Source: Mesodorylaimus sp. YZB2_4
Lineage: Eukaryota; Nematoda; Enoplea; Dorylaimida; Dorylaimidae
DNA length: 64,000 nt
NCBI GenBank assembly: GCA_030248295.1
Contig: JASANH010001643.1
Coordinates: 682,001 to 746,000 of the forward strand
Reading direction: 5' to 3'
In this document: positions 1 to 64,000 of the stretch, piece by piece
Layout: each line of letters begins with the position of its first letter
Position numbering within the stretch: position 1 is the stretch's first letter
Made by a program: the position numbers and the translations under genes
The notes under the pieces: generated by a model
The model's database searches: none
What the model was told of the DNA's origin: nothing
Seen by the model: the letters and a program-made list of their open reading frames with translations, nothing else

Positions 1-2108
1 TAAGATAAAATGTGCACGACGCGCCAAGAATACGAATCCCTGTAGGCTAATAAAAAGTAAACTAAAAACTAGAGTGAAAATGATGCGTAAGAGAAACAAA
101 TCGACCGCTTGATAAGATAGAACTTTTCGAAAACTAAACTTCTAAACACCAGTCTCAAAGTTATCACACCGAGCTCATTCAAAACATGCTTTTGTACAAT
201 GTCGGGACGGAAAGTGGAAAACATTACTGGCCTACTTTCCATGGCAACATTATGCTGCCAACAGCTAGACTCCGCGTGCTAATGGCTCGGCCACCAGTGA
301 CGAGGAAAACAGGGATGATGATGAAAGAAGATGAGTCCGCGCTAGGAGCCAACAAAACGAAAGTACGTGACGGAACGACCTACAAATTTTGCACGTTCAC
401 GTGCAAGGCAGGCAGGCAAAGGACGAAGAGGGCGAATCTGTCAAGCAGACATGCACCAGCAAACTACCCACTATCTGACGAGACAACTTTCTGTCAATTG
501 ACGCTCTCGCAGCTGGTTTTGGCGTCTGGCTGCCGTTAGTGTTCGCTTCGTCGCCGCGGCTATTCGATATCCCCGCCATGTTCTGCCTTGCCCAGACCTA
601 TACGCTTACTACAACCAACTTTTTATGACAATAGACAGACTCGATCTCGCGACAGACTATTTTGCATGTCCCTCGCAAACTAGGCTTTCATAGACGACAA
701 TATAATTCTGCGAATCTCACCAGCAGGCGCGCGTCAGTCACGTGCATTTTCACGTGAACAGGTCTGGACGTACAGTAGAGTAAATGGAGCTGGGCAAAAT
801 CCTTGATACCAAATTTGGAGCAAGATACGATAAGAAGGCACGAAGCGCGGACGAACACTTTCAAAATAATTTGACTATGGCGCCGAAAACAAACTTGTGA
901 ACCGATTGCGACGAAAGCAAGTTAAGGCTGGCTTATTTGGCTTGGCCCTTAGCCAAGAGAGAGAACGCACAAAAAGTCGAGAAGGAGAAAAACTTTCAGC
1001 TACTAAGCGCGTCCAGAGTCCAAACCAAAGCGAGGTTTTGAGTAATGGAACGAGCAATGCAGCTTAGCAATGACGCATGCCGACTAACTTTTCACCTGCA
1101 ACTCCTGAGGATCCTGACAAAATTGTCTTGGCTGAAGGCATAAAAACTGGATTCTTCTCGCAATGCTTTCGTAACTGGAAGCAACTAGACGCCGAGCTGG
1201 CTGATATGATGCAAACGTGACTAGGAAAGCGTGCATTTCAGAAAATGACTCTTTTCCATATAGACAACGAAAGCGAGCAATTCCTATTCGACTAAAGTAT
1301 ATAGCCATACTGAAATCTATTCTCCTCGGATTCTAGTTAGAATACGCAGAAAATCAATAAGAGCAACCCCAGACGAAAAAGCAAGCCTGGCCTATTCGTT
1401 GTGTATTTCGCCCAGGCAACAATCTACGCAGCAACCAACCATGGGCTGTCGCCAAATAAAAGGCGCGCAAATATTCTTCACCTTGTTGAAAATAGTGAAA
1501 CACCACCGAACGGCAAGCAACACAGCCCAGTTACGAGGTGGGCGACTAAGACAAATAAATAGACCCTACACAACGACCATGCAAAACAACTTAAGATGTA
1601 GAATTAAACAAAACACGACCTTCAAACCATAAAATCCGGTTAGTCAAGCTGCTTCAGGTACAACATTCGCTTGCCCTTCGGAAGCGACAATTAAAGTCCA
1701 AAGACCAAGTCAATACTTTCGTCAGGGCGCATTACTGAATAGTTAGGCGTGAATTGAAGCATCGTTCACTCGCGCGCACCTATTCGCAGTACCAGTCGCG
1801 AGTCCTTGACGAATGGGAAGAACAGTTCTCGTCGTCACTGCACCCCCAGTTACCTGCAAGTTGACGCCAGCAATCAGCTGACGGGGCCGCGGGCAAATTA
1901 CCAAAGTACTCGCACCTGCCTTTCAACAATTTCTAGCCCAAAAGCACACCATTCGGAAAGGTACTGTAAGCCATCTATATCAGTATAGAAATTTGTCTGC
2001 TAGAAGGCGCGAAGCATTGAACAAAAATAAAACGAACAAAGCGAAAGAAGAAATCAATTTTTGGAGCAGGATTAAAAAATATTACGCGAAATTTCGAGCA
2101 GCTGACGA
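1..2108. other. no gene identified
   Basis: Only short ORFs without recognisable domains or convincing splice signals occur here. The stretch is the 5' flank of SMG9. It may hold regulatory sequence or the end of a gene lying to the left, but nothing in it can be supported. Confidence 0.5.
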
Positions 2109-4555
2109 ATGGATCGTCGAGGTGGTTATGGTAAACGAAGGGGCATACTTCCGAGGCAACGGCCAACCCTAGGCTCGTCGCCAGTTTCGATTCGACGTCG
2201 AGAGCATGCGGAATCATCGAGCGGCAATGAGGAACGTGGAACATCCGAAGGACTACGAGAGTCGTCTCCTCCTTTTTCCTCAATGGATCAGGCGGCTCAA
2301 GATCAGCCGAGACCAACTATGATCCTGATGAAACCCCAACGCTCAAGAAAGGTACGAACCAAGTTTGTAGGCAGGTTCATTTCAGCCATTTGCAAAAATC
2401 CGTTGCATTTTCACCATTTTTTGCATTTGATCATTGCACATTTAGAAACTTTCGATCTAGTTATTTCACGTAATCTTTTTGGAAAATTTAGAAAGCTTGC
2501 GTCTGCAATTGATAATATTTTTCTCTCTCTTATCTGTTGCACTTCACCTCTTCTTACGGTTGCGTTTATCTCAGAGGCCTCCCATAACTTCATTTTCACG
2601 TAACTATTCCATTTTTATAGCATGAGGAAGAGGAAGAAGAATGGCCGACGGTGGGCAAGCCAGTGCCCATCGTTTCCAGTCGCACGGGAACACCGGTTCG
2701 TCGAGTCGATTCTCCAGCAACAGTTCCAGCATCTTCGTCAAATGTAGAAGAGAGCAGTTATGATCGATACGACTGGTCTGCTGCTGCAGGCCGTGGATTT
2801 CGTCGTCCTCTTCTCATGAATCCTCGCGAATCTTCCACGTTGACAACTCATCTATCAGCACCGTCATCTGCGCCTTATCAAATTCAGCACAAAGCAGAGT
2901 CAGGTACCCAACTGGAACTTCATAAATAATAGATTTTAGATTTTAACTCGTTCTAGGACTGCGGGAAAGTTCGGGCGCAGGTGGCGCGAAACCTCTTCGA
3001 GCTGGCATTCGTTTGATCACGGAGGGAATGGAATGGTCTGAGACTGCCCTGGATGTAAGATCTACTCTACAACTTTCCACACGTTTACGATGACACCGGT
3101 TCTCTTTTAGCACCTTCAAGAGCAGTCTAATTTCCTTGTGGTTGGTATTCTCGGTCCGCAAGGAGTTGGCAAGTCCACGTTGCTTAGCATGATTGGTGGG
3201 AACGACCCCTTTGATATGTACAGGTATGGTGGTAACTTCGGCTACCCGGGCAATGTTTTATTAGTTCATTATACTGTACTGTAGGCAGTACATATTTCGC
3301 CCGGCTAGCAAGGAGTGCACGGAAACGGGTGGCCGGCAGACAGCTGGTGTGCAGTTTTACGTGAACGATAACCGTATTATGCTTTTGGATAGTCAGGTAT
3401 GTCGTACAGGATTACTTTTATATTGGTTTGTTCATCGCGTCTTGTTTAGCCCATTTTGAGCCACGCCGTTATGGAACAAATCAATCAGAGTGATCGTCGC
3501 TATAATTACGAGTATAGGATGACCGAGAACTGTATGGAGGTCGAGGTAAGTCGATCGATTTTCATTAAATCATTCCTGTCCATTAATTGATTCTTTTTCA
3601 GTCGTTGCAAATCGCTTCGTTCATGATGCAAGTTTGTCACGTTGTGATATTTTTGGTCGATTGGTTTGTGGATATTGATTTGCTGCGATTCGTTCAAACG
3701 GCTGAAATGTTGAAGCCTAGTACACCGATTTCGGAAAATCCCCAAGGCGGTGATCATTATCCTCATTTTGGTGAGTATCATTTACGTATACATCCTTTAC
3801 CCACGCTAGTCTGACCTAGATTATGTTCGCTTCAACCTCCCCTTGTGGATATGATGCGGCTTTTGTGATGTCCTTTTGCTTGTTGAGTTAGATTAGTAAG
3901 ATTCAATCAAAAACTTGAGTGCCCAGCGGGAATCGAACAACCAACCCTAGGGACCCTTTGTTTTTTAGTGTTTGTACAAAATCGGGCTAGGCGAGAAGAT
4001 TTTACTCTGCTTTCTTTGAAATCGAAGAGCAAGTTTTTGAATAAAGTATTTGATAAATCGTCGTTGCATTTGAAAGGTAAGTGCGTATTGACTTTTTACA
4101 ATCCTTGTCTTTGCAGTGCCTTGTTTCAGACGGAATTTCGCTGAAGAACTCTTCGTACGACGTTTATAACGAGCTGGGTGAAGAGTGCGGCTCGACGAAC
4201 CTTTTCCTGTTACCGGATATGAAACCTCGAGGATACAAGCCGGAAGGTCAGGTTTTGACTAATTTATGATATAATCCGGGTTTTTTTTATGGCAGCCCGA
4301 TTTCAGCCATAACAAGCTATAAAGGCATTCCTGATTTTGAAGTCCTTGTGCGTGATCTGAGGAATCAAATCTGGTCACTTCCTAGAACATCGTTCGGACC
4401 GAATATCCAGAATGAGAAAAGCTGGTGAGTCTGAGGTGGCTAGCCATTGATATGTTTTAGAACTTGGTTGTTTTAGGTTTCATTTGGCGGCGCGCACGTG
4501 GGATATGACTCGAAAATCGTTGCTGATATCTGAATATGGACGTATGTTGCCGTGA
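2109..4555 (+). CDS. SMG9: SMG9, nonsense-mediated mRNA decay factor (SMG1 complex)
   Basis: Eleven exons read through: 2109-2351, 2621-2903, 2957-3054, 3111-3223, 3285-3396, 3450-3545, 3602-3770, 3969-4076, 4130-4246, 4307-4424, 4477-4555, giving about 511 residues (human SMG9 is about 520). SMG9 binds SMG8 and the kinase SMG1 and controls UPF1 phosphorylation in nonsense-mediated decay. The N-terminus is R/G- and S-rich. The G-like domain has the P-loop GPQGVGKSTLL and a switch-like LLDSQPIL. The block VFVQNRARREDF and the C-terminus WFHLAARTWDMTRKS are family signatures. Intron phases agree throughout. The start is the ATG opening MDRRGGYGKRRG. A weak ATTAAA lies at 4599. The gene converges on HECTD2, with 120 bp between the stops. 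Confidence 0.95.
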
Positions 4556-4675
4556 CGTAATGGCTATGAGACACTGTTTCACATCGAGTGCGTTTTATAT
4601 TAAATGTAGTGAGGCATGTGAAATGGGCCCTTTTGGTAACTAGCATTGAATCATTTGACATAAAGGCCTGGTTCA

Positions 4676-7600
4676 TCACTCTAATCCGAACCCTTCTCCG
4701 TGCGCTAAGGCAATGGCTAATTTCTGTCTTAATAAACGCCGATCTTGATAATCTGGGAGAACCAATTGATTGAAGCAAGTGTGAGCCATTGGGAGCCTGA
4801 GAAGGGTGGAATGGGTTATGGGACTGGGCAAAGCGGATGCGGGCACTTACATGTCTCTGCAGTTGCCACTGCCACTAGCCGTCGTGGCCATTTTGGTAAT
4901 TTTGAACGACATTTCCTTCATGCCGCCGGCAGGTATTCGGTCAGTGCCCGTGGTGAATGTGAGCAAACGTTTCTGATGACGTATGGGCAGTTTGAGGACC
5001 AGATCCCAGAAGTATCGAATGGTCTTGTCATCCATTTTATAGCCGTCGTAACTGGTCACTTTCTTGAGGTCATTCATGTCAAAGTCGTGACTGCCGCACA
5101 CCAAAAGTTCAACTTCTTCGGCTCGGAGTAGCTGCCAAGAGTGCCAGGGTGAGGAGGGTCAAATAAGTCTAGTTGCAGCTTACCAACAACGCATTCGAAG
5201 CGCAAACTGAGTGAAATCCGAGATAAAAGGCTTTGAATTGGTGGAACACGGATCGATTCACAAACCACTCAACGTACAGTTGGACGTATTCTGAAATAAA
5301 GCGGGTTGGAAAACGGTGAACACATTTGGAAGAAGGTTGACTTTGTGGACTTTTCGAAGGGAAAATGGCTCACAGTTGCATGAAGAAAAGAATGATAAAC
5401 ATGAGCCCCGAGTGGGAATTGAACTCGCACAAAACGCTTGTGCACACTGGAGGGTGAACCTTACACGTGGTGATTTACCAGCCTGCGAGTCGAACAGTCG
5501 CCCGTAATTGCGCACCTGGCGTGAGGGGTAGACGCCTAACCAGGGTGGGTTAGGCGCGCAATTAGGATTACCAGTCATACCATCTGTGTGGACGAGTCAA
5601 GTACCTACCACTAGAGACACATACGAGTGCTAGACCATATTTCCTGAAAGTAAGCCAGGCTGGCTCTAATCGGGCAGGCCATGGGAAAGGGACCAATGTG
5701 AGGGCTCCCTTGTAACCTATTAGACCATGGATACCCTCAAAGCACTCAAGATTTAGAAATGCGAGATAACCTGACTGAACAAAAAACTGTCAGGTTCATA
5801 AGCATTGATAATACTAGGTGTTTATAAAATGTTAGAGACAATAATTAGCCGTATTTTTCGGTGTGGCACCCGAGGCTGTACACAGAGGGTAAAGTTTTGT
5901 GACCAAGATACCAAAACTGAAAATGAAAACTGAACTGCCACGTCAAAAGTTACAGCCAATTATGTTTTCTGGAACTCTATGAAGCCAAGGACGCTGAATC
6001 TATACCAGACCAAGGATCCCAGACCCCACACGGAGAAGCTACTGCATACTGTATGTGGCGGGCTCGCGTGAGATGTGCCAGGTACATGGTTCCCATGCCT
6101 GTTTCCATACTGTCATAATAAGCATGGACTATGCTCCCCAGCCTATTCAGTGTGCCTCTCCTAAGTCAGGGCCGGTACGAGACCGAGAGGGAGATCAAAG
6201 TCGAGTGTCCGATCTGGTTTGTAGGCATCGGTAGAGAATTGGTCTCGAGTCCTAGGTCTGAAGTGCTCTCTGAGCACTTCGGGCTGGTCCGTCAGAACCC
6301 CTATGCAGCTAATTCCAGAATTCGTGAGTCTACACCGCCTTCTTGGAGTGGGATAGTAAAACACGTTAAGAAGTGTCCATGGTCAGCCCTAGTCTATCCT
6401 AGGGCAAGTCAAGGACTTCAAAGTGTTTAGGCTTTCTTCGGAGCAGGATGGCACGTAGAAGGCAGTGTAGACCACTCGGCATTTTGGGCCCTGAGTGGTG
6501 CTTAAAATGCGTTTGGATGCAACCATCATAATTGCCTTTTGGTACTTTCCCAGGTCGTGGGCCCTTCGCCTCTTGTCAGTCAGTGAATGAGAGGTGCGCG
6601 TTCAATCTGCGTCAGGAATGACCTTATTCACAATAAGCGGAGGCTCGTCTATCAATAGGTCCTCTGCAAGGAGTCAGCAGCTAAGAGAGTCACCCGTCAG
6701 GGTGATGATTCAGACATGGGCCAGTTCGAAGACTTGGTAGGCTGCCCTGAGGTTTCGGTGTGGTGAAGAAACTGCACTGATCACTCCATCTAGTGTTATA
6801 CACCCACGCGTATCACACCATGTCTACTGTACTCCTGCACTGCGCTGTGCTCATGTTGAATGCAGGCCTGCAGACTCATCGTCAGTAGGCCGCCTGGGTG
6901 GTGTAGCGGTGAAAGGCGTCTGCCATAGTTTGCTTGCAGAGCTGGAAACCGATCGGCCCTGAGTTTAACTCTGGTTGTCTGGAGAGGCCTTATGGGGAGG
7001 GGCTCTCGAATCCGGCACCCCGCTTATGGGGAGGGCATGCTTCGATCACGGCCACGGGCTGGGTATGGTTGCCCCATGGGGTAACCGGCGACTTCGCGGG
7101 GTGGCGACCACAACGCACCCTTGCCTGGAATGCATCTTGGATTGACCCTAGTCGACGGCAAGATAGGATCAACTAACAAGCCCCTTCCCCGCGGGTAAAG
7201 AACCAAAAATCGACTTTCCCCTGGGACCACAAGGATGGGTCGAAAAAAAGACTCATTGTCAGTTAGGAGAGGGATTCTATCTTGTCGGGAATATCATAGG
7301 GTCATTTTGAGGGGGTTCTTTATAAGACCTATAATTTCTGCATTTCATGGTATTCACACACCGTGACCTCCATAAGATAGAGCCAGCCACACCCCAGCCA
7401 TGAATGACCAGCCTGCATGGCTGTCGGGAGATCCATACCTGCCCTGGCTGGGAAACGTCAACCCCTCTTTGGTCTCGACTATCTCCCGCCGCCTGGGTGC
7501 GCTGGTTACACATGGAACAGCTATGTTCTATGGTCAAGTGTGTACCTTCTCTATTCTCCGTGGTCACCGACATGTTCTTGCCATTCTCTCGCAGCTCCTC

Positions 7601-10600
7601 AGTGAACACTTCTCCGAACTCCTCCACAGAAGCCTAAAAAAGGAAATTATAATTTCATAAGTGGTGTGAAGGGTCCTCCAAAACAGGAAACCCTGCCTGG
7701 AACGTAAGGCCGAAATCCTCTTCAACATCGCCCTCGTACGCCAGCAACTCGCGCAGTCCTCTCGCTGTGTCCTGAAGGTGTACTCGGAATATGAAATTTG
7801 TACAAGCAAGTGACCGCTGGTCAGCTTACTGGCACGATGCCTTCCAGGTCTTCCAAACCCACGCTGCAGATACCCAGCCGAGATCCACCGAAGCCGTATT
7901 CCATCAGACGAGGCACAATCGGAGGAGAGAGTAACTTCTTGTAGCAGCAGAGAGGGAAGCGGATGTCCAGTATGACCCCGTTGTAGACTGCCAGACCCAT
8001 CAGCTAAAAGGGGCAAAAATGAGTCCATTGCCAGAGGCCCATCCACGGCCAGTCCTCACCACTCCGATCAGGTGATACTCGCGCAAGCGGTCCTTGTCCG
8101 TGCCACTGTTACGGAACCAAAATACTTCAGTTTTCGTATGGTGGATAAACATGCCTGGATAAACAAACATGAAGAGGAAGGAGAGGCCGAGTGACTCTCC
8201 TATCTTCACAAGAGTTAAAAATCAATTCCTACCGAAATCCGGATTGAATATTTTATGTATCAGCAACTGGAACCACTCCTTTGTCAGACCACCCATGTCC
8301 AATCCGGGCTCCCCAGCGAACTGTACCCGCAATTTTTTGCGCAAGCTGTCTTGTTTGGCAAATAACTAAAACAGACGCCAGTCCCATTTCTGTCCCGCAT
8401 CACATGTCTCATACCTCTCTCAAAGAATCCTGGACCAAGTGTGATCGTCGGACTGACACGTTCAAGAATAGAATGTCCATATCTGGTGCCAGGCGTCTGT
8501 TCGTGCCCATGTTTCCTATCAGACTGTCACGAGCCGTGGCTATCATCTGCTCTGCAGCGTGACCTTCCAAGATGATTTTCTTGGCATTGATACTCAGGAT
8601 AAATGGGTATTGGCAGAAGGAAAAGCTAAACGGGCAGGTGACTAATGGTAAGAGGAGTCCTACACGGACTGTACTGGCTACTCACTTAGCGCTCAGGACT
8701 GGTGTTTCCCAGGCGTGGAATTCACCCATTAGATCCCTGTAAGCAGTGCATGGAAATTTCAAAAACTAATGGCTCTCTTAGGATGTGTACCAGTGATCAA
8801 TAGAAGAATTGTAGAAATCAGTGAAATCGATAAGATTCTTCGAGTTGTTGGCAACGTCTGAAAAAAAGACCTTTAGATTTACATTAGGCGAACTAGACAA
8901 GAAAATTGCATGACTGCACTGTTGTGCGTTAGCAGGGAGCCAGGTCTGTCATGCTTACTCAAAATGGCCAAGGAGCGAACAGCGCACGGTATCCACCACG
9001 AGCACTTGTTGGTTGGTGGCAAATCTTGCGGACGAGGAGGGAACATCCGAATGCTGATGAATGTTTGTATTGTCTGGACCACAAAGCGAAATTGGTTGGG
9101 TTGAAGCCTGAAAAGTGTGGGGTCACATTATTGATAGCCGCTGTGGATGACAATTAGAAGGGTCAATGTAGTCTATGGTTCCTGCGTGGATTCATGGTTG
9201 GTGTTCCAGTGTACTGTGCTGTACATGTGGCCCACTGACAGCAGTTTCACAAGTATGGCACCTACCGTATGTCATATGGCTATAAAATTTGGCCCTGTGG
9301 AATAACTTTATGATAACTATATATTGTAGGGCCACAGCCGGAGCAAGCGACCAGCACATCAGCGGGGAAGACCCCGCTAGAGTTCATGCTCGCTCTTCTC
9401 CGAACACATTCAGGGTAGGACAAGGCTTCGGAAGATCAGGTGCATGAAGGCCTGTGATACAGTAGCGCGGAAAGGCAGTAGCGATTATGTAAGGTGGCCA
9501 CAGTGATGCAGTGTTTTGGCCTTCGTCTTCTCGCATTGCTTGCTTGGCTGTGCTCGTCCAACGTTGTTGACCACTGCGGCGAAGGAGACTAGTTTGTAAT
9601 GCACAAGCCACAGCTAGGACGCGGGTGACCAGTACCGTCGAGTTGCTTCGAGAGCGACGATAGCCGAAAGAGAAGACATTCTCGGCTGTCCAACACTGAC
9701 GGGGTTTAAAGCCATCCGCCAATGTCTGGTCCAGGGCGCCCTTATGGAGCTGCCCCTAGCGGAGACTGATGCAATCATGCCTGGCAGGCGAAGGAGATAT
9801 TCTGTACAAAAAACTTCGACTGGAGTAGGCAAGTCTTGCGGCTATACGAGCCGCACGTACGTACGTACGACTGAAACAGCAACCCGGGGGGTTGAAAACT
9901 CCCAGCCAGGGGAGATCAATAATTCTTGCCCTCTCGCCGTGGCCCGCCAGGCATTGAGATTACACTGACATGAGAGGGAAGCTGCCATTTGGCGCCTCCG
10001 CAGCCCTCGCTTATAAGGTTTAACTGCAGACCCCAGATAGCAAATCTCACCACCACCAGTCCGTCTGGCTTGAGCTAACATGGTCATCACACCCTCAGTG
10101 CGCACTACTGTATCAAAAACGAATGGGTACCTTTTTCACTGTGCCTACAGTACTGTACTCTCTGCGTGTATCTGTCACACAGCACAATATTTGGAGACTG
10201 TATGTTTTCGTATTCGCTGTCCCTATCTGTTCTCTGATATATTGGCCAGGAAGCCCCTTCTGTGTCCATAAGCCTCTGTGTCAGGTTAGGTTGCGTGGAG
10301 ATAAATCTCTTGGCCGAGGCGGCCCTCTGAGGAATTGATGTTTTGGCAAAGGCCTTTACGCCAACTGAAAGACGATTGGAGGCGGGACCTCTCGATTAGG
10401 GAGCTTAGGCCTACCAAATCTATACCTTTGTCCAGGTCATCCGTACTTCTCTCAAGTGACGTAGATGGAAAGTACAGTAGGCCAGGGGAGGACTACGTGT
10501 GTGCACCTTGTATGATCAAAAGCCAAGAATGACTCACTCTGAAAACCAGTCGGCTAATGTCTGTTGATCGGATTCGCATAAGGTTGCCACGAGACGCAAG

Positions 10601-12191
10601 AGATGAGCGAATACGACGTAGGTCGATGGGCGGCGAAACTGAGGGTTCTGGAAACAGAGGTAGCTTGTGCTGTCGTTGTTGCTGTGCCTTATTGTGCTTG
10701 TGTGCAGGCACAGTACTCATAAACCAGGCCACGTTCGCACAAGTTGCACCCATTGTTCTGCACTGCCAACCCACCTGCAGCAGTATCATATAGGCCCGTA
10801 CGTCGTCGGGGCAGATGGGTCTCATTGTAATGACGTCCACATTCCTAAAACGTACAGTCCTGCTTACACCCTGGGCACAATTCGCACCTGTTGCGCACCT
10901 TTGGTCAGTCAATAAGCAACTGATGACGGATTTCAATGTGGCCTTTTGGACTTCCGAAGGCATTTCCATAAGGCAGTCGTAGGCGGCCTTGACCAAGGGT
11001 AGATTCAAGTTGGACGTGGGCAGATGGTAGAGAGAATGGGAGTGGGAACGAGGCAGCTAAACAAGACAATATGAAAGCCGAGGCCAAAGCTCAATGCCCA
11101 ACAATGCGTCTTACTGTAAAGGCATCGTTCAAATCTTGAAAGCTGCTGAAGGCGCTTGTGTAGTAAGTTGTGATTTCAGTGAAATTCTGACTTTCCCTTG
11201 CTTCTTTGATGAGTTTTCTAAAAAGCTCACGAGTGAATACCTTTTAATTGGAAAGTGGAGAACAAGCTGACCTTAGCTGCTCTTCACTTATTATACTGAA
11301 CTCGACCGCCTTCATCGCGTGCGGGTATTCAGCAGCCAATGGACGCAGGGTCCTCGATCGGGTCGTGCACGTGACTGGTCGGCCGAGAAATGCCACTCCC
11401 ATCTCGGCAATAGCTCGCTAAATGCACCCATATGAATAGCTTGGCACCCGGAACCATTCATGGGCTCATCAAACAAGAGTACGACATTTATTCCCGCCAC
11501 CTACTCACCCATTCCGGACGAGGTACATGACAGAGTCCAGGAAATGTAAGCAAGGCCCGATCATACATTCTCTCACTTCCTTCCCCTCCATCCCGTTTAC
11601 CCTTCATACACTTTGGCACAGAAGAGGTGGGGGGGGGGGGGGGTTCTTGCGCAGGCGAGTGTAGTGTCAACTCCTGCTTGCCCTCTTTCGCACCAGACCC
11701 CCAGCCTACCTTGGCCGTTTTCTCCTTCTCTGTAATCAATGGTGGTAGGAGATTGATCTCCGATCCAGCCTTCCTCATTCCACTGCCCGAAGTGGTAGCT
11801 CGACTTGGATCATTCTGGTTCGAGCTCTCTCCGCCACTGTTCCCACTCCACCCCTCGTTCTCGTTCTCATCATCAGATCGACTATCTCGACACATCATAT
11901 CATCTTCGGGGCCTTTATTCCTTCTCAGATTATTCAAGAATCGTGCAATGCCTCCCGTGAATCGGGGTCGTTGTCGAGCCTACGAGTAACAGTTGCTCAT
12001 TCCCTGCCCCGACCCATCTTCACTGCACTTACCCCAGCCACGGGTGGCAACTTCCAAGACGGGTCGTTCAACATATCACTAAACCGTCTCCTTCTGACAA
12101 GCGTTCCAGCTAGAACTGATTTCGTTATTGCCGAGCGGGTGCCATAGATAATAATCAGTGAGGCGTTACTGTGCCACTCCGAGTTGGACAT
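4676..12191 (-). CDS. HECTD2: HECTD2-type HECT E3 ubiquitin ligase
   Basis: Nineteen exons, from ATG 12191 to TGA 4676: 12033-12191, 11710-11979, 11272-11417, 11115-11217, 10899-11056, 10775-10844, 10538-10647, 8959-9107, 8791-8856, 8696-8736, 8415-8625, 8233-8365, 8060-8154, 7830-8003, 7697-7771, 7546-7633, 5184-5290, 4851-5131, 4676-4796. HECT ligases take ubiquitin from an E2 onto a cysteine and pass it to substrate. The catalytic-cysteine segment is LPMAHTCFNQLVLP and the protein ends EGFGLE. HECTD2 rather than UBE3A is favoured by KCSWWIPCAVRSLA, DFTDFYNSSIDHW, the ending EGFGLE and the absence of a zinc-binding AZUL region. The N-terminus is serine-rich and disordered. The intron after 7697 starts GC rather than GT. 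The 2.3-kb intron 5291-7545 and the 1.4-kb intron 9108-10537 hold repeats. Confidence 0.93.
6890..7245 (+). repeat. tRNA-derived SINE-like repeat in HECTD2 intron
   Basis: The left end (6896-6975) resembles the 5' half of a tRNA, with an A-box-like TGGTGTAGCGGTGAAAGGC and a degenerate B-box GAGTTTAACTC. A GC-rich body follows. It lies antisense in the large HECTD2 intron. No second copy of this exact body was recognised in the window, so the SINE label rests on the tRNA-like head alone. Confidence 0.4.
9700..9970 (+). repeat. hairpin repeat family B, copy 1
   Basis: Shares a block with 21860-22015, 39960-40125 and 46120-46352: a CCTGGCA(G) start, then a tRNA-like stretch with GACTGGAG and AGTCTTGCGGCTAT, then AACCC...GGGTTG, then CAGCCAGGGGAGATCAATAA and TTCT...CTCGCC. 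The block contains internal inverted repeats able to form two hairpins. It sits in a HECTD2 intron. A short ACGT tandem (about 9856-9869) is specific to this copy. Confidence 0.65.
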
Positions 12192-12925
12192 AGAAACAGT
12201 GCCATTCTAGTCACTAGACCCATCCCCAGCACACGCGTGCCACGTACTAAACCCATCACGGCGCGCCCGCCGACCATTCCTCTGTTGCTTAGTTACGATA
12301 CTTCGATTTTCCTCGCAGACTTGACAACGGAAAAATGAGGTAGCCTGTCGAGTCTGCTATGACTAACCCCCCATATATTCACAAATAGACGCGTCTACCT
12401 CAACTTACCTCCTCCGTCAGCAGTACGCCCCAAACAGCAATCACTTATTTACAGCTCTAAGCACAATCAACACCAATAACACACTGTTCCCTAATCACAA
12501 AAGGCTCACCGGCCTACAAAAATAGATCAACACCTCCTCAAGAATGGAAAGCCAGTAAACATACGTCAATCAATGGGCAACCTCTGGAATGAAAATAAAA
12601 ATAAAAAATTCAATTCAATAAAAATAAGTTCAATAAAAAAAGGACAGAAAAACAAGAAAGCTTCGAGCTGATAAGTGCGAAACATCCACTCTTAAGGGAG
12701 CCCCTACAAATTCAACACAACCCATTGCCAAGGCCAAAACTGCTGACATTACAAATAAAGAATAGAAAGGCAGCATTGCGCTGAATGTAAAAATTTGGTC
12801 AAAAATAAACAAATGGTCCCCAAAAACAATGAGACTGCTCTTGCGCACAATGTCGGAGCTATTAAAAAAAAGCCCTTTTGTACAATAAAAACTTAAGTAA
12901 AAATAAAAAAGGCATATACAACGTC
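12192..12925. other. intergenic, HECTD2 5' flank and tetraspanin A 3' flank
   Basis: Both flanking genes are on the minus strand, so this stretch is upstream of HECTD2 and downstream of tetraspanin A. Around 12590-12660 and 12860-12910 it is A-rich on the plus strand with AATAAA-like words. No ORF with coding character was found. Confidence 0.5.
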
Positions 12926-14661
12926 TTACAAAGGCTTTTTCACTGGAGTCCTAACGGCAACTGGCCCCTGTTCAACTTGCTTCGTTGGTTCGGCAGGCTT
13001 GTAGTAAAAATAACGTCGTCGCGTGGTTGGATGCGTACGCATGAAGCAGAATAAGTAAATCGAAAAACTGATTGCCAAGATCTGAAATAGCAACGAACAT
13101 AGCCCTGGTGATAAAAAAATAACAGGTTGACAGAGGACCCGAAAGCATGATGAGCCCGCAAGATAAGACTTCTGGGGCCATCTCTAGCTTGATCTTGCGG
13201 GTATCTCCCACTGATCATGGCATCCAGCCCCGACTTACTTCAGCGACAAAGACGAACAGCATGGCCACTCCCAAAACGATGAATCCATCCCGAAAGAATC
13301 TGAACATGCGATATCGGCAGCCCTGAAACCAGTAACAGCTTTTATTTTTCCGCAGCAATCTGACAAAACAAGTCTTACGTCGCAAGCAGTATCGCAACTT
13401 CGAGGGATGTTTTGTCTTAGGAAATCGTAGTCAGCGCATCCAGAATTACCGCAGCACCGAAACTAAAAATATACACTCGCCGTAGTAGATGATATTCGAA
13501 TAAGGCTCGCATGCTTACTGTCATTTGCAGCATGTCCATGACGTCAGTGACCATGCCAGGACCCTGATAATAATGCTGGACCATGTAATCCAATGCATCT
13601 CCGACATCGTTCTCGATCTAAAATGGAATAAATCAGTTTCTCACCACTAAATGAGGCGACTACTTACCTTTTCTCGTTTCATGAGAACCAGGACGATAAC
13701 GGAAACTTCCAGGAAGAATAAGAGCATAAGGAAAACAAAATACTAAAATAATTTTAAATAGAAGTAGGTAGGAAAACAAACTTTTCCGCGAACTTACGCA
13801 ACACAGCATGCATGAATGATCCAAAATAGCACCGCAACATCCGAAGAAGCTGACAATAACCATTCCAAGTGCGGCAGCGATAATGATATAAGTGCCAATG
13901 TAAAGCACAGGATCGATTTCCTTCGATGTAACTTGACGAAAGTTCTCGCTTAGTAGATCACGAAAACGATCGTCCGCTTTTAACCAAGCCTGAAATGCAG
14001 AACGTGAAAAAAAAATGACGCAAGTAAATGAGCAATAGAACTTACTCCCAGTGATAATAATGCGAGTCCCACGATCTACAAAGACAAACAAGAAAGATGA
14101 CCATTTGGAAAAGAGCGGCTGAATCATGGACATTTAGGGGTTCGAGTTTATAATTTTCAATTTTTCCAGGGATGTACTCTCTCCTGCCTCTAGAACGCAT
14201 GTATTTTCTGGCAATTCTCTAGAAAGGCCAACTAAAATCGATTTTCGTAGGTATCGGTACCGATTGCACCATGACATAAGATGGGTAACCTTTTAAAATG
14301 TACTTACCAGCAAGATCACATTAGAGCCGAAGATAACGAACTTGGCACATTTCACTCGGCTTTCGTACGGATCAACTGCCGCTGGCTGAACCATGACAAT
14401 TGTGCCATCGGGTTCTTGATAAAATGCTCCCAAGCTTCCTTTTTGCTTAGATCGACCACTGATCGGTTTTCGCGGTGACTGCGCTCGAACGACGGGATAT
14501 CCTTGTCCATCGGCGATCTGAACACCACCTCGTTGAGAAATGTGGAATTGTTCGGCGGGTTGCCGAGGACGATTCGGTTCATTTTGGGGATAATAGAAAT
14601 AAGCTGGTTTGGCAACTGACTCTTCTCCTGATCGACCGTACGTTTGCCGGGTGTCCGGCAT
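12926..14661 (-). CDS. tetraspanin A with long N-terminal cytoplasmic extension
   Basis: Eight exons in phase: 14308-14661, 14046-14075, 13798-13989, 13668-13742, 13519-13617, 13379-13462, 13239-13322, 12926-13081 (about 357 residues). The tetraspanin hallmarks are four hydrophobic helices, FFGCCGAILD after TM2, and a large extracellular loop with FRCCGNSGC and a later SCDTACD cysteine pair. About 100 residues rich in P, Q, Y and R precede TM1, which is long for the family; cytoplasmic tails are usually short. The second exon is only 30 nt and encodes IVGLALLSLG. The start is the ATG opening MPDTRQ at 14661, 10 nt after a GCTAG acceptor-like site. An upstream coding exon cannot be excluded. 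The cysteine pattern fits a CD63/CD151-like clade but the subfamily is not certain. Confidence 0.88.
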
Positions 14662-15690
14662 CGCGATCGAAATGTTCTCTAGCAAAACAATCTGATACGG
14701 ATGAGAAAGAAACAAATCCGCGCGGCGTAACCTAAACGCTAGCGCGGCAGGCCATCGTTCATTTGCAGAGTGATTCAAACCACCTCCTCCAGCTGAGAAG
14801 AGTCAGAAGACGCCTAATCCCCTGCAGTGATAACCCAATAGGGCAATCCAACCTGCTTACGAAACGAAACCGCCTAGAGAAGACGGAGAACCACCAACCG
14901 GAAGCGAGTCTATAAATAAGATGATCTGGGCCTACAGTAATTACAGACAGCCGCAGGCAAGTTTTTTCTGTCTTGTCATAAGCAGCGCCACTTACGACAA
15001 ACGGGTTGCGCGGAGCATGACTGGCTAATTTGCATAGAGGCGACAGAGAAGAGGGAGGAAAAGAGAGTGGTTCAACAGTCAGTGGTTTTTGTGCCGGTCG
15101 GTTTTGCTGTTGTGGTCTTACGACGAATGAGTCATTGATCGCACACAATCGGGTGCTAGTCGGGTTATCGCACTGCTAGCCATTGTGGAAACAGCAGGTG
15201 AGCTGAAGGAAATGAGAATTTTGGGGGAGCCATTAGACACTCTGTACTCGACATACATACATACTTATCGTTGGTTTTTGTCATGAATGCAGCACTGTAG
15301 GCATAGGGATTGGTTCTTATATGTGTGAAGACATCTACAGTAGTCTTTTCGGGAAGCGTTTTTATCTACTCAGTACGTAAATTTTTCTTATCTGGGCAAT
15401 CTTTTTCAAATCCTTGATTACGTAGCTTTATTGGAGTAAGCTCGGTCAATATGCGTCAAATATGCAGTGCCTAGTAAAAGCTCTACAGTTTTGATGAGCT
15501 TCTTTTCTGCTTTACTGCGCAAGTCTTGAGAAGCTTCAGGTTGGCCTGATGACTTTAGGATTTGGGGTTTGGAGCTTGTGATTGTGTATCACACCACGTC
15601 TCGATTTTTTTGATTTCAGATCTGAAGCTAGGCCAGCGTATTTGTCGTGCAAGTTTAGGCAAGTTTGCGTTTTTTCGTGTCAATTCAGCC
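14662..15690. other. divergent intergenic region, tetraspanin A / KCTD5
   Basis: This stretch lies between two divergently transcribed genes and should hold both promoters. An open minus-strand frame at 14759-15148 has no recognisable domain. Acceptor-like TTTCAG at about 15620 and ATTCAG at 15688 precede the KCTD5 start. Confidence 0.45.
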
Positions 15691-16952
15691 ATGTCGGAAA
15701 TTTCGGTGGTATCGGACGAATACGCAACATCATGCAAGGAGCAGATTCCGTTAGCTTGTCATACAATTGATGAGGTATCGAATTCAGTCGACGCAGCAAC
15801 GACATCTTGCTCGTCGCCACCACCGACCGCGCCAGTACCGCCCCAAGTCTCTTCGCCATCGAAGCAATGGGCACCGATAAAGAAAGACTCGTGGATTCGA
15901 CTGAATGTTGGCGGCCAGCTGTTCCTCACTACCAAACAAACGTTATGCCGGGAACCAAAATCTTTTTTTCATCGACTCTGCGACAACGATCCAGATTTGC
16001 CCTCGGATAAGGTATGCATTAGAGTGATCCATTTGGGTAGCTCTGCAAAAAGTCATAATCTAGTTTTTTGCTAAATAATTAAATGTACATTCTTTTACTC
16101 TTCGACGCCATCGACGTCATCTTTGAGTTGCCCCAGGCCATTGCTTTCTTATCACCTGCTCGCATGACGTTATAGTTACGAGTGACATTTGAATTATTTG
16201 AAGGACGAAAGCGGTGCATATTTAATCGATCGGGACCCGGAATATTTTGGACCAGTTTTAAATTACTTGCGTCACGGAAAGCTGGTCCTGAACAAGCAAA
16301 TGGCCGAGGAAGGTATGTGTATACCTTATTATCCAGTGCGAACGGATGCAGCACATATCTGTTTGCTATTATAGGAGTTCTGGAAGAAGCAGAATTTTAC
16401 AATTTGTCAGGACTAATCCAACTTTGCAAGGACCGCATCGCATTCAGGGATGGCCAGCACCCAAAAGTACGCGATCTACTTTTCGTGGCTTCATATGGTT
16501 TTACACGAGTGCGTGGGTTTTTTAGACGAAACACGTCTATCGCGTTCTTCAATGCCACGAAGAAGAGCTAACGAGCGTCGTTTCGGCCATGTCTGATGGT
16601 TGGAGGATTGTTCAGGTGTCACTTTATTGCTCTGTCTTTTGAACCGGGATCTATGGCATGGGCGCGGGATCTCTTAATAGGACACAGGCCCCAGTCTTTA
16701 CCTTCGGGTACCTGTACCTGAAGGTTCCTGTTTCTGTGGTACGGCCCCCGATGGGCGGGAGTTGGAGTAAGTCGGTTTGTTTCATTGCAGCTGGTTCCGA
16801 TCGGCTCCTCGTACCAGTACTCAAATGACGACCAGCCGGAATACTTATGCATTGTGTCCAAGGAATATCCGGAACAAAATTATCCTAACTGCACTGAGAA
16901 AGAGACTTCGGATCGTGCGAAGGCTCTGCAACAAAAGGCCAGACGTATGTAA
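15691..16952 (+). CDS. KCTD5: KCTD2/5/17-type BTB adaptor of Cullin-3 (insomniac-like)
   Basis: Five exons: 15691-16011, 16204-16312, 16375-16466, 16528-16615, 16791-16952. Proteins of this group bind CUL3 through a BTB/T1 domain, form pentamers and recruit substrates. The BTB starts at [18 protein letters not shown] and continues through [20 protein letters not shown] and [12 protein letters not shown]. The C-terminal domain has [31 protein letters not shown] and EYLCIVSKE, all typical of KCTD5 and its paralogues. The N-terminal 70 residues are S/T/P-rich. The chosen ATG ([10 protein letters not shown]) is 2 nt after an ATTCAG acceptor, so earlier in-frame codons are probably untranslated or removed. 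Which vertebrate paralogue it corresponds to cannot be decided; a single ancestral form is likely. Confidence 0.93.
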
Positions 16953-18189
16953 GTTGGAGCGACGATTGGATCAATATGCCTCCATTTCGGTTTGCCAAAT
17001 GTTTGTTATTGGATGACTGCACTAGGTTTGGATGTTTGAAATAGCCCCCTGACAGTTCTCTGCATTAGAATCATGGCCAGGTTTGAACCTCGGAGCTGTG
17101 ATGGCGGTTGATTGGCTCCTCAGAATCCTTGATTGTTATGTTAGGGTGACATAGGTGAATATTTACTGGACTTGCGTGCGCCGAGTTTGATTATGGAATT
17201 GTGCTGGCTGTACTATCGCAATGTAGGCAGCGTGGTGTGCATTAGGAATTTGTTTGGACTCGATTCTATACCGTGCAAGGTTTCGTTGGACACGTTGCTT
17301 TACAGGTGGACGAACAAGGGGCTGTTTGTGCGCTACTATGCACCACTGTCGCTTTGTCGTATTGCATTTGTTTGTTGTGTTTTTTATAGACCAAGACTCG
17401 TCGTGCATGGTTATGCGTGTGCTATGGATATGTCACAGGTGGGGAGCGATGGCGAGTAGTATGTAAAATGTAGGTGTAATTGGCCTGTCTCGGTTTGTAG
17501 CCCATAGACGGTCGGAAGGATGGTTCGCCGTCAGAGTGGTGGTGCCGACCATATCGTGTCAGTTGGGCCCCGAATGCTAGGCAGGGGCATACCTGACTAC
17601 AGTAGCGAATAGCGAAAACCGCCCTGACTGAACGCAAGGCATCCGGGGTTTCCTGATTCGTTGTGTGTGTGAAATCTACAGATAAAATGTACACACCCAA
17701 CATAAGCAGCTTTCGAATCATCTACTCCCTCAATCACTGGTTGATCCTGGTGACAAATTTTGATACTACTGATCCCGAAAAGCAAAGTTCCGTACACCCG
17801 CTCTGCACCTACACAAACAGGCCGTGGATCTTCTGCCACGGTTGCTGTTTTGGTCTTGTGACCCCACCACGCCTAAATTGAACTTCCAGGCCGAAACTCG
17901 GCTCTTCCAACACTAGCCAAAACATAGTCTAGTATAGTTCTGGCTACAAGAGAATGGTAAGGCAGGGAGGTTTTACTGATGCTATTGACGGTAGCTATTC
18001 AATGCTGCGCCACGTGCGGCGCACTGTCACAGGCAAGAGATACCAAGCGGCCGATGAATTCCTCGTGGGATGAGATGAGGAAACGAGTACACTTCCGCAC
18101 AGTTTCAGTTTTTGGAAATCTCTCGAATTGTTTTTAGATCCGGACTTCTCTGCGTTATTTACTCGACTAGTCACACATGTTACAGACAG
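16953..18189. other. intergenic, no gene seen
   Basis: This is the 3' flank of KCTD5. Open frames here have no recognisable domains. A B-box-like GGTTTGAACCTCGG at about 17082 may be a decayed tRNA-derived fragment. Confidence 0.4.
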
Positions 18190-18785
18190 CGGCCGCGATG
18201 GTGCAGCGGTCCGGCATTCGTCTCTCCTCATTGCTTGGGAGCGAGTGGCTGGACTCGTCTCGGGTTCGATACCCCAGACGAGTAGAAATCGGTTTGCGAC
18301 CATCCCTCGCTGACTCAGCCCCCCCCCCAGACCGTGGGTGGCACACTCGGTACCCAAGAGGTGCTCCGAGTGGTGAGACGGGAGCCAAAAGAGGATACCG
18401 TCTCAAGTGTCGAACATCGACAGGCTTCATAGCCCACCCGCCATCTGTAGAGGTATTGACTAACCTAGACTGGTTTCGATTTGCATTGATACTAACCTGC
18501 TGTTTTGTGTGTCTGTGTGTGTGCCTTTGGTGGCCCTCTGATAGTCGGGAGTCGAGCCGCCTTAGTAAACGGTCGCTATCGTGTCGCGTCCCGGGTCGCC
18601 CCTCTATCGCGTGGCAGGGCGGCCAGTTTACACATCATCCGAGGAAGTCGCTGAGCAGTGCAGGATGTCCTCGTGTGGAGGTGCTAGACTCGCAGAGGGA
18701 CGCTACTGTGTGTGCCCTGCTTAGAAGGATTGACTACTGGCTGGCTACAGGCAAACAGGCTTTGGCCAACAGAATTTCATAAAAA
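18190..18785 (+). repeat. tRNA-headed SINE, family A (copy 1, + orientation)
   Basis: The head carries an A-box-like GATGGTGCAGCGGTCCGGC and a good B-box, GGGTTCGATACCCC (about 18247). A body shared with 40412-40800 follows: CCGTGGGTGGCACACTCGG, then CATAGCCCACCCG. The tail is shared with the minus-strand copies: GTGCAGGATGT, CGTGTGGAGGTGCT, GACTACTGGCTGGCTA. A C9 run lies inside it. It sits just downstream of the unrecognised minus-strand gene. Confidence 0.75.
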
Positions 18786-18864
18786 AACAATTGCAGGCTA
18801 CATGAAACATCGATCATCGAAGTCATATCTCAACGTATCGTCCTTCGTCTCTTCCTACGCGATC

Positions 18865-21470
18865 TCACCGACGCTTCCTGCCCTGCAGCATGGTTTGCAG
18901 CTCGCTCAGCTTGATCTTACCTCAGCCGGCCGCATCAGCAACTTGCATCGCAGCTCCATCTCTTTCGCCTCGTCGTTCGTCATCAGGCGATCCTTGACCA
19001 TTTGCTGCAACACGGCTTGCATCTTCGCGCGATCGATGTACATCGCGTCCAGCAGCTGGTCCACCTTCTGCAACCAGAAGGACTCGAGTTGAGCATTGAA
19101 CCCTGGGGCGTGCGACATCAAACTCACCTTTCCCAGCTGCCTGTCGTCCACGGTGCCCATTTGCGAGAGTTTCTGCAGCACACCCATCGCCTTCGCGTCG
19201 CTTCTCAATGATTCTTTGTACTTCTCCATCACCGACGGCTGCAACACGCTCCTGAAACGAAGAGGGACTCACGAAGCGGGAAATGGTACCTTCTCACACC
19301 TTACCTGAACGAGACCTGCGACGCCTCCTGCATCAGCGTCTTCTGCGTCTTCTCGTCGTCAAAGTTTTTCACGTCGGCCAGTCGCGTTTGGACGAGGATG
19401 ATTCGGCCATCTCCAGTTCCGGGGGCTGTATTCCCAGAGCTTAGTACCGATGACAATCGACGCTGGCGGGTCCTGCTCGCAATCCGACTTTGAGGGTTCG
19501 CGTTGTGGGCGGCACGGGACGATTGGCGAACGCCGGGTGCCCTTACGGCAAGATCTAAAAGGAGAACTGTCGAAGAGTGTGCCCACTGCCCAATCCAAAG
19601 ACGCCTACCTGCAGGGGTCCCGCGGTCTGCGCCTGGCGAGCCAATTCCTCGTGGTCCACTTCCACTTCAACAGCCTTTTTCTAAAACCGAGTCCAATTAA
19701 ACGACTACTGTATGTAAAATTTATTATCTAGTGCTGGGACTTACGAGCTTTAAGCCTTGCGTCTTTTTAAATTTTGGGCTCGCGGAGGGAGCTGTCATTG
19801 ACGTGGTCTGCCAGTACTCTGAGCGCTTGATGATCATTTTGCCCTAGTTCAGAAAGAAGGGTCATGACTCTCACTTAGAGCGGCGTTAATTGTGCCTTCA
19901 CTTACCACGAGAGGCAGCGCGTTCTGAAGGCCGGCGTCGTTCCGTCTGAACTTACGGCCACGTTTTCTTGCACCATCTTGGCTACATCGTATAGCGACCT
20001 GCTTCCCTGAGCAGGAACTTTCTCGTGTATTCCGTCGTCATCAGCTTCAGAGCCACTACGAGGTGCTGGAAGGAGACGAGCGAGTTGTGTGGGAAGGGAA
20101 AGAACAGGACAGGACCTTCACTTACCCGGAAGATGGCCATGATTTGTTCCAGGTGGAGGTATACGCTGGTAGTCAAGTAGTGAAAGACGCAGAACACGTC
20201 GGCTCGAGTCAGCGGGCGTTTTTGAGCTTTGGCAGCACTATTGATGGCATCCCGTTTGGCAGGGGCATTCCGGCACTGAAAGCGAAACGGAACCTCAGAC
20301 CAAGACCAGGGCTATCCTTGCACAAGCGTATCGGTCCCCTCGCCTAACTAGTCTGACGGAGCTAACTTTTTTCTGAGACACATGCTAAGCGCTTACTCTT
20401 TTCCGTGCAGAGCATTCATGGCTTGGGCGAACTGCGGGGTCTTGAACTCGTCCCTCTTGACTGGGTTGATGGGAACCCCGCTGACCAGCTTGGCCGCCGT
20501 CTCGGGTGTGACGAAGTTCTTGGCATTGCTCGCAAGACGAGCATCCATAATATTATTAATAATATTTTGGTGGGCACGTTTTTCCATCCATATGTAAGCA
20601 GAAAAATGATCCTCTCAGTTTTGCTCGTTTTGTTGGTACTATTCGGAGTTGGTATGATGTGCTGTTTTTGGTTGCTTACAGATCACATGGTAAGGAGCTT
20701 TTTAAGTGCCAGTGGAAGGACTTCACGCCCGTTCATAAATGATACCTGTGGCATTCGTTAGAAGTGAAAACTTGTCGTTTGCCTTGCTTGTTTTGTTTCG
20801 TTTGCCATCCACCTGGTTTTTTTGTCTGGTATGCCGCTAACATACAACTTTTTTTTGGGTACTTGTGATACAAGAGGATCCAACATGAACCAATCTGAGC
20901 TAATATCCCAGGTGCATGTGATCATGGGAAGGAGTGAAGTGCGCTGTCTATTGCAGTCAACGCTTCGGCTGTAACCCGCGATGTATTTGCTCTATCATGA
21001 TAACTGGTTGCTCAGAGAGGGGAGTGGAGGTGAACGAAGTTGAAAGAGTGCTTGAAAAATTGGATAGCATCATCTTTTTGCTTGCTTTCATGTCTCCTTT
21101 GCTGTTTTGTTGTGCGTGCTCCCGCCAGAAATAGGGTTTTTTTCGCAGGCCACACTAACATCCATATATCATGCTTTGACAAAAGTAAAAAGTTAAATAC
21201 AAAAAACCAAAAACGACGCCTTCGGGCTGGTCCGGGTCGACCTTGTTCAACGCGTCGACGATCTTGGCGAGGATATTCAGCAGAGCGAACACTTCTTCGG
21301 GCTTTCGCACTTCGGGCGTGGGCATCTGAAACTGAACACTTTCTGAAAGGAGGAGCTGAAGGCTCGGCAGGAGCGTAACTTACGTGCTCGATTAAGCTAG
21401 CGTGGTCCATTTCCAGGGGCGCCTTCGTATGGAAGCCATTGTTTTTAAGGATCAGTTCGACCGGGTCCAC
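18865..21470 (-). CDS. unrecognised multi-exon gene, frame-disrupted in places
   Basis: Clear protein-coding exons without a recognised family. In order: 21384-21470 (VDPVELILKNNGFHTKAP); about 21230-21322 (MPTPEVRKPEEVFALLNILA); about 20398-20530 (FVTPETAAKLVSGVPINP); about 20119-20270 (RADVFCVFHYLTTSVYLHLE); about 20000-20060 (VVALKLMTTEYTRKFL); 19745-19843; about 19609-19683; 19305-about 19450; 19128-19251 (SVLQPSVMEKYKESLRSD); 18921-19067 (KVDQLLDAMYIDRAK). It reads as a helical, lysine-rich, probably cytoplasmic protein. Phases agree in the 3' half, but two joins (about 20398 to 20270, and about 19985) do not connect in one frame and no start was found. The last intron would be 38 nt; otherwise the frame stops at 18905. 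It may be a real gene with unusual splicing, a decaying copy, or a gene with sequencing errors. GC content is high, like the neighbouring kinase. Confidence 0.45.
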
Positions 21471-21859
21471 CTGCACGGGGAGAGGTGGTGGTCGTTGACG
21501 AGCCGACGGGGACGGCGATTAGGCGGCAGTCTTTGGCATGGGTTCAACGAAAGTTCAACTTAACAACTCGAGGGAGATCGGCAAACACAACCACACAGGT
21601 GGACGAGAGAGCATGAATGAGAACTCGTTTTCAGAGTTAGTGCAGCTGGGGCAGTATAGCATCTGCTGCTTGGTCTTGTGTGGTGTGTAAAGCTACTTCC
21701 CGACTTCAGACCACCCCATTATCGCTTTGCGGATAGTAATAGTGGTACCGTGCCATCACACTCTAGCGCATTGTAAAGATAGCTGAGGCAGCCATAAGTT
21801 TGCTTCGTAAGCTAATCTTGCTAATAAGATAGTTTTTATTCGTGACTATGCGGATCATA

Positions 21860-22015
21860 CGGTGGTTGAATATATGTACGGGTACTACAATGCATCGCAC
21901 CCAGCTACGGCTGAAGAACCCGAGTGGTTGATGTCTCCCTGCCAGGGGAGATAAATTATTCTCTCCCTTCTATTCGCCATGGCCTACGAGGCGTACGGGT
22001 AAGCGTCAAACATCT
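21860..22015 (+). repeat. hairpin repeat family B, copy 2
   Basis: Contains GGCTGAAGAACCCGAGTGGTTG, CTGCCAGGGGAGATAAATTA and TTCTCTCCC...TTCGCCATGGCC, the same order as copies at 9700, 39960 and 46120. It lies between the unrecognised gene and the TTBK-like kinase. Confidence 0.6.
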
Positions 22016-22331
22016 GATACCTGAATTCATCCGTCAGCAATACTTCGGATCCAAGCCAAGCGATCCGTGATTCTGTCGGCAGGTGACGCATGGGCGTAAT
22101 ATTATAAACTGCAATGGCCTTCCACATTGGGCACTGCTTGCATCAGTTAGGGCATGGATAACCACACCACAATTGCTTTACACCGCGTCACGTGGGGTCC
22201 CAGTTTCAGCCAACCAATGAGCTCCACGCAAGACTTTACAATAACAACCCAAATTGATGGCAGTTTTGCGCTTGATCCTCATTCAGTCAGCGCGAGTCGG
22301 TGCGTGCGGTCGAGTTGGGCAGCCGGGCGTC

Positions 22332-23569
<1,238 letters not shown>

Positions 23570-23652
23570 TCAGTCGATGCGTGTTCGTGCGTTCGTTGGT
23601 TGTGTGCGCCCGATTCTTGTTTCTCGTGTGAGGTAGGTCGAGTAAAGCCAGT

Positions 23653-24110
23653 ATGCTCGGAGCCCTTAGTAAAACCGTAAACCCTCAAAAGATTCCCTTA
23701 AAGATGCCGATCACCGTCCACGCAGCTAGGTCTGGACGAGACCAGTATTCAAAATATTACGCATGTGGACCTGAACTGCACATACAAACAGGTGGCTCAG
23801 GCGCTCTCATGCAACTACAGAACTATCTGAATCAGCTTCCTGTTGTCCACGCGTCGTTGTCGAACGTCGTCATTTGGGGTAGGGCTACTTTTCTCTCCTG
23901 ATTACCTGTACGAACCCATCACAAATTCTTATTTCCTTTCGTGCCGTATTGGGCAAGAGCGACTTTACAGGTGATCGTAACACTTCGTTGTTCGAGAAGC
24001 TGTTGCTTAGCCCCGATATTTTTTTGTGGCTGGCGCGCATGGGTACATCGGGTCGAGCCAAGTCAGCGGACCTCATACACAGCTGTCTAAACGAGTATGG
24101 GAATAAATGA
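23653..24110 (+). CDS. small conserved-looking protein of unknown function
   Basis: Two exons, 23653-23878 and 23971-24110, join in frame across a GT-AG intron to give about 121 residues. The N-terminus is MLGALSKTVNPQKIPLKM and the end is DLIHSCLNEYGNK. No transmembrane helix, signal peptide or known domain is evident. Coding character is supported because the frame stays open exactly across a consensus intron. A poly(A) signal AATAAA (24102-24107) overlaps the stop codon region. The gene lies only 83 bp after the kinase stop on the same strand, so it could be a downstream cistron or part of the same transcript. Confidence 0.5.
24102..24107 (+). terminator. poly(A) signal AATAAA overlapping a stop codon
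   Basis: The last sense codons and the TGA of the small gene lie in GGGAATAAATGA, so the signal is inside coding sequence. A second AATAAA occurs about 290 bp downstream, at 24389. Confidence 0.4.
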
Positions 24111-25521
24111 TATGCATAGAGTCGTACTCAGTTAGCTGCACCCTCGGCTTACTGATTCTCGGATAAAGAAGTTGGATTTGCCTATTTAACAGGCTGTGGC
24201 GTACATCAGATAACTGCACCTGGCCTTATTTGCAACCTTGTTGGCGTCTAAAACGGTCGCAGTTATCCGAGTTCGACTGTACGATAACTGCAGTATTACA
24301 TTCGCATGCTGCAGTTAAGCACTGCGTGATAATCCTAGTGATCATGTCCTTTCAGCCAACAGGCTTGTGATCAAGGCATATTAACTGCAATAAAGTAAAG
24401 TGGGCTGACAAAAAAAGAGCGCTCAGATGGGCGGTGACTGCTGTGAACATGTTTGCGTTGAACTCTTGTTGCTTCTGACTCAATCAGTGGGTTCGAGTCA
24501 GTGCAGAGGCGAATAGTGGTGATAATGCGCGATGAGGCGGTCTTGTTTTAAGACTTATGCGCCATCACTTGTGTTCCGCCGTTTTATGAGGGTTTGCTCT
24601 CCCACGAGTGTATTGATTATTCGAAGTTGGCTCGATAATGAAAACGGGCGGTTGCGAAGAAGCCGAGAGGCGTGTCTTGTGCGAGTTATGTGAGGTCTGC
24701 GCTTGGACTGCTAGAGCCAGCGCGAGCTGTCGTGCTCTCCTGTGGGCACGTTTCGATATGCACAAGTATAAAACACATTGATGAGGTGGTGACCACAAAA
24801 ATGTGTGAAGTGGGTGGCAAGCCTGAACGATCTTGGATACAGCATATTTACGGCAGTCCACGCACATAACTTGTGGCATCACGGGCACTACAGCATGCTG
24901 GATCAGTACACAAGTTTCTGGATTCATGAGGAGAGGCCGAGTCATATTTGCCCCACTGACTATATCTCGTCTGAGTAGGCTCCGCAGGCGGGCTGGTCTA
25001 GGAAAAGGAGGACAATCGAAGGCGGGCGCGCTTCACCCGAGCCCATTTACGCTTGACCGACCGTCTCGACGGGCAGCTGTCATTTCGATCCGTTTCGACC
25101 TCCCTTAGCAGCGTATCGATCGGACGGGTCTGGTTCAAAGGAAACGAGAACCGAGCGACTACAACTATCAGCTTCTCGTCCGTAGGTACGGCCAGTGCTG
25201 GCTCGAGCCACTCGTTCCAACCGACGCTCCGCGCTCAAATAGGTTCTACCACCCCCGAGAAGGCAGGAAGTGAAAAGCGGCGTTCAGCTTCTCCACGATC
25301 TGGACAGATTCGTTGAAAGCCGACCAAGGCACAGGCTTATTCGTTGCATATTTCGTGAACCTACTGCAGCCCCGATCGCACGCTCTGAACTAGCTCGTCG
25401 TCGATGCCTAATTCCATTTACAACGCATCCATTCACTCGCCAGCTGCCTCCTCAATTTTGAAAAAGATAAAATAAAAGTTGTCGTCAAGGAGGACTCTTT
25501 CCGAGGGTCCCCCTAAAAACC
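24111..25521. other. intergenic, upstream of TBC1D16
   Basis: No gene is supported. Between 24130 and 24400 the word AACTGCA or its complement recurs about six times in both orientations (for example GATAACTGCACC, GCAGTTATCC, CGATAACTGCAG, TGCAGTTAAG, TTAACTGCAATAAAG). It could be a relic repeat or a site cluster. Confidence 0.4.
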
Positions 25522-28500
25522 ATGGCTGCGTTAAGCGGCTTATTGAAAAAAGCGTCTGAAAAAGCCAGCGATGTCTTACAGACTTTGGGAATCGGTAAGT
25601 GATTAGATAGTTGGTACTTGAAAAAAATAAGTTCCTTATCAATGCGTTTTCAAATCTTAACTCCACGAATCAACAAGTAGGGCCCGGTCTCCGGATAATC
25701 AGGTGAGGGGTTTGACGATCTTAAGTGTGACCGTGCCCTGCCATGCTTGATAATCATGACTGATCTGGCTGCTGGTGCAATCCAAGGGTATTCCTGTCAA
25801 ACGTTGACTAAGGCCATTCTGGAATCTCACATCTTGTCGAACGTGACCATTGGCATGAGCCACTTCAATCATTCCCTCATAAGGTTACCCGGCATTGCCT
25901 GTTCTCCTTTTCTCCTGTTTTAATAATCGTGCTTACAATTTTGCCAATCCAAGCGACCCCCACGGAGACCTGCGTGTTTCCCTAACATTGCGGACCATTC
26001 AACAGTGCATTCCTACGGTATTTTAGGTGACGCTATGAAATTTCCTGGCAAGGAAGGCGATATAATTTATTCGAAGAACAATGTCTGTGTGCATCCACCC
26101 AGTGGCGCAGAAGTCCAGCACGTCCCTGGCTACTTATCATTGCATTGCCAAAAGGATGAGGTCAGTGCTAACTGGCTGGCCGTAGACACATTGTCTGGCA
26201 ATATTTCTCTTACAGGTACTTGGTATTACTTTGATTCTACAATGGTTACCCAACGCCACATTGGAAAAAAATCCGCGAAGTATACGAGCTATTTCTCCCC
26301 GATCCACACCACACACTTGCAGCCCGCAGACAAGGGTGAAATTACGCCATTTGCACGGGAAAAAGAAGGTAAACTAAGCTTTTTTCAAATTCAGATTAAA
26401 ACCTGAGGAAGGCCGTTTTCCATTTTAGCAAATGAGGAGGCGTTCAAGTAGCGAAACGTCCAGTTCGCCAGTGCAAGAAGAAACGGGCGATAGTCAGAGT
26501 ATGACCACACCCACTTCCGAACCCGAAGGGGCATCTGAACAGGTGTGTATGGTTGCTTTCCGATTTCAGCTGTAGGGAGCAGGAAAAATGCCATTCATAC
26601 TGGCTATAGGTCTGACCTTTCTGACGGCTGATAAGTAGAGTTCCCAGGAGGACTGGCATATTGGAATGGTTGACGGGTGCAGGGTGTAATCATGGTGTTT
26701 GTGATCTTAGTTAGCCAACGAGGACAAGGAGCCGCATATCAGCGTGGAGATGAGCGGCGATAATTTGACGGCCGTTGTCACTGCTTCATCGACGAGCAAC
26801 GAGAACGAAACTGCGAGCGAGAATCGAAAGCGCCCACATTCCCTCATGACCAATCAGAATGGTTCCAACTCGTTGGCCGCTCCATGTATCAACGTCATTC
26901 CTAACACTCCCACACCGACCATGGGCGCCGAGCGCGCCTTGGGCGCTACAGGCAAAAGTGAACGACGCGAACGGGGATCTGGCAATGCCAATGATGGCAG
27001 TCCGAGTAGTCCCGCTACTTCAGGCGCTGATGACGGATCGGATACGGAAGAAGCAGTAGTAGCAGTTGTGGCAAAAACTCGACCTGAAGGTAGCTCGCGT
27101 GATAAGGATGAGGCAGGGAGTAGTTCCCCCTACACGTCGGAAGATGAAGGCCCGCCAGACACGCCTACGACCGATGGCGAAACGTCCGTTTCCGCTTTGC
27201 TAATGAGCTTCAGGAACGCTGTAAGTGCGAGTGGCCTGGCGAGGCTAGCGGACTGAGACCATTCATTCATCTCAATGAATAGGACTGGCTGGAGAAAACA
27301 CCGGAAGAGTTCGCGCAGTCTCACAATATGATGCTACCCGATGGCATCCAACCACCCCAAGCTAATGTCAACGACGAGTTGGAAGTGAATGAAGTCGAAT
27401 CGAACGCCGTCGCTGCCAAGAGCAAAAGCCACACCGAGAGCAAAAGTCCATGCTTGTTTTCCGTCAACCTTGGTGAGGCCTCCTTTCGACTATACGAATC
27501 TTAAAATACACCTTGCTTTATTTTAGGTCAGATGCGTTCCTTGCGACTATTCTACAGCAACAGTGAAGCCACGTGTGGTCAGCTGGTAATTGCCAGTTTG
27601 GAATCGCAGTACAAGATTCTACATTTCCATCATGGTGGTTTGGACAAGTTGGCTCAGATCTTCGAACAGTGGAGTGTACTCCGAGCCAAGTCCAAACGCG
27701 GTTATGTAAGCTCATCAGGTCACAGTAGCCTTTGTCTTCGTTCAATATGTTGAATTCAGGATTCGCCCATCGCCCAACAATGCCGTCAGTTTGCTGTTTT
27801 GCGACCCGAACTGAGCAAAGGAGAGCAGCACTCCGAGGAAGGACTTTACGAGCGCGTGACTTGGGACTTTTGGCGAATGGCTACCAACGCCGATGGGGCA
27901 ATCGAGGACAATGTCACTGTTCGAAAGGTATGGCCCATAGAGGACCCCAAACAGCAGTGCCCTGCAGCAGGGAGGATTATCGATTGGCCTTATAGTGCGA
28001 AAATCAATTTTGTAATCCCCTCTCCGTCAGGCTGTCTTGCATGAGTGGCCAGGTGCGAACGCAGGTTCGACTTTGACTGGGAAATCAGCTCTCTGAGGAT
28101 TTCACGTGCCTGCTCTGTCACATGTTCTTTCAGGCCATATTTTTTGCTGGCTTGGATCCTCTGTTACGACGAGAGGCGTGGCCGTTCTTGCTCCACGTAT
28201 ATCCTTGGAATTCGACAAGGGAACAACGCGAGCACATTCGCAATGATCTCTTCCTCGAATATCAGAACATCAGAAAGCGAAGGTAAGAGCGAGCAAGGTT
28301 TGTGAGGATCCATCGAAATGACAGGCGGGAATGGTGGATTATACCCAAAGGGGTTGGGCTGATTAGCTGCCACTCAAGACCATTATTTCGAACTGATGAG
28401 CTGACATTCAAATCCATCACCCTAAATATTTTGATCTGCTTAGCTCCTGTCGAGACTTGCGCAGGATTAAGCACCCACGAGGGGCCTAAAGGGAACTTTT

Positions 28501-29864
28501 TTAAGACTGAAAGGAACGCTTAAAATGGGCACGAAGACATGGGCTAGCGTCGAGAATACGATCGGCAAAGACGTCGTTCGCACCGATCGCCGGAACCCAT
28601 ATTACAAAGGCGACGATAACCCGAACGTGGAGGTCATGAGGTACCACTCATTCACCCTCTGCCTCCCATAGACCCGGCTGTACACGCCCCTGTGCCCCGT
28701 TGCAGGACTCTCTTACTCAACTACGCCGCATTTTGCCCCCAAATCGGCTACATTCAAGGCATGTCCGATCTGCTGGCACCTATTCTGGCCATAATTCAAG
28801 AAGAATCGGAGACATTTTGGTGCTTCGCTGGCTTAATGCAGAGGACAATATTCGTTTCTGCGCCTCGGAATAACAACAATATGGATAGGAATTTGGTAAG
28901 GAGTCTTGAGGGGGTTAGCACGGGTGGCTGTTGGTCTCAAAACCATTGGCATGAGAGGTTGTCCTGGCGGGCTGATGTTTGTTCCCTGGGGAGATGTTTG
29001 TCGAGCGATCAACGCAGGTGACCGACCACATCCTGCTTTATGTATCAAAATGCACTGCCTCCCCTGTAGCCAAACACGTTGATACCTACTCTAGGTGTAC
29101 TGTACTGGAGGCCGGCATGGCGCGTACTATAGGTCCATGACCTGAACTTAGGGCTGGTCTCTATGCCACCGAGCCATTTCAGGAATATCTTCGAGACCTC
29201 TTGAAGCTAATGAATCCAGAATTCTACAAACACTTGCAAACGTGTGGTGGGGACGCGTTGCAACTATTATTTACTCACCGTTGGATCTTGTAAGTACATC
29301 GATTTGTCAGCCAAGTAGCTGTCTCAGGAAATTGGCTCAGGGTCGTGTTTGGTTTAGGTTATGTTTCAAGCGAGAGTTCAGTGAGCAGGACGCCTTGCGC
29401 ATTTGGGAGGCGTGCTGGGCAAATTATCGAACCAGCTACTTTCACTTATTCATATGTCTCTCGATCACCATGATCTACGGCCCAGACGTCGTCCAGCAGA
29501 AACTTCCTCACGACGAGATTTTACTCTACTTTAGTTCGCTGGCCATGCATATGAGTGCTGACACTGTCATGAAAAAGGTGAGGTCCCGCGTATGGTTATA
29601 GGGCTGCCCTGGTCCAACATTCTCTGCCGGACCCAACCTCTCAACTAAGACTCAACTCCCTACCGACCCCTCTCACTTCAGGCCCGCGGTCTACTCTATC
29701 AATTCGAGCGTCTGGAGAAGATCCCGTGCACACTGGGTGGCATCTGCGATTCTCAAGGCCCGGACATGTGGGACGCCGGGTACCAGCCGCAAGTGGAATG
29801 CGTGCAGACACACGACGGGGTCGAGGGGTGTCCGTACGCAGTCACCGATTCAATGAACCCATGA
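25522..29864 (+). CDS. TBC1D16: TBC1D16, Rab GTPase-activating protein
   Basis: Fourteen exons, starting with MAALSGLLKKASEKASDVLQ at 25522 and ending at TGA 29862-29864. Main exons: 25522-25594, 26027-26160, 26216-about 26331, about 26431-26541, 26712-27220, 27283-about 27470, 27528-27704, 27761-27926, 28133-28281, 28506-28640, 28706-28897, 29182-29289, 29358-29577, about 29682-29864. TBC domains accelerate GTP hydrolysis by Rabs; TBC1D16 acts on Rab4A/Rab5-type GTPases in endosomal recycling. The N-terminal family motif YSKNNVCVHPPSG, the SQYKILHFHHGGLDKL block, the arginine finger segment FAGLDPLLRREAWPFLL and the glutamine finger NYAAFCPQIGYIQGMSDLL are present. Exons 4-6 encode an acidic S/T-rich linker. 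The tail GPDMWDAGYQPQVEC matches the family end. Confidence 0.95.
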
Positions 29865-30575
29865 CACAGTCAACGTCCTCCCCACTTTTTCCATCCAGGC
29901 GGCGAGTGTAATGCTCTCTGGCCTCTCTCCAATTCCCCCTTTTATCTTGCTCTTTTTCTCAACTCGGTGTCGTTTTTTGGACGCGTCTATTTATGTCAGT
30001 TTATTTTGTTTTTAGGGGAGTGGTCGTGGTTTACGAGGTATAGGGCCCTCTAGGGCACACTAGCTTAGACTATGAATGTACCACCTAGAAATTATTTTTC
30101 TTGTTCAAAAACCTTTCTTTTATGTAATCTATCCACACACCCACAAATAATATATTAGACACCACAGACATCATTGCCCACCAAATGCCATCACCCAAAC
30201 CGTATCCAAGATACTTTTAAAAAGCACTTTCAACCCCCACGACACAAATAAAACGAGAATACGGATGATACGGCTAAAGCCCCAGGCAATGTTAAGGCAA
30301 CTCCATCAGGTAAAGTATTTGTACAATACCAAAGAATAACCACTCTGAGCTAACTTTGTAGCGCCCACGAAAAAGCTAAATAATGTAAGAAACCAATATA
30401 ATAGCATTCAATCTCGTACAATCTAGTATATACACAAATTTTTAAGATGAAGTGCACAAAATCAAAAAGTCACAACGTGAAAGCCCGTGAACTCCTTGAA
30501 GAAGATACGAAGCCCTATGAGAATCTCACTTTAGCCTCGTATCATCCTCAACAGAACCTAATACGCCTGCCCACC
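29865..30575. other. intergenic, convergent 3' ends of TBC1D16 and tetraspanin B
   Basis: AT-rich with several AATAAA-like words on both strands (for example near 30247). No coding sequence is supported. Confidence 0.45.
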
Positions 30576-32675
30576 TTAATCCTCGCCTCCATCACACTCA
30601 TCGTCTTGATGACGGCATTGACGATATCGATTCCCCATCACTGACGCCACTCGGCACGCCCGATACGCCTGCTCTCGTTCCCGTATACCGCAATAAAGTA
30701 GCATTGATGAAACCAGGCCGAAGAGCTAAATGGAAAATAAAGTCTCTAAGAGTCCTTCAAAAAACCTAAATGCACTTACCTGCACAAAAGCCAGTACTAG
30801 CCCAACCACGCCCACGATATGCATGTGTTCCAGAATCCAGTCGCTAAATGCTTGATGGCAGCCCTACAAAAAAATGGCACAGATCTATCCACAGCAAAGC
30901 TACCCGCAGCTCCTTGCAAAAGATATCCCTTCCCCAACGTTTCAGCAACAACCATGGCGCCTTACTTGCTGAAACAGCATGTCAGGACGGGCCTGTTTGC
31001 CGCAATTGACCATAGCAGGACCACTGTTGACGAAAAAGGAAGGATCGCAGCAACTGTCGGGAACAAAATCGTTGTTTGGCCATTGCGCGTGTCGAAACCA
31101 ATCCTTGTAAGTATCCACGCCACAGCAACGGAACTGAAATGCAAAAATATACGGAGTGCATACATACAGGAGGAGAGATGCCGTTGCTTACCTGCTGCTG
31201 CAGATCATCCCACGTTATCCGTTGTCCATTGTTTCCTTTGGTATTATCGCTGACGTAACTGCTGTTTTTACGCATATGGTCATGCAGTTCGAATCGTACT
31301 AGCTCCGACACCTGAAACCAACCTATTTTAAGTACACTACTAGCCCCACTACCTGGCTTGGGCAGGCGAATTTCGGATCATAAGGCTGATAATGACCAGG
31401 AGCCTATACTACATTGATCAGAAGAGCGCAGATCACTGTGCATTTTAAGGGTACGTTATAAGTTTAAGGCAGGACAGACGTATGTACAGCACTTTACCTC
31501 ATCCCTGTACAACACGCCCAGTACGCCGGCAGTCGACTCCACCACGAAGACCAAGAGTACGAAGACGAAATACTAAAAGACAAACAGACGATAAAACTCA
31601 AACGGCATACGGAGAGTATAATATAACTGATGGACTAAAATGCACAGCGCGACCCCAATTGCCCGCATCCCAATGAATGCAGTCTAACCCGCGTCTACAA
31701 CGATCGAGTTCCACACCGTAGCGAGACTTCCGTGCCACCCCGACTCTGTCGCCAACACTAAACTGGGAGGCACCCGTAGTCTGACAGACGGCAAAATGAT
31801 TTACGCCTTTTCCCATTTTTAACGCGTGCCTCAGGCCGCATTGAAAAAGTGCGCTCGTAAAGCGGCCAAACGTAGACCGACCTCGCACCTACCATGCCCA
31901 CCCATAACTGCCCTATTGTACACACAGTACTTACCGTAATCAACAGGCATTTGCTCTCAATCCACGCGCCGCAGCAACCCACAAACCCAATGATTACCAC
32001 CGTAGCACCCGCGGCGATACATAGACCGGCCGCACTCAATACACCGTACGTGCTGGGCGATATCTGGAGGTACTCGGTCTTCACTACGTACAACCACACG
32101 CCAACGCCCAGTGCTCCCCAACCGACGATCTAAACAAAAAACGGTTTCATTTCGGTCGTTCATAACAGAAATGGGATGCCCGGAGGTCTGGCAGTAGGAT
32201 ACGAAAACGACTCGGTTTAGCATAGCACCAATCTAACATTACATCGAACAAGGTTGAACTGGCGGGCCTGGCACATTCATGCAAGATTATTGCTCCGGTC
32301 TCACTCAATAGCCCCGCTTAGAAGCTAGATTGACGACGAGACCCGAAAAATACGGACCTAACGTTTTTAGTTCTGTTCCACTTCCATTCAAGTATCAAGA
32401 AGGTCCACCTTATTTTGAAGACTACCTCCCGCTATTCACGTATGCACTATACTTCATCAAACCTGTTCCCATTCTCAATTGCTGTTTATTTGATGAGCAA
32501 GAAAACTTGCAACTCGTTCAGATAGAATACCTACGCTAAAATTAGCCACTTTTAAAGCACCCTGCCGTACTGTATGCACGGCCGCCACGGCCTATCTAGT
32601 TTTTCTTACCCAAAACAATACGTTAAAACAGAAGAATGCACATCGAGTGAACGAGTAGCCGATGTTGATGCTCAT
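30576..32675 (-). CDS. tetraspanin B
   Basis: Seven exons in phase: 32610-32675, 31935-32129, 31498-31572, 31192-31311, 30966-31133, 30780-30863, 30576-30725 (about 282 residues). Exon 1 gives MSINIGYSFTRCAFFCFNVL, the start of TM1. IIGFVGCCGAWIESKCLL follows TM2. The large loop has FRCCGVDTYKDWF, DSCCDP and NCG, then GCHQAFSDWI before TM4. The 50-residue C-terminal tail is rich in R, C and D and ends DDECDGGED. Tetraspanins organise membrane microdomains with integrins and other partners. It is not a recent duplicate of tetraspanin A: intron positions partly match but the loops differ. Confidence 0.9.
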
Positions 32676-33228
32676 TGTCGGATTTCAAATGATCGATGTC
32701 CACGATCGAAGAGATTTGATATGATACTGTACGGTTTAGAATTGGGGCCCACCGCGAAGCTATCAAGTCATTACAAGGACCTGAAAGAACTCAAATTAAA
32801 GTGAAGTCAAAGTTGAAAACAGGCTATTTGAACCATTGTGGGCTAAGTATAAACGAAGACCCCGCTGATATAAGGAAGGGAAGTAACGATACCTACCCTA
32901 CGTCTGTCTGTTCAAAAGAGTACATATAGGCATAGCCTGACCAAAACATCACATGTCTGGCGGACCCAACTGTACTGCATGTTTCCAGGTTTGACGAAAC
33001 TAAAAGCCCAAATTCAAACAAAATTACCTTGATAAATGAAAAGTCCAAGTCGATCGATAATCGATCTAATAATCAAATCGCAAAAAGTTCCGGTTTTTAC
33101 ATTGTATACATCTATGCAAATTTGGTCACAACCCTTCGACCGCTTATGACAAATTAAGCTCGTTGTCTGGTCGATGTGCGCATCACGTGACCATGACAAC
33201 CACGGAAAACGGAAAACTGTCCAGTTGG
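32676..33228. other. gene-free stretch
   Basis: This is the 5' flank of tetraspanin B and contains no supported gene. Confidence 0.4.
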
Positions 33229-33237
33229 GTTGGATAT

Positions 33238-34282
33238 GGGTCAGTCTAAAAGCCGCTCCCGCTCCTACCGCTCCCGCTCCTAAAAACTAAACCCCGCTCC
33301 CCGTACTTTCCCGCTCCCCAGCAGGAGCGGGTTTTAGTGATATAAGTAATTTTAGTAATTTTTTGTTTTAACGTTTATGGATAGAAATTTACGCGGTATT
33401 GTACGAAGCGTCATGTTAGGTAAGGTACTGTACTAAAACCAAAGAAAACGAATGTCTTCTTCTGGGTCGAAGTGGTCAATACGACAGCGGCAAGTTTCGC
33501 CTGATTAATCACATCATTGTGACAGATCCAGTCATTGCTGCCCAAGTCACTCGACGCGGACCATCGACTTACGACACATATGGCGATCCAATAGACATGA
33601 TACTCCAGCATTTCTCGCACATTTGGGTAATCGAATTCAACAATTCGTGTTCGAATCGCATATGCTCGGGTAAAGATCAGATCCATCGGCGCAGTCATTT
33701 CGCCTTGTCTCCTGGGGACTCCAGAAGCGGCGCTTTCGATATTGGCAGCTGCTTATCGCAGCTTGGCTCGCCTTTAGATGGATCGTCGTATGAAGAACGC
33801 CGAGTGGTTCCACTCAAGCGGATATCCCGAATCTCGAATGGTTCCGTTCAATAGTTCAACTTTGGCGAACTTACGACAACGACTTAGTTTTGTCTTGGCG
33901 ATTTACTTTATTAAACGAAAATGTCCATGATCTATGACAATTATCTCCATTTTGCATTTTTGTGATTTTAGAATTTGCTGTTTGCTTTGTCTTTGCTGTT
34001 GCCCAGGGTGTTTCCATGTCATGTCTAAAACTGAGGACGGGCTTTTTTTACTCTAGAACTTTACATAAGGAATGCCTTATTTTACGTTTCCATGTTGTTA
34101 TTTTAGAAGGAAACAATCTGCTGTTAATTAATTGATTATACAAAGGAGCGGGGTGGTGAGTCTAGGAGCGGGCCTGTTTAGCACGTGAGTATAGGGAGCG
34201 GTGTTTAGCTCGAGGAGCGGGAGCGGGGTTTAGTTTTCAGGAGCGGGAGCGGTAGGAGCGGGAGCGGCTTTTAGTCCGACCC
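33238..34282. mobile_element. non-autonomous TIR DNA transposon with perfect 9-bp target duplication
   Basis: The 1,045-bp element is flanked by GTTGGATAT at 33229-33237 and again at 34283-34291. Its ends are long inverted repeats of about 65 bp: GGGTCAGTCTAAAAGCCGCT on the left, and the reverse complement of the right end reads GGGTCGGACTAAAAGCCGCT. Both continue through repeated CGCTCCCGCTCC units. A 9-bp duplication and long TIRs fit Mutator-like elements, though hAT-like with 8 bp is possible. No transposase was seen. The interior (33440-33860) has a more balanced composition with an open frame at 33519-33854, unlike the AT-rich remainder. Confidence 0.85.
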
Positions 34283-34473
34283 GTTGGATATTCGGTAGAT
34301 TTGGATCAGAATTTTGGTTGGACGGATTAGATTTGGGATTTTTAAACACGATAAGTGTGGGTTCAGAAAATCGTAGCCTTTATTTTTGGTTTTGTCGAGC
34401 AAGGTATGTGTAGCCTGTATTTAGGCCTTGTTCAAAGGAGAGTGCGAGTGAATGTTCTCTGCTTTCAGGGAAA

Positions 34474-36529
34474 ATGCCGGATGGTACTGGGCCAGTCGTG
34501 GCCGGTGGTGGTGGAAATGCAGCGGCTGCTCCGAATCAGCAACCGCAGCAAGGAGGCGTGGACATGTGGTCGGTAATAAAGCAATTCGCCTTTCGGCTGT
34601 TCATTATTTATATGATCTCTTCGTTCATTCGCAATTGGCGTCAAGGTCCTACCGGGAGTCCAAGTAACGGCACGACGCCTTCGGAACCGGCTGCTCATCC
34701 AGGTCGAAATTTGTTTCAAAAACTCACTCCTTTAGACATATATGCCTACATTTCGGAGAAAGGGTGCGATAAGAATATGGATGGCGGACCGTTCAATGAT
34801 TTCAATAATACTGACGCTCTCTTTTGGAAATTGACTGACATTCCGTACGGCGATTGGACGGGTGGTCCTCACGGCGACGGGACCTACACGCGCAGTGGTA
34901 AGATACCGTGTAGCGAACGGGTCCAACAAAACAGCTCGTTATATTTGCACGTCTACGTGGTAAAAAATGGCAAATCTCCCGATCCCATGGCTTGGCCAAA
35001 GACTGAATACTCGAAACGTTTCACGATGCATCGATGCCGTCGACTTAACAAGTATAAGAAGAAACGCTATCAAAAAACGCAAAACTTGTTGACGGGAAAA
35101 ACTGAAGCGACAGCTGAGGAATTGGCGAAAGTGGAAACCGGTGTATCGCACGAAATATTGTCTCACTGGCACCCCAACCTGACTCTGAATCTAATCGATG
35201 ATCAAACAGCGTGGGCCAAGGGCGCCTTGCCACCTCCTTTAGACGAGTACGTAGAATTCGATCCTGTTTCTGGCGATTATTATCCCATATTCTTTTTCAA
35301 TGATTACTGGAATTTAGCCGTCGATTATCAGCCGATCAACACTACTGTTCAATCTTTGAACTTTTCTTTGACCTACAGTCCAATGTCGTTGTTCAAATGG
35401 CAGTTATACGCGGCTCAAACAATGCGGAACAAGTGGTCGTCGATATTAGGGGCGACTGGTGGCGAATTGTTCGAAGACTCGGACGAAGATCAAGACTCGC
35501 TCAAGCAAGCAATCCTGGATACGAATCCTTATTTGCTGGGTATGACCGTCGTCGTCTCCTTATTGCATACCATTTTCGAATTCCTGGCATTTAAGAACGA
35601 TATTCAGTTTTGGCGCAATCGAAAATCTTTGGAAGGCCTATCGGTTCGTTCCGTCTTGTTCAACGTTTTCACGTCTTTGATCGTCCTTCTATATATTTTG
35701 GATAACGAGACCAACTTCGTTGTCCGTGTCAGCGTCGGTATCGGTTTATTGATCGAGTTGTGGAAGATTCCGAAAGTCATGGACGTCAAATTGGATCGTG
35801 AACGAAAGATTTTTGGTATTATTCCTCGTCTTACGATCAAAGATAAGGGCTCATATGTTGAATCGTCGACCAAGATCTACGATATGATGGCGTTTAAATA
35901 TTTGTCCTGGGCTTTATTCCCATTGCTGGGCGGCTATGCTGTCTACTCGCTGCTTTATCAAGAGCATCGTGGTTGGTATTCGTGGGTATTAAGCATGCTG
36001 TACGGTTTCCTGCTGACTTTTGGTTTTATTATGATGACGCCACAATTATTTATCAACTACAAATTGAAGTCGGTGGCTCATCTACCGTGGCGGATGTTGA
36101 CGTACAAATTCCTGAACACATTTATCGATGATATTTTCGCTTTCGTTATCAAAATGCCCACTATGTGAGTATCGATTTTCTGGTTATAAATGTCGTGGTT
36201 TTTAATGATCCTGTGTTTTTAGGTATCGTCTGGGATGCTTCCGAGACGATATTGTCTTCTTGATCTACTTATACCAACGTTGGATTTACCGCGTCGATCC
36301 GACTCGAATGAACGAGTTTGGTACGACTGGTGAAATGGATGACGGGACGGCAGGGGCGGAGGAACAGCGAGCTTTGCAAGGAAACAATGAAGAAGCGAGT
36401 GGTTCTGCTGTGGAGCAGTCGGACGGTGCCGAAATGTCGACGGAAGAAGAAAAACAGTCGCCGTCGAAAGATGCGGATGCCAGGAAAAAGAAGAAACAAA
36501 AGAAAAAAGAGACGAAGAAGACGAAATAA
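34474..36529 (+). CDS. CLPTM1: CLPTM1, multipass ER/plasma membrane protein
   Basis: Two exons, 34474-36164 and 36223-36529 (about 665 residues). Almost all of the protein is in one long exon. The family limits surface delivery of GABA-A receptors, and the related CLPTM1L is a lipid scramblase. Evidence: an N-terminal hydrophobic anchor FAFRLFIIYMISSFIRNW, the luminal block LTPLDIYAYISEKGCD, and SLYLHVYVVKNGKSPDP. At least four helices follow residue 350, including MMTPQLFINYKLKSVAHLPW and DIVFLIYLYQRWIYRVDPTR. The C-terminal tail is acidic then strongly K-rich (DADARKKKKQKKKETKKTK), which could act as an ER-retrieval or lysine signal. CTTTCAG ends 5 nt before the ATG; a donor at 34405 allows a 5' UTR intron. 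Confidence 0.97.
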
Positions 36530-36700
36530 ATGTGGTTTTAAAAGAGTAATAGGATTTAGTTGAAATTTATTGTACTAGTAGTGTCAAGTCCGTTTTGCGC
36601 ATTTTTGTGTTAGGCTTTGAAAAATGGAACAATTTAAAAGGTTCTCTCATGCGAGCATGGCCGCGCGCGAAGGTTATTCATGCTGTTTTTAGTGGTTGAT

Positions 36701-36706
36701 AATAAA
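36701..36706 (+). terminator. poly(A) signal of CLPTM1
   Basis: AATAAA lies 172 bp after the CLPTM1 stop and about 99 bp before the TTTCAG acceptor preceding METTL22. Confidence 0.55.
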
Positions 36707-36818
36707 TTGCTTTTTCGTGTGTGTGATGGATGACGAGCGGGTATCGATTGGATTCCATACCGGAAGTGGGGGTGGGGGAGGTGGTTAATGAGCGTTTGGT
36801 TTCAGCTCAAATCGATCT

Positions 36819-39800
36819 ATGGACGTGGAAGAGGCAGTCTTGTCCGACGCGCTGGTCGGTGCCGAAGTGGACGAGGTTGGCGAGAAGATTGGAGAAAATC
36901 GATACGCAAGTAGGTGCTGACAAGGGGACATTGAATGTGGGGGATGAGTACGGGGTGAGGTAGGACTGATGGCACTCGGACAGGTAGCGAGTTACGTTGA
37001 AAGCTGATACGGCTGCCCTTTCATTATTAGGGGGGGGGGGGAGGGCAAAGATTTGACGAGATTGGTTCACCTTTAGTTGTCCGTACGAGATACGAGTTCT
37101 GGAACGTAGTGGAGGAAGATGACGGATGCGGGTCGAGTGATTCGAGTGATGGAACGCTGGACGATGAAGGCGATCTCAAAGTCAGGAGGAGACCCAAATG
37201 TCGAGATTTTCTGGTGATAGGTATGTGAGTGAGCATATGGCAAGTTCTTGCATGGGCTGTTCTAGTGTTATCACCCGATATAAGGGATATGGAGGGGATT
37301 GACCAAGATAGGGAATCCTGTCTTAAAAAAATTTTGGGGGTTGGACCTCGTGCCGTCCCAGTTCCCCCCCCCCCCCCCGGGCCATCCAACCTGTTCTCCC
37401 TATAGCCGGCCAGCAGTCACGATATGGTAAGCGAGGCCGTGAGGTTACCAGCTCTCACGGCAGCTTCCCTCTGCGTGTCTCCACTGGAAGCACCTCCACA
37501 CGAAGGCATCCTGTGCCAGAACCAGCATCCCAGGATGATACTGGGCGAGAAGGGAGGGATCTCCCCGACTGGTGCTCGGGAACCTGTTCCATAATTCTCT
37601 ACTCCGTCCCTTGACGGTACCGGGTGAGTCGCCCAGAGCCAGGTGTGCAAGCGACGGACTTACTAAACTGCCGTCGAAGACTGGTTCCCATTCTGAGAAC
37701 AGGCTTACTAAACCTGGTCAGGGTTGCTGGCGCATGCAATGCGGGAGCAACGCCTACCAACTGAGCTACCGCGTTTCAGTCGGGATATGACATCCTGCCC
37801 ATCCTTATCTCTCATGGTGGGCATACATGCCGACGGTCTGAACTTTAGCCTATAATTGCGCAATCCCCCTGACAAAATTGGTGCGAAATCCCTAAATTTT
37901 GCTGTTTTGGTGCGCAATCCCTAAATTTTGCTGTTTTGTTGCGCAATCCCTAAATTTTGCTGTTTTTGGTGCGCAATCATTGAATTTTGTCACTTTTGGC
38001 TCGAAATCCCTAAATTTCGCTGTTTTTGATGCGCTATCACTGAATTTTGCCGTTTCTGGCTCAAAATCACCAAATTTCGCTGTTTTTTATTGAGCAGTCA
38101 CTGAATTTTGCCGGTTTTGGCTCAAAATCACTAAATTTCGCTGTTTTAGATGCGCAAGGGGCCATCCATAAAGGACGTCCACCAAAAAATGCGATTTTTC
38201 GACTCCTCCTCCCCCTATCCACACTTCATCCGTTTCGCTCGGACCCCCCTTAAAAATGGACGTCCACTTGAGCAGGGGACCCCCCCCCCCCCCCCCCCCC
38301 AAGGAAAATAGTCTCTTCGAAACAGCATTGCTCCCAGCATCGACTGATCCGCCGAAATGATGGGTCATTCAGTCTTCAGTTTGATTCGACTGCTGCATCA
38401 GCCGGACTGGGAACTAAAATTTTGCGCTCTCTTTTTGAAAATGTGTCCACATCCAATTTAAAACTTCTCTAATTTTCCTCCAAACTCAGAATTGAATCCC
38501 GCTTTAGGTGCAAGGTAGTGCTCCTGAGTTTTTGGAGTGGTTTGATGGACAGTGACAGCGAGGAAAGGAAATATAGGGCAGGCTGCTGGGAACCTTATCC
38601 ATAAAAATATTTCTTGAACGGATCACCCAGATCGAGATCGGGACTCACGTCGAGGGTCGGATCAGTCAGTGCTATAATTGGGCAACATCTCTGACCTCCC
38701 GATGGCCCCCTAGCGCCTGGAATCCATCGCCCTGGATGGGGAGGTCGGCCCGTGGTTGATGTTTCAGCCACAGATGTAGTCGCTCTCTCTCACAGTCAGA
38801 GTACTTGCCCAGCAAACCCCCTCTCCCACCCCTGCAGGACTTGGTTACCACGACACCAGATTGAGCGACAAAGCCACTGGCAGCACCACTAAAATCGTTT
38901 TATCCGCCTCAGAAAAAGAGAAGCCAAAAGATATGAAAAATGTTTGGGAAAACTGGAATATAATCGACCTGAGTCCTTGGATAGTCGTTTCATTTCATGA
39001 TTTCAATATTGGTAATTTTACTCGTATCTCTAGCGTTAACATTACGATGATTGCGATAATTTTCCGAGATAACCCGCCGATTTTGTGAAGTGTACGTCCA
39101 CTTGGCGGCAGCCTACCCCCTCCTCCATCCATTTCCGTCCACTTTCCGCTCACCCCCACCCTTCCCCCTAGGGTAGACGTCCTTTATGGATGGCTCCCGA
39201 TCTCTAAACTTTACCATTTTTCGCTCAAAATGACTGAATTCCGCTGTTTTTGATGCGCAATCGCTGAGTTTTGCCATTTTTGGCTCAAAATCACAAAATT
39301 TCGCTGTCTTCGATGCGCAGTCACCGAAGTTCGTAATTTCTTGGTGAACCTGTGCGGTTCATTTTTACTACAGTCATTACGGAAGCACGTGATTACCACG
39401 CGTTACCAGTAAACAGTAACAATTGCGCAGCGGAGGCGAAAGCACCTTCAACGAATGATACGCACCAGAGCAGGCAAAAGCTGGAATAGACTGCGCAAAA
39501 TTTGCTTATGCGCGCAGAATGAAGGGGAATTTAAAAAAAAATCTTCTCAGCCGCGACTGCGCAATCCCCCGCCTTTTTTTCAAAATTTTCAAAAATTTTG
39601 AAGGTGAGCCTATAATGATTACAGGCTATTATAGGGTGTCGGCATGTATGATGGTGGGGGGGGGGGGGGTCAGAGAGTGACCGACAGAGTCTTTTGACCT
39701 AATTGATGCCTGAAACATCACCCTGACAGGTAACATGCTAAGTTGCTTGCTCCAGCAGAGGATCGATTGTCAACCTGATTTCTACAGTGAGTAGGGGATC

Positions 39801-41660
39801 GGGTCACAGTTTCGAGACAATGGCTTCACCTGCCATGTTGGCAAAAGCACAAGAATTCAGTAAGACTTGTAGACTGACTGTGTTCCCTTGCAGATCACAC
39901 AATGGCAACGACATTGGCCGACGTCGGACTGCAAGTAAGACACTTAGCATTGTAAATAAGCCTGGCATGTATGGGCAAGAGTGCAGTTACCCTGGGCGAG
40001 GCGAGGGTCCCTGGGCGTACATCTGCAGCTGAAACATCAGCCCGGGGGGGGGGGCTGCGTTTTCCAGCTAGGGGAGATCAATGATTCTCTCCCACTGGCC
40101 GGACCGGACACGAGGATTACATCCATCCTAACCGTGTTCGATTTCAGGTTTGGCACGGCGCTCTGCTTCTGTGCGATTATGTTTTATATGGCCGAGACCA
40201 GATTCGAGGCAAAGTTGTCCTCGAGTTGGGATGTGGTTCTGGTATGACTGCAATATGTGCCGCCATGGCTGGGGCGGACGTGGTTTATGCCACAGGTAGG
40301 AGGGCTGTGATAATTGCGAGGAAAGCTGTCCCTCGCCTGGTGGAACACTGATCCCCAGCAAATACTGCCGACTGAAAGCTCTTCATAAACGTCCTGGTCC
40401 ATACTGTTGATGCCAGTGTGGTGGTTTGGCGTTCGTCTACCCGCCTCTCGCTTGGCAGCACGAGGCGGTCTGGTGATGGTGGTCGGCTTGCGAACCATGA
40501 ACCCTTGCTGACTTAGGCCGCCAGGCCGTGGGTGACTCACCCGGTACCATCGAGAAAGGGAAACCAAACGAGTAGCAGTCTCGGCTCTCGAACAGCCCCT
40601 GGGTTCACAGCCCACCCGTCGTATCAGGAATCTACATAATATTTAGTCCAGGGTGCCTCATGTAGATGTGCTTCAAGTGAAGACACAGAGAGAAGGTGTG
40701 TGTGGCCTGTCACCACACAGCCTCGTATAAGTTTTGACTGCTGGTCGACTAGGGGTTGAACAGGCTCAAGTGGGCGGAGTTAAGAATGTAAACAAAGGCT
40801 GGTACATCTTGGACAAACTGACAGTTTGTCCAAGATGCAGCACTGTACTCTGTCATCTAGCCTTTGCAGATCGACGTTTGGCAGGGCCGCCAGTCGCAAG
40901 CATGCTTTGCTGACTCGCTTCCATTTGAGCACCCCTTAGACCAGAAGTGGTCGCGGACTACCATCACCTTGAGGGTACCGATCCATTCCATAAACTGCAT
41001 CATCTTTCAGACTCCGATCCCAAAACGCTGCAAATGACAGAACGCAACGTGCACCTGAACCAGTCTCTCCTGCCACACCAGGGAGCGACCATCAGACCAA
41101 GACCTCTGGATTGGCGGCAGCCACTGGCCGATGCCTCATCGTGCTGGCCACTAGCCGATCAAGACTGCTTCGGCCAAGCGTCCGTCATCCTGGCGGCCGA
41201 TGGTGAGTTCCTTTGCTCCTCCTCCTCCCCTAACTCATTCCTTGTTTCAGTGATCTACGACCCGGATCTCAACGAAGCGCTGTTCACCATGATCGAGAAG
41301 ATATGCGAAGGAAGGACACAGGACACAGTTGTCCTGGTCAGCCTTGAGAAGAGGTACGTGTTGTTTGCCGCGTTAGCAACAGCTGCTAAGCCTGTCTTTA
41401 TCTCGCAGATACAACTTCACCCTCGCCGCATTGGACGTTGCTTGTCCAGCATACACCCACTTCCTCGCCTGGATGGAACAGGTTCAGGCCAAAGGGTGGT
41501 CGGCCGAAAGAATGGTTACGAATGATGTGCCCGTTTGCTTCAGTTATAGACGATCTGATGACATGGTACGATGGAGAGGGCATGCATTTTCGGGGATATC
41601 ATTCCATTTTCATTTCAGGAACTATGGAAACTAACAAGGGCCGCAGTCTGTATTAGCTAG
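36819..41660 (+). CDS. METTL22: METTL22, protein-lysine methyltransferase
   Basis: Eight exons: 36819-36909, 37077-37220, 39894-39934, 40148-40295, 41011-41202, 41251-41353, 41409-41565, 41619-41660. METTL22 belongs to the seven-beta-strand family 16 lysine methyltransferases; human METTL22 methylates KIN17. Evidence: DEGDLKVRRRPK in exon 2, HTMATTLADVGLQVWHGALL, the SAM-binding motif VVLELGCGSGMTAICAA, SLEKRYNFTLAALDVACPAY and the terminal ELWKLTRAAVCIS. The 2.67-kb intron 37221-39893 carries a SINE, a minisatellite and a TIR element. The intron 40296-41010 carries another SINE. The start ATG (MDVEEAVLSDALVGAEVDEV) is 13 nt after TTTCAG. AATAAA is at 41676. The catalytic DPPY-like motif in exons 5-6 reads VIYDPDLNEALF, as in other METTL22 proteins. 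Confidence 0.93.
37321..37780 (-). repeat. tRNA-headed SINE, family A (minus orientation)
   Basis: Reading the minus strand from 37779, the head is CGCGGTAGCTCAGTTGGTAG (a tRNA A-box region), then GCCAGCAACCCTGACC. The body and tail are shared with 60785-61168: AGTAAGTCCGTCG, GTGTGGAGGTGCTTCC, GTGGAGACACGCAGAGG and GACTGCTGGCCGGCTA. The tail ends at an A-rich stretch near 37325. A C15 run interrupts the tail. It sits in the big METTL22 intron. Confidence 0.75.
37868..38158 (+). repeat. 33-bp minisatellite, left part
   Basis: About nine units of the type GTGCGCAATCCCTAAATTTTGCTGTTTT, with variants (CTCGAAATCCCTAAATTTCGC, GAGCAGTCACTGAATTTTGCC). Units alternate between GCGCAATC and CTCAAAATC starts. 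The array is cut by the TIR element at 38159 and resumes at 39198. Confidence 0.9.
38159..39197. mobile_element. TIR element inserted in the minisatellite
   Basis: The left end GGGGCCATCCATAAAGGACG is matched by the right end, whose reverse complement reads GGGAGCCATCCATAAAGGAC. Subterminal repeats of GGACGTCCAC occur at both ends. No transposase was found. It carries a C20 run at about 38281 and a nested fragment of repeat family B at 38735-38775. The element is about 1.04 kb. No clear target duplication was seen because the host is itself repetitive. Confidence 0.75.
38735..38775 (-). repeat. hairpin repeat family B, fragment
   Basis: The minus strand reads CTACATCTGTGGCTGAAACA followed by TCAACCAC, matching GTACATCTGCAGCTGAAACA followed by TCAGCCCG at 40018. 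It is nested within the TIR element. Confidence 0.55.
39198..39340 (+). repeat. 33-bp minisatellite, right part
   Basis: Continues the array interrupted at 38158: about four degenerate units such as GATGCGCAATCGCTGAGTTTT and GGCTCAAAATCACAAAATTT. Decay increases toward 39340. Confidence 0.85.
39960..40125 (+). repeat. hairpin repeat family B, copy 3
   Basis: AGCCTGGCATGTATGGGCAA, GTACATCTGCAGCTGAAACA, a G-run in place of the usual GGGGTTG, then CCAGCTAGGGGAGATCAATG and ATTCTCTCCC. It ends 22 bp before a METTL22 exon. Confidence 0.65.
40412..40800 (+). repeat. tRNA-headed SINE, family A (copy 2, + orientation)
   Basis: The head around 40423-40490 resembles the copy at 18195 (GTGGTTTGGCGTTCGTCTAC). 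It then has CCGTGGGTGACTCACCCGG, CACAGCCCACCCGTCGTAT, and a tail with GAAGACACAGAGAGAAGG and TTTTGACTGCTGGTCGACTA. It lies in METTL22 intron 40296-41010. Confidence 0.7.
40805..40837. repeat. perfect 16-bp palindromic hairpin
   Basis: CATCTTGGACAAACTG, one A, then CAGTTTGTCCAAGATG. An outer pair CAAAGGCT (about 40795) and AGCCTTTG (about 40858) flanks it. It is in a METTL22 intron, immediately after the SINE. Confidence 0.9.
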
Positions 41661-41675
41661 AGTGGACATAAGTTC

Positions 41676-41681
41676 AATAAA
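41676..41681 (+). terminator. poly(A) signal of METTL22
   Basis: AATAAA 16 bp after the stop codon. The convergent RPS2 stop is at 41903. Confidence 0.7.
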
Positions 41682-41902
41682 GATCCACAACTTTATTTCC
41701 CTATCATACCTTTAACAAATTCAACGCTCGCGAGTCAATGATTCTTCTCTCAACCGCTCTCATTATTCAGTCTTTATCGCGAGTAATAACATCATTTCTG
41801 AACGCCACTTCACTGAAACGAAAGAGTAATGTTAAGAGAATGCAAGAGAAAGGGTAGAATCCAAACAGCATGAAGAGTGTAACTAGAAATTCCTTCTACC
41901 GA

Positions 41903-43139
<1,237 letters not shown>

Positions 43140-43958
43140 GTTTTAATCGTGGAATACTTTTTCAATGAATTTATATTTCTAGAAAATAAAATTTTTATGA
43201 AAAAGGCGAGTAAAATTTTTCCTTCCACTGCAACAGAGCAACAGCGATAAGACAAGACAAGAAGTACTACTCGCTGATGCTCAAGCTCACTAGTAAAAAT
43301 AAGTTTCAGACTCAGGCTGATTTCCAGCAATATTTTTCGACAATCCAACTCTGAAACGAAATTTATAGCCTTTGAAGTCAAAATCAACAATATTTTATGA
43401 TTATTTAGTCTAGAAACAAAAAACTGAACCATATCATAAAGTGTAAAGCCCCCAGTGTAAAATATGGTTGGGTCATTCTGGACCTTGGAATGGCGCGGAT
43501 TGGGAAACGCGTGAAGGGTATTACAATATTTGGAACTAAATCTCTCAAAGAACCATGACTCCCTGCATCTTCCTCACATTTTTAGCTCGAATCTTAATCC
43601 CATAGCTTTATCTCCACGTGACCAAAAATGGGAAGTCGAAATGTCATAAAGTGCTTGTAGCCGCACCTTGCTGTGCGCTGTACTTACGTCAAGCCGACGC
43701 TTTTATCGAAGGGAGCCCCTCCCATTTGCTGCAGTGTACTAGACTCTAGGCTCAGAGGGCGGTCTGCTGATGAAATTGGTTCTAAAAACTTTCATTCAAC
43801 GACCTTCGATTCAACATTCGGTTTTATTCGCTCTTCGTATTTTTGGTGTCTTTCTTCGGGCAGTACACGACGGCCCAAAAAATGTTTTGTCGTGATTATT
43901 CATTTTTGACTTGAATGCTTTATTGCAGTTTATAACGATTTCGTGCGGGTAGTATTTC
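43140..43958. other. divergent promoter region, RPS2 / SKI-like gene
   Basis: This 819-bp stretch separates two divergent genes. It is AT-rich near RPS2. TTGCAG at 43928 is an acceptor 30 nt before the SKI-like ATG. No other gene is seen. Confidence 0.5.
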
Positions 43959-46900
43959 ATGGAAGAAGCAAAGAGTGAGTTAGAATTTTGGGCTGTTTTT
44001 TGCGTTTTAATGAGATTTTTAAATTTAGACGAAGGAAACGGAGTAATCGATGCTCAATTCAATTCGCGGGATGCATGCTACACGACAAATTATTTGAATG
44101 GCGATGGATGTGTAAATTCGAATGACTGCGCTTCGACATGCAACGAATCGCAGAAAAGTAGGCTTTGGATTTTTATTTTTTAGAGTCTTTTCAGAGAAGT
44201 TTTCTTCAGGAATACCACCGCCATTGCTGGAACATATACCCGTAGCGGACGATTCATCAGAATCAATATGCCGGGTGGATTTGCCGAACGATTTGATTGT
44301 TTCGAGTCCAATGAAAATCTCGGACATTCTATCGTTGTTGCTGGAATCACCGGAGAAATCGGCAACAACCACGAACGAGATCGATCATATCACATCGTCG
44401 GGGATAGCCGATTTGGGAGTTTACGAAAATGGGATAAAACCGTTAAATCAATCAACGGGAAGTCAGCATCAGCTTTTACGACGATCTCGTTCTTGTCAGT
44501 TTGGCGAAGAGCGAAATTTAGGACGTCCAATACATTCGGTGAATGCGGACGTTTTGGACAAGAGCTTATTGATTCAACGGTCGAAATCATTGGACGACTT
44601 CCATGCCTCTCACCATTACCAACAGCCTACCTCTTCGGCCTCGATGCAGCCGTGGTTCCCGCCGATCTCAGTGTCAGCTCCAGCCGTCGACGCTCTCAAC
44701 GATTTGTATGAGGCTATCAGAGCCGATCAACAACAAGCCGGTCAACGTGTGGTGAATATTTTGGGTTATTCGTTGCCTTTGGTATCGGTCGATGGTGATT
44801 CGGCTTCGCACGTTTGCCTCACGGACGTTTTCCAGACATTTTTCAGTACGAGGCATTGGGATGAATTCAAAACGATATTGGAAAAGAATGGCATTCGTTC
44901 AGTTTCTGCTACTATGTCGTCAAACGACAATGTGTTCGGAATGCCGGAGATTGTTGACGCCATCGACGTGAAACAAGTGGAATCTTTATTGCTGAGCAAT
45001 CAAGCCAGGAAAGATGGTTTCGTACGGTGTGTTCGATTAAGTATGGACGGAAGCAATTCCAACATTGGATCAACTTCCACTGCGACTGGTGTCACAACTG
45101 AAAGTAAGATTATAATGATGCCAGAGCGACACGTTGGTGAATTGAGTAGCGGAATTCGAACACGTCACGCCGATCAATCGGACATAGTCTACGTAGAATT
45201 GGATGGTCAAACGTTGCCTAGCATTCTTTTGAATGGTGTACAATACGTTCGATTAGTCGACGTTCAACAGAAATTCTTTTCTCAAACAGTCAGCGATGAC
45301 AAACCACAACCATCGCCGACCATTGCAGCATTGGCCAAACAATTGCATTTGTTAAAAAATGCCTGCGCCAGTTTAAAAATCGACGTCTCGAAATGTAAGC
45401 CTAACGAAAAGGCTCGTATGGTCGTCTACGCTCATTCGTGTCATTCTAGCAGTTTACATATGATCGCCGCCGAACAACTGCCTCGATTAATTGAATATAT
45501 GAGGCATGGGAAGAAAAGATCTGGGAAAACTTCAGCTACCTCGAAAACGACGCTCGCGAAACGATCGACAGGATCCGGAATATTTAGTGGCAATGGTAAT
45601 TTACGTGTGTCGACCATTGATGATTATTCGTCAGATTTTTCGATATCGGCTTCGACACCGAGCGAATCATCGCCATTATCTAGGCCCGATTCTTTGGATA
45701 GCGGAAGTAGCACATCGGCCACGTCCGGTCTGTTCACAGCGCCGTCGTCTCCTATTTTGGAATCGATGTCGAAAAACGTCGGGTATAAGAGGCGGGCCAC
45801 AATGGACGGACGAAGTGGTGCGCAGACGAAAAGGACCAAGGCGTCATTACCGTCCTTTTTACAAGCTCGATCAAAAACCGGTTTGGGAAATGGAAACGTT
45901 AGCGGTTCGCCTATGTCGATTTGGCAAAACGGCCATTTGAAGAAGCATTCTAGTTCGGTCGAAAGTTCACCATCGCCCGTTTGTTTTAGTTTAGACGACT
46001 CGATAGCATTCGAAGGTGGTCCAATCGCTGGCGTCGTAGGTGAGTACACTGCAATGTGAATGGGACCTGGGGCTGGGTTTTTATGGTGGTCAGTCCAGGG
46101 CCAAGGTTCTGCCCAAAGCATATGCTTCATGGTTTGGGTCATGTCTGACTGGACTGCACTTGCAACCAAGCCTGGCAGAAATAGGAGGGAGGTTGCCGAC
46201 CGAAGTCAGCGGGACAAGAACTTTGACTGGAGCAGGCAGGTCTTGCGACTATACCTGCGGCTAAAAATTAACCTGAGGGGTTGACGTCTCTCAGCCATGG
46301 GAGAGTATCGATTACTCTCTCCTACTCGCCATGGGCGTAAGGGTTACACACTTCTACTCACTACTGGAATGCGGGGAGCGGAGACTGAGGAATAGCAGGC
46401 GAATGGGTATCTTCCATTTCAGGCTCGAGTACGGCTGGCTCAAGTTATTTGGTGAATCCAGCTGACGACATGACTTTGGGTCGCGATGAAGATAATCTCA
46501 TCGATGTGCTTACTCCGAAATCGACGATAGCGCCGTGTAAAATCGTGATGGATCATTCTCCGGCTTTACCAGTTGTGGTTTACAATCGACGCGGTTGTCG
46601 GGGCTCGGCTGGGAAATATTTTGATCATTTGTTCGTCAGCAAGAATGCGGCGTGCGTGTGGTGTTGCGGGTGCAAAGAATGGTTTAGTTTGTCGGAATTT
46701 CTGACTCACGTTCACGATCAGTCGGCCATCGTAGCGAACCCTCAATTATTCATGTGGGTATCGAACGTCAGGGATGCAAAATTGGATTTGTGGCGATCTT
46801 TACTTCAAAAAGCAAAAGCTTTTAAATTGAAACATCATTTGGGTTACGATTTACCTGAAAATTTTGGTGTAAAAGATGAAGAAGGGAAAGCATCGTCTAG

Positions 46901-47156
46901 CGTCAGCATTTCGATTCAAAGTGGACAGAATTTGTTGGCGAACGGGTGGCGACGATGTTCGCAGCCAGTAGTCCTCGGTGGGGCTCCAATACCCCCACCT
47001 CCGCCCGCGCTACGAAGACGTCAAGTTCGCGGAGACGCCTTCGTCGATGTAATGGAACGATTTTCAGTTTCGGCATACAAAGCCCCGTTGGCCGACGTTG
47101 TTGGCTTGCATTCGGAGGAGCATGAGAAGGCAGTCGAATCGGCTTACACTCCTTGA
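43959..47156 (+). CDS. SKI/SNO/DACH-like transcriptional regulator
   Basis: Four exons: 43959-43974, 44029-44157, 44210-46039, 46433-47156 (about 900 residues). The C-terminal region has the SKI-type SMAD4-binding (SAND-like) zinc pattern: YNRRGCRGSAGKYFDHLFVS, then AACVWCCGCKEWF, LTHVH, and a DLWRSLL helix. Upstream are two related copies of a DHD-like module, GYSLPLVSVDG...LTDVFQTFFS (about residues 235-265) and GQTLPSILLNG...LVDVQQKFFS (about 400-430). The middle is S/T-rich and low-complexity. SKI/SNO proteins repress SMAD-dependent TGF-beta transcription in the nucleus; worm DAF-5 is a member. Order and spacing differ from vertebrate SKI, so the assignment is to the superfamily only. Repeat family B occupies the last intron. 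AATAAA is at 47407. Confidence 0.68.
46120..46352 (+). repeat. hairpin repeat family B, copy 4
   Basis: AGCCTGGCAGAAATAGGAGG, GACTGGAGCAGGCAGGTCTT, ATTAACCTGAGGGGTTGACG, then CAGCCATGGGAGAGTATCGA and TTACTCTCTCC. This is the longest match to copy 1. It sits in the last intron of the SKI-like gene. Confidence 0.7.
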
Positions 47157-47406
47157 TCTTTTTTTCGTTCTTCATTTTGAGTCGAATATAAACGTGTATA
47201 GGTACGCCGCTTTTTTTTCTTGCGGTTAGTTTTCCTTGAATTCTTTTTGCCGTAAATAATTGCGCGTAGACAGGTTCATCCATTTTGTGTCTAGTTTTTG
47301 TGTTTGGCCATTTACTGTATGTGAAAGTGCACGTTGTAGTTTTATTAGTGAAAGTGCATCAAATAACATTTTCGAATCGAAAATACAAAAGAAGCGCACC
47401 TTAGTC

Positions 47407-47412
47407 AATAAA
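47407..47412 (+). terminator. poly(A) signal of the SKI-like gene
   Basis: AATAAA 250 bp after the stop. The opposing gene's stop is at 47506 and its own reverse AATAAA may be 47341-47346, so the 3' UTRs may overlap. Confidence 0.55.
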
Positions 47413-47505
47413 ACTGGCCGTCAAGAATGGAAGAGTCTAGTGCTGATGCCAATTTGAGCGTAAATACTTTTATACAGTGCAAAGAGAACACGTTGAACAA
47501 GGCGA

Positions 47506-50500
47506 TCAACGATTGAGCAAACGAACGCTCGGAGGGCCGTTTGACGCCACAACTGACGATCGTACGCTCGAGGTCACACTTTGCTTCTCCTTTTTTTTCA
47601 CTAATCTCTTGTAGGCTAGTTTCTGAAAATAGGATGCCTTGCGTGCTAGCAATTGGGAAAAGGGAATCAAAGCAATAGAAACCAATTCATTTTGATGGGG
47701 ACAGATCGAGGCCTGTGTCACTGATAACGTTAAAAGCCAGTTTTCCAGAAACGTCTTTCCAGGAATGCTGGAACATCAAACCGACTGGTCTGATTAATTT
47801 CAGTTTCAGCGAAGCAGTTAGACTGGTCGGTAGATCGATATTCTGCCTTGCATTGGGGGGGGGGGGCAGAATATCGATCTACCGACCGCCAGGCACGCTG
47901 GTCACTGATTGAACAGGGAGGCCCCGTCGATGCTCTACGACTATTTGCACCTGATGTAAAGCATGCGGAACCCGGTAATCAATTTCTGGGCCACTGCTGT
48001 AAAAATAAATTTTTGAAAGGAGTGTGAAAATACACACCAGTGATTTCGCAGACCGTACAAAGTGAGACTAAAAGCCTGAGGCACCTGGAGCTCAGGGTTT
48101 TAGTCGCACTTGATTTACAGCCGAATGTAAAAAATCGATAATCAAGCATCGCAATTATTATCGATTTTTCCCTCTATAATACAAACATATGCGCCCCTGC
48201 ATACCTGCTTGAATATCTTGGCCATGAATCGATTCGTAGCCAGGTCGGATTCTTTCTTTTGCTTGTTTCGTCGAGCCACAGTTTCGGGTAGCTGCTCGTA
48301 TTTCCTAAAAACAGCCATTTCTCAGCGACAAGCATTTCCAAAACAGCTTCCTTTTATGGACTCAACTATGTATCCTCAGGAAATAAAAGCGGGGAGAACA
48401 TATTTGAATAATAGATCAGAACAGGTCCCGGACCCACAAATAGGGGCTGCCGACCCTGAGTTGCCCGCCTACCTGAGAAACGGCCCAAACAGCCAATCGA
48501 GGTTCTGGCGAGTGCTGTTGATGCTACATGCACTTTACACTATTTCTGACTGCACCAGCATGTAAAGCATATAGTCTCTACCTCTGCTTCTGCCCGGGTC
48601 GTGGCAGGTGGGTAAGGTGCCTGTCTCACGCTAGGTTCGCACTTACAGGGAAGGGTTCGGCCCCCGCCTGGATAAAAATTGTGTCCGATGCATGTGTTCC
48701 TGAGCTCTCGAGTGTGCTGTTATAGCCTATGGACAGAGTATGACATGACACGACTCAATCAGTGCCTGGTCATTCAGTGGGACAAAGAGGGTTGCTGACA
48801 AAGACAGGGTTGGACCACGGTTCGATCAGTGAATCATGTCTGCTCTCTCCAGTCATTCTTGAAATCTATTATTACCCTCTCCCATCTTACGAGAGTTCAA
48901 AGGAGCATTTTCCCAACATTGAAATCCCTACTTACATTTTACTAGCCCTGAACATTTCCAAACGTGAGAATGCACTGGGCTGAGGCAGTTCATAGAGAAT
49001 GAGCTGCTCGCAAGCATCTTCCATGCGCATCCGACCGTGCGCCACATTGTCAGCCAATTCTCGGATTCGTCTGGCCGCTTCGGCTCGTAACTCGCTGGCG
49101 GCCTTGATCTTGTCTTGACGAGATATAGAACGTTCAATAAACTTGGCCTGTCGTTCCACAAACGCATTTTGAAGCTGGAAAAGATAGCGTTAGGCACAGG
49201 AAAGGGTCCGCCTTCCACAGTTACATCATCAAATCGAAAATATGCCCAATTTAAAAAGGGAATTTACGAGTATAAACAAAGCTTACACCCAACTGACCCA
49301 CTTCCATAGGGCACAGATTGATCAAAAGTTGGATCGATATCGATATCACGATACCGTCCTGTGTCCTAGATTACTGTGCATGTGGCCCCAGGTGCTTCAT
49401 TTCAGTATCGATATCGATCGAACGCTAGACGGTTTAGGTGGCTCGATGCCAGATGCTAGGTGTGTTGCGTCTGCGTTGTAGCCTTTCCCATCTACCTCTG
49501 ACTTACTCTTTTTCCCACTAGTGCCTACCATATGTCTGAGCCTTTACCGTTAGTGCCAAGTAAAACTGTGAGATCTATCGGCTGTGCCTAACATCCACTG
49601 CGCTGCAAACAACAAAAATGGGCACTCTTTCGAAAAAGTAGCTAAGCTAGTCTATATTCACACTCATCGCCAGAGCAGCCCGTCCAACCCAGCACAAAAT
49701 AAGTGAAAATCCTTACAACACCCCAAAAATTCATGCTTACCGGCCTGACTTGCTCGATTTCTTTCAATCCCTGCTCTTCTTCACTTTTCTTAATATCAGC
49801 GGACACGAAAAAGGCTACACTAGGTCTTGCAGTGAGCCTCGACGAAACTTGTCTCCGCCCCGAAGCTGTGCCCGTCGAATGACCACCTTGTTCTCCCTCC
49901 GTGCCACTTCTCGCGCTCGAATTCGTATCCCATCGTTTCCTTTGCTTTCGACGTTCCAACGACCACGATCGTCGACCATTGTCGCTGCCACCCGTTGATG
50001 AACTATCCAACACCAACTTCAATGCATCCTTGTCAATCAGGCCATTCAAGTGGTCGAGTTCATTAGCGCCTTGTCCCACATCAACCGATTTCGACTTTCC
50101 CGCTCTCATATAATACAATTCGTTATCGCCTTCTCGTTGATCGTCCATTAATCGAGCCGATTTCGACGCCGACACACCGCCCCTATCAGCAGCACGGGAC
50201 GCAGCTTCTCCACCCATCGGGATATCATCATCATCAGCACCATTCATGGAATGCGGCGTCAACTTGAGACCATTGGTTTGACCAGCGGCAGTTGTTCCAT
50301 GATCGCGTTCTCCACCTGAAGTCGATGACGATCCCGTCGCTCGCTTGCCCAGATGTCCCATCAGCGCCTGTTTCATTCGTAAATGTTGTTGCATCAATTC
50401 CAACAAAAATGCGTCCTCGAAACTCGTAGAATTGGCATCGACACTATTACTTCTCAGAGAATTAATAACCACCTCGTTCAAATCGGCCGAACATCGTCCA

Positions 50501-52882
50501 TTCTCGCCCACTCGTCTTCGATTCGTAGCATTGCGTACAGTCGACGTGGTGGATGAAGAATTGGAAAACGAGCCATGTTGCATTCGGGGCGTGGAATTGA
50601 GTTTAACTAATAAATCTTCCAAAGCTTCTCTTTTCGCTCTTTCTCTTTCTAATCGTCGTTTATAAGATTTCCTTTGCTCTCGTAAGATTGCTTTTAATTT
50701 TGTCGAATCTAGTTCACTGGCCGGGTGCTTAGATACGGCCTCCATTAGTCTCGAAATCGAATCAGGAAACGCGTGTTGGCCTGTTAAATTTGTTTCTCCA
50801 TTTTTCGCATTCGAATTCGATAGCATTTCGTTGCCACCGTTCGTCGTAACGGGGACACGTAGAGGACCGTTTCTCGAACTATGCTTACCCGGTGGCAAAG
50901 GAGGTAAGCTACCGCCGTCTTCCGCCACATTAGTTCGAGACCAAGCACTTAATCCAATGTCGCCACTACGAGCAGACGAATTAATGCCGTAGGCGTCTGG
51001 TCCGTTAGCGACAGGAAATTGCTCTCGTGGGAAAGGCGTACGCAGCCACGAAGCCGGTGCCATAAACCGTCCGTCTTGACCGTTATTAGCATCCGTCATA
51101 GCATCGCTTAAACCGGCACCTGCAAATACGAATATGTCTTATCAATACAAAACACCAACATATTTCATGCCACTAACTCGAAAACAAAACAAGCTCTGAG
51201 CACTACGGACACTTACGTTGAAAAGAATTTAGAAGAGCCGAGAAACGAGAAAAATATGCATTTTCGTTTGCCGAATTTGCATTCGCTGACAAGCTGAAAA
51301 ACCAAAACGCATACTGTATTATGGCGTGTATGTCAACACGGAAAAACATCATAAAATAAGATGGAAGATGACCCAGCAAGTGACTACGTCAATGTTTGAA
51401 GGATGGATAGGTATGAACGTCAAGAAAATGAACCCTTGTCAAGACGCGAAAGTGCTAGTATGTGGCCAAGTGCGCAAGATTAGAATTAGCCATCAAGGCA
51501 CTATTGCAAGAAGGCCTATTGCTCCCACTCATTTTCACATGCTACATAGGTATCCATTTTAAAATCGGTGTTATGGCCATCATTATTGCGGCAGTGCACA
51601 ATCATGCATTCATGGAAACCTGAGGGGACACCTGGCCGAGAGGGTAAGTACACCCTACCCACACAAAACAATAAACAACACAGCACAGCACGTACCCATC
51701 TCGCTGCGCTGCATCCACATCGGCCAAAAATGATTGCCCCTGCCGTCCATCATTCCGATCAGAATATTGATTGCCAGATATCGGACGATTCAAAGGGGCC
51801 AAAACGGGCTCCGATGACCAAACTTTGCTTCTAGACGACAGTGGGGACGTCAAGGGTTGGAAAGAGATCGTGTCGCACGTTTGGACTTGTGCGGGTGGCA
51901 ATCGATAAAAGGAGGCGATGCTAACATCGGATAAGCTTGGGGTTTGCGAATATGATTGACGTTCGATATTGGTAGATGATCGATGATCATCTTGATCGGG
52001 AATCGATATCTGGGGCATTTGATTGCTTTCACTCTCGTTCGCTACCAAATTTATATTTCGAGCCAATGGTTCGATCGATACAAATTCATCGCCGCGTGTC
52101 GATTCGTTGTTATTTCGATTCGATGGCGATGCTGCAGCGACGCGTAATCGATGAAGGCGTTTCGCCATGGCCAAAATTGCGCTGCTTCCTCCATCCGAAG
52201 TAGACGATGAGGAGGATCGATGAGGCGAAGGCGGTAATGAGAAATTTGCATTCAAATTTGTCAATTTAGACGTTGCTGCGGGATCAAGCGACGAACAAGT
52301 TACGGCCGCAGGCATAGTTGAAGCGGAATATTCGACTTGTTTACGAGACGAATTGGCCAAAGTTGAGGAGGCGGATCGAGTCGAGGGGTAATTCTCTGCC
52401 GAAGAGCACCTTCGTTGGTTTTCTTTACATTTTTCCGGTCGTTGAACCCCACTCGACGTTTTGCTCGACTTATCTACTGGGATAATAGCTTTCGAAAAAA
52501 GCGCTTTCTCACCGGCCTCAACTCGGTCGAGATCGTTCGGAGTAAAGTAATACTTTTCGTAAGCGAGATGGAAGCGTTGCTGATTTTTCGAACTTCCTAC
52601 GGGCACCGTCGGACGAGAGCTTTCTTCGGCACCACGGGATCCTTCGCCATAGCGCGATAGCATACTAGCCTCGTTGATAGCAGCATCTCGGCTAACGGCC
52701 TGTGAGAACCGGCCGTGGGAAGTCGTCGTCGTCGGCACTCTAGGAGGTCCTCCATCATCGCCGACTTGGCTTTCCAGCTGCCCTTGCGCACCACTGACCG
52801 CCCCCTGTCGCCGGTCGGATGTCGACCACAATAGCGACGAAGTTGACACACTCTTTCCAACATTAGGCACCAGATTCGACAT
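47506..52882 (-). CDS. large disordered protein with possible ALMS-like C-terminal motif
   Basis: Six exons whose phases all agree: 51696-52882, 51217-51293, 49741-51119, 48936-49174, 48205-48304, 47506-47622 (about 1,032 residues). Most of it is S/T/N/R-rich low complexity. Structured pieces are a short helix NENAYFSRFSALLNSFQRAG, a basic coiled coil LREQRKSYKRRLERERAKRE, and a conserved-looking C-terminus. The C-terminus reads IRELADNVAHGRMRMEDACE, then KYEQLPETVARRNKQKKESD, then NRFMAKIFKQKLAYKRL. The LPE...NR..A..FK pattern recalls the ALMS motif of ALMS1/CEP295-type centriolar proteins, but this is by eye. Exon 1 starts at ATG 52882; an exon farther upstream is possible. The last two introns hold perfect hairpins. 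Confidence 0.6.
47825..47887. repeat. perfect 23-bp inverted repeat with G-rich loop
   Basis: The left arm 47825-47847 is GGTCGGTAGATCGATATTCT plus GCC. The right arm 47865-47887 is its exact complement. The 17-nt loop contains a run of G residues. It lies in the last intron of the minus-strand gene above. Confidence 0.92.
48060..48111. repeat. near-perfect 21-bp hairpin
   Basis: The left arm 48060-48080 and right arm 48091-48111 pair at 19 of 21 positions (AAGTGAGACTAAAAGCCTGA... and CTCAGGGTTTTAGTCGCACT...), with a 10-nt loop. It is in the same intron as the 23-bp inverted repeat. Confidence 0.8.
48595..48680 (+). repeat. tRNA-derived fragment
   Basis: A-box-like GTGGCAGGTGGGTAAGGTGC and B-box GGGTTCGGCCCCCGCC at tRNA-like spacing. 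The acceptor stem does not close, so it is not a functional tRNA. It lies in an intron on the opposite strand. Confidence 0.5.
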
Positions 52883-53758
52883 AGCCACCAATATTCTTCT
52901 TTAAACTTACTAAATTATCTGACCGCCCGGAAACATTAATTTTCCAACGATAATCACCGTCCGCGCCAAAAAAATATAGCAATCCAGGGATCGTCGAACG
53001 ATTCGAGGAAGCCAGCCATACATGCGAGACACCGTGTCCTAAAAAGGCAAGCAAGGGAGATCGATGAGCAGCGATCGATTCGAAACTGCTCGATTATCCG
53101 CAGTCCCGTGCAAACACGGCCAACATTGTCAAGAAACACGAAGTGTAGGCGCGGCACGGCTTCGTATCCACGCGCGCGAGACCCACATATCCTTACATGG
53201 AGATTCGTACAAACAGCAACAGCAGCAAATCAAATCAATTTTTATTAGTCACGACGCCGCGCGCACATCAATCTGAGAAGCCGCCTTGGCATCACGCCCA
53301 ATGCCCGACATTGCCAGAGGCAGTGTAAAGTGTAGTCAAAAGAGCGTAAAAAGGAGAGTGTAAAGTGAAAAGACAGTCACCTCCGCCCCGCCTAAATGAG
53401 GCACTGGCATCTTTACACTGCCCGAAGGATTATATTACACTAGTATGGTAGAATTTGGGTTGCATCAGGCAGTAATTGACCATGTATTCAGATCGAAGAA
53501 AAGCAACATTATTTTAAAATTATAGCGAAAAAAGTTTTGCAAGAGCTGTTTCGAACAAGGAATAGCGCAGAGGGGTGAAAGTTCTGGATTCATATGAATC
53601 TGAAACTATATTTTACCCGTCGGGGTGAAATGGGGGAGTTGCGCAAGAATGTCCATTGCAGATTCTGTCGATCCGCTGGATGGTCGTCCGTCCGTTGTCT
53701 TCCCTCTGCCACCTTTCTTTGAAACAAAGTTCTTTCAATTTATCACTGCGTGAACAGG
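52883..53758. other. divergent region, disordered-protein gene / GLRX3
   Basis: An 876-bp gap between divergent genes. A 12-bp perfect inverted repeat, GGCAGTGTAAAG (53319-53330) and CTTTACACTGCC (53411-53422), brackets a 104-bp MITE-like segment. The open frame at 52954-53157 was not convincingly coding. Confidence 0.5.
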
Positions 53759-55858
53759 ATGGCGAGCGATGGCGATCCAATCCCAAATATCATCTCGAAT
53801 GAAGAATTTCAGAGACTGGCCGAAGGGTAAGTGGTCAACTTCAACAAAACTTAAAAAGGCGGGAAAATGTTCTTTATGTTTCCTTTAGATCCATTGTCGT
53901 CTTGCATTTCTGGGCGCCATGGGCCGATGCGTGCAGTCAAATGAACAGTGTTTTGGCGGAACTGGTGAAAGACAATGAATACCCAAATTTGAAATTTTTG
54001 AAGGTATGAAACTCTGCGTGGCGAAAAAGTGGCAGATACCTACCACACATAGGCTAGTTAGGGACCATAGGGCTTCAGTTCGGCTGGCTTTGAGTGACCT
54101 CTATGACGTACTAAGCCTTTTAGTTCGCTGATTAAGTAAAAACGCGTCTATAACGCGTTTTCACGTACCTAATCCGCGATAACAGTAGACTGGTATCTTG
54201 CTTGTATCCTTAATAGAAGAATCTTCAGATCGTACTTCATGCATGATCAGATGATCGGGCTTTCTGCGGATCGGAGAAGATCAACCGCAGATATATTGAT
54301 TATCCGTTCTGTGAACAAGACCTGCAGTCTCTGGCTCCTAATCCTGTTTTGGCTTTGACACTTGGGTTTTTCTAACTAGGCTATTCATAGTATGTGTTGG
54401 GCATCCCACCATGGGCGTAAGAAAATTTAGCAATATCACTTTAGCCATTCAAATTCCTTTTTAGGTAGAAGCTGAGAAAGTGCCCGAGGTTTCATTACGA
54501 TACAAGATTGTTGCTGTTCCGACCTTCATTTTCGTAAAAGTACGTTTTAGGAGTGGTCATTTCAGCGCGAGTAATTGAGACACCTATATCGTTCAGAGAA
54601 AATTGGCTTTTATAAATCCAACAGGTGGAAAATAATCAAAGTTTGATTTTGATTCAGAACTTGCAGCAGTTTGATCGAATTGACGGAGCTCACGCGGCCG
54701 AGCTGACAAAGAAAGTTCGTCAATACAACGCTAATCCAGAATCCATCGCAGTTTCCGGCGTTGCTCAGTCGAATACGGAAACAGCAGCAAATTCCAGCAA
54801 AGTTCATCCTCAGGAAGAATCAAAAGAAGTAACTGCAATCAGCTTTCTGTACACAAACAATCAGCTTTCTGTATTCGAACTCCTCTTCAGGCTCCAATCG
54901 CGAGATTAAAGTCATTAATTAATAGTCACCCATGTATGGCTTTCATAAAAGGAACCCCCGATCAGCCTCGTTGTGGTAAGCAAACAGTTTAAAATAACGT
55001 CTCATGATTGTAATGTAAAAAACCTCGATTTTTAGGTTTCAGCAAGACGTTAATCGGATTGCTCAACGAGCAAAATGCGGATTACAAAACTTTCGACATT
55101 CTATCAGATGAAAGCGTCAGACAAGGTAAATCTCAGATCGAAACGTACGTTGACCCCCCAGCATGGACGTATCCGATCCGATTGTTGGATCGGCATCAGG
55201 ATTCAGGCCTTGGGTTGGACCGGTCGATGCTGGTCGAAGTAGTCTTTGATTACCGACCCCGCCTTTTAGGCCTCAAGGAATATAGCAATTGGCCGACCTA
55301 TCCGCAAGTGTACATCAAGGGCGAACTGATCGGTGGCTTGGATATTTTGAAAGAATTGTTAGAATCTGGCGAGCTGGCCGATAAATTGCCAAAGAAAGTT
55401 TCCTTGGATGAAAGGTTAAAGGCATTGGTTAACAAGGCCCCGATTGTGGTATTCATGAAAGGCTCGCCTAGTGAGCCTCGTTGCGGATTTAGTCGAACCT
55501 TGGTGCAAATTCTTAACGAAAGCGGGTAAGAAATGACTGTTTCCTTTGTTTATAAATTCAGATTTAGGTCATTTCAGGGCGAAGTACGATACGTTCGATA
55601 TTCTGCAAGATGAAGAGGTCCGTCAAGGTTTGAAAACCTTCAGCAATTGGCCCACGTATCCTCAAGTCTATGTGAAAGGCCAGTTGATCGGTGGGTTAGA
55701 TATCATTAAGGTATGTGCTCCTTTTACTCGCAAAAAAATTGATGATTTCCCCCTCAGGATTCTGTTTCTTTTTCAATCTGACCCATTTCTTTCTAAAATT
55801 GTTTCCTTTTTAGGAAATGAAGGAATCGGGTGAATTGCAAAGCGCGTTGTCGGTGTGA
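53759..55858 (+). CDS. GLRX3: GLRX3 (PICOT), multidomain monothiol glutaredoxin
   Basis: Nine exons: 53759-53826, 53889-54003, 54465-54539, 54625-54828, 54891-54975, 55036-55125, 55270-55525, 55578-55710, 55814-55858 (about 355 residues). GLRX3 binds a bridging [2Fe-2S] cluster with BOLA2 and supplies iron-sulfur clusters in the cytosol. It has an N-terminal thioredoxin-like domain ([17 protein letters not shown]), a linker, then two glutaredoxin domains. Both carry the monothiol active site PRCGFS; the first is split by the intron after 54975. Both contain NWPTYPQVY and LIGGLDI. The thioredoxin site is WAPWADAC, with only the second cysteine, as usual in this family. Intron 55126-55269 is 144 nt and has no in-frame stop. 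RRN3 follows 196 bp downstream. Confidence 0.96.
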
Positions 55859-56054
55859 TAATAGATTCGGTTTTTTGATTTTTTGGTTCTGTTTGCTTGA
55901 TTGACAGTAAAATAATTTTAAAATAGTTGCTGACTGTTGACTTATTTATGGTTGAAACACCATTTTTTCTGTGTTCAGCTTTTTTAAAATGATTTTCCAA
56001 TTTGTGCTTGGTTTTTCAGATGTAACCAAGTTTTTTTTAAAAGTCGGGCATGAA

Positions 56055-59000
56055 ATGGCTTTAAACAAGGATTACGAAGTGAATCAGAAGCTGCTTGAGC
56101 TTTTACGGGATGGAGGAAAGGTGAGTAATGTGGGGTTTAGTTTGCCTTAGAGGGTAGAGGTTACAAAATTTAGAAACCACGAAGTAGAAACGATGAAATA
56201 TCAATCCTGATCGAGAGTCGAACCCCCACCGCAGGCGTTTTGTACACTTGACCTAGTCTCGCTCGGGGTCGATGTTCTCAATCTTATTTATTGAATAATG
56301 GGTTATATATTTTAGGGAAGCCGAAATATTGTTGCGGTTATTGGCGCTGCATTTGCGAATGCTCCTGTAAGTGGTGGTGTGCCCAGATTTGAGCATGGAA
56401 GATGCATCGTGTCTGATTTAGGATCCGATATTGGTCAAGTTGATGGTTGATTTACGTGCACTTGTTCCGTTGTTGGATGAATGGAGGAAAGACGCTGTCC
56501 AATGCATTTTGGTAAGTCGAATTGGGTGGGATTGGAATGCCCTTGGATGGACTGTGCGTGAAGAGAGTGGGGACTGATCTAAGATGCTTCTTGGGGTTTT
56601 GGGATAAGGTGTCCTGAGAAATAGTGCTTCTGTCAGTGGCTAATTGTCTGGGATTCACGACGGCTGATCTGCACTGTGCTCACCACGATGTAGGCAGATG
56701 GGGTCGGCAGCTGGTGGTGTAGGGTTGTGCCACACAATGCAAGAAGGACCGTGGTGAAGACAGGCTGCCACCAGGAGTGATCTTTAAAATGAGAGGTACA
56801 CAATAGACTACACGATCTTCTGGTCCACTGTCTTCAAGTGGTATGGCAATTTTGTCGGATGCTCTCACTACTACGACCCTGTGAGCCCATGGGGGGATGG
56901 ATGAACGCTAGTGGACAGGCTTGTTGATCTGGTTGCCTTGTGAAAGTAACCTTCAGTCAGACGATGAGTGGTCAAGCCATGAGTGTGCATCAGGATCTAG
57001 GACGATGTCTGCTGCTAACAGTCGTTGCAGAGGGTCCTAATGCGAGTACATCTGGGTGGGATTCGGGTTGAGGTTTTGATGCATGGCTTTAATTGCATCT
57101 CACATGTTGGATGTATTTGCCCAAGTCACGAGTAAGGCATGGTGATTAGATCCCAATAGTGTAGCTTTCTTGCCCAGTCAGGATAAGAATTCTAACGTGG
57201 GGTCTTTCTTTCAGGCGATGAACTGGTCGACGAAGAGCGATGAAGTGATCGAAGAACATTTGCAACTGCTCGTAAGCATAGCGGCGGCACATGCGTGCCA
57301 TTTGGATGGCGTACTTCGATTCTTCGCGAAGAAGTTTTTACCAAGTATGTGTCTGGGGAGTCGACTATGGATTTTGGATAGTGAATATTGGCTTCGTGGT
57401 TTAGTTTCCCCAACGACCGAGAACTTGGAAGAATACGATCAGAAGATGTCGGAGGTGAATCAACGATCGTACGATGAGGCGCACAAGGGACTAGCACTAA
57501 TTTTGGAGATTATGCCGACGTAAGTCAAGTTTGGTTAGTTTGGTGTGCTCATTTGATCCCAGTCGGCTGGTTACAGATGCGGACGTAGTCTGGTCAAGAT
57601 ACTGAGAGAAACGTACCCGTATATGAAACGGCATATAATCTTACTGCGGGATTATTCAAGGAATTTGTTGATGGTTACGTCGTACGCGTCTCATCTAAGG
57701 GTCGATATTTTACGGATAATTGTAGACGAACTAATCAAATTGGACGTAAGTGAGCGTTTTATGGTTTACGGGTCTCACTCGAGATACGGGTTTCATTGTC
57801 AGGTTGTGAGATTCAGAATAGGCAGGTTCGAATCTCACTCAAAGCTAGAGTTTTTGTGTGCGTACCTTGGCTGCTGTACCCTTTTCCAGTCAAACTTTGC
57901 AAAAGCAAATGTCGAAAGTGACTGGCATTGTCCGCTCGCAGATGGGTTATGCCGAGAGGCTTGATCTGATGGTGTGGCGTTTAGTACAAATGAATCGAAG
58001 TGGCTCGATTCCCGCTCAAGAATCGAGCTCTTTTGTGTCTTGATTGCTGATATGATCGTAAGGGTATTTCTCTTGGAACTCATTGGAGCTCCTTTTCAGA
58101 CCACCTGCAGCCAAGAGGCGTTGGAAGTAGCGGCGAATCTTTCGACTACCTCGTCGAGTGATGTGGAAATGTTTCATTTGGTGAGTGTGGAAGATGCTAC
58201 CGCCATTTTCGTGCTCCTAGCCTGTTTTTTAGGAAGCCGATGAGCAAAGTGCCCAAAAATCGAACGTAAAGGAGATACTAGATATGAGGACAAAGTTGGA
58301 CGTGTGTTTGTACGATATTTTCAAGTATTTATCATCGCTTCGGGAAGAAGAAGAAGAAAAGCTAGCGGCATGTAAGTGGTTGCAGTGGCTTACTCTATTT
58401 CTTTGCAACATAAGTTGGGTGGAATTTGACGTGTAAAGGCTGTTTGAGAGACTTCTCTAAGGCCTTAAGCCAAATTTGCCTAGGTCTGATGATTGAGGAT
58501 TCCCATCTAGTGTGATGCTAGAAGGCAGACTACTAAAAGATGCTGTAGGTTTTCATATGTACGCTGTTGAAAGTCTATACATGCATCGACGCAGTTTGCT
58601 AACGTCGAACTACCTGGAGGGTGTCTTATTGAGGTGGGCTAAGCTGTATTGCTTTTAGTTTACACCGACCTATTGACTATATTCGAATCGTCAGTGCTAC
58701 CTGTATATTCAAGTCATCACGTACAATTCCTGTGGTTCGTGTTTTGCAGCTATGAAAAGGTGAGTTTGCTATTTGCTTCTCATTTGTTGGATCAAGATCA
58801 TTTTCTAAAGCGTTGATTTTCAGACCCTGTCAAAGCGCTTTCTGAATTGGCTTTGGATGCACGTACAGACGCCGTCGATTATTTCTTCTGTGAGGCAGAA
58901 CGCAGCGTCCTATTTGGCCAGTTACTTGGCTCGAGCAACGTATTTGGATATCAGGTGAGCTTAGTTATTTTGGACAGGATTCACTATCTCATTGTGGATA

Positions 59001-60070
59001 CATGTGAATTCATGTGGCCGCATTTCTGATTATGAGTACAATGAGCTAGTGATCCATGATCTCATCGTCAGTACTTGTGAGATAGTGTCACTACTCATTA
59101 TCAGTGCAGTGTGTCGTGATAAAAATGTCTTGCATGGGCAGTCAGGAATGAGTCTAATGGGAGTTTTCTTTCAGTACGCTTACGGCTTATGTTCAAGCAT
59201 GGACGAATTGGATACACGCCTATATTGGTAATCAAGAAGGCGCTGGTGGGAAAGAGAACGCTTCAGTTCACAGCACATTCTACAGCTTGTGCCAAGCTGT
59301 CTTCTATCTCGTGGGATTTCGAGTGAAAGAGATTCTAGCGATGAGAAACGGTAAGGATGCGTGGGACTGTGGTGTTTTATAGAGGGTTGAGATAAAAGCG
59401 GATTCGCGAAATTAAAAATTTAAATTCTTGCGGGAAATGTTCATTTGTTGAACCTAAAGGATGTTGTTTTTTGTATTTACACAGGTCACGAATTTTTGAA
59501 ATCGCTCAATCTTGACCGAGTCGTGACATGCCGTCTGAATCCGTTGAAGTATTGCTCAGAGAAAGTAGTCATTAATTTTGCGAATATTAGTCGGTAAGTT
59601 GGCTATGCATGTTTGGTGAATAAAATTACTTAGCTGTATCTTTTCAGGAATTATCAATTCGCGTTTTGCTACACGATCTTGGAACGGAATAGGCGGAGCT
59701 CATTTTTCGAACAGAGACGAACTGGAGTCGCCCCGAATCAACTGGTCGAATGTTTTTTCCCGTTTGATCCGTTCCTTCTGCCCAAGTACGTTTGTGGTGC
59801 CTTTTAGGATCTCCGGCACGGTGTTTATGAAGCGCTTGTTTCAGATCGATCGAATTTGTAAAACCTTTATATCGCGAGTATGACGAGGGCTATTTGGAAT
59901 CGGAGACGTCACATGTGAGTGTTACATCGCGGAAGACGGAAGACGATGTGGACGATTTCCTCGAGGGCGAGCTAATGGAAATGTCGCCGAGAGGTTACGA
60001 CATGATGTCACCAACTGCTCGAGAACTCATGTTCAGTTACAGTATTTCGCCTGGATTCAAACATGGATGA
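56055..60070 (+). CDS. RRN3: RRN3 / TIF-IA, RNA polymerase I initiation factor
   Basis: Fourteen exons in phase: 56055-56120, 56316-56366, 56422-56511, 57215-57344, 57405-57519, 57577-57745, 58100-58180, 58233-58371, 58659-58759, 58824-58954, 59175-59350, 59485-59593, 59648-59785, 59845-60070. RRN3 bridges RNA polymerase I to the promoter selectivity factor and couples rRNA synthesis to growth signals in the nucleolus. HEAT-repeat signatures include DPILVKLMVDLRALVPLLDE, MKRHIILLRDYSRNLL, SIISSVRQNAASYLASYLAR, FYSLCQAVFYLVGFR and NYQFAFCYTILERNRR. The FFPFDPFLLPKSIEFV block and the acidic DDVDDFLEGEL near the end are conserved. TTTTTCAG at 56012-56019 lies 35 nt upstream of the ATG. AATAAA is at 60109. 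An intron at 56512-57214 is longer and unexplained. Confidence 0.95.
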
Positions 60071-60108
60071 AAGTGAAAACACTCTGAAATGAAAATGGAC
60101 TAGGATTG

Positions 60109-60114
60109 AATAAA
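60109..60114 (+). terminator. poly(A) signal of RRN3
   Basis: AATAAA 38 bp after the stop; the convergent FDXACB1 stop is at 60152. Confidence 0.7.
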
Positions 60115-60151
60115 ATGAGGATACGTTGATAGAGAGTAGCACAGAATGGCA

Positions 60152-62573
60152 TCACCGTAATACTATGCGCATATCATACTTGGTCAACAGTTCAGAAGGG
60201 AGACATTCACGCACAAGCAGTTGTAGATCTCGAGCTGCTTCCCTCGTCATTGAGTAGTCGATGGCTTGCCATACGAATCGAAAGCATAAACTGATCCGTA
60301 TATCCTCGGAGTTTATGGGGTCTTGTTGGCGGCACGAGTACTCTGGCAGGGCGGTGATTCTCTTCACAAGACCTCTCGACATTGTTCGCACAGTGTCGAT
60401 GAAGATACTGGCTTGGAATGCCTGGCATATCCAGAAGGCGATGTCGTGGACGAAGTAGGGGCGTAACAGATGCAGGTGATCGGTGCTCGGTTCAGGTTTC
60501 AAGCGATCGATTGTTGAAGGCGAGGCTGAATCGATGGCCCGTTCGAATATTAGTGTTTCTGAATTTTCAATGTGAAATCGACGAGAGCTGTTTCTGAAAA
60601 GTAAACCACTGCAGATAAGACAAGTTTAATAATGTGGGGTGGGCTATGCTGATGATGAGTCTTGGTGCGACTTTCGGAGAGGCCTGGCTCGTTCTTGCAA
60701 GTTGAGTTAGGGTCGTACTGGCTGTCGCCCACAGTGAAATTCAGTCAATGCACATTCATACAGTAGACAGGTACGCATTTTTTAATTTTTAGGTCGGGGT
60801 CTGTGCCGCCCCAGTTCCCCACGGGACTTCCAACACGTTCTGCCAATAGCCGGCCAGCAGTCATGATATGACTCGCTGCAGCTTTTCTCTGTGTGTCTCC
60901 ACTACTGTAGGAGCACCTCTACACGAGACATCCTGCGCCAGCACTTCCTTCACGACTGGTGTTACAGAACCAGTTTCCTGATTCTCTACTCGTTCGGCGT
61001 CCGCCACTTGACCGCACGGGGTGAGTGGCCCAGAGACAGGTGTGCAAGGGCAGCGACGGACTTACTAAAGTGCCGTCCTCAGCCAGAATAGAACTGTGGT
61101 AAGGTCAGGGTTGCTGGCCCAAGCAACGCGGGACCAACGCCTTAACCAACTAAGCCACCGCGGCTCCCATAGGCACGCACTTGCCATCGCCTCGTGCCCA
61201 TCCGCCATGCCTCATGGGACCTACTGTACCACAAAAGGCTTTAGAAAGACGTACTGGAAGGTAGTGAAGCCCATGTCCTACAGTTATTGAGAGGCCTATG
61301 AAACCCCTCGGCAGGCCCAGGCCCGTCTTTACAATTTGATATGCCCTACTCCTTCCTGTGGTGTGGCCTATGATATTGTAAATGGTGGACATTAACATGG
61401 TGATTGAAGCTGTGTCAGCAAGACACAAAGCAGGAGACTCTAATTACTAATGGCACGACCCATCCAGAGCACACCGCTTACTTGTATCCTGCACATCGAT
61501 ATCCATACCCGAACCACTCGTCTGCGCGGAAGGGCTTCCGGTCAGCTAGTACAAATTGTCCGCTCGCTGCTAGGTACAGTGGCTGCCAACTGTCCATATC
61601 GTGGGCAGGAAGTGAAGTTGCGTCACTCAACTCACAATTAGTCACGCGCTCCAATCCGCTTTGGCCGCACGCAAGTGTCAGATAGAAACGTCCGCCCGCA
61701 CTCAAGACGGTGCTGCTTCTAAAAATAAGACTTGGAACTAGCTCAACTTTGAGTACAGGCAGAACACTTGCGCTGTAAACACTCCTAGGAGCAATTGTCG
61801 GCTTTTACGCAAGTTAGTTTTTCCACCAACGTGAGGAAAATTGAAAATTATGTGATCGAACTGTTGCACGTTGTCTTGCCCCACAAGTGCCTTCAGGCAG
61901 GTGGCGTCGACACCATAGAGTAGCTTGGTTCCTAAAAAGTCCGAAAAAGGATTTGAGGAGTGGATTCCTAGAACAGTAGAGAACTGTCTTGAAGGCTCGA
62001 GCAATGGGTAGCGATTCAGTCTATGCTGCGAGGCAAGGTCCACTCAGGTTCAATCCCCAGTGGCGGCTGTCAAGCCCCTCATCTTCTCTAACGAATAAAC
62101 AGTTATTTTAACAATTTTTTAAACTGGACTAGGGAGCGAAGTTCTTTCCAGCCACCTCACTCACCCCAGCATCGACTGATCTGACCTTGAGCCTGAATCC
62201 TGAGCCGACCTGACCAAATATAAGATCAGCACAGAAGGGATGTCAAACTGGCGCAATGGCCACCCAAAACTGTTCATCCTCAAAGGGACACAGGAGAACC
62301 AACCAGAGCCCGTCGGATCGGCAAAGATTTTAGGGGCCGACCCAACCCTCGGATCAGTCAATGCTGGCACTCACCTCGGCTTTCCAGCTCTTCCACATGC
62401 TTCTCACATTCCGAATATCGATCCAACAATTCCGCTTTCGTCTCTAGAACGCTCGCTATTACTTGAACATCCGATCCCACCTTCGCACAATTCAATCGTC
62501 GACAAAATGCGTCAGTGAATGAAAAATTGCCATCTCCCAGAATCAGAACAGTGCCACTCACGATTTCTTCCAT
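60152..62573 (-). CDS. FDXACB1: FDXACB1-like: BMT5-type methyltransferase fused to an FDX-ACB domain
   Basis: Four exons: 62375-62573, 61772-61931, 61482-61718, 60152-60593 (about 345 residues). The N-terminal half is the BMT5/DUF2431 Rossmann domain: GTVLILGDGNFSFTDAF, VIASVLETKAELLDRY, GVDATCLK, FDHIIFNFPHVGGKTNLRKS, then FYLTLACGQSG and DSWQPLYLA. In fungi the family methylates uridine-2634 of 25S rRNA. The C-terminal half is a ferredoxin-fold anticodon-binding domain as at the end of PheRS: RPYFVHDIAFWI, DTVRTMSRGLVKRITALPEY, SLCFRFVWQAIDYSMTREAA. The second intron is GC-AG. The ATG is 4 nt after TTATTCTAG. The protein is shorter than vertebrate FDXACB1 because the middle tRNA-synthetase-like portion is reduced. 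Confidence 0.92.
60785..61168 (-). repeat. tRNA-headed SINE, family A (minus orientation)
   Basis: On the minus strand the head is GCCGCGGTGGCTTAGTTGGT followed by TAAGGCGTTGGTCCCGCG. The body and tail are shared with 37321-37780: CTTTAGTAAGTCCGTCG, GCAGGATGTCTCGTGTAGAG, GTGGAGACACACAGAGA, GACTGCTGGCCGGCTATTGG. It ends in AAAAATTAAAAAAT at 60777-60790. It lies in the FDXACB1 intron 60594-61481, in the same orientation as the gene. Confidence 0.8.
62005..62085 (+). repeat. tRNA-derived fragment
   Basis: TGGGTAGCGATTCAGTCTAT followed at tRNA spacing by the B-box GGTTCAATCCCC. The stems are imperfect. It lies in FDXACB1 intron 61932-62374. Confidence 0.4.
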
Positions 62574-62927
62574 GCTCCTAGAATAAAAATCCAATTAATC
62601 GATAGTGTTGACTAAAACTCACAAAAAACTGCCATACACTTGGCTATGTCAGGCAATAAGACACCCAACAGACAAATCCATTTACTCTGGAGAAACAAAG
62701 CAAAACGATTCAATGACGCAAAACGAAAGGTCTAGCTCATAGCTTAGACCAACATCACACAGCAGCTCGAATACATGAATGAAATGTATGAAGTCTATGC
62801 AAGCCTCATTTCCATTGATCACTTAGAGTACATTCCCGCCCATTCTTCTGAAACAATGTAAGTTTAACAGATGCAAACGAAAGCACATTCCTCACCCACA
62901 AACCATAAGACCTAGAAGAAATTCCCT

Positions 62928-63996
62928 TTACAAAGACGTTCCTCCACTGGTCGGCATTGCAGAAGTCTCCTCTTCTTTGCGACCACTCTCATCGAACTCC
63001 ATTTGCTCTTCAGTCGCTTCCAGACTCGATGCCATTGACTCCTTCGCCGAATTCATTTGCTGCATTAACACACGACGAATCTGCATAAGTAAAAATCCGA
63101 GCAGATTTTTTCCTCGTCGTCCCATTTCTGGTAGAGTACTGATATGGTTGCTTTTAATTTCGATAGGTAACTCGAATTTCATTTTGTCATTTTTCTTGGC
63201 CCATTCTGTAAAATCTTTTTTGTCCATTTTTACAGCCCACAAATCGTCGTGCGGATTTGTTTGAACAAGTAAAGCTGTTCTCGTTGAGATCAATTTTCGA
63301 GCCATTTCGGTGCCGGGAGAGAATTTTTCAGCCAAAGCGTACTGAAAGTAAAATAGTTTAGTGAGATACTTGTTTCAAGATCTTAAACAAAAAAATTACC
63401 AGGACAACTGCGATTCCGTCTTTTCTGCGCCATTGCTCGATCCGTTTACGATCGATTCGGGCATCAAATAACATTCGGTGACTCATCATTTTAGCGGCAG
63501 TAGCGTCTTTAACGTTTTTCAATTGTAAGGCGTATCCATGACCGAGCAAACTGAACAACTTGACTGCCTCGTAGTAATGCTCCACGCTGAAGTATCGATT
63601 GCCTTCAATCAAGAATGGGTGCTCGTAGAAATTGGACAAGAAATGATCGCGACCAAAAAAACAAATGATATTTTCGGATTCCAAGGTAAATTCGATCGTT
63701 TTTTCCGGTGGCAAATTAGAAATTGCGGCAGCTGCTTCGCCAGCTCGTTGCCCACCACTGGATTTCTTATTTCGATTTGGTCGAATTCCTGGCTTCTTCC
63801 ATGAACCAGGCGGAATCAAAGGCGTCGAAGTGAGAAACTGTGATCTTGATAGACCTTGAACTCGAGGATTCGCCGGTGCTGAAGCAGCGAATTGCATCGA
63901 TACGTTCTTTCTCGTAGGACTAGCTTCGACTTTTGTATTTTCGAAACTGAGGTAGGCATTTATACCAGCCATAGAGTCATCGAAAAAATAAGCCAT
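62928..63996 (-). CDS. NADAR-domain protein (YbiA/RibX-like N-glycosidase)
   Basis: Two exons: 63400-63996 and 62928-63341 (about 336 residues). NADAR domains act on ADP-ribose-linked or riboflavin-intermediate N-glycosidic bonds; some remove ADP-ribose from guanine. Motifs: CFFGRDHFLSNFYEHPFLIE, YFSVEHYYEAVKLF with the His-Tyr pair, HRMLFDARIDRKRIEQW, ALLVQTNPHDDLWAV and NLLGFLLMQIRRVLM. About 85 disordered residues precede the domain and an acidic S/E tail follows. The start is ATG 63996, at the edge of the window, so an upstream exon is possible. FDXACB1 follows on the same strand, 354 bp downstream. Confidence 0.92.
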
Positions 63997-64000
63997 TGTA

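Follow-up and report, generated by a model that had tools for sequence, protein, structure and literature searches.

A non-autonomous, probably Mutator-like transposon of Mesodorylaimus whose interior appears to be left over from longer relatives

Background

Mutator-like elements (MULEs) are transposons with long terminal inverted repeats (TIRs), often accompanied by subterminal repeats. In Pack-MULEs, the interior derives from a host gene located elsewhere in the genome and is foreign to the transposon family. The designation 'Ovarian Tumour Gene', under which a gene of one cnidarian MULE is listed, refers to a cysteine-peptidase type.

Across eukaryotes, MULEs are described as having duplications of 8-11 bp, variable TIRs and, occasionally, extra open reading frames (PMC6446971). 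One animal element, Muta1 of Aedes aegypti, is placed with the Phantom MULEs (PMC6446971). Muta1 has subterminal 12-bp tandem repeats and duplications of 8-9 bp, and 110 of 171 insertions are located in genes or at most 5 kb from them (PMC5225508). Rehavkus elements combine a PHD finger in the transposase with a minisatellite before the 3' TIR, and the cnidarian element MuDR-6_HM is listed in Table 1 of the same survey with an 'Ovarian Tumour Gene' (PMC6446971). Two tardigrade repeat libraries contain both MULE and Zisupton elements (PMC11071193).

In this report, we describe an element from Mesodorylaimus sp. YZB2_4, located in a 64-kb stretch of contig JASANH010001643.1 (C20; positions 682001-746000), which we call the window. 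Searches covered the 145-Mb assembly of 1,067 contigs; the best candidates were scored, and copy counts are therefore lower bounds. We conclude that this is very probably a non-autonomous element, itself probably a MULE, that was formed by internal deletions and moved in trans to at least eight sites, including one upstream of a CLPTM1-family gene.

Results and discussion

Ends, duplications and base composition

The features of the locus are collected in Table 1. A first-pass annotation of the window had described a TIR transposon with intact ends, perfect 9-bp flanking duplications and TIRs of about 65 bp built from repeated units, and each part of this description held. The duplicated sequence, GTTGGATAT, occurs exactly twice in the window, at the two borders of the element. 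In 100 shuffled windows, its mean count was 0.37, and 5 of the 100 contained it at least twice, so the pair by itself is weak evidence; support for a target-site duplication comes from its exact position at both TIR ends and from the duplications that flank other copies. All five occurrences of the unit CCGCTCCCGCTCC in the window fall within the element, and the unit was absent from all 100 shuffles.

Table 1. Features of the element and of its neighbor (positions in the window)
Feature	Positions	Strand	Evidence or remark
Left target-site duplication GTTGGATAT	33229..33237	+	Exact 9-mer match
Right target-site duplication GTTGGATAT	34283..34291	+	Exact 9-mer match
Non-autonomous TIR transposon, 1,045 bp	33238..34282	.	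Eight near-full copies at different sites, each with an 8-9 bp duplication
Left TIR, 64 bp, starting GGGTC	33238..33301	+	61/64 identity to right arm
Right TIR, 64 bp	34219..34282	-	61/64 identity to left arm
Two tandem 15-bp units CCGCTCCCGCTCCTA inside left TIR	33253..33282	+	
Three CCGCTCCCGCTCC units at or beside right TIR	34213..34267	-	
5' end common to longer and other members	33238..33448 (element 1-211)	+	C24 98% over 31-211; C157 95% over 1-109
Putative remnant exon of peptidase-like gene, joined to the 5' end	33446..33727 (element 209-490)	+	C24 98%, C13 96% DNA identity over parts; 36% amino acid identity to C607/C813
Putative remnant of second exon	33728..33786 (element 491-549)	+	Preceded in C13 by an apparent GT...AG intron; intron ends placed by eye
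Putative last exon remnant with parental stop codon (frame 33778-33930)	33787..33930	+	Counterpart of element 549/554 in C157 is element 1780/2125; reading frame differs from that of the 144-codon ORF
144-codon stop-to-stop frame across the joints	33420..33854	+	Probably no functional gene
Host neighbor, CLPTM1-family gene	34474..36168	+	PF05602, E 4.3e-148

These ends resemble those of Muta1 in the 8-9 bp duplications and in the tandem units (15 bp here, 12 bp in Muta1), and in both systems derivatives are present in several near-identical copies; they differ in the TIR, which is 64 bp here and longer than 100 bp in 12 of the 14 Aedes families (PMC5225508). A TIR of this length is short among MULEs. 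The 9-bp duplication also recalls Rehavkus, and the TIR length is within the range given for that group (PMC6446971). In contrast to Rehavkus, no minisatellite was found before the 3' TIR, beyond short tandem units at 34194-34253 detected in a repeat scan of the element.

The interval 33440-33860 had been singled out for its different composition. Its G+C content is 0.49; the rest of the interior has 0.35, and 4 kb of flanking sequence has 0.45. It is therefore compositionally distinct inside the element, as claimed, yet near the genomic background.

Copies elsewhere in the genome

The first-pass annotation had recommended a genome search for further copies, and a whole-element search recovered at least seven that are near full length (C333, C481, C133, C139, C116, C14 and C41). 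Pairwise substitutions among the eight near-full copies, that of the window included, amount to 0-2.3%. The C14 and C116 copies are identical across 1,102 bp, and the closest copy found to the window element differs from it at 7 of 1,045 bases. An extra 57 bp is present in C14, C116 and C41 and absent from the other five copies; it accounts for the 92% identity at which C14 and C116 were reported in the genome search.

Ten elements have both ends, namely, the eight copies together with C13 and C708. Their flanking duplications match at 9 of 9 positions in seven cases and at 8 of 9 in two, and that of C41 is 8 bp long. The best of 90 control pairs, each combining left and right borders of different elements, matched at 5 of 9. 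Near-identical copies with duplications at different sites indicate that the sequence is mobile, recent and multi-copy. A fairly recent insertion at the window locus, which had also been proposed at the outset, is thus supported. A search of the assembly for an empty allele, using the flanks joined with one copy of the duplication, matched the window locus alone, in two pieces.

In an alignment of the eight copies, the joints at element positions 210 and 490/491 are free of indel differences in every copy, and C41 alone lacks three bases (545-547) close to the last joint. The uniformity of the first two joints suggests that all eight near-full copies probably descend from a single deleted founder.

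On C255, a fragment of the family is present twice in inverted orientation (L044:1394-1873 and 4270-4749), with about 2.4 kb between the copies, in a foldback-like arrangement.

Origin of the interior

A DNA search of the genome with 33440-33800 (E up to 10) returned 14 matches: the eight copies, C24, C13 (two pieces), C157, C53 and C96. Thirteen of these lie within elements or remnants bearing family ends, with at least one such end in each of C24, C13, C157 and C96. The remaining match, C53, is a 195-bp sequence that is 88% identical to C157 over both exon and intron-side positions and has no recognized ends; we interpret it as a probable fragment. Among the 14 matches, we observed no intact donor gene.

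Longer members keep more of the interior gene, in identical order and on the same strand. C24 has the left end and about 260 bp of additional peptidase-like region, and element positions 209-377 match it at 98% after about 350 bp that is absent from the window element. In C13, both ends are present with a 9/9 duplication, and one joint has an apparent intron (GTAAG...TTTTAG), which is flanked by sequence corresponding to element 363-490 on one side (96%) and to 491-551 on the other (95%). Element positions 554-1045 match the 3' end of C13 and, up to 1015, the 3' end of C157 (80%); the stretch that precedes these matches in the longer members is absent from the window element. On these alignments, the interior appears to be the leftover of a second, peptidase-like coding region of longer relatives, and not of the transposase itself.

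Because the apparent C13 intron falls at 33727/33728, precise loss of an intron there through an RNA copy was also considered. By eye, however, the window element has additionally lost six exon bases that follow the intron, and ordinary deletion at element 490/491 therefore fits better than clean intron loss.

The annotation had suggested that the interior would fit a Pack-MULE-like element that acquired host exon sequence. On this reading, the window copy or its recent founder captured a host exon at 33440-33860. Such a reading is attractive in that MULE-like ends surround sequence that is coding-like, has a higher G+C content than the rest of the element and gives no match to a transposase domain; the C53 fragment, which lacks family ends, might be a piece of the host. 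Host fragments do occur in animal MULE derivatives: for Muta1, about 20% of the derivatives show alignment to genes of the host (PMC5225508). Nevertheless, we regard recent host capture as very improbable here. Unlike in Pack-MULEs, the near-full copies are alike in sharing this interior, a host donor was not found among the 14 DNA matches, and parts of the interior gene, apparent intron included, recur in C24, C13 and C157, the last of which joins them to a transposase fragment. The annotation had itself named an interior shared by all copies, or one matching transposase remnants, as counting against capture. In substance, both hold for the copies and longer members found, although the interior belongs to the second region and not to the transposase itself. 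With 13 of the 14 matches in elements or remnants with family ends, capture from the host is not supported, and we have abandoned that interpretation in favor of inheritance from longer members.

Interiors differ across the wider TIR family, as is evident from C708 (L045:1341-2231). This element has family-type ends and is one of the ten compared at both ends, but its interior is different: about 680 bp of it is also found on C83 (92%; C83:283179-283844), and parts are found on C289, C888, C614 and C762. Gene capture may have taken place elsewhere in the wider family.

The 144-codon frame

An open frame in the interior had been noted, and the frame is indeed present (Table 1). It is open in all eight near-full copies, with lengths of 142-155 codons, as might be expected if the element now encoded a functional small protein. 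Other properties argue against such a protein, to which we give hardly any credence. Changes in the frame among the eight copies comprise 7 synonymous and 14 non-synonymous substitutions, and the non-synonymous share (14/21 = 0.67, from a small sample) is close to the 0.74 expected without selection. Variable columns are no scarcer inside the frame (20/432) than outside it (23/613), and the frame departs from the parental reading frame past the last joint. The open frame shows no sign of selection and is most likely not a gene.

Transposase of longer members and superfamily assignment

The 2.66-kb member on C157 (L031), the ends of which are related to those of the window element, contains a transposase-like fragment that is broken by a stop, and the 3' portion of the peptidase-like region lies shortly beyond it. 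The fragment itself had no match in Pfam. In a protein search of the genome, its frame matched places on C81, C101, C453, C25, C550 and, weakly, C540; identity to C81 is 41% over query residues 5-95, with one internal stop (E 8.8e-22). The C81 frame in turn aligns with positions 3-97 of the 99 of the MULE transposase model PF10551 (E 0.0085; 16.9 bits, below the Pfam cut-off of 27.6) and also matches DDE_Tnp_IS66 (E 0.018). The C550 frame aligns with PF10551 over nearly its whole length (E 0.21; 12.5 bits, below the same cut-off), and here G-alpha (E 0.052) and DDE_Tnp_IS66 (E 0.11) score better, at chance-level E values, which places MULE third.

PF10551 was scored at no fewer than 150 places in the genome, from 224 candidates, and MULE transposases are therefore plentiful in it. 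None of the seven C157-like places is among the 150 PF10551 places listed. Moreover, an intact parent with these ends was not found in the assembly; this family therefore differs from Muta1 both in lacking, among the sequences found, an intact transposase copy with the same ends and in drawing its interior from what is apparently the family's second gene. Two features of MULEs are present, namely, a duplication of 8-9 bp and 64-bp TIRs with tandem 15-bp units. From this architecture and the sub-threshold matches, the family is most likely Mutator-like.

The N-termini of the transposases were compared with the CG-1 domain. In two of five relatives, PF03859 (CG-1) matched the N-terminus below the cut-off, with E values of 0.025-0.028 (L031:2698-3135 and L078:2197-2415), and hhalign of the N-terminus with the genome's own CG-1 exon gave a probability of 30%. 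A genome search with PF03859 (E up to 10) recovered, besides the exon itself (E 1.1e-24), a single match at chance level (C20:713019, E 1.62), and no transposase place. The N-terminal profile had no match in the PDB, and none of the papers searched joins the CG-1 domain with a Mutator transposase.

The peptidase-like gene and a link to KDZ elements

The second coding region, best seen in C24, presumably encodes a cysteine peptidase, to judge from USP-like motifs. Its C24 version has 34% identity to a protein on C813 (E 2.1e-18), and the window frame has 36% identity to the homologous protein on C813 and C607. Neither the window frame nor the C813 protein had a match in Pfam or NCBIfam. The N-terminus of the C813 protein is a PHD finger (PDB 4l7x, E 1.1e-6). 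A PHD finger is also a feature of Rehavkus; here, it was seen in the related C813 protein. On C607, the homologous gene adjoins a frame that matches KDZ (PF18758, E 5.6e-6; 26.7 bits, just above the cut-off of 26.6). A frame similar in sequence to this one lies on C813. In both places, the KDZ-type frame is on the + strand and the peptidase-like gene is on the - strand (L069:2714-5489 on C607, L070:4144-5538 on C813).

Also on C607, at L069:6885-7581, a type B DNA polymerase model matches weakly (PF03175, E 0.0035, below the cut-off) next to a frame with no match, possibly a Polinton-type remnant.

The existence of these homologues bears on where the longer members obtained the region. An earlier family member, long before the window copy arose, may have taken it from the host or from another transposon, such that the window element inherited scraps. 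We consider the chances of this to be about even. In its favor are the protein on C813 and C607, with a PHD finger in one case and a KDZ frame alongside in the other, a further short match on C439 (85%), and the listing of MuDR-6_HM with an 'Ovarian Tumour Gene'. However, the C607 and C813 proteins are 93-96% identical and may count as one case. The likeness to MuDR-6_HM is one of a listed gene name (PMC6446971), and the peptidase label of our sequence comes from USP-like motifs. An acquisition of this kind would add to our explanation of the window element by internal deletion and is compatible with it.

A broader and rather doubtful idea has two parts. First, an accessory gene of the PHD/cysteine-peptidase-like type would have moved between the MULE and KDZ superfamilies in one animal lineage. 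Second, the DNA-binding domain of the MULE-like transposases in this genome would be a relative of CG-1, the domain found in CAMTA transcription factors, so that CAMTA's domain and these transposons may share an origin.

Genomic setting

The element lies upstream of the CLPTM1-family gene, the ATG of which is 191 bp beyond the element end, and thus sits in the 5' flank or a 5' intron of that gene. Insertion within genes or close to them is a described tendency of MULEs (PMC6446971).

Three other features of the window were recorded. To the left of the element, the neighboring gene is marked by a frame on the - strand (31761-32129) that matches Tetraspanin (PF00335, E 7.6e-11). A degenerate tandem array with 30/60-bp periods occupies 37878-38157, and about 1.1 kb from it a related block occupies 39191-39370. 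Finally, two short pairs of repeats (37373-37755 and 60817-61142; 85% and 90% similarity), separated by approximately 23.4 kb, are perhaps another transposon.

Proposed history of the element

The events that we favor can be outlined as follows. Longer family members, perhaps going back to a single full-length parent, would have carried a transposase gene together with the peptidase-like coding region. An ancestor would then have undergone internal deletions that spared the ends and fused pieces of the second region. With its ends intact, the deleted form could have been mobilized by transposase supplied in trans, and by this route would have reached at least eight sites, one of them upstream of the CLPTM1 gene.

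Conclusions

Finding coding-like sequence between the ends of a transposon does not prove that a gene was captured; in this family, the genome-wide copies and the longer relatives suggest that the interior was inherited by way of deletion. The peptidase-like gene found alongside two transposon superfamilies is a lead worth keeping. It is so far a sketch, but if true, the association of one accessory gene with two superfamilies would bear on how transposons gain helper functions.
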